Assembly: GCA_947632325.1 (NCBI GenBank)
Contig: CANROU010000009.1
Coordinates: 1 to 43,500 of the forward strand
Length of the DNA stretch: 43,500 nucleotides
Source of the DNA: an uncultured Bacilli bacterium
GTDB lineage: Bacteria > Bacillota_I > Bacilli_A > RF39 > UBA660
Direction: 5' to 3'
The notes under the pieces: generated by a model
Database searches by the model: none
What the model was told of the DNA's origin: nothing
The model's input: only the letters and a program-made list of their open reading frames with translations
Made by a program: the position numbers and the translations under genes
Shown here: piece by piece, positions 1 through 43,500 of the stretch
Position numbering within the stretch: position 1 is the first letter of the stretch
How the letters are laid out: each line of letters begins with the position of its first letter

Positions 1-7
1 AACAAAA

Positions 8-32
8 GAAAAAACCAATCTTTCGATTGATT
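8..32 (-). terminator. tmRNA terminator
   Basis: On the minus strand an 8-bp stem (AATCAATC with GATTGGTT, one G-U pair) closes on a GAAA tetraloop and runs into TTTTTTC. It lies about 40 nt past the tmRNA CCA end. A second small hairpin (GTTCGAA-CTA-TTCGAAC) lies between the CCA end and this terminator. Confidence 0.75.
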
Positions 33-72
33 CCTATATCAAAAGTTCGAATAGTTCGAACAGATTTCCCAA

Positions 73-417
73 TGGTGGAGCTGAGGAGAATCGAACTCCT
101 GTCCGAAAACTGCGTAGCATAAATCTCTACAAGTTTAGCCAACTAATCAATTTAATTGATTCAAACAGTAGCTGACAACCAATTGAATCAACGAGCTTAA
201 AAAAAATTCATTCTAACTTCTAAGCTAAGCTAGAATATACTCTGTTAAAATGAACCCTTTATGTTCCTTACAGAGACAAGAACACAAGAGTGCTTCGCTT
301 ATTTAATTATGCAAAAGCTAATTGATTTCTGTTTCCAGTTATTATTTTTTGCTCGTAACGTGAGCAGTCGACTTGCCATTTATACAAAACAATTCCCGTC
401 GAAGCCATATCAGCCCC
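73..417 (-). ncRNA. ssrA: Transfer-messenger RNA (tmRNA)
   Basis: The RNA rescues stalled ribosomes together with SmpB and adds a degradation tag. The 5' end at 417 begins GGGGCTGATATGGCTTCGAC, and the 3' end reads GTTCGATTC-T-loop, CAGCTCC, A and CCA at 73. The 7-bp acceptor stem pairs GGGGCUG with CAGCUCC (one G-U). The length of 345 nt is normal. The tag frame resumes at GGA at 336 after AATAATAACT, as in Bacillus subtilis, and reads GNRNQLAFA then TAA at 307-309. With the charged alanine the tag is AGNRNQLAFA, ten residues. The hydrophobic LAFA end fits a ClpXP/FtsH-type degron. It has its own promoter and terminator and follows smpB and a kinase-like gene, the usual Bacilli position. Confidence 0.96.
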
Positions 418-425
418 ATGTTTTG

Positions 426-454
426 ATTATATCAAACGACCTTTTAGGCTTCAA
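426..454 (-). promoter_or_regulatory. ssrA promoter
   Basis: Minus strand: -35 TTGAAG (454-449), 17-bp spacer, -10 TATAAT (431-426) preceded by TGA. The tmRNA 5' G at 417 lies 9 nt past the -10. It sits just downstream of the kinase-like gene's stop codon. Confidence 0.85.
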
Positions 455-463
455 GAAGAAACT

Positions 464-1183
464 TTATAATTTTTTTAAAACTTTAGCTCCTTCTTCTAAT
501 GTTTCTATTTCGTGCCCTACAACATTTTCTATTCTGCTATGAAGAATATCAATATATTCTACAGGAGTGATAATTCCCCTATTTAACCTACTACCGATTT
601 GTGAAAAAATAGGATTATTATATTTACTATATGCATCTAAACCATCATTTAACATATTGACGTATAAAAAATTAAAAATATTATTATTATTTTCTAAACA
701 TTCATCAATAGATAAGCCAGCATCATACATATAATAATCAGTATCCATAAATTTGATTTTATTTTCATCTTCACAATACATAGCATTTTGTACATCCATA
801 TCCCAAGCAATTATTTTTTGAGAAGATAAATCAATAATGTTTTTTTGATTATATAAAACAATGCTCTTTAAATCATCAAAACTACCTTTAAAGGGTTGGC
901 ACGATAAATCTAATCCTTTAAAAAGAGCCATAGTATAACCAACGAATTGATCTTCGCAAAAAAGCAATTGACGTGGAAAAGAAAAGTCATCCATATCAAC
1001 TTGTTGAAAAACCATATATTTTTGAATATCTTTCTTTAAGCTTTTTTTCTTAGGTGGATTAAACAATTTTAAAGCTTGATTATCCCATCTATAAACTGCT
1101 CCTTGTTCTCCTTCTCCTAAATAAGGAAGGGTCCTTAAGTGATCTAACTCGCTTTTAGTTACAATAATCCTTTTCTCCTGCAT
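464..1183 (-). CDS. Kinase-fold protein between smpB and ssrA
   Basis: A 239-residue protein whose motif order matches the protein-kinase/phosphotransferase fold. There is a glycine-rich loop at residues 23-30 (GEGEQGAV), the ALKLF lysine at K39, a catalytic-loop-like WDMDVQN (D128 and N133 with the usual five-residue spacing) and a DFG-like MDTD at 146-149. The C-terminal lobe is short and no membrane segment is seen. The substrate is unknown; it could be a small protein kinase or an antibiotic/small-molecule phosphotransferase relative. It starts with ATG after AGGGGG. It has its own promoter at 1208-1236 and lies between smpB and ssrA, with no sequence evidence that it works in trans-translation. 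Function is inferred from motifs only. Confidence 0.7.
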   Translation of the reverse strand: MQEKRIIVTKSELDHLRTLPYLGEGEQGAVYRWDNQALKLFNPPKKKSLKKDIQKYMVFQQVDMDDFSFPRQLLFCEDQFVGYTMALFKGLDLSCQPFKGSFDDLKSIVLYNQKNIIDLSSQKIIAWDMDVQNAMYCEDENKIKFMDTDYYMYDAGLSIDECLENNNNIFNFLYVNMLNDGLDAYSKYNNPIFSQIGSRLNRGIITPVEYIDILHSRIENVVGHEIETLEEGAKVLKKL

Positions 1184-1207
1184 ACTACTACCCCCTAAAG
1201 CGCTGTT

Positions 1208-1236
1208 ATTATATCACATTTTTTTAAAATAAGCAA
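1208..1236 (-). promoter_or_regulatory. Promoter of the kinase-like gene
   Basis: Minus strand TTGCTT (1236-1231), 17-bp spacer, TATAAT (1213-1208), with TGA directly before the -10. It lies 25 nt from the start codon and just after the smpB stop. Confidence 0.7.
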
Positions 1237-1239
1237 TCC

Positions 1240-1677
1240 TTATTTATATTTTTCGATTTTTCTCGCTTCTCTTTGTAAATCTTTTTCCTTAATTGACTCA
1301 CGTTTATCAAAATTCTTTTTTCCCTTACAAACACCTAGTAAAATTTTAGCTTTATTCTTCACAAAATATAACTTTAATGGAACTAAAGTATATCCTTGTA
1401 ATTTAACTTTTTCATCTAATTTTATTATTTCTCTTTTATGTAATAATAATTTTCTAGTTCGTCTTTCATCATGATTAAAAATATTACCTTCATCATAACG
1501 AGCAATAAACATATTTAAAAGTAAAACTTCATTATTTTTAATCACAGCGTAACTATCTTTAATATTACAACTTCCGTTTCTAATGGATTTTATTTCGGTG
1601 CCTTTTAAAACAATACCACATTCTATTTCGCTTTCTACAAAATAATCATGTTTTGCCTTTCTATTTATTATCTCCAT
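1240..1677 (-). CDS. smpB: SsrA-binding protein SmpB
   Basis: SmpB binds the tRNA-like domain of tmRNA and brings it to stalled ribosomes. The 145 residues are family length. The N-terminal stretch with KHDYFVE and the [10 protein letters not shown] loop (about 27-36) is characteristic, as is the lysine-rich C-terminal tail ([11 protein letters not shown]) that enters the mRNA channel. ATG follows TAGGAGTG. It is 14 nt downstream of the CapA-like gene, so rnr, that gene and smpB look like one transcript. Its partner RNA lies two positions downstream. Confidence 0.97.
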
Positions 1678-1691
1678 TATTTCACTCCTAT

Positions 1692-2864
1692 CTAAGGTAA
1701 CATTTCCACTTGATCAGTCATACTAGTAACTACTGATTTATACTTCTCATAATAAGTCATATAATTTGGAAGCAAAGTATTATTTAAGCTTGTATATGGA
1801 TAAACCTTAAAATTACGTTTAGAACCATAACTAGAATGAGTATATACTAATTGGGCTTTTGGTTCTTCTAAGGTAATAGTTGTAACTTTATTTTCTACTA
1901 CTTTCTTTATTTTAACAGAAGCCATCAAACCTGTTAGACGTTCTACTCCTTCTTGATCAGAAATTAAATTACCTAACGAATAAATTACCATGGTTTTTCC
2001 AATAAAAGTGATGGGCTCTACGACATGTGGATGAGCACCAATTATTATATCTACCCCTAAACTAGCTAAATAATTAGCAATCTTCTCTTGTTCAGGTGAT
2101 ACTCCCAAAGAATATTCGGTTCCCCAATGCATAGCTACCAAAACAACATCAACTTTATCGCGAACTCTTTCAACATCAGCTTTAACCAATTCATCTGAAT
2201 ATTCATTATTTAAATATTCTTTGCCCGTAGGCGTTTTTAGTCCATTATTCCAAGTTGTATAAGCCAAAAAAGAATACTTAATGCCATTAATTTCTTTAAT
2301 CACCGGCTCATCTCTTTCAGCAAAAGATAAATAACTACCAGCGGTATATACATCTTTACTATGCCAATAATTAAGAGAGCTTTCTATTCCTTCTTCATTT
2401 TTGTCCATAGTATGATTACTAGCCAAACTAACTAAATTAAAGCCAGCATCAATGAAGGCATCTCCTACTTCCTGAGGAGAATTAAATCTAGGATAATTGG
2501 ATAATCCAAGTTGAGTACCTCCTAAAATTGTCTCTTGATTGTAATATGCTAAATCATATGGTTCTACAATAGGTTTAATTTCACTCAACATCGGTCTAAA
2601 ATCATAGCCACCATCACTGGTTTTAGCATCATTATATACACTATTATGAATCAAAGCATCACCAACCATTATTAAAGAAGCCTCTTTTTCAATACGAGCT
2701 GGTTCCTTAGGAACATTATCAGGTTTAGTTTCTTTTTTTTCTGTTTTTGTAAAATTAAAATTAACAAAGCTAAAGGCTACTCCTAAACCAATTAATATAA
2801 CAGCCAATAACAATATATATTTTATGCTTTTTTTAAGTTTTCTTTTTTTCTTTTTCTTTACCAT
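1692..2864 (-). CDS. CapA-like membrane-anchored metallophosphatase family protein
   Basis: The CapA/PgsA family resembles calcineurin-type metallophosphatases; some members take part in poly-gamma-glutamate synthesis, but most are uncharacterised. The 390 residues start with a basic stretch and one membrane helix (about 13-36), giving an outward-facing domain. Family motifs are present in order: GDALIH (68-73), NQET (109-112), ASNHTMD (148-154), HWG (246-248), GAHPHV (276-281) and YSLGN (295-299). The start ATG follows TAGGAG. It sits 19 nt after rnr and 14 nt before smpB. No pgsB or pgsC neighbour is present, so a polyglutamate role is not supported; a cell-envelope role is more likely. Confidence 0.85.
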
Positions 2865-2883
2865 AATTTACTCCTACTAATCG

Positions 2884-4992
2884 CTATGATAAACGTTTAA
2901 CTATTGCAAAATCGATTGTCTTTTCTTCTTTAGAAGCTCGTATTACTTTTACCAATACTTCATCACCCATGTGATATACTTCATTATTTTTCTCACCTGT
3001 TAAGGTAAGTGTTTCTTCATTATAATGATAAAAATCATCCATATCCCTTAATGGTACCAATCCTTCAATTAAATTATCAAGTTGTATAAATATTCCAAAA
3101 CTCATAATACCAGAGATCATTCCATGATATTCTTCACCAATATGTTGTTCCATATATTCAGCCATTTTCATATCCTCAACTTCACGCTCACATTCAATAG
3201 AAGCACGTTCTTTAGCTGATGAATGATCACTAACATAAATTAATTTTTCTTCCCAATGAGCAATGGTTTTATTACTTATATCATGATTAAATAAATATGT
3301 TCTTAACAGACGATGAACAGTTGTATCAGGATATCTTCTAATAGGTGAAGTAAAGTGAGTATAACATTTACTAGCAAGTCCATAATGTCCTAAATTTTCA
3401 GGTAAATAAACAGCTTTTTGCATATTGCGAAGTAATAGGCTAGACAAAATAGCAAATTCTTTTTTATCATGTAAGAATTCTAACAATCTTTGCATCGTTT
3501 TAGGTCTTGTATCTTTAAAGTCCCCTGTTACCTGATAGCCAAGGGTTCCAAGAAAAGCAAGAAAACTACGAATTTTTTCTTCTTTAGGATATTCATGTAC
3601 ACGATAAATAAAAGGTAATTCCATATAATAAATATGCCGTGCGACACATTCGTTAGCAGCAATCATAAAATCTTCAATAAGTTTTTCACCAACACCACGA
3701 TTACGTAAAACAATCTCCGTTGGAACACATTTTTCATCTACTAAAATCTTAGCTTCATCAACATCAAAATCTAATTCTCCACGTTCATGTTTCATCTTTC
3801 GCAAAACAGTTGACAATTCCATCATAAGACGCAATGTATCAGCATATTCTTCATATCCTGAAGGGATAGTATTTTCTTCTAATATTTGATTAACCTTCTT
3901 ATAAGTCATTTGAATACGTGATTTAATAACACTTTCAAATATTTCATAATCAACTACTTTACCTTTATCATCAATTTCCATTACACAGGAAATAGTTAAA
4001 CGATCTACTCCTGGATTTAATGAGCATATGCCGTTAGATAATTGATGTGGTAACATAGGTATTACTCTATCTACCAAATAAACACTAGTTCCACGTTCCA
4101 TAGCATCACTATCTAAAGCTGTGCCCTCTTTTACATAATAACTAACATCGGCAATGTGAACACCTAACTTATAATGTCCATTTTCTAACTTTTCTAATGA
4201 GATAGCATCATCAATATCCTTAGTATCATCACCATCAATAGTAAAGATCATTTCATCTCGTAAATCTCGACGATTTTTTAAGTCTTCACTACTAACCTCT
4301 TCTGGAATACTGTTTAATTCCTGTTCTACCTCAGGTGAAAATTGATCTTCAATATTATACTTGTATACAATAGATAAAATATCAACCCCTGGATCATTTT
4401 TATGACCTAAAATCTTAATAACTTCCCCTTGATAACGATTTTTACCCTTGTTATTAGTAATTTTAACTAAAACTTTATGTCCTTCAACCGCGCCTTTGTT
4501 TTTCTTGGGTGGAATCTCAATATCTATTTTCAATTTAGAATCATCTAGTTTAATATATCCAACACCTTTTTTAAAATAAAGTTCACCAACAAAGGTGGAT
4601 AGTTCTCTTTTTAAAATTCTTAAAACTCGCCCTTCTAAACGATCAACATCTTTTTTACTAATGATTTCAACTAATACTATATCATCATGAATAGCCCCAT
4701 TCATATTTTCTTGAGCTACATAAACATCCTCTTTACTATCATCTACATCGACAAACCCAAAGCCCTTTTTATTAGCACGCATGATACCTTTTTTTAAATG
4801 ACTATTTTCTAACAACATATATTTATCTTTATGTGAATGATAAACAATAGCTTCTTTTTCTAATTCATTTAAAGCCATCGTTAATGATGGTAAATCTTCC
4901 GCCCTATTTAAACCTAAAATATCAGCTAATTCAATTAAGGTAATGGCTTTATCCTCATTCTTTAATATTTCCTGTATTTTTTCCTTTATCAT
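2884..4992 (-). CDS. rnr: Ribonuclease R
   Basis: A 3'-5' exoribonuclease that degrades structured RNA and, with tmRNA, faulty mRNA. The 702 residues show an N-terminal winged-helix-like region (about 1-65), cold-shock domains (about 70-200), the RNB catalytic domain with the acidic motif DGDDTKDIDDA (253-263), a TSPIRRYPD motif near 560, and a C-terminal S1 domain (about 620-700). ATG follows AGAAGGTG. Its position between secG and smpB is conserved in Bacilli. The basic C-terminal tail seen in some RNase R proteins is absent; the protein ends just after the S1 domain. Confidence 0.96.
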   Translation of the reverse strand: MIKEKIQEILKNEDKAITLIELADILGLNRAEDLPSLTMALNELEKEAIVYHSHKDKYMLLENSHLKKGIMRANKKGFGFVDVDDSKEDVYVAQENMNGAIHDDIVLVEIISKKDVDRLEGRVLRILKRELSTFVGELYFKKGVGYIKLDDSKLKIDIEIPPKKNKGAVEGHKVLVKITNNKGKNRYQGEVIKILGHKNDPGVDILSIVYKYNIEDQFSPEVEQELNSIPEEVSSEDLKNRRDLRDEMIFTIDGDDTKDIDDAISLEKLENGHYKLGVHIADVSYYVKEGTALDSDAMERGTSVYLVDRVIPMLPHQLSNGICSLNPGVDRLTISCVMEIDDKGKVVDYEIFESVIKSRIQMTYKKVNQILEENTIPSGYEEYADTLRLMMELSTVLRKMKHERGELDFDVDEAKILVDEKCVPTEIVLRNRGVGEKLIEDFMIAANECVARHIYYMELPFIYRVHEYPKEEKIRSFLAFLGTLGYQVTGDFKDTRPKTMQRLLEFLHDKKEFAILSSLLLRNMQKAVYLPENLGHYGLASKCYTHFTSPIRRYPDTTVHRLLRTYLFNHDISNKTIAHWEEKLIYVSDHSSAKERASIECEREVEDMKMAEYMEQHIGEEYHGMISGIMSFGIFIQLDNLIEGLVPLRDMDDFYHYNEETLTLTGEKNNEVYHMGDEVLVKVIRASKEEKTIDFAIVKRLS

Positions 4993-5021
4993 TATTTCAC
5001 CTTCTATTATTATTATAAAAG

Positions 5022-5044
5022 AAAAAGAGCTAAATTAATAGCCC
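5022..5044 (-). terminator. secG terminator
   Basis: On the minus strand GGGCTA pairs with TAGCTC around a TTAATT loop (one G-U), followed by TTTTTCTTTT. It begins 5 nt after the secG stop and precedes a TATAAT-like stretch upstream of rnr. Confidence 0.65.
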
Positions 5045-5048
5045 TTAA

Positions 5049-5264
5049 TTATACAAATGACATGACCACACAAATAACAAAAAAGATAAGTCCTAAAGCC
5101 ATCGTAATTCGACTAATAGCCAATTCACTGCCCCGTTCTTTACGATTACTAAACAAGTCTGAATTACCACCACTGATAATTTGTGATGCACTCTCGGCTT
5201 TACCACTTTGTAATAAAACAATTACAATTAATAGAATTGATACAATTAATAATACTGTCTGCAT
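5049..5264 (-). CDS. secG: Preprotein translocase subunit SecG
   Basis: A small subunit of the SecYEG channel. At 71 residues it is normal size, with an N-terminal helix (about 2-20), the conserved loop QSGKAESASQIISGG and a second helix (about 50-70). ATG follows GAGGAGG. It lies between eno and rnr, the common Bacilli order, and has its own strong promoter. Confidence 0.95.
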   Translation of the reverse strand: MQTVLLIVSILLIVIVLLQSGKAESASQIISGGNSDLFSNRKERGSELAISRITMALGLIFFVICVVMSFV

Positions 5265-5288
5265 AATATCCTCCTCACACGCAACAAT

Positions 5289-5317
5289 AATATAACATAT
5301 TTTATCTTAAATTGCAA
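5289..5317 (-). promoter_or_regulatory. secG promoter
   Basis: Minus strand TTGCAA (5317-5312), 17-bp spacer ending TGT, -10 TATATT (5294-5289). It lies directly after the eno stop and 25 nt from the secG ATG. Confidence 0.8.
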
Positions 5318-5326
5318 ATAAATTAT

Positions 5327-6559
5327 CTATTTCGTATCTTCTAAATCTTCTTCAATTCTTATTAACTGATTATATTTACACATTCTATCAGTTCTAGACA
5401 TTGATCCTGTTTTTATTTGACCTAAGGAAAGCCCTACAGCTAAGTCAGCAATAGTAGTATCTTCTGTTTCACCACTACGATGTGAAATGATAGTATTGTA
5501 ACCGTTATCTTTAGCCAAATTGATTGTTTCTATCGTTTCAGTGATAGTGCCAATTTGATTAACCTTTATTAATATGGCATTGCCGGCATGGCGATTTATT
5601 CCCATTGTTAAATATTTTTTATTAGTAACAAACAAATCATCACCAACTAATTGTACTTTATCACCTAATCGCTTGGTTATTTTTTCAAAACCATCCCAAT
5701 CATTTTCATCAACTGGATCTTCAATAGAAATGATAGGATACTTCTCTATTAATTGTTGATAATAATCAATTAATTCATCAGTAGATAAAATTTTTCCTTC
5801 TCCTGATAGATGATATTTACCATCTCGATAAAAACTACTAGCTGCAACATCTATGGCTAATTTAACATCTTCTCCTGCTGTATACCCAGCTTTTTTAATG
5901 GCTTCCATAATTAAATCGAAGCCCTCTTGATTGCTATTTAAATCAGGAGCAAAACCACCTTCATCTCCAACATTAGTCGATAGGCCCTTTTCATTTAATA
6001 CTTTTTTTAAATTGTGAAATACCTCAGATCCTACTCTAATACGTTCTTTAATAGTATCCCTTTGAGGAATAATCATATATTCTTGAAAATCTAATCGGTT
6101 ATCAGCATGCATTCCACCATTAATTATATTCATCATAGGTACTGGAAGTTGAATTCCTTTACCAACATAACGATATAGTGGCAAATTGGCATTTTCACTA
6201 GCAGCTTTTAAACTAGCCATGGAAACACCTAAAATAGCATTAGCTCCTAAATTAGATTTGGTTGAAGTACCATCTAATTCTATCATTTTTTTGTCAATTA
6301 AGGCCTGATCCTCGACTTCTAGACCAACAATAATAGGCGCTATCTTTAAATTAACATTATCAACGGCTTTTCTTACTCCTTTACCAAGATAACGTTGTTC
6401 ACCATCACGAAGTTCTAAGGCCTCCCTTTCACCTGTTGAGGCACCACTTGGAACGGCTGCTCTACCTAATATTCCATTCTCTAAAATAACATCAACTTCT
6501 ACTGTAGGATTACCTCTAGAATCTAGTATCTCTCTTGCTTTAACTTTCTTTATTTTCAT
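5327..6559 (-). CDS. eno: Enolase
   Basis: Converts 2-phosphoglycerate to phosphoenolpyruvate in glycolysis. The 410 residues keep the SGASTG loop (38-43), catalytic E200 in GDEGG, magnesium ligands D237, E280 and D307, catalytic K332 in IKVNQ, and the [10 protein letters not shown] segment (359-368). It is a little shorter than the usual 430 because the C-terminal tail is short. ATG follows AAAGGAG, which lies inside the end of murD; the genes overlap by 20 nt, suggesting translational coupling. Pairing with murD rather than the other glycolytic genes is unusual. Confidence 0.97.
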
Positions 6560-7901
6560 TAGCTATCTCCTTTACTATTTTCTTATATTCTTCTCCTCTA
6601 TCTTCAAAACACTTATACTGATCCCAAGAAGCAGTAGCCGGACTTAGCAGGATTACATCTCCTTCCTTGGATAACTCAAATCCTTTAACCGTTGCCTCTT
6701 TTAAATTATCAAAAGTCATAACAGGTATTTCAATAGATTCAGCATATGTTTTAATCTTGTTTTTATTTTCACCATAACAAACAATCATTTTGACATTTTT
6801 CATATATTCGGTTAATTCTGTAAAATCTTGCTTACGATCTAGGCCACCCATGATTAAGATAGTAGGCTTGTTGAAGGCCGACAGAGCAATTTGCGTCGAT
6901 TTATTGTTAGTAGCTTTAGAATCATTATAAAACGTTCTACCTTGATAATCACAAACATATTCCAAACGATGTTCAACACCTTTAAAATTATAAACAACTT
7001 CTTGAATAATTTCATTAGAAATACCTAATTCTTTAACTACCATAATGGCTGCCATAATATTTTCATAATTATGTACTCCTGATACTTTAATTTTAGCAAT
7101 AGATAATACTTCTTCATCATAATAATAAATACTTCCATCTTTAATATAACAACCATTTATTTCACTTTTACTAGAAAAATATTTTACTTTAGGTGTAATG
7201 CTCTTAGTAACCTGTAGTACATCATCATTATCAATATTTAAAACAGCAATATCATCTTTTGTTTGATTTTTAAAGATTTTAGCTTTTACCCTTTTATAGT
7301 TATCATAACTTTTAAGAAAATCAATATGAGCTGGACTCAAATTAGTCATAACAGCGATATGCGGTTTAAAAGTATCTAAGTTCTCTAATTGTTGACACGA
7401 AACCTCCATCACAATAATATCATTACTTCTTAATTTTGTTAAGAAACTACACAATGGATAACCTATATTACCTGTTAAATGAACATTTTTCCCGCTGGCC
7501 TTAATAATTTCATAAATTAAAGTTGTCGTTGTTGTTTTACCATTAGTACCAGTTATACCAATTAGCATAATATCCTCTGGCAAAAGACGATAAGCCATCT
7601 CAACTTCATTAATTACCGGAATTCCCAACTCTTTGGCTTTTAATACATATTTGTGATCAATTGGTACTCCAGGATTTTTAATTAAATAATCAAAGCTTTC
7701 ATCTAAAAGATCATCAGGATGACCACCTAAAACAAACTCGACTCCCTTTTCTTTTAATTCATTTAGCTGCTGCTGATTCAATTCTTCTTCCATCTTACCA
7801 TCATTTAATACTACAGTATTACCCCGATCAATCAATACTTTAGCGGCTTCATAACCACTTCTAGCAAATCCTAATATAAATATCTTTTTATTTTGAAACA
7901 T
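6540..7901 (-). CDS. murD: UDP-N-acetylmuramoyl-L-alanine:D-glutamate ligase
   Basis: Adds D-glutamate to UDP-MurNAc-L-alanine in cytoplasmic peptidoglycan synthesis. The chosen 453-residue form begins [16 protein letters not shown], the usual N-terminal Rossmann-like motif. The Mur-ligase P-loop [11 protein letters not shown] is near residue 108, and the family motifs HRLE and NDSKATN follow. An earlier in-frame ATG at 7919 overlaps a TATAAT hexamer and lacks a ribosome site; the ATG at 7901 has GGTGAT five bases upstream, so I chose it. The gene overlaps eno by 20 nt and is divergent from femX. Confidence 0.95.
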
Positions 7902-7917
7902 TTTATCACCCAATACC

Positions 7918-7923
7918 ATTATA
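7918..7923 (-). promoter_or_regulatory. Candidate murD -10 box
   Basis: Minus-strand TATAAT, 16 nt before the chosen murD start. No convincing -35 lies 16-18 bp upstream, so this is a weaker call than the others. If used, the ATG at 7919 would not be in the transcript. Confidence 0.4.
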
Positions 7924-8010
7924 CTATATTTTAAGAGGAACTTTTACTTTTTATTGTAATTTTTATCTTTTCTAAGATTTAAACAGATAAACATAAACAT
8001 AACTAAATAT

Positions 8011-8039
8011 TTGAAAAACTATCTATAATATGTTATAAT
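8011..8039 (+). promoter_or_regulatory. femX promoter
   Basis: TTGAAA (8011-8016), 17-bp spacer ending TGT, TATAAT (8034-8039). It is the only clear plus-strand promoter in the window and lies 36 nt before the start codon, which is preceded by AAAGGAGA. Confidence 0.85.
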
Positions 8040-8075
8040 GTAATACTATCGTTGATATGAAAGGAGACCATTAAG

Positions 8076-9320
8076 ATGAAAATAATCACCTTACAACCAG
8101 AACAATTTGATCTTTTTGCTAAAAACCATCGTTATCGTAATTATTATCAAACATCAACTTATGGAAAAGCTATGGAACAAATTGGTTATAATACTCACTT
8201 TCTAGGAATTCAAGATGATTTTGGTAATTTAATTGGTGCAGGGCTTGTTTTATATCAAGATGTTTTTATGGGACATAAATATGCTTATGTACCACGGGGA
8301 TTTTTAATGAATTATGATGATCCTACTTTTTTAACTGAATTAGCAGAAAAATTAAAAAAATTATTAGGTAAACAAGGTTTCCTTTATTTAAAATTAGATC
8401 CTTATATTCCATGTACAATTAGAGATAATAAAGGTCATATCATTAACAGTAATCCTGGATCTTCTGAAATTATCACAATGATGAAACAAGCTGGTTTTCA
8501 ACATCATGGACTAAATAAATTCTTTGAAAGTGAAAAAGCTAGATGGGAAGCTATTACAACCTTTAATATGCCAACTAAAGAAATTTATAGGAAATTAGAT
8601 AAAACTACGCGTAATAAAATTAATAAAGCTATTAAAACTGGTATTGAAATAATTAAAGATGAAACTGGTGATGTTGTAACTTTCTATGAATTTGTTAAGA
8701 ATAAACATAACAGGGAATTAAAATATTATCAAGCCCTATATAAGTACTTTAAAGAAAACGAAGCTATAGATATTTACTATGCTCGTATTAACACGGAAAA
8801 ATTTGTCATTAATAGTAAAAATAATTACGAAAAAGCCTTAGAAGAAAACGATAGATTAAATCACCTAATTCAACAACCACCACCAAAAGCTGACATTTCT
8901 AAAATAATTAATAAAAAGATGGAATCTGATAAACTAGTGAATGAATTTAAAAAAGATTTAATATTCGCTACAGATTTACTAAAACGCTATCCCAATGGTA
9001 TTACTATTAGTGGAGCAATAATTATTAAATATGATAATGCCATATTTTTATTAATAGAAGGGTTTAATCCAACTTATAAAGATAAAAATCCTAATTACTT
9101 ACTAAAATGGAAAATCATTGAAGAATACAATGAAAAAGGTTACAAATATTTTAATTTAAACGCTATTACAGGAGAATTTCAACAAAAACATAAATATTCC
9201 GGTCTAAATGAAATGAAAATGGGTTTTAATGCGGTAGCAACGGAATATATTGGGGAATTTGATTTAATCATTAATCCTATCGTATATAATTTATATAAAA
9301 GCGTTAATAAAAAGAAATAA
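8076..9320 (+). CDS. FemA/FemB/FemX-type aminoacyltransferase
   Basis: This family adds amino acids from aminoacyl-tRNA to the lysine of lipid II or peptidoglycan, building the interpeptide bridge. The 414 residues start with the family N-terminus (QTSTYGKAMEQIGY, and YVPRGF near 75) and have two GNAT-like halves. They carry a charged, coiled-coil-like insert (about 245-300) like the helical arm of FemA, and end with the conserved NLNAITGEF and YSGLNEMKMGF segments. The only plus-strand gene here, it is divergent from murD, which supports a wall role. Which position and amino acid it adds cannot be told, so no symbol is given. Confidence 0.9.
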   Translation: MKIITLQPEQFDLFAKNHRYRNYYQTSTYGKAMEQIGYNTHFLGIQDDFGNLIGAGLVLYQDVFMGHKYAYVPRGFLMNYDDPTFLTELAEKLKKLLGKQGFLYLKLDPYIPCTIRDNKGHIINSNPGSSEIITMMKQAGFQHHGLNKFFESEKARWEAITTFNMPTKEIYRKLDKTTRNKINKAIKTGIEIIKDETGDVVTFYEFVKNKHNRELKYYQALYKYFKENEAIDIYYARINTEKFVINSKNNYEKALEENDRLNHLIQQPPPKADISKIINKKMESDKLVNEFKKDLIFATDLLKRYPNGITISGAIIIKYDNAIFLLIEGFNPTYKDKNPNYLLKWKIIEEYNEKGYKYFNLNAITGEFQQKHKYSGLNEMKMGFNAVATEYIGEFDLIINPIVYNLYKSVNKKK

Positions 9321-9346
9321 AGGAAAGTAGATATATACTTTCCTTT
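9320..9346 (+). terminator. femX terminator
   Basis: AAGGAAAGTA pairs with TACTTTCCTT around a short AT-rich loop, starting at the femX stop codon. The downstream T-run is interrupted, so termination may be weak. Confidence 0.55.
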
Positions 9347-9469
9347 ATTGAAATATTTTTAAAAATTAATAAAGTATGTAACAATGAAGCCAGAATTCCC
9401 ATTTTAACTTGTCCTAAATGCGATTCTAAAATGTTTCCAAGTAAAATAGATGATTTACCAAAAAAATAA
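9347..9469 (+). other. Short open frame with a CPKC motif, no start codon
   Basis: After the femX terminator a 40-codon open stretch reads through to TAA at 9467-9469 and encodes ILTCPKCDSKMFPSKIDDL. There is one CxxC pair and one lone upstream cysteine. No ATG, GTG or TTG with a ribosome site opens it. It may be the tail of a lost zinc-ribbon gene, or chance. The rest of the femX-tuf gap holds only the two terminators. Confidence 0.25.
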
Positions 9470-9491
9470 CAATAAACATTAATATTTTATT

Positions 9492-9519
9492 AAAAAAAAA
9501 ATCGAGAAAACTCGATTTT
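9492..9519 (-). terminator. tuf terminator
   Basis: Minus strand AAAATCGAG, TTTT loop, CTCGATTTT, then a T-run. It starts directly after the tuf stop codon. The 9-bp stem and loop are textbook. Confidence 0.9.
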
Positions 9520-10710
9520 TTATTGAATAATTTCGCTAACAACACCAGCACCAACTGTACGTCCACCTTCACGAATTGAGAATTGTGTTCCCTTTTCGAT
9601 AGCGATTGGGTGAATAAGTTCAACATCGATACTAACGTTATCACCTGGCATAACCATTTCAGTTCCAGCAGGTAAGTTAATTACACCAGTTACGTCTGTA
9701 GTTCTAAAATAGAATTGAGGACGATAGTTTGCGAAGAATGGAGTATGACGTCCACCTTCTTCTTTACTAAGTACATAAACTTCTGCTTTAAATTTAGTAT
9801 GTGGTGTAACACTACCTGGTTTAGCAAGAACTTGCCCACGTTCTACTTGTTCACGAGAAATACCACGTAATAGAACTCCAGCATTATCTCCTGCTTCAGC
9901 ATAATCTAATTGTTTACGGAACATTTCAATTCCAGTAACAACTGTTTTTTGTGTATCTTTAATACCAACAATTTCTACTTCATCATTAAGTTTTAATTGC
10001 CCACGTTCTACACGTCCAGTAACAACAGTTCCACGTCCAGTAATAGTAAATACATCTTCAATACTCATTAAGAATGGTTTTGTATTATCACGTTCTGGAG
10101 TTGGAATCCATTCGTCAACTTTATCCATTAATTCATAGATAGCGTCAACATATTTTTGATCTCCTTCAAGTGCTTTTAAAGCAGATCCACGGATGATTGG
10201 AGTGTTATCTCCATCAAAGTCATATTCATTTAATAGATCACGGATTTCCATTTCTACTAAATCTAATAATTCTTCATCATCAACCATATCGCACTTATTC
10301 ATAAATACTACCATTTTAGGTACTCCAACTTGACGAGCAAGTAAGATATGTTCACGAGTTTGTGCCATAGGTCCATCTGTTGCTGCAATAACTAAGATAG
10401 CTCCATCCATCTGAGCTGCACCAGTGATCATGTTTTTAACATAGTCAGCATGTCCTGGACAGTCAACGTGTGCATAATGACGTTTTTCTGTTTGATATTC
10501 TACGTGTGCAGTATTAATTGTAATACCACGTTCTCTTTCTTCTGGTGCCTTATCAATATTTGCATAATCAGTATATTCAGCCCATGCAGGATTTTTGTCA
10601 TGTAGACATTTAGTAATAGCTGCTGTTAAAGTAGTTTTACCATGGTCTACGTGTCCGATCGTACCAATATTAACATGTGGTTTTGAACGATCAAATTTTT
10701 CTTTTGCCAT
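9520..10710 (-). CDS. tuf: Elongation factor Tu
   Basis: GTPase that delivers aminoacyl-tRNA to the ribosome. The 396 residues are standard length. G1 GHVDHGKT (19-26), DCPGHADY near 81 and NKCD near 136 are intact, as are the two beta-barrel domains ending [14 protein letters not shown] follows AAAGGAGGAG. It is last in the str cluster but has its own promoter and terminator, separated from fusA by a 142-nt gap that holds a hairpin and a palindrome. Separate promotion fits the high demand for EF-Tu. Confidence 0.99.
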
Positions 10711-10743
10711 AATTTTTCTCCTCCTTTTTTACTTACAACATAT

Positions 10744-10772
10744 ATTTTATCTAACAATTGATTTTTTTTCAA
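10744..10772 (-). promoter_or_regulatory. tuf promoter
   Basis: Minus strand TTGAAA (10772-10767), 17-bp spacer, TAAAAT (10749-10744). It lies between the fusA terminator-like hairpin and the tuf start. Unlike most promoters here it lacks the TG of an extended -10. Confidence 0.75.
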
Positions 10773-10775
10773 CTG

Positions 10776-10806
10776 TTTTGATAAGATTTATCAAATTTTG
10801 ATAAAT
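10776..10806. promoter_or_regulatory. Palindromic TTTGATAA sites upstream of tuf -35
   Basis: A perfect 21-bp palindrome (10786-10806; arms ATTTATCAAA and TTTGATAAAT around one T) adjoins a further TTTTGATAA (10776-10784), giving three alternating half-sites. They sit 3 nt upstream of the tuf -35. This could be an operator or simply AT-rich upstream DNA; no regulator is identified. Confidence 0.4.
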
Positions 10807-10817
10807 ATTTATAATAT

Positions 10818-10841
10818 CTAAAAAGGTCTACACCTTCTTAG
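10818..10841 (-). terminator. Hairpin after fusA
   Basis: Minus strand CTAAGAAGGT, loop GTAG, ACCTTTTTAG (one G-U), 10 bp, located 11 nt after the fusA stop. Part of the T-run lies inside the stem and the downstream bases are AT-rich, so it may terminate only partly before the tuf promoter. Confidence 0.55.
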
Positions 10842-10852
10842 TATTATCCATT

Positions 10853-12922
10853 TTAATTACCGCTTTTTTTAATAATGTCTTCAGCGATATTTTTAGGAAC
10901 TTCCTCATAATGATCAAATTCCATAATGAAGTTACCACGTCCTTGAGTATTAGAACGCAAACTTGTTGCATATCCAAACATTTCAGATAATGGAACCATT
11001 GTATTCATCATAATAGCATTACCACGAGATTCTTGTCCAAGTGGTTTACCACGACGAGAAGTCAAATCACCCATAACATTACCGAAATATTCTTCAGGAA
11101 CCGTAACACTTACTTTCATAATTGGTTCCAAAAGTACTGGATGACACTTATTCTTAGCTTCTTTTAAAGCAAAGCTAGCTGCAATCTTAAATGACATTTC
11201 ATTTGAGTCAACATCATGATATGATCCATCAAATAAGGTTGCCTTTATATCAATCATTGGATATCCCGCTAAAATACCTGTTTGCATTGCTTCTTGTAAT
11301 CCCTTATCAACAACAGGAATATATTCACGAGGAACAACTCCACCAACAACTTGATCCACAAATTCATAACCCTTATCAGGATTTGGTTCAAACTTAATCC
11401 ATACGTGACCATATTGTCCACGACCACCTGATTGTTTAATATATTTTCCTTCACAATCAGCAGCTTGTCTAATAGTTTCACGATAAGCAACTTGAGGACG
11501 ACCAACATTAGCTTCTACATTAAATTCACGTCTCATACGATCAACCAACACTTCAAGATGTAACTCACCCATTCCGGCGATAACAGTTTGTCCTGTTTCA
11601 TGATCAGTATGAACTTTAAATGTTGGATCTTCTTCAGCTAATTTTTGAAGAGCAAGTCCCATTTTATCTTGATCAGCTTTTGATTTTGGTTCTACAGCAA
11701 GTTGGATAACTGGATCAGGAACTACAAGTGATTCCAAAATAATTGGTTTCTTTTCATCACATAAAGTATCTCCTGTAGTCGTATTTTTAAGTCCTACTGC
11801 TGCAGCAATATCTCCTGTATAAACATCAGATATTTCTGTTCTGTTATTAGCATGCATCTGCAAGATACGGCCAATTCTCTCCTTTGTATCCTTAGTAGAA
11901 TTCAATACGTATGAACCACTACTCAAATGTCCTGAATAAACACGGAAGAATGTTAAACGTCCCACAAATGGATCAGTCATAACTTTAAAGGCTAATGAAC
12001 TAAATGGTTCATCATCTCTTGGATGACGTTCTTCCTCTTCTCCTTTTAAATTTACTCCTTTGATAGAAGCAATATCAAGAGGACTTGGTAAATAATCAAT
12101 AACAGCATCCAAAAGTGGTTTTACTCCCATGTTTCCTAAAGCAGTTCCGCACATTACTGGGAAAAATTCTACTTTTAAAGTACCAACGCGAATAGCTTTC
12201 TTTAATAAATCAACTGGAATTTCTTCCCCTTCAAGATACTTTTCCATCAATTCATCATCAAATTCTGCTACTGCTTCCAATAAATCATTACGTTTTTCTT
12301 CAGCAATAGCTACTAAATCTGCTGGAATATCAATCTCCTTAGCATTCTCATCTTGATTACCATCATACTCATAGGCCTTCATAGTAACCAAGTCAATAAC
12401 TCCATGGAAGTTATCCTCAGAGCCAATTGGCCATTCAATTGGTTTAGCATTAACTCCTAATCTTGAATCAATACTTTTTAAACTGTATTCAAAGTCAGCT
12501 CCCATTTTGTCCATCTTGTTAGCAAAGATAATACGAGGAACCATAAATTCCGTAGCTTGACGCCATACAGTTTCAGTTTGTGGTTCAACACCTGCTTGCG
12601 CATCGATAAGAGCAACCGCCCCATCAAGAACTCTCAAACTACGTGAAACTTCTACTGTAAAATCAACGTGCCCTGGAGTATCAATGATGTTAAGACGATG
12701 TCCTTTCCAATAAGCCGTTGTAGCTGCTGAAGTAATGGTAATACCACGTTCTTGTTCTTGCTCCATCCAGTCCATTTGACTAGCTCCATCATGAGTTTCC
12801 CCAATTTTATGGATTTTACCTGTATGATATAACACACGTTCTGTACAAGTAGTCTTACCTGCATCAATATGTGCCATAATACCAAAATTTCTTGTTTTAT
12901 CTAAAGACGTATCACGTGCCAT
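10853..12922 (-). CDS. fusA: Elongation factor G
   Basis: GTPase that moves tRNAs and mRNA through the ribosome. The 689 residues are normal length. G1 AHIDAGKTT (17-25), the switch region [13 protein letters not shown] near 82 and NKMD near 136 are intact, and domains III-V follow to the C-terminus. ATG follows GAAAGGAG. It is 14 nt downstream of rpsG, in the usual rpsL-rpsG-fusA operon. Confidence 0.99.
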
Positions 12923-12936
12923 ATATTACTCCTTTC

Positions 12937-13404
12937 CTACCAACGATAATGTGCAAATGCCTTATTGGCCTCTGCCATTTTATGTGTATCTTCACGTTTT
13001 TTAACTGCTGCACCAGTACCATTTGATGCATCAATAATTTCATTGGCTAAATTATCAGCCATTCCCTTACCACCGCGTTCGCGAGAATATTTGGTAAGCC
13101 AACGAAGTCCTAATGCTTGACTTCTAGCTGCACTAACCTCAATTGGAACTTGGTAATTGCTACCTCCAACACGACGACTTTTAACCTCAAGTTGTGGTTT
13201 AATATTTTCTAAAGCTGTGTTAAACACTTCCAGTGGATCTTTTCCTGTTTTATCTTTTACAATGTTAAATGCTTCATATACAATTGTTTGTGCTTTTCCT
13301 TTTTTACCATCCAACATAATACAATTAACTAACTTAGTAATAACTTTAGATTTGTAAATTGGATCTGGTAAAACATCTCTTTTAACCGCACGTCTTTTTC
13401 GCAT
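12937..13404 (-). CDS. rpsG: 30S ribosomal protein S7
   Basis: Primary 16S rRNA binder that organises the 30S head. 155 residues with the family signature [15 protein letters not shown] at the start and the conserved [11 protein letters not shown] and [21 protein letters not shown] tail. ATG follows GGAAGGAGG. It sits 25 nt after rpsL. Confidence 0.99.
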
Positions 13405-13429
13405 AATTATTTCCTCCTTCCAGTTTATT

Positions 13430-13843
13430 TTAATTTTTTGGCTTCTTTGCCCCGTATTTACTACGTCCTTGTTTTCTATCTTTTACTCCGGCTGTATCTA
13501 ACGTACCACGAACAATATGATAACGTACTCCGATTAGGTCCTTTACACGACCACCACGAATCAATACTACACTATGTTCCTGCAAGTTATGTCCAATACC
13601 AGGGATATAAGTATCAACTTCTTTTCCGTTACTTAAGCGAACACGAGCGTATTTACGCAATGCTGAGTTAGGTTTCTTAGGTGTTCTTGTACCAACACGA
13701 GTACATACTCCTCGCTTTTGTGGGGAATTAACATTAGTCTGTTTTCTTCTGATTGTATTAATTCCAATCCCAAGCACAGGTGCTTTACTTTTACGTGTTT
13801 TCTTTGTTCTGCTTTTTCTAACTAATTGATTGATTGTAGGCAT
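13430..13843 (-). CDS. rpsL: 30S ribosomal protein S12
   Basis: Decoding-centre protein. 137 residues with the invariant [11 protein letters not shown] segment and [11 protein letters not shown]; the lysine after PKKPNSALR and the KPK-type loop positions that affect streptomycin response look wild type. ATG follows GAAAGGAG. First gene of the str operon, with a strong promoter and a leader of roughly 90 nt. Confidence 0.99.
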
Positions 13844-13901
13844 ATAAATTCTAGCTCCTTTCTTTACACATATCCAGGTGTATCATTTTTCTCTTAAATA
13901 A

Positions 13902-13922
13902 AATTTTGCATTTAGCAAAATT
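13902..13922 (-). promoter_or_regulatory. Leader hairpin of the str operon
   Basis: Minus strand AATTTTGC, loop TAAAT, GCAAAATT followed by TTATTT. It lies between the str promoter and rpsL and looks like an intrinsic terminator, so it may act as an attenuator or a leaky stop. A second small stem (TACAC with GTGTA) lies nearer the start codon. Confidence 0.5.
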
Positions 13923-13940
13923 CATTTAAACAACAACAAT

Positions 13941-13969
13941 ACTATAACATTATCTTATGCACATGTCAA
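13941..13969 (-). promoter_or_regulatory. str operon promoter
   Basis: Minus strand perfect -35 TTGACA (13969-13964), 17-bp spacer ending TGT, -10 TATAGT (13946-13941). It drives rpsL-rpsG-fusA. One of the strongest promoters in the window. Confidence 0.88.
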
Positions 13970-13994
13970 TAAAAATATACAACTTAACTATAAA

Positions 13995-14162
13995 TTAATT
14001 ATTATTTTCTGAAGTTTGTTCCTCAACCTCTTTAATTACTGATGGTTTTTGTCCCATTCCCATTCTATAAGCTAATATAGCTACTGTTAAAATAAAGGCA
14101 ATAAAAACACATACAAAAGCAATCATAACACCAATTCCCCAGCCACGATTATTCAATTTCAT
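13995..14162 (-). CDS. Small single-span membrane protein, 55 residues
   Basis: A short gene (ATG at 14162, TAA at 13995) that begins MKLNNRGWGIGVMIAF. Residues about 9-32 form one strongly hydrophobic helix, followed by a hydrophilic acidic tail ending TSENNN. A ribosome site AAGGGG lies about 8 nt upstream. It starts 20 nt after the mscL stop, so the two are probably cotranscribed. I do not recognise the family. The clear ribosome site, membrane helix and spacing argue that it is real. Confidence 0.7.
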   Translation of the reverse strand: MKLNNRGWGIGVMIAFVCVFIAFILTVAILAYRMGMGQKPSVIKEVEEQTSENNN

Positions 14163-14182
14163 ATTAATCCCCTTATCTATTT

Positions 14183-14575
14183 CTATTTACTTAACAAATC
14201 GCGAATCTCTTCTAATAATTCTACTTCTCTAGGCTTTGGTGGTTTTGGTGGCTCCTCTTTTTTATGTTTAAATTTAGAAATGAATTTTATAAATATAAAG
14301 ATTGAACCGGCAATAATAAGAAAATCAACAACGTTTTGAATAAACATGCCATATTGTATAGTAGCATCCCCTATTTTAATTGATAAGCTTGAAAAATCAA
14401 GACCGCCTAATAATAATCCTATTAAAGGCATTAAAACATCATTAACAAGTGATGATACTATCTTTCCAAATGCACCACCAATAATTACACCGACTGCCAT
14501 ATCCATGACATTACCCTTAGTAATAAACGCTCTAAATTCCTGTAACCCCTTAAGTTTCTTTGGTTCTTTTTTCAT
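14183..14575 (-). CDS. mscL: Large-conductance mechanosensitive channel
   Basis: Pentameric membrane channel that opens under hypo-osmotic tension. The 130 residues show the N-terminal amphipathic segment ([25 protein letters not shown] begins near residue 11), TM1, a periplasmic-side loop, TM2 (about 80-100) and a charged C-terminal helix ([12 protein letters not shown]). ATG follows AGAGG. It lies upstream of the 55-residue membrane protein. Confidence 0.96.
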
Positions 14576-14630
14576 ATAATAAACCTCTCTTTCACCTCTA
14601 TTTTATCTAAAAGGCCAAACAATGTAAAGC

Positions 14631-14657
14631 AAAAAAAGATTTAATAATTAAATCTTT
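14631..14657 (-). terminator. Terminator of the TasA-like gene
   Basis: Minus strand AAAGATTTAA, loop TTA, TTAAATCTTT then a T-run. Its first arm includes part of the TAA stop codon of the gene it ends. Confidence 0.85.
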
Positions 14658-15219
14658 ATTCTACCACCTGATTAGCCACAATTCTAAGTTGGCCTCTAAA
14701 AGTTTTGTTCATTGCCGTAGTATCAGCATCCTGATCTATCCATAAACGCAATTCATAACTAATAGTAGCACCTGCCGCAATTTTTCCACTATCCAATACT
14801 CTATTTGGAGAAGGTTTTAAAGTCGATAACAATGCCAAATTTTTCTGTGTTGTATCTTTCATTAACTGATACTTAATATTGGAATCCTTTAATTGTTCTT
14901 CATTAGCTACTAAAGCAACATTATCTAAGTAAATAGTATAATTACTTGGCTGATTTCCATTATTATGCAACTTAAATGAATATGGTGTACCTCTAACTCC
15001 AACATCATCATATTTAGGAACCTGCCCAGTTAAATTTAAACCGCTAGATTCATCAATAATTTCTAATGACAATGTTCCAGCCTTTAAATAATTTTCTTTA
15101 TTACCAGTTAAGGTTAAACTAAGCCAAGCATAAGATACTCCTAATAATAAAAGCACAGTTAACAAAATGCTTGTTATCAATATTGTATGTTTACTATGAA
15201 GAGTTTTATTATCATTCAT
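14656..15219 (-). CDS. TasA/camelysin-like secreted protein
   Basis: About 187 residues with an N-terminal signal helix (about 12-34, ending LGVSYAWLSLTLTG) and a beta-rich domain with the TasA/camelysin pattern: LKAGTLSLEI after the signal, PYSFKLHNNGNQPSNYTIYLDN, and a C-terminal YELRLWIDQDAD. Such proteins form surface fibres or matrix, and their signals are often cut by the SipW peptidase; no sipW is in the window. The longer GTG start at 15228 lies inside the ribosome site AGAGGTGG, so I prefer ATG at 15219 (15222 is also possible). It lies alone between rpoC and mscL with its own terminator. Confidence 0.7.
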   Translation of the reverse strand: MNDNKTLHSKHTILITSILLTVLLLLGVSYAWLSLTLTGNKENYLKAGTLSLEIIDESSGLNLTGQVPKYDDVGVRGTPYSFKLHNNGNQPSNYTIYLDNVALVANEEQLKDSNIKYQLMKDTTQKNLALLSTLKPSPNRVLDSGKIAAGATISYELRLWIDQDADTTAMNKTFRGQLRIVANQVVE

Positions 15220-15327
15220 CATATCCACCTCTCATAATCCTAATAATATTGTAACACAAAATTATACAATTGTATAAAAAAGAATACTATCTTTTACAAT
15301 TTTTCATTTATTTTTATATTTAGTAAC

Positions 15328-15356
15328 AAAAAAAAGGAATAAGATTACCTTATTCC
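15328..15356 (-). terminator. rpoC terminator
   Basis: Minus strand GGAATAAG, loop GTAAT, CTTATTCC then eight T. The TAA stop of rpoC (15352-15350) lies within the hairpin. Confidence 0.92.
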
Positions 15357-18300
15357 ATAAATGCATCCTCTAATTGATCTAAAGGTTCCTCATCACTAAA
15401 TTGACTTGCTAAATCATATTCTACATTTTGATAGCTTCTTACTCCCGTTCCAGCTGGAATCAACTTACCAATTAACACATTTTCCTTTAATCCCTGTAAC
15501 GGATCAATCTTACCTCTAATAGCGGCATCCGTTAAAATTCTTGTAGTCTCTTGGAAAGATGCTGCTGATAAGAAAGAATCAGTCTCTAATGATGCTTTCG
15601 TAATACCTAATAGTATTGGCTTACCAAATGCTGGCTTCTTTCCTTGAATAATAGCGTTTTTATTACCTTCTGTAAATTCATGGAAATTTACCAAACTACC
15701 AGGTAAGAAATTGGTATCCCCAGCTTCCATAATACGAATTTTAGAAATCATTCTTCGAGCAATAATCTCGACGTGTTTATCAGAAATATCAACACCTTGT
15801 GAACGATATGTATTTTGAACTTCTTTTAAAATATATTGTTGTGTTGTAATAGGATCAGTTACATTAAGTAATTCTTTTGGACTAATAGCTCCTTCGGTTA
15901 ACTTATCACCACATGAAACCACATCGCCTTTTTGAACACGTATTTTAGCGCCATAATTTGACACATGATCCTTAGTTTCTAAATCATTAGTGATACTGAT
16001 CTTAAACTTACCGTGATCCTCAGTAATTTTAGTAATTTTACCATCAATTTCTGCAATAGTAGCTTTACCTTTTGGATTACGAGCTTCAAATAATTCTTGA
16101 ATACGTGGTAAACCTTGAGTAATATCTTCTCCACCAGCAACTCCACCAGTGTGGAAAGTACGCATGGTAAGCTGAGTACCTGGTTCACCGATTGATTGAG
16201 CGGCCATAACACCAACAGCTTCTCCAATTTCTACCAACATACCAGTGGCCAAGTTACGACCATAACATTTTTGGCATACACCATTAACCGTATTACAAGT
16301 TAATACATTTCGTATCTCAACTTCTTTAATACCAGCATCAACAATTTTTTCTGCTAAAGACTCTGTTATCATTTGTAGTTTATCAACAATAACCTCTTTA
16401 GTCTCAGGATGAATTACTTTTTTATTGGCAAAACGACCTACAATACGATCATATAAGCTTTCAATAACACTACCTGTTTTATCATTAATAAAATCATGTA
16501 CTACAACACCCTGATCAGTTTTACAATCTTCTTCTCTTACAATCATATCTTGTGAAACATCTACAAGACGTCTTGTTAAGTAACCAGAATCAGCTGTTTT
16601 TAAAGCAGTATCGGCACTACCCTTACGAGCACCATGAGTAGATAAGAAGAATTCGGATACTGATAAGCCTTCTTTAAAGTTAGAAATAACTGGAATTTCT
16701 ACAGATTCCCCATTAGGTTTAGCCATAATACCACGCATTCCAGCCAATTGAGTAAAGTTAGAAATGTTACCTCTGGCCTTAGAATGCATCATCATGAAAA
16801 TAGGATTATCAACTTCTCTGTTAGCAATTTCCTCAAGTTCCGCCTGCACTTTATCCTTCGCCGAATTCCAAGTTTCAATAACCTTTTCAAAACGTTCACT
16901 CTCAGTAATTAAACCTCTTTTATATTGTTTATTAATCTTGTCAACCATCTTTTGACTTTCATTTACAATTTCATCTTTATGTTCACTACTAGAAACATCA
17001 AACATAGAAACTGTAATACCAGCGATAGTAGAATATTTAAATCCTAAATCTTTCAATTTATCCAACATAATAGATGTTTCAGTTGTCTTATAACGCTTAA
17101 AACATTGAGCGATAATTTTCTCCAAAGTACCCTTTGCAAACGGTTTAACAAGTGGCATCTTTTTAATTGCTTCTTTGATATCAGCACCACTAGCAATAAA
17201 GTATTTATTTGGAGTTATCTTTTGTATATTCTCATCAGTTGGCTCATTAATATAAGGAAATGAATCTGGTAATATTTCATTAAAGATAAGTTTACCAACT
17301 GTTGTAACTAAATATTTACCCTTTTGATTATCTGTAAATAATTTATATTTAAAAGAATTAACTGGAATAGCAATACGTGTATGTAAGCTTAACTCTTTTC
17401 GCTCATATGCCATTAAAGCCTCATTAGTATCCTTAAATACTCGACCTTCACCCTCAAGTCCTTCTTTTTCCATTGTAATGTAATAATTACCTAAAACCAT
17501 ATCCTGACTTGGTGTAACAATCGGATCTCCAGAACTTGGTTTCAAAATATTATTAGCACCTAACATTAAAATTCTAGCCTCAGCTTGAGCTTCTTCTGAA
17601 AGTGGAACATGCACAGCCATTTGATCACCATCAAAATCCGCATTAAACGCAGGACAAACTAAAGGGTGTAACCGAATAGCTTTTCCACCAACTAAAATAG
17701 GTTCAAACGCTTGAATTCCTAATCTATGTAATGTAGGAGCGCGGTTTAACAAAACTGGATGTTCTTTAATAACATCTTCTACAATATCCCAAACAACAGG
17801 ATCTTGATTTTCAATTAATCGCTTAGCGGCTTTTATATTATGAGCAATATCACGAGATACTAAACCATTGATAACATGTGGTTTAAATAATTCAAGAGCC
17901 ATCTCTTTAGGAATACCACATTGATACATTTTTAAATTTGGTCCAACAACAATAACAGATCGACCTGAATAATCAACACGTTTTCCTAATAAATTTTGTC
18001 TAAAACGACCTTGTTTACCTTTTAACATGCTAGAAAGTGATTTCAAAGGACGATTTCCTGCACCTGTGACACTTCTACCACGTCTACCATTGTCAAATAA
18101 AGCATCTACTGCTTCTTGCAACATACGTTTTTCATTTTGAATAATAATACCAGGGGCTCCTAGATCAATTAATTTCTTTAGACGATTATTACGATTGATA
18201 ACACGACGATATAAATCATTCAAATCACTAGTTGCAAAACGACCACCATCTAATTGAATCATTGGACGTAATTCTGGTGGTATAACGGGAATAACATCCA

Positions 18301-18982
18301 TAATCATCCACTCTGGTTTATTACCTGATTGGTAAAAGGAATCTAATACATCAATCCTTTTTAATAAACGCGTTCTTTTTTGACCTTGAGCATCCTCAAG
18401 TTCTTTCTTAATATCATTAATTTCTTTTTCTAAATCAACCTTTTGTAGTAATTCCTTAATAGCTTCAGCACCCATGCCTACACGGAACCCATTACCATAC
18501 TTTTCATAATAAGCACGATATTCTTTTTCAGAGATAGTCTGTTTATTTTCTAAAGGAGCAATACCTTTATCAATTACAACATAACTAACAAAATATAATA
18601 CTTCTTCCAAATCTCTAGGACTCATATCAAGTACTAAGCCCATGCGAGATGGAACTCCTTTAAAAAACCAAATATGCGAAACTGGTGTAGCTAATTCGAT
18701 ATGCCCCATACGTTCTCTACGAACTTTAGAACGAGTTACCTCTACTCCACAGCGATCACAAACAATATTCTTATAACGAACTCTCTTATATTTACCACAC
18801 GCACATTCAAAATCTTTAGTAGGTCCAAAGATTTTTTCGCAGAACAATCCATCTCTTTCAGGTCTTAAAGTACGATAATTAATTGTTTCTGGCTTTTTAA
18901 CTTCACCATAACTCCATTCACGGATTTTATCAGGAGAAGCAATGCCTATTTTTAAGGCCTCGAATTTATTTACTGCTATCAT
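15350..18982 (-). CDS. rpoC: RNA polymerase subunit beta-prime
   Basis: Catalytic subunit of RNA polymerase. The 1210 residues hold the N-terminal zinc site (CACGKYKR and CDRCGVEV, about 60-80), the active-site [12 protein letters not shown] (magnesium aspartates) near 450, the trigger-loop region ([19 protein letters not shown]) and the second zinc cluster ([13 protein letters not shown]). ATG overlaps the rpoB stop in ATGA, so translation is coupled. It ends directly in a terminator; the rplGB (ybxF) gene that often follows in Bacillus is absent. Confidence 0.99.
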
Positions 18983-21900
18983 TCAACATCTTCCCCTTCC
19001 ATATTTATTTCTATATCATCAGGAACTGGTGTTTCCTCTTGCTTTTCCTGAGAAACAGTCGCATCTTCTGTCTCAACTACTGATGCTATTTCCAAACCAT
19101 CTAACGACGAATTGGTATCATCCTTTTCTTCCTCTTCTTCAATTTGTTTCAATTGCAATTGTTCACCTTTATCATTAATAACCGAAATATCAAGTCCTAA
19201 TGCCTGGAATTCCTTCATTAATACCCTAAATGATTCTGGAACTCCTGCTTGGTTAATCTCTTGACCTTTAACAATCGATTCATATACTTTGACACGACCT
19301 AAGACATCATCTGATTTTACAGTTAAAATTTCTTGAAGCGTATGAGCAGCACCATAAGCGTAAAGAGCCCAAACTTCCATTTCTCCAAATCTTTGTCCAC
19401 CAAATTGTGCTTTACCACCAAGTGGTTGTTGCGTAACTAATGAATAAGGTCCAGTTGATCTAGCATGTAATTTATCATCGACCATATGATGCAATTTAAT
19501 CATATACATTACACCAACAGCAATTCTATTATCAAATGGTTCTCCAGTTCGTCCATCATATAGAACTGTTTTACCATCCTCATCCATATCAGCTTTTTTC
19601 ATCATATCTTGAATATCTTCGGTATGTGCTCCATCAAAAACTGGTGTAGCTACATAAGTATTCAATTTTTTAGCGGCCATACCAAGGTGCAATTCTAGAA
19701 TTTGACCTAAGTTCATACGGGAAGGTACACCTTGAGGGTTAAGCATAATATCCACAGGACGACCATCTGGCAAATATGGCATATCCTCTTGAGGTAGGAT
19801 AAGGGAAATAACACCCTTATTACCGTGACGTCCAGCCATCTTATCTCCAACTTGAATCTTTCGCTTTTGAATTATATATACTCTAATAACCTTTGATACT
19901 CCCGCTGGTAATTCATCATTATCTTTACGTGAATAAATTTTTATATCATGAACAATACCATCGCCACCATGAGGAACACGTAATGAAGTATCGCGAACTT
20001 CACGCGTTTTTTCACCAAATATAGCATGTAATAATTTTTCTTCAGAAGTAAGTTCCGCCATACCTTTTGGTGTCACTTTACCAACTAAGATATCTCCTTC
20101 TTTTACTTCTGTACCAATAGCAACAATACCATTTTCATCAAGATTCTTACGAGCTTCTTCACTTACATTTGGAATATCCCTAGTAATTTCTTCAGGTCCT
20201 AACTTAGTTTCACGACATTGCATTTCATAATCTTCAAGATGTAGCGACGTATATTTATCATCCTTAACCAAATTTTCATTTAATATAACCGCATCTTCAT
20301 AGTTATAGCCATTGAAAGTCATAAATGCTACAACCATATTCTTACCTAAGGCCAATTCTCCTTGATCAGTACTTGGACCATCAGCTAAAATTGTTTCGCC
20401 TCTTACTACTTTATCTCCTACTTTTACAATTGGTCTTTGATGATTACAAATACCTGAGTTAGAAAGTTCGAAGTTAGCTAAATAATATGTATCTTTACCG
20501 GTCTTATTTTTAACAACTACCTTTTTAGCATCTACATATTCAACAATACCATCAGCTTTAGCTACAATGACTGCACCACTATCTTTAGCCGCAATATGCT
20601 CTACACCTGTACCAACGTAAGGTGCCTCAGCTTGAAGTAATGGCACTGATTGACGTTGCATGTTAGCCCCCATTAAAGCACGTGTTGCATCATCATGCTC
20701 CAAAAACGGAATACAACTAGTAGTAACCGATACAACCTGTTGTGGTGAAACATCAATATAATCTACTTGCTCTGGTTTAGCTAATATATTTTCACCCCTA
20801 AACCTAGCATTTACTTGATTTTGAATAATCACATTATCTTCATCAGTATCAACTGTTGATTGTGAAATTATATAATCTTGTTCTTCATCAGCTGTTAAAT
20901 ATTCCACATCATCAGTAATCTTACAATCAACTACTTTGCGATAAGGAGTCATTATAAAACCATAATCATCTATTTTAGCATAACTAGCTAAAGAAGTAAT
21001 AAGGCCAATGTTTGGTCCTTCAGGTGATTCAATAGGACAAATACGACCATAGTGTGAAGCATTAACATCACGTACTTCTACTCCTGCTCGATCACGAGAC
21101 AATCCCCCAGGTCCTAAAGCTGATAAACGACGTTTATTAGTAAGTTCGGCAATTGGATTAGTTTGATCCATAAATTGAGATAATTGACTGCTACCAAAGA
21201 ATTCTTTCATAGCCGCTGTAACTGGTCTAATATTAATAAGCGTCTTAGGAGTTACCTCTTCCATTTCTTGAGTAGTCATTCTCTCGCGAATAACCCGTTC
21301 CATACGAGAAACACCAATTCTAAATTGATTTTGTAAAAGTTCTCCAACTTGACGAATACGACGATTACCTAAATGATCAATTTCATCAAAATTACCAACA
21401 CCATGTAACAAATTCAAATAATATGAAACAGCTGCATAAACATCTGAAATAGTTAAACGTTTTTCTGTAATAGTTGGATCATTACCAATAACAACTAATT
21501 TTTCTTTTTTATTGTTTGGATCATAAATTTTAACCTGTTGAATTTTATTATAAGTATCTAATTCCCCATTTATTTTTACTTCTTTAGTTCCATAACCCTT
21601 AGCAAAAACATCCTTTAACTGATCCAATAAATCTTTTGTAACAACCGTTCCTTTAGCAAAAATCACTTCTTTATCTACCTTAATATCTTCTGCTAAAGTT
21701 TGATTCAACAATCTATCTACAATATTTAATTTTCTATTAAATTTATAACGTCCAACTTTAGCTAAATCATAACGAAATTCATCAAAAAATCTCGTAATAA
21801 TCTGGTTCTTAGAAGAATCCAAAGTAGCTGGTTCACCAGGTCGAAGTTTTTCATAAATCTCAATTAAAGCTTCATCAGTATTTCTTGTAGAATCCTTTAA

Positions 21901-22563
21901 AATAGTATTTTCTAAATATTTATCTTTTCCAAATAAATTAAAAATATCTTCGTCACTAGATAATCCAAAAGCTCTAAGCAAAGTAGTAAGGGTTACTTTT
22001 CTTGTTCTATCAATTCTAACATATAAAACATCACGCGCATCAACTTCAAACTCTAACCATGTTCCTCTAGTTGGAATGATTTGAGAAGTAATCAATTCCC
22101 TTCCATTTTTATCTATTTCACGATTAAAATAAACACTTGGCGAACGCACCAACTGCGATACAATAACTCTTTCCGCACCATTAATAACAAAAGTACCACT
22201 ATCAGTCATAATAGGCATATCACCTAAAAATATCTCTTGTTCTTTTACTTCTCCCGTCTCATGATTAAAAAGTCGAACTTCAACTTTTAGTGGAGCTGAA
22301 AAAGTTGCTTCTCTATCCTTGCTTTCTTTTATAGAATATCTTGGTTCATCAAAATGATAATCCCCAAATTCCAATGATAACTTACCAGAGAAGTTCTCTA
22401 CCGGAAACAAATCTTCAAAAACTTCTTTGATTCCTGTATCGATAAACCATTGATAAGATTTTTTTTGAATTTCCAATAAATCTTTTAATTCATATGTATT
22501 TCTAATTCTAGAAAAACTTAACCTTTCCCTATGTTCCCCACATTTAATCATTTTATATGCCAC
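18979..22563 (-). CDS. rpoB: RNA polymerase subunit beta
   Basis: The other large catalytic subunit. I chose a GTG start at 22563, which gives 1194 residues beginning [17 protein letters not shown] and is preceded by AGGGGTGA six bases upstream; an upstream in-frame ATG at 22626 adds 21 residues without a ribosome site. The family landmarks are present: [24 protein letters not shown], the rifampicin-region [16 protein letters not shown] with [11 protein letters not shown], and [12 protein letters not shown]. In the rifampicin region the residues look wild type. An acidic C-terminal extension of about 50 residues follows the core. It is 98 nt after ybxB. Confidence 0.98.
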
Positions 22564-22661
22564 AAAATTCACCCCTATACACAGATTTTTACCAAAGAAC
22601 GTATCAATAAAATAATACATTGCCAATTTATATTAATAACATAATTATTTCAATAAGTCAA

Positions 22662-23246
22662 TCACAAAATGCACTTTATTACAAAAAAACCTTTACTCCT
22701 TTTTAGGACTTCTACATTATACTCCTTTTTTAAGTCGAAAATTAGGGATTTAGCTCCTTGCTCTTTTCTAACCACTAAAAACAACTGCCCGTTATCACAT
22801 AAATGTTGTTTAGCACCCAATAGCATCTCATAAACAACCTTTTTACCCGCTCTAATAGGTGGATTACTAATAATAGTCGAATATTTATCCTTTATTTGAC
22901 TATAACAATCACTTTCAAAAATATTAACATTGTCCAAATTATTTTCCTTAGCATTCATCTTAGCTAAATGTAAAGCTCTTCGATTAACATCTACCATATC
23001 TACATGCACATCCATAAGTTTACCAATGACAATGCCAATAATACCATAGCCACATCCCATATCTAAAACCTTATCCCCAATATTGTTAAGAGGAATACTT
23101 TCCAACAATAAACGCGTACCATAGTCTAAATGACGTTTAGAAAAAACTCCATTATCAGTATAAAAAGAAAACTTATTACCTAATAATTCTATTTCATGTT
23201 TCTGTCTAGAACTTTTAAGATCATCATTATCAAAATATTGACCCAT
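22662..23246 (-). CDS. Class I methyltransferase, YbxB/RsmC-like
   Basis: A 194-residue SAM-dependent methyltransferase. Motif I VLDMGCGYGIIG (about 61-72) binds SAM and the SNPPIRAG motif (near 127-134) marks the N6/N2-directed RsmC-like family. B. subtilis has the same gene (ybxB) just before rpoB, which supports orthology. The likely substrate is a guanine in 16S rRNA, inferred from RsmC; this half-length form is less studied. ATG follows GGAGAG. First gene of the promoter at 23317-23345. Confidence 0.88.
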   Translation of the reverse strand: MGQYFDNDDLKSSRQKHEIELLGNKFSFYTDNGVFSKRHLDYGTRLLLESIPLNNIGDKVLDMGCGYGIIGIVIGKLMDVHVDMVDVNRRALHLAKMNAKENNLDNVNIFESDCYSQIKDKYSTIISNPPIRAGKKVVYEMLLGAKQHLCDNGQLFLVVRKEQGAKSLIFDLKKEYNVEVLKRSKGFFVIKCIL

Positions 23247-23269
23247 TATTATCTCTCCAAATAAAGAAA

Positions 23270-23302
23270 GAGATAACTATATAAATAAAATATAGTTATC
23301 TC
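23270..23302 (-). promoter_or_regulatory. Leader hairpin of ybxB-rpoB-rpoC
   Basis: Minus strand GAGATAACTATA pairs perfectly with TATAGTTATCTC (12 bp, extendable), followed by TTTCTTTATTTGG. It starts close to the predicted transcription start, between the promoter and the ybxB ribosome site, and could be a 5'-stabilising stem or an attenuator. It could also help end the sensor-kinase transcript. Confidence 0.6.
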
Positions 23303-23316
23303 CTTTCGTATTTACT

Positions 23317-23345
23317 AATATAACATTTAATAAGCTACTTGTCAA
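23317..23345 (-). promoter_or_regulatory. Promoter of ybxB-rpoB-rpoC
   Basis: Minus strand -35 TTGACA (23345-23340), 17-bp spacer ending TGT, -10 TATATT (23322-23317). It lies just past the sensor-kinase stop and gives the polymerase genes their own start. Confidence 0.88.
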
Positions 23346-23370
23346 CAATTTTCCAATTAAATATTAACTA

Positions 23371-25167
23371 TTATTTCAATATTTTTTCTAACTTTTCTTG
23401 TATTTGAGCTTTACTAAAAGGCTTACCTATATAATCTACAAATCCCATCTTCATGTATTTCTCTTTAGCTCCTGCCTCTACATCCGCTGTTACAGCTATC
23501 ACTGGTGTCTTAAATCCTTCTTCTTCCTTTAATATTTCTAACGTCTTCTCTCCACTCATCTCTGGCATCATTATATCCATCAATATTAAATCATACTGTC
23601 TCCCATTCTTAATCTTTTCTATTACTTCTTTCCCTGACTCACTCTCATCTATCTCAAAATCAAAATCTTGTAATGCTATTTTTGCTACCTTGATATTTAA
23701 TTTATTATCATCAACAATTAAAATCTTTTTCTTTCCATAATTAGATTGTACTTCTTGCGTTGTCTCTTTATCTAAAGAAGCAGTAATTTGGCTAATCTTT
23801 TGAGGTAGTTGAACCATAAATAAACTACCCTTCCCAAATTGACTCTCTACGTTGATTGTACCTCCTAACATCTCTACTAAACTCTTAGTAATCGCAAGCC
23901 CTAATCCTGTACCTTCTGTTGTTGTATTACGTTCAATATCCAAGCGCTCAAATTTATGAAACAATTTCTCAATATTTTCTGCTTTAATTCCTCTTCCCGT
24001 ATCTTGAACACTAATCATTAACAAACATTTATCATTTTGATTGATACATTTAACTGTAAAAGCTATCTCCCCTTGCTCCGTATATTTGATCGCATTAGTT
24101 ACAAGATTAGTAATAATCTGTTTTACATGAATCTTATCTCCATATAATTCCTCTGGTAAATCTTCCGCTATAGATTGCCTAAATTGTATTGGCTTCTCAC
24201 CTATCCTAGTCTTCAACACTTTGATGAGACTTTCAATTTCTTGCCTTGGATGATATGTCGTCTCAATAATTTCAATCTTATTACTTTCAATTCGATTGAT
24301 ATCTAAAATATTTCCCACTATATCCACCAATGTACGAGATGCATTTAAGATATCTTCACTATCTTCACTTACCTCGTTTGGTACTTGATCTTTAAATGTC
24401 ATAATATGTTCACTTAATCCCATTATCGCATTTAAAGGTGTCCTAATCTCATGCGACATACTTGATAAAAAATCGCTCTTTGCTCGATTGGCTTTCTCCG
24501 CTGTATTCTTGGCCAACTCTAACTGGTCAATCATCTTTTTATCTGGATTCTCTATTGTAAAATACATGATAAAAGTAACAAATGTTTCAACTGGAGTAAT
24601 CAATAATAAACCTGGATTTAAATTTTGAATAGCCATGATAACAAGCCCTAAAATAGAATAGATAACAATAGGGATATATTTTTTGCTTTTTAATCGTCTA
24701 AAGTTAAAAATCATATTTAAAATCCAAATAAGGCCAAAGATCAAACTGACAATATAGATGATGTTGACTCCCCATCCAGATACTGTAGGTCCATATTTGG
24801 CTATTTGAAATTCAATTGGCGATAAAGCTATGAAAACGGCCATAATCAAAAAGAAGGTTGACCATAAAATCATGTGAATTGGTTTCTTTTCTCTAGCGAC
24901 ATATACTAAATACATCGTAAAGACAATAATCCAAGATAATAAAATAATTAAATAAAATTTTAAGACAATAGGACTGATAATAGCATTGTAATTATAAGAT
25001 ACATAAGTACAAGCAAACTCCATCAGTAATGCTATCAAATTACCAATTACCAAATAGCGATATAAGTAATTTTCAAAAGTATCAATTCTTTGTTTAGAAA
25101 AATAAACAAAATTTAAAAGGATACTAAAAAATAAGCTACATAAAGGGAAGAAAAGTCCTGCATTCAT
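23371..25167 (-). CDS. Hybrid sensor histidine kinase
   Basis: Two-component kinase with a built-in receiver. About seven membrane helices fill the first 210 residues, with no recognisable extracellular sensor domain. Then come the dimerisation domain with the phospho-histidine in SHEIRTPLNAI, an ATPase domain (LVTNAIKYTEQG, DTGRGI, GTGLGL) and a C-terminal receiver with the acidic DD pair (ILIVDDNK), phospho-aspartate in LILMDIMMPEM and the conserved lysine in IGKPFS. No cognate regulator gene is beside it. An ATG at 25194 overlaps the predicted -10, so I prefer the ATG at 25167. Part of the insertion between rplL and rpoB. Confidence 0.93.
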   Translation of the reverse strand: MNAGLFFPLCSLFFSILLNFVYFSKQRIDTFENYLYRYLVIGNLIALLMEFACTYVSYNYNAIISPIVLKFYLIILLSWIIVFTMYLVYVAREKKPIHMILWSTFFLIMAVFIALSPIEFQIAKYGPTVSGWGVNIIYIVSLIFGLIWILNMIFNFRRLKSKKYIPIVIYSILGLVIMAIQNLNPGLLLITPVETFVTFIMYFTIENPDKKMIDQLELAKNTAEKANRAKSDFLSSMSHEIRTPLNAIMGLSEHIMTFKDQVPNEVSEDSEDILNASRTLVDIVGNILDINRIESNKIEIIETTYHPRQEIESLIKVLKTRIGEKPIQFRQSIAEDLPEELYGDKIHVKQIITNLVTNAIKYTEQGEIAFTVKCINQNDKCLLMISVQDTGRGIKAENIEKLFHKFERLDIERNTTTEGTGLGLAITKSLVEMLGGTINVESQFGKGSLFMVQLPQKISQITASLDKETTQEVQSNYGKKKILIVDDNKLNIKVAKIALQDFDFEIDESESGKEVIEKIKNGRQYDLILMDIMMPEMSGEKTLEILKEEEGFKTPVIAVTADVEAGAKEKYMKMGFVDYIGKPFSKAQIQEKLEKILK

Positions 25168-25192
25168 ACCATCACGTCCATTCTCTATTTTC

Positions 25193-25220
25193 ATTTTATC
25201 ACGACTAGAAAAATATGCAA
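25193..25220 (-). promoter_or_regulatory. Promoter of the hybrid kinase
   Basis: Minus strand TTGCAT (25220-25215), 16-bp spacer ending TGA, TAAAAT (25198-25193). The -10 overlaps the upstream candidate ATG, which argues for the later start codon. Confidence 0.6.
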
Positions 25221-25244
25221 AGAAAAAACGTCTAGTTGACGTTT
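25220..25244 (-). terminator. Terminator of the AMP-forming ligase gene
   Basis: Minus strand AAACGTC, loop AACTA, GACGTTT then TTTTC, starting 4 nt after the stop codon. The kinase promoter begins at its downstream edge. Confidence 0.85.
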
Positions 25245-25247
25245 CCC

Positions 25248-27305
25248 TTATTTTTTTAACACAATTTTAATATAAAGCTTATTATCAAATTTTTTATGAT
25301 CAGTTTGATAAGGTTTATCGTAGTAGACGCATATTTCTTTTCCTGATGAGTCATAAACTTCGCAAATACGTGGCTTGATACAAGCAGCCGTCAAACCCTC
25401 TTCTTCTAAAGCCAAGTGTTTTCTCTTACGACATCCTGTAAGAGGAAAACCCTCTTCATAAGAATGAACTCGATAGACTACTTTATCAGCAAGTTCATCT
25501 GGCAAATAATTTTGCAAACGTTCTTCAGCACTCATTAAAGCATTAGATTCTGATTTTTTCTTATCTGGCTGCAATTCGATATGAGCCACTGGAATTTCTT
25601 CACCATCTTCATCTTTGACATTGACAACGCTACAAGACATGATATTTTTAGTGTCTTTCAAAATTTCATCAGCAATAACAAAAGTTGGTACTTTAATGCC
25701 ATTAGATAAAGTGAATTCATCGCCCATGCGTCCTTTCATAAGAGGATTACCATAACTATTGATATAACCCCATACACCATGATCAGCCCATGTATTACCA
25801 TATGCATCTTTAATGAAAAATTTCTTAGTAGCTTCTTCATTATTATCATAATACTGCATCGTACCAGGGGAATTGGCCACTAATCTTCCCAATTCATAGA
25901 AATCACATTCTGTTCCATCTGGTCGAAGGGCTGTTACATTTACAGATTGGAAAGGCTTTATACCATAATCTTCTCTTGGAAATGTTATAGCTTCACGAAG
26001 TTGTTTAAATAAAGTAAAGTATAAGCCACCATGCTCACAATCTCCTCCACCAAAAGAAATTTTAACTGGTGCTAGAGGGAACGGAAGCTTCTTAGTTCCT
26101 GCTTTTTGTTTTTTCAATTCTCTATTGATAAACTTCTCTTCCCCTGGCGACATTGGTTCTCCTACAGCCGCTGGTAATTTTAAAAATGATAAATCATAAT
26201 CTTTTAACTCTTCTTTATCACGAAAATCTTTTAGCCCTTGAATCCACATACTAGTAGGTGCTGCCACATAATCAGCTTGATTAATAATAAGTGCTTTAGC
26301 AAAGAAATGCTCATCATATATTGGTTCACAAGCCACTGCACATTTTTGAGAAAACACATCAGAAATACAAGTAATTAAATCTGTATTAGAGTGTGGTGGA
26401 ATATGAGCAAGAGAAATCATGTTACGCATCTCAGGCAATCCCGAAATATCTGTATCATGAAAACGAGCCATAGTTACAAAACTACGATTAGTATGAACTA
26501 TTGCCTTAGGTCGACCCGTTTTAGTTGAGCCACTACTGAAAGTTGTCGCAAAAACATCATCAAGCCCTACAGTCGTATCAACAACCTCACCAATATACAT
26601 ATTACCATACTTCACAAATTCATCAACCGATAAAACATTAGGATCTTTTCTTTTAAAATCATATACTTTATTTTCAAATTTATAAAATTCATCATCCCAC
26701 TTATCAAAATAATCAATGCCATCTTGTAAAGAATCAGTAAGTGAAATCACTAATTTATTTTGAAAATTAAAATCATCAATAATATCCTTAATTTTACCAT
26801 ATTTATCATCAGATGAGATAAATAGTACATCATTACCACAACGAGCTACAATTTCTTGAATGTAGTCCAGATCAAAATCATCTCCAAACATGGTAAATCT
26901 AGCTCCCACCATACTGATTGCTAGAAGCATTTCAACCATCTCTGGTGTATTTGCGGCACACATTGGAATATTCATCCCTTTTTTGATTCCCATTGCTTTT
27001 AATGTTTTAGCCATAGCTGTTGCTCTTTCAAACATTTGACCATATGATATTTTAGTATCATATCGATAAGTCAATGCTAAAAAGTCCAAATTATTTTTAT
27101 GGCGATCATACATCTCTCTATACCAAGACCAATTATGATTTTTTTCAATATCTTCTAAAATAGCTTGTACTTTCTTTTTATCCTTTACATGTTTTTGAAG
27201 CAAGGATATCCTTTGTTGTTCTTTTTGTCTACTACCCTTTTTATCCAATACATATGTTTTTTTTGGAGAAAGTCCTTCTCCAAAATTAAATTTAAACTTT
27301 TCCAT
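25248..27305 (-). CDS. AMP-forming acyl-CoA synthetase/ligase-like protein
   Basis: A 685-residue member of the ANL adenylating superfamily, which activates a carboxylate as an acyl-adenylate. The phosphate-binding loop is a variant, SSGSTKTGRPKAIVHT, at about 245-260 rather than the usual TSGSTGxPKG. A hinge-like GRMGDEFTLSNG and the C-terminal lysine motif region (FPLTGCRKRKHLALEE) are also present. An N-terminal extension of about 75 residues precedes the domain. The substrate cannot be told and no carrier protein or thioesterase is beside it. ATG at 27305 follows GGAGG; an upstream ATG at 27335 lacks a ribosome site. It has its own promoter and terminator. Confidence 0.83.
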   Translation of the reverse strand: MEKFKFNFGEGLSPKKTYVLDKKGSRQKEQQRISLLQKHVKDKKKVQAILEDIEKNHNWSWYREMYDRHKNNLDFLALTYRYDTKISYGQMFERATAMAKTLKAMGIKKGMNIPMCAANTPEMVEMLLAISMVGARFTMFGDDFDLDYIQEIVARCGNDVLFISSDDKYGKIKDIIDDFNFQNKLVISLTDSLQDGIDYFDKWDDEFYKFENKVYDFKRKDPNVLSVDEFVKYGNMYIGEVVDTTVGLDDVFATTFSSGSTKTGRPKAIVHTNRSFVTMARFHDTDISGLPEMRNMISLAHIPPHSNTDLITCISDVFSQKCAVACEPIYDEHFFAKALIINQADYVAAPTSMWIQGLKDFRDKEELKDYDLSFLKLPAAVGEPMSPGEEKFINRELKKQKAGTKKLPFPLAPVKISFGGGDCEHGGLYFTLFKQLREAITFPREDYGIKPFQSVNVTALRPDGTECDFYELGRLVANSPGTMQYYDNNEEATKKFFIKDAYGNTWADHGVWGYINSYGNPLMKGRMGDEFTLSNGIKVPTFVIADEILKDTKNIMSCSVVNVKDEDGEEIPVAHIELQPDKKKSESNALMSAEERLQNYLPDELADKVVYRVHSYEEGFPLTGCRKRKHLALEEEGLTAACIKPRICEVYDSSGKEICVYYDKPYQTDHKKFDNKLYIKIVLKK

Positions 27306-27330
27306 AAAGCCTCCTAAACCACCCAATATT

Positions 27331-27359
27331 ATCATAACATATTTCAGTTTGTAATGTTA
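27331..27359 (-). promoter_or_regulatory. Promoter of the ligase gene
   Basis: Minus strand extended -10 TGTTATGAT (-10 at 27336-27331) with a weak -35 TAACAT 17 bp upstream (27359-27354). The -10 lies about 25 nt before the chosen start. The gap to the next gene (about 120 nt) shows no recognisable riboswitch or T-box. Confidence 0.5.
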
Positions 27360-27477
27360 CCCTTAAAGGATATAAGAACTGCTATTTTTATAATATATCA
27401 CTCTTTGAATGAACCCCTTCAACAAACTCGTTCCATATTTTACCACAAGTTAATTAAATAGTCAATTAATTTCTTTT

Positions 27478-28734
27478 TTAATCCTCGTTGATAATCCTAT
27501 TAACAGCCTTCATTACAGCAATCTTACCATATTCATAAGTAAGTCCTCCTTGCATATAAGCAATATACGGTTCTCTTAATGGTCCATCACATGAAAGTTC
27601 AATGGATGATCCCTGCGTAAAGCAACCAGCAGCCATAATCACTTTATCAAGATATCCTGGCATATCAGCAGGTTCTGGAATAGCATTCGAATCAATTGGT
27701 GAAGCCATTTGAATTCCCTGACAATAATTAATCAATTTTTCTTTATTATGAAAAATAATATTTTGAACAATATCAACTCTATCTTCATTATACTTTGGTT
27801 CTACATCATAACCCAATAACTCCATCGTCCTACTAGCAACCACAGCGGTTTTTAGGGCATTAGCTACTACACTAGGAGCCATAAACAATCCCTGTAAAAA
27901 AGATTTATTAATTCCAAGTGTAGGTCCAACTTCTCTTCCTTCCCCTGGTACAGTAAGACGCTCTGCCACAAGTTCTACCAAATCACATCTTCCAGCCACA
28001 TAAGCACCATTAGGAGCAATACCGCCTCCTAAATTTTTAATCAAAGAACCCACTATTATATCTGATCCTACTTCAATAGGCTCTTTAAGAGATACAAATT
28101 CACAATAACAATTATCAATCATAATTATGACATCTTTATCAACTTTTCTAATTTTTTTTATAATGTCCTCTATTTTGTCTATAGAAATACTCTCTCTGGT
28201 AGAATAACCTTTTGACCGTTGAATTTCAATAACTTTAACTTTGCCCTGTTTTAATCTATTTAAAATTTTTTGTTCATCAAAATTATTATCAACAAGATCT
28301 ATTTCTTCATATTTAACCCCAAATGCTTTTAATGAACTAGGATTATCCTGAATCCCAATAACCTCATCTAAAGTATCATATGGCTTACCTGTTATACTAA
28401 GCAACACATCTCTAGGACGAAGCAAAGCAAATAAAGTAACAGTTAAAGCATGTGTCCCCGAAATAAACTGTCCTCTAACTAAGGCATCCTCACTACCTAA
28501 TACTTGAGCAAAAACTTTTTCAACAACTTCTCGACCTATATCATTATAGCCATACCCTGTAGTAGAATTAAAATGCACCTCTGATACATTATTATCCCAA
28601 AAGGCTTTTAACACTTTGGCACTATTATATTCACAAATAGCATCTATTTTAGCAAACACATCTTTACAATCTTTTTCTGCTTTATTAACTAACTCTATTA
28701 CTTCCTTAGAAATTCCTAATTGTTGATACATCAC
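27478..28734 (-). CDS. PLP-dependent methionine gamma-lyase family protein (YnbB-like)
   Basis: A 418-residue fold-type I PLP enzyme of the family often named aluminium resistance protein or methionine gamma-lyase-like. Landmarks include STTGYGYNDIGRE, the cofactor-region GQFISGTHALTVTLFALLRP, an aspartate for the pyridine nitrogen in MIDNCYCEF, and the probable Schiff-base lysine in GSLIKNLGGG. The true reaction is not established for the family, so the substrate is left open. The start GTG at 28734 overlaps the SDR stop (GTGATG); the adjacent ATG at 28731 is equally possible. GGAGG lies upstream within the SDR end, indicating coupled translation. Confidence 0.88.
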   Translation of the reverse strand: MMYQQLGISKEVIELVNKAEKDCKDVFAKIDAICEYNSAKVLKAFWDNNVSEVHFNSTTGYGYNDIGREVVEKVFAQVLGSEDALVRGQFISGTHALTVTLFALLRPRDVLLSITGKPYDTLDEVIGIQDNPSSLKAFGVKYEEIDLVDNNFDEQKILNRLKQGKVKVIEIQRSKGYSTRESISIDKIEDIIKKIRKVDKDVIIMIDNCYCEFVSLKEPIEVGSDIIVGSLIKNLGGGIAPNGAYVAGRCDLVELVAERLTVPGEGREVGPTLGINKSFLQGLFMAPSVVANALKTAVVASRTMELLGYDVEPKYNEDRVDIVQNIIFHNKEKLINYCQGIQMASPIDSNAIPEPADMPGYLDKVIMAAGCFTQGSSIELSCDGPLREPYIAYMQGGLTYEYGKIAVMKAVNRIINED

Positions 28735-29483
28735 TTTATTCCTCCATCTACTCTAATAATTTCACCATTTATATAACTTGCCTTATCACTAGCTAAAAAC
28801 ACTACAACCTCAGCAACTTCTTCAGGTCTTCCAAAACGGTTTAAACAAATGCGCTTACTTTCTTCCTCTTCCAATTTACCGTTTAAAGAACTATTTATTT
28901 TTTCCACACTTTTTGTGGAAATCCAACCGGGTGCTACAGCATTTACATTAACATATGGAGCATAATATTTGGATAAATTTTTCACCATACTAATTTGAGC
29001 TGCCTTGGAAGCATCATATTCTAAAGTAACCGGATCATTTTGATCAAGCGCATTATTAGAACTAATAAAAACTATTTTTCCATATTGCTGTTTATACATC
29101 CAATTAGCTAATAATTTAGAAAGCCAAAAAGCCCCAAAAACATTAACTTTAAATACTTCTTCCATACTATCCATATCTTTTTTAGAAAAATCACTATTAT
29201 TTTCCACTGCTGCATTATTAACTAAAATATCAACACCCCTATAACGCTTTAAAATTTTTTCCACCATATTGTTTATATCTTCAAGATTTCCTAAGTCAGC
29301 TTGCACTACCATGGTATTGACTTCATATTTTTCTTCCACCATTCTAGCTAATGTATTAACTTCTTGTTCACTAGTAAAATAATGCAAGATTAAACTATAT
29401 CCTAAATTTGCAAATTTTTGAGCTATCATTTGCCCAATATCACTACTAGATCCTGTTATTAATACAACCTTTTCCTTTTCCAT
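28731..29483 (-). CDS. Short-chain dehydrogenase/reductase, FabG-like
   Basis: A 250-residue NAD(P)-dependent oxidoreductase. It has the TGSSSDIG cofactor loop (10-17), NNAAV (89-93), the catalytic serine near 141, YDASK with Y156 and K160, the APGW motif near 184 and the classical IRVDGG end. A FabG-type role is possible, but no other fatty-acid genes are near, so the substrate is unknown. I chose the ATG at 29483 behind AGAGG; the ATG at 29507 begins right at the -10 box. Coupled to the downstream PLP gene. Its first half and promoter are duplicated at 30223-30635. Confidence 0.9.
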   Translation of the reverse strand: MEKEKVVLITGSSSDIGQMIAQKFANLGYSLILHYFTSEQEVNTLARMVEEKYEVNTMVVQADLGNLEDINNMVEKILKRYRGVDILVNNAAVENNSDFSKKDMDSMEEVFKVNVFGAFWLSKLLANWMYKQQYGKIVFISSNNALDQNDPVTLEYDASKAAQISMVKNLSKYYAPYVNVNAVAPGWISTKSVEKINSSLNGKLEEEESKRICLNRFGRPEEVAEVVVFLASDKASYINGEIIRVDGGIK

Positions 29484-29507
29484 TATCAGTACCTCTTTCA
29501 TTTTCAT

Positions 29508-29536
29508 ATTATAACATGCTACGAAACAGCAAACAA
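29508..29536 (-). promoter_or_regulatory. Promoter of the intact SDR gene
   Basis: Minus strand TTGTTT (29536-29531), 17-bp spacer ending TGT, TATAAT (29513-29508). It starts 7 nt after the preceding terminator stem. Confidence 0.75.
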
Positions 29537-29542
29537 GTACAC

Positions 29543-29569
29543 AAAAAAGATGGACTATTTGCCCATCTT
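29543..29569 (-). terminator. Terminator of repeat-protein gene copy 1
   Basis: Minus strand AAGATGG, 9-nt loop, CCATCTT then a T-run. The gene's last codons and TAG stop lie within the hairpin. Confidence 0.8.
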
Positions 29570-30145
29570 AAATTCTTTTGGTTTTAATGACAAGATTTTC
29601 TGATTGATAATTTCTGTATTAGAAAGTAATGCTGAGATCTTCTTTAGATATCGTTTTTTATCACGACTTTTTGGACCTTCTTCAATCGCTTTTTTATGTG
29701 CTGGTATATCTGCTCCTTTTATATCCTTAGCACAGAGATAATTGTACTCTGGATCCCCACTTTCTATCACTGCTTGACAATGGGCTCTTATCTCGGTTCC
29801 CAACTCAGTCAAGAGACTATCATAATCGATCAAAAGACGCCAGTTTGTATACCTCACATCTCCATCTGCCAATTTTTTAGCAAAGACATAATTGTACTTT
29901 GGATCCTTACTTTTTATTACAACTTGACCATGCGCTTTTACATCTGCTCCTTTTATATTTAGAGCAAACCAACAAGATAATTCTGGATTTTTAGCAGCCA
30001 ATACAGATTTTTCAAAATAGTCAATCACTTGGGCATCGCTCATACTCATATACTCTCTCATTCTATTAATATGAGATATACTATCACTACTACTAACCTT
30101 CTTCATAATATAAGATAAAATATCAATATTATCAACCTTCTTCAT
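29555..30145 (-). CDS. Solenoid-repeat protein, copy 1
   Basis: A 196-residue soluble protein of unrecognised family. It contains a repeat of 28 residues with consensus AHxQAVIESxDPEYNYxCAxxI, seen clearly twice (residues about 69-95 and about 118-145) after a related first unit (SVLAAKNPELSCWFALNI). The composition suggests alpha-helical hairpins like HEAT or TPR repeats, but I cannot assign a family. A basic cap (KSRDKKRYLKKI) follows. Compared with copy 2 it has a 14-residue N-terminal extension (VDNIDILSYIMKK) and one repeat fewer. ATG follows AGAGG. No signal peptide or catalytic motif is seen; a binding or scaffold role is only a guess. Confidence 0.7.
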   Translation of the reverse strand: MKKVDNIDILSYIMKKVSSSDSISHINRMREYMSMSDAQVIDYFEKSVLAAKNPELSCWFALNIKGADVKAHGQVVIKSKDPKYNYVFAKKLADGDVRYTNWRLLIDYDSLLTELGTEIRAHCQAVIESGDPEYNYLCAKDIKGADIPAHKKAIEEGPKSRDKKRYLKKISALLSNTEIINQKILSLKPKEFKMGK

Positions 30146-30175
30146 ACTATATATTCCTCTCTTTAAATAAGCACT

Positions 30176-30204
30176 ATTATAACATAATTTCCTCTATTTT
30201 GGAG
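30176..30204 (-). promoter_or_regulatory. Promoter of repeat-protein gene copy 1
   Basis: Minus strand extended -10 TGTTATAAT (-10 at 30181-30176); the -35 position (CTCCAA) is weak. The same element precedes copy 2. The 76-nt gap between the SDR fragment and this gene holds only this and the duplication junction. Confidence 0.55.
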
Positions 30205-30222
30205 TATTATTGCCCAATACCG

Positions 30223-30582
30223 CTAAACAGCATCAAGAACATTAACTTTAAATACTTCCTCCATACTATTCATATCTTTTTTAGAAAAATCACTATTATT
30301 TTCCACTGCTGCATTATTAACTAAAATATCAACAACTTTATAACGCTTTAAAATTTTTTCCACCATATTGTTTATATCTTTAGGTTTTCCTAAATCAGCT
30401 TGTACTACCATGGTATTGACTTCATATTTTTCTTCCACCATTCTAGCTAATGTATTAACTTCTTGTTCACTAGTAAAATAATGCAAGATTAAACTATATC
30501 CTAAATTTGCAAATTTTTGAGCTATCATTTGCCCAATATCACTACTAGATCCTGTTATTAATACAACCTTTTCCTTTTCCAT
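30223..30582 (-). pseudogene. Truncated SDR gene from the duplication
   Basis: The first 119 codons of the neighbouring SDR gene with few substitutions (for example GNLED to GKPKD), ending VNVLDAV and TAG where the intact gene continues VNVFGAFW. The cofactor loop remains, but the catalytic tyrosine and lysine region is missing, so no dehydrogenase activity is expected. It keeps an intact promoter and ribosome site and may still be expressed. Confidence 0.88.
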
Positions 30583-30606
30583 TATCAGTACCTCTTTCAT
30601 TTTCAT

Positions 30607-30635
30607 ATTATAACATGCTACGAAACAGCAAACAA
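30607..30635 (-). promoter_or_regulatory. Promoter of the truncated SDR
   Basis: Same TTGTTT-17 bp-TATAAT arrangement as at 29508-29536 (-35 at 30635-30630, -10 at 30612-30607), unchanged by the duplication. Confidence 0.7.
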
Positions 30636-30641
30636 GTACAC

Positions 30642-30668
30642 AAAAAAGATGGACTATTTGCCCATCTT
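30642..30668 (-). terminator. Terminator of repeat-protein gene copy 2
   Basis: Same hairpin as at 29543-29569 (AAGATGG with CCATCTT, T-run), again including the gene's stop codon. Confidence 0.8.
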
Positions 30669-31283
30669 AAATTCTTTTGGTTTTAATGACAAGATTTTCT
30701 GATTGATAATTTCTGTATTAGAAAGTAATGCTGAGATCTTCTTTAGATATCGTTTTTTATCACGACTTTTTGGACCTTCTTCAATCGCTTTTTTATGTGC
30801 CGGTATATCTGCTTCTTCTATATTTAGAGCGCAACGGTAATTGTACTCTGGATTCCTACTTTCTATCACTGCTTGACAATGGGCTTTCTTATCTGCTTCT
30901 TCTATATACATAGCACAACGATAATTGTACTCTGGATCCCCACTTTCTATCACTGCTTGACAATGTGCTCTTATCTCGGCCTTTACAGTAGTCCACCAAC
31001 TACCATATCGGTCCAAAATGCTACAGTTTGCAGACAGCATACAATCATTTGTCAATTTTTCAGCAAGAACATAATTATACTCTGGATCCTTACTTTTTAT
31101 TACAACTTGACCATGCGCTAGTACATCTGCTCCTTTTATATTTAGGGCAAACCAACAAGATAATTCTGGATTTTTAGCAGCCAATACAGATTTTTCAAAA
31201 TAGTCAATCACTTGAGCATCGCTCATATAACCTCTCATTTTATCAATATGAGATATAATATCACTACTACTAACCTTCTTCAT
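30654..31283 (-). CDS. Solenoid-repeat protein, copy 2
   Basis: A 209-residue paralogue of the gene at 29555. It has the same first unit, a divergent second unit with a spacer (about 77-100), and then two consecutive near-identical 28-residue units (AEIRAHCQAVIESGDPEYNY and ADKKAHCQAVIESRNPEYNY) before the same basic C-terminal cap. The tandem unit shows expansion by duplication of 84 bp. ATG follows GAGGAGG. No homologue with known role is recognised; the predicted structure is all-helical. Confidence 0.7.
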   Translation of the reverse strand: MKKVSSSDIISHIDKMRGYMSDAQVIDYFEKSVLAAKNPELSCWFALNIKGADVLAHGQVVIKSKDPEYNYVLAEKLTNDCMLSANCSILDRYGSWWTTVKAEIRAHCQAVIESGDPEYNYRCAMYIEEADKKAHCQAVIESRNPEYNYRCALNIEEADIPAHKKAIEEGPKSRDKKRYLKKISALLSNTEIINQKILSLKPKEFKMGK

Positions 31284-31312
31284 ACTATATATTCCTCCTC
31301 TAAATAAGCACT

Positions 31313-31341
31313 ATTATAACATAATTTCCTCTATTTTGGAA
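31313..31341 (-). promoter_or_regulatory. Promoter of repeat-protein gene copy 2
   Basis: Minus strand TTCCAA (31341-31336), 17-bp spacer ending TGT, TATAAT (31318-31313). From here to the rplL terminator (about 165 nt) I see only an imperfect stem (CTATGGT with ACCATAG, 31352-31399) and AT-rich sequence. Confidence 0.55.
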
Positions 31342-31505
31342 GTATTATTACCTATGGTTGTTAGCTGTAAGTGTTGAGGCAGACCATAGTTAAGAAAACA
31401 ATCTTGATGACTGATGAAATTTACTATAATTATCTTTTTATATTTTATTAAATCTATTTCATATCGTATATCACTTGATATAAAAAATCACCTCTCCTCA
31501 AATCA

Positions 31506-31534
31506 CAAAAAAAGCAAACTTTACAGTTCGCTTT
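31506..31534 (-). terminator. rplL terminator
   Basis: Minus strand AAAGCGAAC, loop TGTAAA, GTTTGCTTT (one G-U) then TTTT. It starts 9 nt after the rplL stop and separates the stalk-protein operon from the inserted genes. Confidence 0.9.
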
Positions 31535-31543
31535 GAAATTCTA

Positions 31544-31918
31544 TTATTTAATTTCTACAGTAGCTCCAGCTTCTTCAAGCTTAGCTTTAATATCATTTGC
31601 TTCATCAACAGAAATGTTTTCTTTTACAACAGAACCAGCGGCATCAGCAATGTCTTTAGATTCTTTTAATCCAAGACCTGTTATTTCACGAATTACTTTA
31701 ATTACAGCCACTTTAGCAGCTCCAGCTTCAGTTAAGATAACACTAACAGAACTAGGTCCCTCACTAGCTGCTTCTCCTCCAGCTGGAGCAGCAGCAACCG
31801 CTACAGCAGATGGATCAACACCAAATTCCTCCTTCATTGCATCTACTAATTCCTTAATTTCTAAAAGGTTCATTTCTTTTAAAGCACTGATAAATTCATC
31901 TTTTGTTAATTTAGCCAT
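31544..31918 (-). CDS. rplL: 50S ribosomal protein L7/L12
   Basis: Stalk protein that recruits translation GTPases. 124 residues: N-terminal dimer domain, an alanine-rich hinge (AVAVAAAPAGGEAAS) and the C-terminal domain with GLGLKESKDIAD. ATG follows AAGGAGG. It lies 27 nt after rplJ and ends the transcript. Confidence 0.99.
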   Translation of the reverse strand: MAKLTKDEFISALKEMNLLEIKELVDAMKEEFGVDPSAVAVAAAPAGGEAASEGPSSVSVILTEAGAAKVAVIKVIREITGLGLKESKDIADAAGSVVKENISVDEANDIKAKLEEAGATVEIK

Positions 31919-31945
31919 TCTTTATTCCTCCTTATATTTTCTAAA

Positions 31946-32437
31946 TTAATTTTCTTTTTGTTTTGAATATAAATCTAAGCAGATTGATAAATCTCTTACT
32001 AAACCAATCATGCCACCAGCAAGCATTGTAAGCAATCCTTCTCTTGATGGTATTGTTGCATACTCTTTCAATTTTGCCTCATCAGCATAATTACCATCCA
32101 CAATTCCTGCTTTTAAAGTTAACGCTGGATGATCTTTGGCAAAATCACTTAACGTCTTAATTGGCGCAATCTGATCAGTACTATAAGCTAGAGCACTTGG
32201 TCCAACTAATCCTTCGTTAAGATCTAGTTTCAAGTCAGCGAAAGCACGAGCCATTAATGTATTTTTATACACTTTATAATTAGCTCCATTTTTTCTCAAT
32301 TCGCTTCGCAATTGCTTGATTTCACTGTCTGTCATACCACGGTAATCAAACAGAACAATTGATGCTGCTGAGTTGACACATGATTTAATCTCATCAATCG
32401 TCTTTTGCTTTTCGGCTAAAATCTTGGCACTTGCCAT
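31946..32437 (-). CDS. rplJ: 50S ribosomal protein L10
   Basis: Stalk base protein that holds L12 dimers on the ribosome. 163 residues with the family LFDYRGMTDSEIKQLR segment and YKVYKNTLMARA; the C-terminal helix binds L12. ATG follows GAAGGTG. An L10 leader lies directly upstream, so L10 probably controls its own translation. Confidence 0.99.
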   Translation of the reverse strand: MASAKILAEKQKTIDEIKSCVNSAASIVLFDYRGMTDSEIKQLRSELRKNGANYKVYKNTLMARAFADLKLDLNEGLVGPSALAYSTDQIAPIKTLSDFAKDHPALTLKAGIVDGNYADEAKLKEYATIPSREGLLTMLAGGMIGLVRDLSICLDLYSKQKEN

Positions 32438-32469
32438 AAAACACCTTCTTTCTATTTAATGCGCCATAT

Positions 32470-32501
32470 AAAAAGTTCTCACACCAATAGACATGAGAAC
32501 T
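32470..32501 (-). terminator. Attenuator hairpin in the L10 leader
   Basis: Minus strand AGTTCTCA pairs with TGAGAACT and runs into TTTTTA. It forms the 3' part of the L10 leader, so readthrough may depend on L10 binding. Confidence 0.65.
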
Positions 32502-32560
32502 CTCTAAAAGAATTTAGTTCCTCGGTAGGATTTACGTTTATACCTACTGTCTATGGCACC
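32474..32560 (-). promoter_or_regulatory. L10 (rplJ) leader
   Basis: The minus-strand segment has the typical L10 leader core: GCCATAGACAGTAGG, CCTACCGAGG pairing with AGTAGG, then the AGTTCTC stem before rplJ. In Bacilli, L10 (with L12) binds here and represses rplJL. The match is by recall of the family, not by a search. Confidence 0.8.
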
Positions 32561-32592
32561 AATAAATCAAATTTATTATATTCTATTTTTTA

Positions 32593-33291
32593 CTACTTGT
32601 CAAAGGAATTAATTGCTATTTTAATTCCAGGTCCCATGGTTGAAGAAATAGCAATATTCTTTATATAATCACCTTTTACGGTAGTTGGCTTAATTTTCAT
32701 GATTTGAGCAATGAAAGCGTCTAAGTTTTCAAGCAAATCAGCTTCACTAAATGATGCTTTTCCAATAACGCCATGAATATTACCAAAACTATCAGTACGA
32801 TATTCTACCTTACCAGCTTTTACTTCCATAACAGCTTTTTGAACATCTACTGTAACTGTTCCAGTTTTAGGATTTGGCATTAAACCCTTAGGTCCTAAAA
32901 CACGTCCTAATTTACCAAGTAAAGGCATCATATCAGGGGTTGCAATCATCGTATCGAAATCAAACCAATTTTCCTTTTCAATCTTTTCTAACATTTCAGC
33001 GCCACCGGCATAATCAGCTCCTGCCTCAAGTGCCTTCTTCGCATTTTCTTCTTTAGCAATTACTAAAACCTTTTGAGTTTTACCTGTTCCTTTTGGTAAA
33101 ACAATAGCTCCTCTTAACTGTTGATCAGCTTTTTTAGTATCTAAGTTAAGACGAATTGCTACTTCAACTGTACCATCAAAAGTACTTGGTGAAGTTTCTT
33201 TTACTAATTTTACGGCTTCTTCCTTAGAATAAGCTTTGCCCTTCTCTAATTTTTCTAAAGCCGCAACGTATTTTTTACTTCTTTTCTTCAT
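32593..33291 (-). CDS. rplA: 50S ribosomal protein L1
   Basis: Binds the L1 stalk of 23S rRNA and can repress its own mRNA. 232 residues from the ATG at 33291, which has AGGAGG upstream; a longer form from 33327 has no ribosome site. The family [12 protein letters not shown] segment is intact. It is 69 nt after rplK, and that gap holds a candidate L1 site. Confidence 0.98.
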
Positions 33292-33305
33292 GATTTTCCT
33301 CCTTA

Positions 33306-33336
33306 TGTGGTCTAGCGGAGCGGACATCCTTCCACA
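33306..33336 (-). promoter_or_regulatory. Candidate L1-binding stem-loop before rplA
   Basis: Minus strand TGTGG ... CCACA with an inner GGA/TCC stem and a GCTAGA right-hand loop, just before the rplA ribosome site. The two-stem shape with a purine-rich internal loop resembles L1 sites and the similar element at 34000-34034. Assignment is by shape only. Confidence 0.4.
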
Positions 33337-33360
33337 AGGTTATTAACCTATTTATCTTTA

Positions 33361-33957
33361 TTATTCCTTATTTTCTACTTCTTCTTTATCTTCTTTTTCA
33401 GTTACGACTTCAACTTCAGGTGCAGCATGAGTAACTTCAGCTTCCATCTGTTCAAGTTCAGCTTCACGAGCAGCCATTTCTTTTTCCTCTTCAGCAGCTT
33501 CTTTGGCTTGTTCAGCTAATTCCTTATCATTAACACCTTTAACGGCAATTCCCATATTTCTAGCTGTTCCTTCCACAATAAGCATAGCTGATTCTACATC
33601 ATATGCATTAAGATCTGGTAATTTAATTTCAGCAATTTCACGAATTTGTTCTTTAGTAAGCGTAGCCACTGTTTGATTCGCCCCTTTAACAGATCCTTTG
33701 TCAAGTTTAGCATATTTCTTTAAAAGAAATGGTGTAGGTGGGGTCTTGATGACAAAATCGAAACTTCTATCATCATATACAGAAATTTCAACTGGCAAAA
33801 TATCTCCCATCTTATCACGTGTAGCATCATTATATTTTGTACAAAATTCTTGTAAATTAATCCCCGCTGGTCCTAACACCGTTCCAACTGGTGGTGCTGG
33901 GGTTGCTTTTCCCGCAGGTACTTGTAACTTAATTTTTTTGACAACTTCTTTTGCCAC
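33361..33957 (-). CDS. rplK: 50S ribosomal protein L11
   Basis: GTPase-centre protein. 198 residues from a GTG start at 33957 behind AGGAGG; the upstream in-frame start at 33966 lies inside that ribosome site. The conserved proline-rich [19 protein letters not shown] segment and the [10 protein letters not shown] part are present. The C-terminus has an acidic/alanine-rich extension of about 50 residues ([11 protein letters not shown] to the end) beyond the usual 141, also seen in some Bacilli lineages. First gene after the promoter at 34067-34095. Confidence 0.97.
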
Positions 33958-33999
33958 GAAAAACACCTCCTATATTTTTTTCGTTTTCGCGTTTTCGCG

Positions 34000-34034
34000 A
34001 GTGGTTCTAATAGCTTTTGTCCGCGCTTCCCACT
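34000..34034 (-). promoter_or_regulatory. Candidate L1-binding stem-loop before rplK
   Basis: Minus strand AGTGG ... CCACT with an inner AGC/GCT stem and ATTAGAA on the right, in the rplK leader. It mirrors the element at 33306-33336. Next to it lies a CGCG-AAAA-CGCG hairpin. A dual L1 control of rplK and rplA would fit. Confidence 0.4.
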
Positions 34035-34066
34035 GATTTATCTATATTAAATAATATAGCCCTTAA

Positions 34067-34095
34067 ATAATAACATAATTATGTTAAAATTGCAA
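34067..34095 (-). promoter_or_regulatory. rplK promoter
   Basis: Minus strand TTGCAA (34095-34090), 17-bp spacer ending TGT, TATTAT (34072-34067). It starts right after the nusG stop. Confidence 0.8.
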
Positions 34096-34100
34096 TATTT

Positions 34101-34634
34101 TTATGCTTTCTGGATTTGAGCAAATTCAGCTTCAACAGAAGTTTCCTGCCCAAATAGGTCTACCAATAACATAATTTTTTGGGTTGCTAAATCAATTGAA
34201 TCCACAACACCATACATTCCTGTAAATGGTCCTGAAATAATTTTAACCTTAGTCCCTGGTACTAATTCTTTATCAACATCCAAACGACTAATACCCATGT
34301 TACCTAATATCTTATCCACTTCATAAGGTTGCAAAGGTGTAGGTTTAGCCCCTTTTCCACTAGATCCAATAAATCCTGTAACCCCTGGTGTATTTCTAAC
34401 AACATACCATGCTTCATCACTCATGACCATTTCTACTAAAATATACCCTGGAAACATTTTTCTAATTTTTTCCTTTTGAACACCATCTTTTATTTCTATT
34501 TCTTTTTGCTCTGGTACAATAACTCGAAAAATATTATCCTTCATATCCATAGATTCAGCACGCATTTCCAACTTTTCTTTTACTTTATTCTCATGCCCTG
34601 AATAAGTATTCACTACAAACCATTGTTTTTCCAA
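34101..34634 (-). CDS. nusG: Transcription antitermination factor NusG
   Basis: Binds RNA polymerase and links it to translation. 177 residues from a TTG start at 34634 (initiating LEKQWFVVNTYSGHENKV, which aligns with the family MEKxWYVVHTYSG). AAGGTGGTG lies six bases upstream; the GTG codons at 34646 and 34643 lie inside that site. The NGN domain contains FPGYILVEM and WYVVRNTPGVTGF, and the KOW domain VKIISGPFTGMYGVV follows. It begins 13 nt past the secE stop. Confidence 0.96.
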   Translation of the reverse strand: MEKQWFVVNTYSGHENKVKEKLEMRAESMDMKDNIFRVIVPEQKEIEIKDGVQKEKIRKMFPGYILVEMVMSDEAWYVVRNTPGVTGFIGSSGKGAKPTPLQPYEVDKILGNMGISRLDVDKELVPGTKVKIISGPFTGMYGVVDSIDLATQKIMLLVDLFGQETSVEAEFAQIQKA

Positions 34635-34647
34635 TTTATTCACCACC

Positions 34648-34959
34648 TTAAAATAAAGATTTTACAAACGCAAAAATAATATCAATTATATAAAAGAATA
34701 AAGAAAAGAAAATTACAAAGACAAGAGTAGCAATAGAATATTTAACCATCTCTTTTTTACTTGGCCAATGAACTTTCTGCATTTCCTTTCTAACATCCTT
34801 CATAAACCCTGTTAAACGTTTTATAAGACTCTTTTTTTCTTTTTTAGTTTTACTTTTTTTAGACTTTTTTACATCCTTCTTTTGATTTGCTGGATTTACT
34901 TGTTTTGTCTTTTTAGTAACAATTTCTTTCTTTACTGTATTTTCTGTTTCTTTTTTCAT
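34648..34959 (-). CDS. secE: Preprotein translocase subunit SecE
   Basis: Essential subunit of the Sec channel. 103 residues with a lysine-rich hydrophilic extension (about 1-48), the conserved KEMQKVHWPSKKEMVKYS amphipathic part, and one membrane helix (about 77-98). The single-helix form is typical of Bacilli. ATG follows GATGGTGG. rpmG (L33), which usually comes just before secE, is absent here: the 140-nt gap upstream holds a terminator and AT-rich sequence. Confidence 0.95.
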   Translation of the reverse strand: MKKETENTVKKEIVTKKTKQVNPANQKKDVKKSKKSKTKKEKKSLIKRLTGFMKDVRKEMQKVHWPSKKEMVKYSIATLVFVIFFSLFFYIIDIIFAFVKSLF

Positions 34960-35061
34960 ATACCCACCATCTTTTCATTATATGATTAAATCAAAATAAA
35001 AACACTCTTTCGTGTTGAATTTAATATACCACAAGCCCATTTTTTCGTCAATATTTTTTAA

Positions 35062-35090
35062 CAAAAAAATTCGCATATAAAATACGAATT
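35062..35090 (-). terminator. Terminator between the tail-anchored gene and secE
   Basis: Minus strand AATTCGTAT pairs with ATGCGAATT (one G-U) around a TTTAT loop, then a T-run. It starts 11 nt after the stop of the 35101 gene, so the sigH transcript probably ends here rather than reading into secE. Confidence 0.85.
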
Positions 35091-35100
35091 AACTACAACA

Positions 35101-35709
35101 CTATTTAATAGCAGTCGACATAACCACCAACATGGTTATGAGAACCGTCGTAATTATCAACACAGATAATACTGTAATATTAATATAAGCTTTAGTATCT
35201 AGTATTTCCTCTGCATACATTTTACCTACAGATGTAGATTTAGTATAAGAACCATGAGCCTTACCATTATTACTTCCAGTAAAATTTTGATTATTTTCTC
35301 CCTGACTAACTAATGCTGCTTGATAGTCACTTAAATAAGAAAAATTATTTTCCATAATAACACTCTTATAATAAATACGATCTTGAACAGGCAAAAAAGG
35401 TATAAACTCATCAAAATGTTCTTTTAAAAAAGAAGGCCTTAAATAATTTAAACAATTAGAATAAGCTGCCACATTCATAAAAGCAAAACGAAAAACATCA
35501 TTATTCATCATTTGTTGATAATTGTATTTATCCATTTTACCAACATTAAAACTAGGTGTTAACCCATTAAGCATTATATTGCGAGGTTCAAAACTACTAA
35601 CATAACAACCTTTACTATGAATATTTTTCATTTGTTCATCCATCCGCAAAAACATTTCTCTCATATCTTCTTGTGATGGCCTAGCAGAAAACCATTGTTC
35701 CAAATTCAT
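35101..35709 (-). CDS. Unrecognised tail-anchored membrane protein
   Basis: A 202-residue protein from the ATG at 35709 (ribosome site AGGTG; a GTG at 35718 overlaps it). It has a soluble domain of about 170 residues and one C-terminal membrane helix (about 175-197), so it should be tail-anchored with its bulk in the cytoplasm. The stretch HSKGCYVSSFEPRNIMLNG resembles the catalytic-loop region of kinase-fold proteins, but with E in place of the usual catalytic D, and no glycine loop is seen; this would be a truncated, inactive relative at best. It lies 48 nt after sigH, where Bacillus has rpmG. Function unknown. Confidence 0.65.
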   Translation of the reverse strand: MNLEQWFSARPSQEDMREMFLRMDEQMKNIHSKGCYVSSFEPRNIMLNGLTPSFNVGKMDKYNYQQMMNNDVFRFAFMNVAAYSNCLNYLRPSFLKEHFDEFIPFLPVQDRIYYKSVIMENNFSYLSDYQAALVSQGENNQNFTGSNNGKAHGSYTKSTSVGKMYAEEILDTKAYINITVLSVLIITTVLITMLVVMSTAIK

Positions 35710-35766
35710 ACTATTCACCTATTATCATTTTATAATAAAAAATATTAAAAAACAATATTTTTTGTA

Positions 35767-36384
35767 TTAAATAGAATAACGTAATCCAGAATTACGAAGT
35801 TTTTGTCTGATTCTAACTAAATGACTATCAACACTTTTTTTACTCAAATCCAATAATTGAGCAATTTCATTATAAGTAAAACCTTGATATCTTAACTGAA
35901 ATACCTGAGCTTGCACTATTGATAAATCATGTTGAAAATGAATTAATTTTATTTCTTTTTCCTTCTGTAATATAAAATTTAAAGGATCAATAATAGAATT
36001 ATCTTCAAGAGTATCCCCTATAACCATATCAGAAAGAGGTAAAGTATTTTCTAAAGAAACCGCATTATTTAATATATTATTTTTGTTATTTTGTTGATTG
36101 CGAATAGCTGTTTGCATTTGTCTTTCTATACACAAAATAGCAAAAGTATAAAATAAACAGTTTCTGTTTGTTGAATATTTTTTTAAAGCTCTATCTAAAC
36201 CAATATACCCTTCTTGTATTAAATCCTCCATCTCTAAACTACAACCCTCAATAATTTTAAAATATTTATTAGCTATAGATAATATAAGCGGACGATATTT
36301 ATTATAAAGAAGCACCTGGGCATCTTCCATATTTTCTTCTATTAAATAAAGTATTTCATAATCATTAATATTTTTATAATCCAT
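35767..36384 (-). CDS. sigH: RNA polymerase sigma factor, SigH-like
   Basis: A sigma-70 family factor of 205 residues. Region 2 contains LLYNKYRPLILSIANKY and LEMEDLIQEGYIGL; region 4 has the helix-turn-helix FTYNEIAQLLDLSKKSVDSHL. The position after mrnC-rlmB and before secE-nusG matches sigH of Bacillus, where it governs early stationary-phase genes. Sporulation or competence targets are not visible here, so the regulon is open. ATG follows GTAGGAA; the gene is 5 nt after rlmB. Confidence 0.88.
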   Translation of the reverse strand: MDYKNINDYEILYLIEENMEDAQVLLYNKYRPLILSIANKYFKIIEGCSLEMEDLIQEGYIGLDRALKKYSTNRNCLFYTFAILCIERQMQTAIRNQQNNKNNILNNAVSLENTLPLSDMVIGDTLEDNSIIDPLNFILQKEKEIKLIHFQHDLSIVQAQVFQLRYQGFTYNEIAQLLDLSKKSVDSHLVRIRQKLRNSGLRYSI

Positions 36385-36389
36385 AATTC

Positions 36390-37088
36390 CTACTTTCTGT
36401 TTCGAATCACCTCATATATCATAATACCTGAAGCTACAGAGGCGTTCAAACTATTAATTTTACCTTTCATAGGAATACTTGCTACAAAATCACACGATTC
36501 TTTGACAATTCTACTCATACCATGACCTTCATTACCAATAATCAAAACAATTTTACCATTATAATCAATAGTTCTATAATCTTGACCTTGCATATCAGTG
36601 CCAACAATCCAATATCCTTCTTGTCGTAATTTTTTTATAGTTTGAGCTACATTGCTTACTAAACACAGATCCATATTAGTAAGTGCTCCTGCTGAAGTTT
36701 TCATAACTGTAGAGGTAATCTTTACTCCTCGATCTTTTGGCAAAATAATACCATTTACCCCTGCAGCTTCACACGTACGAATGATTGCTCCCAAATTGTG
36801 TGGATCCTCTAAATGATCCAAAAGAACCAAAAAAGAATTATCTTCTTTTTCAAGCAAAGACGATAAATTGTAGTACTTGTAGTCCTCTATGTCTAGCATT
36901 ATACCCTGATGAGAAGTTTCTGCAAGTTTATCTAATTCTTTTTTTGTTTTATAAACAATAGGAATTTTTTTATTTTGCAATAACGAATTTATTGTTTTAT
37001 CATCAAAATCTTGTTGTAAAAATATTTTTTTAATAACTACATTACTATTTAATAATTCAACTGCTACTTTTCGACCATATACTAACAT
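36390..37088 (-). CDS. rlmB: 23S rRNA 2'-O-methyltransferase RlmB (TrmH family)
   Basis: SPOUT methyltransferase that in E. coli modifies G2251 of 23S rRNA. The 232 residues have an N-terminal RNA-binding domain, LDHLEDPHNLGAIIRTCEAAG (motif 1), IIGNEGHGMS (motif 2, SAM knot) and PMKGKINSLNASVASG (motif 3). It follows mrnC by one nucleotide. In B. subtilis the same gene (yacO) holds this place. The exact target base is assumed from the family. Confidence 0.92.
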   Translation of the reverse strand: MLVYGRKVAVELLNSNVVIKKIFLQQDFDDKTINSLLQNKKIPIVYKTKKELDKLAETSHQGIMLDIEDYKYYNLSSLLEKEDNSFLVLLDHLEDPHNLGAIIRTCEAAGVNGIILPKDRGVKITSTVMKTSAGALTNMDLCLVSNVAQTIKKLRQEGYWIVGTDMQGQDYRTIDYNGKIVLIIGNEGHGMSRIVKESCDFVASIPMKGKINSLNASVASGIMIYEVIRNRK

Positions 37089-37089
37089 C

Positions 37090-37464
37090 TTATCCCTCCA
37101 ATATTATTTTCATAATCATATCAATTCTATCTCGCCGTTGCTCTAATTCTAAATATCCAATTAAAGCTTCTAATCCTGTGGCATGTTTATACGTAAGAAT
37201 ATCACAATTTTTAGGATGTGATGTTGTTTTATAATTACGAGCTCGTTTTATAATATTAATTTCATCATCACTAAATATTTGCATATCAATTAACCTTTGT
37301 AAAAACTCAGCTTGACCTTTAGCGCTTACGTATTTTACTGCACTCTTTTGTAAATCGTTAACATTAGCAATACCTTTTTTTATTAAATATTTACGAATAT
37401 AATCTTCATATATAGTATCCCCTAAATAAGCCAATACCAAAACGTTTATTTCCTTGGTATTCAT
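37090..37464 (-). CDS. mrnC: Mini-ribonuclease 3
   Basis: An RNase III-domain enzyme lacking the dsRNA-binding domain; in B. subtilis it matures 23S rRNA ends. About 124 residues with the ALAYLGD-type motif VLAYLGDTIYEDYIR and the second acidic motif ATGLEALIGYLEL. I chose the ATG at 37464 behind GGTGAT; the first in-frame codon is a GTG at 37473 inside that site. It is cotranscribed with rlmB and follows the peptidase gene after 87 nt. Confidence 0.92.
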   Translation of the reverse strand: MNTKEINVLVLAYLGDTIYEDYIRKYLIKKGIANVNDLQKSAVKYVSAKGQAEFLQRLIDMQIFSDDEINIIKRARNYKTTSHPKNCDILTYKHATGLEALIGYLELEQRRDRIDMIMKIILEG

Positions 37465-37551
37465 ATTCATCACCCAGCTAAATTATATCATATACTCTAT
37501 CAACAAAAAAAGATATGAAAACATACCTTTTAATTTAGCGTATACTAACTA

Positions 37552-38256
37552 TCAATCATCTCTCCCTCTAGCAATTACAATTAATAACAAACGCAATATT
37601 TCTAAAAGAGTCGTCGCTAAAGATGCCACATAAGTATAAGCTGCAGAACGCAACATCTTTTTACTTTCTTTTTGCTCATCTAAATTTAATATACCTAATT
37701 TATCAAGCTGTAGACCAGCTCTAAAGGAAGCATTAAACTCCACTGGTAAAGTAACTAATTGAAACAACACAATTAACAACAATAACCCAATTCCAGCCCA
37801 AGCAATATCTGTTAAACCAAAAATCAAACCAATTAATAAAGCTATATAACCAAACTTAGAACCAAAATTAGTAAACGGAATTAAAAAACTCCTAATTCTC
37901 ATAAATTTATATCCCGTTTTATCTTGCAAAGCATGTCCAACTTCATGTGCCGCTACTGAAGCTGAAGCTATGCTATTTCCATGAAAAATATCCTTTGAAA
38001 GCCTAATAGTCTTTCGTGTTGGATCATAATGATCAGATAAAACACCTTTAGTCTCTACCACATAAACATCTTTAAGTCCATTAGCGTCCAATATTTTTCT
38101 GGCTACTTCACAACCAGTGATATCTGTTTGTAATTTTACTCTTTTGTACTTTCTGTATGAGTTATTAACATAAACATCCGCTACAATAGTTATTATGGCA
38201 CCAACTCCAACTAAAATCCATCCAATTAAATCATATCCAAAATAATAATATGGCAT
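37552..38256 (-). CDS. Zinc metallopeptidase, YugP-like membrane protein
   Basis: A 234-residue membrane protein with the zinc motif HEVGHALQ (in AAHEVGHAL, near 123) in a DUF/YugP-type context (ARKILDANGL, then KTIRLSKDIF). There is one N-terminal membrane helix and about two or three after the motif. Substrates are unknown for the family. ATG follows AAAGGAGG; the gene is 12 nt after cysS. In Bacillus the cysS-mrnC junction lacks it, so it is an insertion in a conserved block. Confidence 0.85.
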   Translation of the reverse strand: MPYYYFGYDLIGWILVGVGAIITIVADVYVNNSYRKYKRVKLQTDITGCEVARKILDANGLKDVYVVETKGVLSDHYDPTRKTIRLSKDIFHGNSIASASVAAHEVGHALQDKTGYKFMRIRSFLIPFTNFGSKFGYIALLIGLIFGLTDIAWAGIGLLLLIVLFQLVTLPVEFNASFRAGLQLDKLGILNLDEQKESKKMLRSAAYTYVASLATTLLEILRLLLIVIARGRDD

Positions 38257-38268
38257 ATATTTCCTCCT

Positions 38269-39651
38269 TTATATTTTCTCAAATTTAGTCCCTTCGCGAC
38301 TATCCATAATCTTAATTCCTTTTTCTAAAAGTTCATTACGTATTTTATCTGCTAGAGCGAAATCCTTATTTTTCTTTGCTTGTTCCCTTAATTTAATCAT
38401 ATTAATAATTTCATCATCAACCACCATCTTTTCATCATTCAATAAATCTAAAGACAATACCTGATCAAAATTTTCTATTAATTTCCTTTTAGTACACTGA
38501 TTAACATTACTTTTGAGTAAATCAAAAAGCAAAGTAATCGCATTAGGTATATTCAAATCATCCTCCAGGCAATCAATAAACATATTATTCCATTTAGTAA
38601 ATTCTTTGTTATCGACTTCGCCTATATCCTGTAAACTATTAATTCTTCTTTTTAATTTTGTATAAGCTTTAGCAGCATTATCCAAATTATCATAACTAAA
38701 TACAATCTGTTTACGATAATGACTATTTAAACACATAAAGCGATATGCTAAGGGATCATAACCTTTTTCTTTCAATAATGATACGGTAAGGGTTGCTCCT
38801 TTACTTTTGCTCATTTTACCACTTTCATCTAATAAATGCTCATTATGAAACCAATAATTACACCATTTATGACCTAAATAACTTTCACTTTGTGCTATCT
38901 CGTTAGTATGATGTGGAAAAATATTATCTACTCCTCCTCCATGAATGTCTAAATATTCCCCACAATAGTGAATACTAATAGCCGAACATTCTATGTGCCA
39001 ACCAGGATATCCTAATCCAAACGGTGAATCCCATTTTAAATCTTGTTCATCAAATTTTGATTTAGTAAACCATAAAGCAAAATCAGCTTGATTACGTTTA
39101 TTATCATCAAATGATACTCCTTCACGTGCACCTACAACCATTTCATCCTCTTTATGATTTGTAAGATGATAATAATCTTCTACTTTAGAAACATCAAAAT
39201 AAATATTACCCCCGCTTTGATAAGCATATCCTTTAGCTAATAATTTTTCAATCATTTTAATATAATCATCTATATGTTCTGTTGCTGGTGCTACTACATC
39301 AGGAACACGATTATTCAACAATTCAAAATCTTTAAAAAATTGCTTAGTATAATATTTAGCAACTTCCATCACAGACATTTGTTTTTCCTTAGCGCTTTTA
39401 ACCATTTTATCTTCACCTGAATCAGCATCGCTAGTCAAATGGCCAACATCCGTAATATTCATTACTCTTAACACGTCATAACCTAAATATCTTAAAGTTT
39501 TATCCAAAATATCATGTCCTATATAATTACGCATATTCCCAATATGTTGATCATGATATACCGTAGGTCCACAAGTATAAAATTTAACTTTTCCTTTTTC
39601 ATGCGGTATAAATTCTTCCACCGTCTTAGTTAACGTATTATATAATCGCAT
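38269..39651 (-). CDS. cysS: Cysteinyl-tRNA synthetase
   Basis: Charges tRNA-Cys. 460 residues with the class I HIGH-type motif HIGN in YTCGPTVYHDQHIGNMRN, zinc cysteines C28 and the C in GWHIECSAIS plus histidines in IFPHHTNE, and the KMSKSKG signature near 270. ATG is 51 nt or so past the -10 at 39724; no T-box structure is seen in the leader. Start of the cysS-to-sigH transcript. Confidence 0.97.
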   Translation of the reverse strand: MRLYNTLTKTVEEFIPHEKGKVKFYTCGPTVYHDQHIGNMRNYIGHDILDKTLRYLGYDVLRVMNITDVGHLTSDADSGEDKMVKSAKEKQMSVMEVAKYYTKQFFKDFELLNNRVPDVVAPATEHIDDYIKMIEKLLAKGYAYQSGGNIYFDVSKVEDYYHLTNHKEDEMVVGAREGVSFDDNKRNQADFALWFTKSKFDEQDLKWDSPFGLGYPGWHIECSAISIHYCGEYLDIHGGGVDNIFPHHTNEIAQSESYLGHKWCNYWFHNEHLLDESGKMSKSKGATLTVSLLKEKGYDPLAYRFMCLNSHYRKQIVFSYDNLDNAAKAYTKLKRRINSLQDIGEVDNKEFTKWNNMFIDCLEDDLNIPNAITLLFDLLKSNVNQCTKRKLIENFDQVLSLDLLNDEKMVVDDEIINMIKLREQAKKNKDFALADKIRNELLEKGIKIMDSREGTKFEKI

Positions 39652-39723
39652 ATTATCATCACTTCCATATAACGAAAAATTATTAATAAATCATAGCTAT
39701 TTATATATTATGCATTTTTATTT

Positions 39724-39752
39724 ATTATACCCCACTAATCCTTTTAATACAA
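39724..39752 (-). promoter_or_regulatory. cysS promoter
   Basis: Minus strand TTGTAT (39752-39747), 17-bp spacer, TATAAT (39729-39724). It lies right after truA. No T-box or SAM-type leader fits the short untranslated region. Confidence 0.75.
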
Positions 39753-39762
39753 GAATTAACCT

Positions 39763-40518
39763 TTACATTATCACATCATAACAAACATCTGCCAAATATA
39801 ATCCTTCCGCTGGTGCCTTGTGTATCACTGCTAAACAATCAGGATTTTCTAAAATATCCACAATATCACGAGGTTTGCTTTTTCCCTCTCCTATTTTAAT
39901 AAGCATACCAACCATATTTCTTACTTGATATTTTAAAAAACCTGTGCCTATAAAACAAATTTCATATTGATTTTCTTTCATCTTACTTTTCTTGATACTT
40001 GCTTTATATATAGTTCTAACACAGTTGCTTTTTTCTTTATTTTCTGTAACAAAAGCTCTAAAATCATGAGTCCCTTCAAAATAAGTAATAGCCAACCGCA
40101 TCGCTTTAATATTCAATTTATGACAACATTGATATACATAATTTCTATCTGTTGGACAATATTCTCCCAAATTTATTTTATAAATATATTTTTTACTTTT
40201 AACATTATATCTAGCATGGAAATCTAAAGGCACTTCTTTAACATTGTAAACATATATATCATTAGGTAAATAACTATTTAAGGCCCTTTTTAGCTTGTCA
40301 GTAGTAATTTTTATATCCAAATCAAAATGAGCCGTTTGCTTATAGGCATGCACTTTTTTATCAGTCCTACCTGAAGCGTGAACCAAAGTTATTTTATTAT
40401 TATTTATTTTTTTTAGAGTTTTTTGTAACTCTTCTTGAATCGTTCTTAATCCTGGCTGTATTTGATATCCTTTAAAATTACTACCATCATAAGAAAATTC
40501 TATATAATATCTTTTCAT
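39763..40518 (-). CDS. truA: tRNA pseudouridine synthase A
   Basis: Makes pseudouridine at positions 38-40 of tRNA anticodon arms. 251 residues with the catalytic aspartate in ASGRTDKKVHA (near 53) and the FLKYQVRNMVGMLIKIG segment. ATG follows AAAGGAAT. It is 4 nt downstream of the second ABC ATPase, where in Bacillus ecfT normally intervenes. Confidence 0.95.
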   Translation of the reverse strand: MKRYYIEFSYDGSNFKGYQIQPGLRTIQEELQKTLKKINNNKITLVHASGRTDKKVHAYKQTAHFDLDIKITTDKLKRALNSYLPNDIYVYNVKEVPLDFHARYNVKSKKYIYKINLGEYCPTDRNYVYQCCHKLNIKAMRLAITYFEGTHDFRAFVTENKEKSNCVRTIYKASIKKSKMKENQYEICFIGTGFLKYQVRNMVGMLIKIGEGKSKPRDIVDILENPDCLAVIHKAPAEGLYLADVCYDVIM

Positions 40519-40522
40519 TAAA

Positions 40523-41341
40523 TCATTCCTTTATTTTCAAATCAACATGCTTGTATATATCCTTCATTAGATCACGTACATCCTTATGATATCCTAATTT
40601 TATATGTTTTTTTTCTCTAACCAAATAAGTAAAACAAACAATTTCTGGAACATCAATATTATGTTTTATCAAAAACGAAACATCTTCAAATACTTTTTGA
40701 GTCTCTCCTTGACTAACTTTTTCGTCTGTAAGAATTATACAGTAGTCAGTATATTGATATATATAATCACTATCACTAGTTCCAATAATAACCGTTTTAT
40801 GATATTTCTCTATTAATAATTTAAATAACTTTGCTAGACGTTTTTGAACTAATTTATCAAAACCAACTAATACATTATCCAACAGGATAATAGACGGATT
40901 TAACAACATACACCCAGCCAATTGAACTAATTTCTTTTCACTAAAAGATAATCCTGTTATATTACGTTTAAAATATTCTGGCGTTAAACCCACGATCTTC
41001 AAGGCCTCTTTCATCTTTTTATCCCTAGTCTGTAAAGTTTTTCCTGTTCGCTGCCATAAATAACAAAAATATTCTTCGACTGTTTGAATAAAATCAGGAT
41101 ATTGAAAATCATTTCCAACATAACCTGTTTCAGCATATAGTAATGTATCTTTTTTTGATTGTCTTTGTCCTTTGTAATATATACTGCCACTATAATCTAT
41201 TTGCCCATTTAAGGTTTTTAACAATAAACTTTTAGCTGGACCTATAATACCAATAACCTTATGAAGTGGTATAACTATATTCTCTTTATAAATCTTAACA
41301 TCTTCACATTGACATGAAAAATTTTTTAATCCAATGGCCAT
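40523..41341 (-). CDS. Degenerate ECF-type ABC ATPase (EcfA2-like)
   Basis: A 272-residue ABC ATPase relative. Its place and the C-terminal pattern (VFEDVSFLIKHNIDVPEIV) match EcfA2 of energy-coupling-factor vitamin transporters. The ATPase motifs are altered: Walker A reads GIIGPAKSLL (A in place of the glycine before K), the signature is LSFSEKK rather than LSGGQ, Walker B ends LLLDNVL or ILLDN with N where the catalytic E belongs, and the switch histidine is not found (IIGTSDSDY). It probably binds nucleotide weakly and does not hydrolyse it well. It overlaps the upstream ATPase by 16 nt. EcfT is missing from the cluster. Confidence 0.72.
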   Translation of the reverse strand: MAIGLKNFSCQCEDVKIYKENIVIPLHKVIGIIGPAKSLLLKTLNGQIDYSGSIYYKGQRQSKKDTLLYAETGYVGNDFQYPDFIQTVEEYFCYLWQRTGKTLQTRDKKMKEALKIVGLTPEYFKRNITGLSFSEKKLVQLAGCMLLNPSIILLDNVLVGFDKLVQKRLAKLFKLLIEKYHKTVIIGTSDSDYIYQYTDYCIILTDEKVSQGETQKVFEDVSFLIKHNIDVPEIVCFTYLVREKKHIKLGYHKDVRDLMKDIYKHVDLKIKE

Positions 41342-42096
41342 AAATCATCCACCATACTTTCAATATCTAAATCAATTTCATCTATAAGATTATAAAATTG
41401 CAATTTCAAAGATAAATCTACCATAAAAGGTATCTTAAGCCCAAGGCGATTTAATATATGTTCTTCCTTATAAACCGCCACAGGATCACCTTCTAGCACT
41501 ATTTTACCCTTATTTAAAATATATAAATAATCAGCAATTGTAGTATCACAAAGAGAACTAGTAGTCATAACTATAGTACACTTTAATTTTTGGTGAACCT
41601 TTAAAAGTAACTGCAAAAAAGCCCTACTCTCATCATGTGTTAAAAAAAGACAGGGATCATCCAACAATAATAATTTAGGTTTTAACAATAATTCCTTAGC
41701 TAACCAAACTCTTAATTTATCCCAAGCATTTAATTCATTTACTTTGTTTTCCAATATATCTGTTATTAAACAAAAAGACGCCGCTTTATGACATTTAGCG
41801 ATGGTTACCTTTTCATCTTCATCATTTTGTAATACATTTAAAACTGTTTGATTCCCGTAATCATCCGCTAAAGATAATGATATTCCTATATTTTCTTGTT
41901 TTATAAAAGGATCGCCAAAAGTATATTCAATAGTGTCAATTGTAGGAATAATTTGCCCTATAGCTTTAATAAGTGTAGTCTTACCACATTTATTATTACC
42001 AGATATCATTGTAATATTACCTTCTTGAAGCTCTAAAGAAAAATTGTGGAAAATATTTTGATAATTAAAATTGGTAATCTTTAGTAATTTTTTCAC
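41326..42096 (-). CDS. Degenerate ECF-type ABC ATPase (EcfA1-like)
   Basis: A 256-residue ABC ATPase relative with an intact Walker A (GNNKCGKTT, about 33-41) and a C-terminal LGLKIPFMVDLSLKL like EcfA1. Other motifs are off: the signature position reads LNAWDKLR, Walker B is LLLLDDP (D for E), and the switch region is MTTSS without histidine. It starts with GTG at 42096 behind GGGGGT. Gene order rplQ, SDR, EcfA1-like, EcfA2-like, truA matches Bacillus rplQ-ecfA1-ecfA2-ecfT-truA except for the added SDR and the missing EcfT. Transport function is doubtful. Confidence 0.75.
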   Translation of the reverse strand: MKKLLKITNFNYQNIFHNFSLELQEGNITMISGNNKCGKTTLIKAIGQIIPTIDTIEYTFGDPFIKQENIGISLSLADDYGNQTVLNVLQNDEDEKVTIAKCHKAASFCLITDILENKVNELNAWDKLRVWLAKELLLKPKLLLLDDPCLFLTHDESRAFLQLLLKVHQKLKCTIVMTTSSLCDTTIADYLYILNKGKIVLEGDPVAVYKEEHILNRLGLKIPFMVDLSLKLQFYNLIDEIDLDIESMVDDLWPLD

Positions 42097-42119
42097 GTTA
42101 TACCCCCATACCTATTAAT

Positions 42120-42884
42120 TTAACTTTTTGGATTTGCTTTTTTACTTCTTTGAATTTTATATGCCATTTTAAGCAAAGCGCGATCAGATAAAAATCGCGA
42201 AAAGAATTTTACACATTTCATCTTAAAACCAGGGATAATTAACATTTTTCCTTTAAACATCTCATCGATAGCTATTTTAGCTACCCTTTCAGCACTAAAT
42301 CCTTTTAACTTAAATTCCACATTAGCCACATTATTAAAATTAGTATCAACAGGGCCTGGACAAAGGCACGAAATACAAACCTGGCTCTTAATTCTACGTA
42401 ACTCTTCATTAATAGCTTCCGTTAAATGTAAAACATAGGCTTTTGTCGCATAATAAGTTGCCATTAACGGCCCTGGTTGGAAAGCCGCAGTAGAGGCAAC
42501 ATTTAAAATATAGCCATGATTTTTTTTCTTCATATCTCTTAAAAACATCTTAGTAAGAATATGAACAGCCCTAATATTTACATCTAACATATTTAATTCA
42601 TTACTTAAATCCGTACTTGTAAAATACCCACAATCACCAAAGCCAGCATTATTAATCAAAATATCTATATCATAATTTCGACATAATACATACAACTCTT
42701 TTACTTTTTGTTCGCTACTTAAATCTAAGACAATAATTTGGCTTTTACTTTTAAGTTCGCTTTGTAATTGTTCTAATTTTTCTTTATCACGAGCTACTAA
42801 AATCAAGTTGCATCCCAGTTCACTTAAGTACTTAGCCATTTCACGACCAATACCACTAGATGCTCCGGTAATCAACGCCTTCAT
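42120..42884 (-). CDS. Short-chain dehydrogenase/reductase, classical
   Basis: A 254-residue NAD(P)-dependent oxidoreductase with the TGASSGIG loop (about 6-13), NNAG (near 82), the catalytic YYATKAYV (Y and K) and PGPVDTNF after it. The pattern resembles DltE/YqjQ-type SDRs with a hydrophobic C-terminus; the substrate is unknown. ATG follows AGGTGG. It is first in the SDR-ABC-ABC-truA transcript and is unrelated in detail to the SDR at 28731. Confidence 0.9.
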   Translation of the reverse strand: MKALITGASSGIGREMAKYLSELGCNLILVARDKEKLEQLQSELKSKSQIIVLDLSSEQKVKELYVLCRNYDIDILINNAGFGDCGYFTSTDLSNELNMLDVNIRAVHILTKMFLRDMKKKNHGYILNVASTAAFQPGPLMATYYATKAYVLHLTEAINEELRRIKSQVCISCLCPGPVDTNFNNVANVEFKLKGFSAERVAKIAIDEMFKGKMLIIPGFKMKCVKFFSRFLSDRALLKMAYKIQRSKKANPKS

Positions 42885-42904
42885 TCAAACCACCACCTAA
42901 AAAC

Positions 42905-42910
42905 ATTATA
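42905..42910 (-). promoter_or_regulatory. Extended -10 before the SDR-ABC-truA operon
   Basis: Minus strand TGATATAAT, 20-25 nt before the SDR start. No good -35 at 16-18 bp (TATCTT), so extended -10 recognition would be needed. Confidence 0.45.
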
Positions 42911-42962
42911 TCAAAAAAACACTTTAGAAGATATTGTTTATTATATTTTCCTCCCAAAAAAA

Positions 42963-42988
42963 GCAAAAAACTAGTTATTTAACTAGTT
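42963..42988 (-). terminator. rplQ terminator
   Basis: Minus strand AACTAGTT, loop AAAT, AACTAGTT then TTTTGC. The last codons and TAA of rplQ lie in the hairpin. Confidence 0.85.
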
Positions 42989-43319
42989 CTAATATTACCA
43001 TAAGTGAATCATCTCCACGACGTTCATCCAATTTTAAAATTCTTGTATATCCGCCATTACGGTCTTGATAACGATCTTTTAATTCGTTAAATACTTTATC
43101 TACTACCTTTTTATCATTATGAACAAAAGCAAGAGCTTTCCTACGAGCCACTAGACTTCCATCTTTACCATAGGTAATCATTTTATCAACAAACTTACGA
43201 ACTTCTTTAGCTCTAGTTTCTGTAGTTGTAATTTTTTCATTTAATATAACTTGTTTTGTTAAAGTAGCAAGCATACTTCTTCTATGTTTGTTAGTTCGTC
43301 CTAGTTTTCTATATGCCAT
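42975..43319 (-). CDS. rplQ: 50S ribosomal protein L17
   Basis: Binds 23S rRNA near the exit tunnel. 114 residues with [17 protein letters not shown] and the C-terminal [25 protein letters not shown], both diagnostic. ATG follows AAGGAGG. It is 19 nt after rpoA, as is usual. Confidence 0.99.
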
Positions 43320-43338
43320 AACTTTCCCTCCTTACATC

Positions 43339-43500
43339 TTAATCTTCATCACGCAAGATTAATCCTAATTCTTTAATCTTATCCAATACTTCTTTTAATG
43401 ATTTTTTACCTAAATTACGAATCTTCATCATGTCAGTTTCACTCTTATTTACCAAATCTTGCAAAGTATGAATTCCTGCTCTTTTTAAACAATTATAAGC
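43339..43500 (-). CDS. rpoA: RNA polymerase subunit alpha, C-terminal part
   Basis: The window edge cuts this gene; 53 codons and the TAA stop are inside. The translation ends with [32 protein letters not shown] and LGLILRDED, which is the alpha C-terminal domain that binds UP elements. The start lies beyond base 43500. Confidence 0.95.

Follow-up and report, generated by a model that had tools for sequence, protein, structure and literature searches.

The predicted EcfA1-EcfA2 heterodimer encoded in the window, by which we mean the whole 43,500-nt stretch of DNA analysed here, appears to have outlived its transporter. We consider it probable, at roughly 60%, that the pair, clamped on ATP and essentially unable to hydrolyse it, has been retained for a role that is independent of transport. 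As shown below, the pair has remained under constraint after repeated loss of EcfT, which supports the original prediction insofar as it proposed a non-transport role.

An EcfA1-EcfA2 pair directly upstream of truA

On the minus strand of the window, the genes are ordered rplQ, SDR-family oxidoreductase, EcfA1-like, EcfA2-like and truA, and EcfT is absent (Table 1). The coordinates bear out the original prediction of two adjacent, overlapping ABC ATPases upstream of truA with no EcfT. It also placed the pair between rplQ and truA; both genes do flank the pair, but the SDR gene separates rplQ from EcfA1. The EcfA1 and EcfA2 reading frames overlap by 16 nt, and truA starts 4 nt past the EcfA2 stop. 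Across the family, 108 of 117 loci share an overlap of exactly 10 nt, a constancy that looks as it does for co-translated partners.

Table 1. Genes and motifs at the EcfT-less locus of the window.
Feature	Positions	Strand	Remark
rplQ	42975-43319	-	Locus context
SDR-family oxidoreductase	42120..42884	-	Context; upstream of the EcfA pair, conserved there in relatives
EcfA1-like ABC ATPase, 256 aa, GTG start	41326..42096	-	Predicted hydrolysis-deficient, probably ATP-binding
EcfA1 Walker A GNNKCGKTT, residues 33-41	41974..42000	-	Intact (sequence)
EcfA1 signature position LNAWD	41719..41733	-	Degenerate (sequence)
EcfA1 Walker B LLLLDD (LLLLDDP)	41656..41673	-	Asp for catalytic Glu (sequence)
EcfA1 C-terminal dimerisation-type motif GLKIPFMVDLSLKLQFYNLIDEIDLDIESMVDDLW	41338..41442	-	Top information content among EcfT-less copies
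EcfA2-like ABC ATPase, 272 aa	40523..41341	-	Signature retained, Walker A lost
EcfA2 degenerate Walker A GPA---KS	41228..41242	-	3-residue deletion (alignment)
EcfA2 signature LSFSE	40937..40951	-	Conserved as LSxSE
EcfA2 Walker B IILLDN	40874..40891	-	Glu to Asn (sequence)
EcfA2 C-terminal motif YHKDVRDLMKDIYKHV	40544..40591	-	Among the best-conserved stretches of EcfT-less copies
4-nt gap at the usual place of EcfT	40519..40522	-	truA next; gene of ~250 aa here in EcfT-bearing relatives
truA, tRNA pseudouridine(38-40) synthase	39763..40518	-	TIGR00071, 198 bits, above cut-off

The best NCBIfam match of the EcfA1-like protein is TIGR04520 (ECF_ATPase_1), at 86.5 bits, which misses the curated equivalog cut-off of 315. 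Its best PDB profile match is EcfA1 (8bmr/5d3m), and its AlphaFold2 model (pLDDT 89.9) has CbiO/EcfA as nearest folds. Judged by best match and by gene position, as the first of the pair in ecfA1-ecfA2-(ecfT)-truA, it is a member of the EcfA1 subfamily. The EcfA2-like protein best matches TIGR04521 (ECF_ATPase_2; 110 bits, missing the curated equivalog cut-off of 330) and, both by PDB profile and by fold, EcfA2 4mki; the pLDDT of its AlphaFold2 model is 90.2. By best match it is a member of the EcfA2 subfamily, and for both proteins this membership is one of descent. When we searched the genome with the EcfA2 sequence, the one match at E <= 1e-22 was the gene itself.

All motifs quoted in the original prediction were present in the two ATPases when the sequence was read directly. 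In the EcfA1-like protein, Walker A and the Asp of Walker B are all that is left of the catalytic set; LSGGQ, the Walker B Glu and the switch His are gone, and TTSS occupies the position of the last. The EcfA2-like protein has no switch His, no full Walker A and no catalytic Glu. Catalytic E and H at shifted positions were considered and rejected, as other residues occupy these positions in profile alignments to the solved EcfA1 and EcfA2 chains, with no E or H found elsewhere. The catalytic motifs of both ATPases are thus broken, as originally claimed.

Search for EcfT and S components in the genome

The window belongs to contig 9 in an assembly of 1.05 Mb with an estimated completeness of 93.65%; incompleteness of such metagenome-assembled genomes (MAGs) could mask single genes in the counts given here. 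The assembly contains no match to PF02361 (EcfT/CbiQ), nor to a family-specific profile made from 19 EcfTs of the family, in which the most diverged copies were included. The three S component families searched, PF12822, PF07155 and PF07456, gave no match above cut-off. A putative decayed PF07456 remnant (C2:7483-7743, 18.6 bits, 4 stops) lies antisense within an intact P-type ATPase gene and was dismissed as a chance match. Neither of the two tested features of a complete ECF transporter, EcfT and an S component of the families searched, is present in this genome. The suggestion that another ECF set serves uptake is ruled out for this assembly, to the extent that EcfT can be recognised.

EcfT was lost repeatedly while the pair was kept

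For 131 genera of the same GTDB family, whose named relatives are uncultured Bacilli MAGs, e.g., Ca. Scybalousia and Ca. Faecimonas, we examined the genes that precede truA. An EcfT-like ORF lies between EcfA2 and truA in 63 genera, including three with ORFs that give no EcfT match. In 59 genera, the EcfA1-EcfA2 pair precedes truA without EcfT, and its location and pattern of motifs are those of the window. Only nine genera have lost both EcfT and the ATPase pair. As the EcfT-less pair recurs in 59 genera, the arrangement is more than chance. The loci of other Bacilli families are ordered EcfA1-EcfA2-EcfT-truA, which means that the EcfT-less state is derived and that the changes were mainly losses. 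On a tree of truA, the presence or absence of EcfT changes 20 times by parsimony (mean of 44 for shuffled labels), with at least 10 changes forced by supported branches; the exact number is uncertain, since the tree comes from a quick search with a single protein and has many weak branches. This tree gives no support to a single origin of the EcfT-less state.

Where EcfT is present at the locus, its match strength ranges from >300 bits down to 18 bits across the family. A graded erosion of EcfT is visible at ten loci (L006, L009, L013, L019, L052, L197, L203, L150, L206 and L207), running from full length to ORFs of 187-228 aa with little or no EcfT signal; the EcfT ORFs of L006 and L009 are without the conserved ASRG coupling motif. 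At L150, L206 and L207, an ORF of 187-209 aa in the place of EcfT has no EcfT match. In one EcfT-less genome (G159), an EcfT-like frame with one stop (C13:23075-23632, 63 bits) is found away from the EcfT-less truA locus (L189), and could be either a relic or an additional copy.

The steep divergence of EcfT at one and the same locus, together with the three unmatched ORFs, shows how a membrane partner could escape detection, and the pair might thus still power transport via an unrecognised, non-homologous or extremely diverged partner encoded elsewhere. We regard this as unlikely. Even with the diverged copies built into the profile, no EcfT turns up elsewhere in the EcfT-less genomes, apart from the broken frame in G159. 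Neither site has a catalytic Glu and EcfA2 has no Walker A, which makes sustained ATP-driven cycling improbable, and the client family PF07456 is gone too (see below). Moreover, Glu-to-Gln mutants of a solved ECF module show neither transport nor hydrolysis above background (PMC10368641).

One predicted composite ATP site is kept and the other is destroyed

To compare the motifs, we counted each genus once (59 EcfT-less and 58 EcfT-bearing genera). Walker A of EcfA1 is intact in 49 EcfT-less and 52 EcfT-bearing genera, and the Ser and Glu of the EcfA2 signature are present in 45 and 51, respectively; neither count differs between the groups. In contrast, the catalytic Glu of EcfA1 is found in 3/59 versus 33/58 genera and the full Walker A of EcfA2 in 9/59 versus 42/58 (Fisher p=3e-10 in each case, in a test that ignores phylogeny). 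When only supported branches are used, seven independent pairs are left, too few for significance, and all informative pairs for the EcfA1 Glu point in the expected direction. In a larger, partly redundant set of 118 EcfT-less pairs, the catalytic Glu of EcfA1 is replaced by Asp in 71 and by Asn in 36, the Walker B Asp is kept in 112, and the EcfA2 signature has changed from LSxGE to LSxSE. The LSGG of EcfA1 is gone in nearly all EcfT-less pairs.

In ABC heterodimers, each Walker A lies opposite the signature of the partner chain. Read in this way, the motifs indicate that the site made of EcfA1 Walker A/B and the EcfA2 LSxSE signature is kept for binding, whereas the opposite site, made of EcfA2 Walker A and the EcfA1 signature, is destroyed. 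EcfA1 Walker A and the EcfA2 signature are both kept in 40 of the 59 EcfT-less genera. According to the original prediction, the lack of the catalytic Glu in both proteins does not fit a simple asymmetric pair; once the composite sites are weighed, the damage turns out to be strongly asymmetric. Two EcfT-bearing loci have lost a single Walker A: L025 (G024) in EcfA2 only, and L026 (G034) in EcfA1 only, the reverse of the usual asymmetry.

Loci with a strongly diverged EcfT already carry motif damage in their ATPases. This suggests that the loss of catalysis tracks the divergence of EcfT and probably came before its loss.

The highest information content in EcfT-less copies is found in the C-terminal segments, namely LPFMVDLSxKLxxY and LW in EcfA1 and the DLxKDIYK region in EcfA2. 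The C-terminal motif of EcfA1 survives in forms without a P-loop, and the shortest forms, found in a few genera, retain little besides the C-terminal domains. In EcfT-bearing members of the family, the C-terminal motif of EcfA2 reads GYRDEINDLIKDIYRYV, a type that we did not see in three loci from other Bacilli families. Walker A of EcfA1 is not intact in 10 of the 59 EcfT-less genera, so ATP binding cannot be an essential feature shared everywhere, and some of these genera may do without bound nucleotide.

The EcfT-less pair is under purifying selection

We calculated dN/dS by the Nei-Gojobori method for thirty pairs of close EcfT-less species, in which dS is often near 1 and which share species and are thus not independent. 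Values were mostly 0.05-0.21 for EcfA1 and 0.04-0.15 for EcfA2 (0.34 and 0.26, respectively, in one pair), compared with 0.04-0.18 for truA and 0.02-0.11 for the SDR gene in the same species pairs. Between the genome of the window and a congener (G002), EcfA1 and EcfA2 are 37-44% identical, whereas truA is 65% identical. The ATPases evolve faster than truA and SDR, which indicates that constraint has been partly relaxed. These values clearly argue that the EcfT-less pair is under purifying selection as protein, though more relaxed than its neighbours. Simple decay of the pair was rejected on dN/dS, and the original suggestion of a decaying module is not supported, given that the frames are intact in 59 genera, that most dN/dS values lie at 0.04-0.2 and that EcfT was lost repeatedly from loci that retained the pair.

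A slower process, in which a leftover pair is pseudogenising and vanishes by deletion in reduced genomes, would be in line with the faster evolution than neighbouring genes, the lost catalytic motifs, the N-terminal truncations and the nine genera without the pair. It is nevertheless improbable. In recently diverged EcfT-less species, dN/dS is far below 1, and frames are open with codon position 2 the least variable, even in the forms of 150-185 aa without a P-loop; among random 150-codon frames of like composition, none stayed open in 20,000 trials. Furthermore, the loss of residues is patterned rather than random, and the pair survives in dozens of genera.

In most EcfT-less loci, truA begins within a few nt of the EcfA2 stop, and the frames might be kept merely for transcriptional or translational coupling to this downstream gene. 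We give this very little credence, because it is the amino-acid sequence that is under purifying selection, and because in three loci (L059, L216 and L218) the pair is gone and the SDR gene directly abuts truA. Retention of the pair for a role of its own remains our preferred reading.

FAD export as a probable earlier client of the ECF module

In 48 genomes of the family, PF07456 (EetB-type FAD-export component) is present in 11 of 20 EcfT-bearing and in none of 28 EcfT-less genomes (p=7e-6). Among the S families searched, it appears to be the only recognisable ECF client of the family. In three EcfT-bearing relatives (L237 in G003, L238 in G005 and L239 in G017), PF07456 (EetB-like) lies in an operon with ApbE, NusG_II and an FMN-binding lipoprotein, an arrangement suggestive of extracytosolic flavinylation in gut Bacilli whose genomes measure 1.2-1.7 Mb. 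PF07456 beside ApbE, NusG_II and FMN_bind resembles the Listeria EetB-FmnA-EcfA/EcfA' FAD exporter (PMC9973259), and the ECF module of the EcfT-bearing family members therefore probably served such FAD export. Unlike the Listeria system, the EcfT-less genomes, including that of the window, have no PF07456 match above cut-off. Two loci (L014 in G046 and L017 in G025) carry a well-conserved EcfA1-EcfA2-EcfT module in genomes with no above-cut-off match to PF12822, PF07155 or PF07456.

The simplest history would start with the loss of the client. FAD export for flavinylation would have been the last recognisable client of the ECF module; once it was lost, EcfT would have diverged and then been deleted, while the ATPase pair stayed. 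Reduced, auxotrophic gut Bacilli have been described as RF39 (PMC6784871), and the family studied here, which we take to be RF39, resembles this group. A search of open-access papers yielded nothing on EcfA pairs that lack EcfT or on ECF in RF39.

A possible role beyond transport

How could the pair act without EcfT? EcfA1 and EcfA2 would still pair as a heterodimer, which would close on one ATP, with hydrolysis very slow or absent. By way of its C-terminal domains, the pair could then act as an ATP-stabilised scaffold or an adenylate-responsive switch. A few lineages would have dropped the P-loop as well, leaving the C-terminal dimer module. ABC-F, UvrA and SMC are soluble ABC ATPase dimers that function without a membrane subunit and provide a precedent for membrane-free dimers. 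However, they hydrolyse ATP and belong to other subfamilies, whereas the EcfT-less pair is of ECF origin.

The closest known system, with the best sequence and fold matches, is the Group II ECF module EcfA1-EcfA2-EcfT of Bacilli (e.g., Lactobacillus ECF-FolT2; PDB 5d3m, 8bmr and 8bms), which has the same ATPase subfamilies, gene order and synteny with truA. The EcfT-less pair differs from it in that EcfT and a recognisable S component are missing, both catalytic Glu and the switch His are gone, and Walker A of EcfA2 is deleted. When Glu is changed to Gln in both sites of a Lactobacillus ECF module, hydrolysis stops and the dimer is found closed, with ATP bound and the signature motifs engaged (PMC10368641). 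The degenerate sites of heterodimeric ABC exporters (TAP1/2, TM287/288 and CFTR) likewise combine a Walker B Glu-to-Asp change with a change of the H-loop in a slow ATP-binding site, and at natural Glu-to-Asp sites of exporters ATP is bound and slowly hydrolysed (PMC7756269). In these exporters the second site is catalytic, whereas the EcfT-less pair lacks both this site and a transmembrane domain. By analogy with the ECF mutants and the exporter sites, we infer that the EcfT-less pair may be an ATP-clamped scaffold or switch.

As the same outcome recurs, the role is probably older than the loss of EcfT and would have existed beside transport. More tentatively, and with the odds somewhat against it, we propose a transport-independent EcfA1-EcfA2 function in Bacilli that predates the loss of EcfT in this family. 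The repeated losses would have uncovered this function, with the pair stripped to an ATP-clamped, in places nucleotide-free, heterodimer whose function resides in the C-terminal domains.

ECF ATPases are usually viewed as shared motors that are useless without EcfT. Dozens of genera nevertheless keep the pair after many separate losses of EcfT, with one ATP-binding site apparently spared and hydrolysis apparently abandoned. The EcfT-less pairs are natural separation-of-function variants, and such genes should not be annotated as vitamin transporters. Their retention argues that a very common protein pair has a role not described so far, and bacteria whose ECF transporters are complete may possess this role as well.
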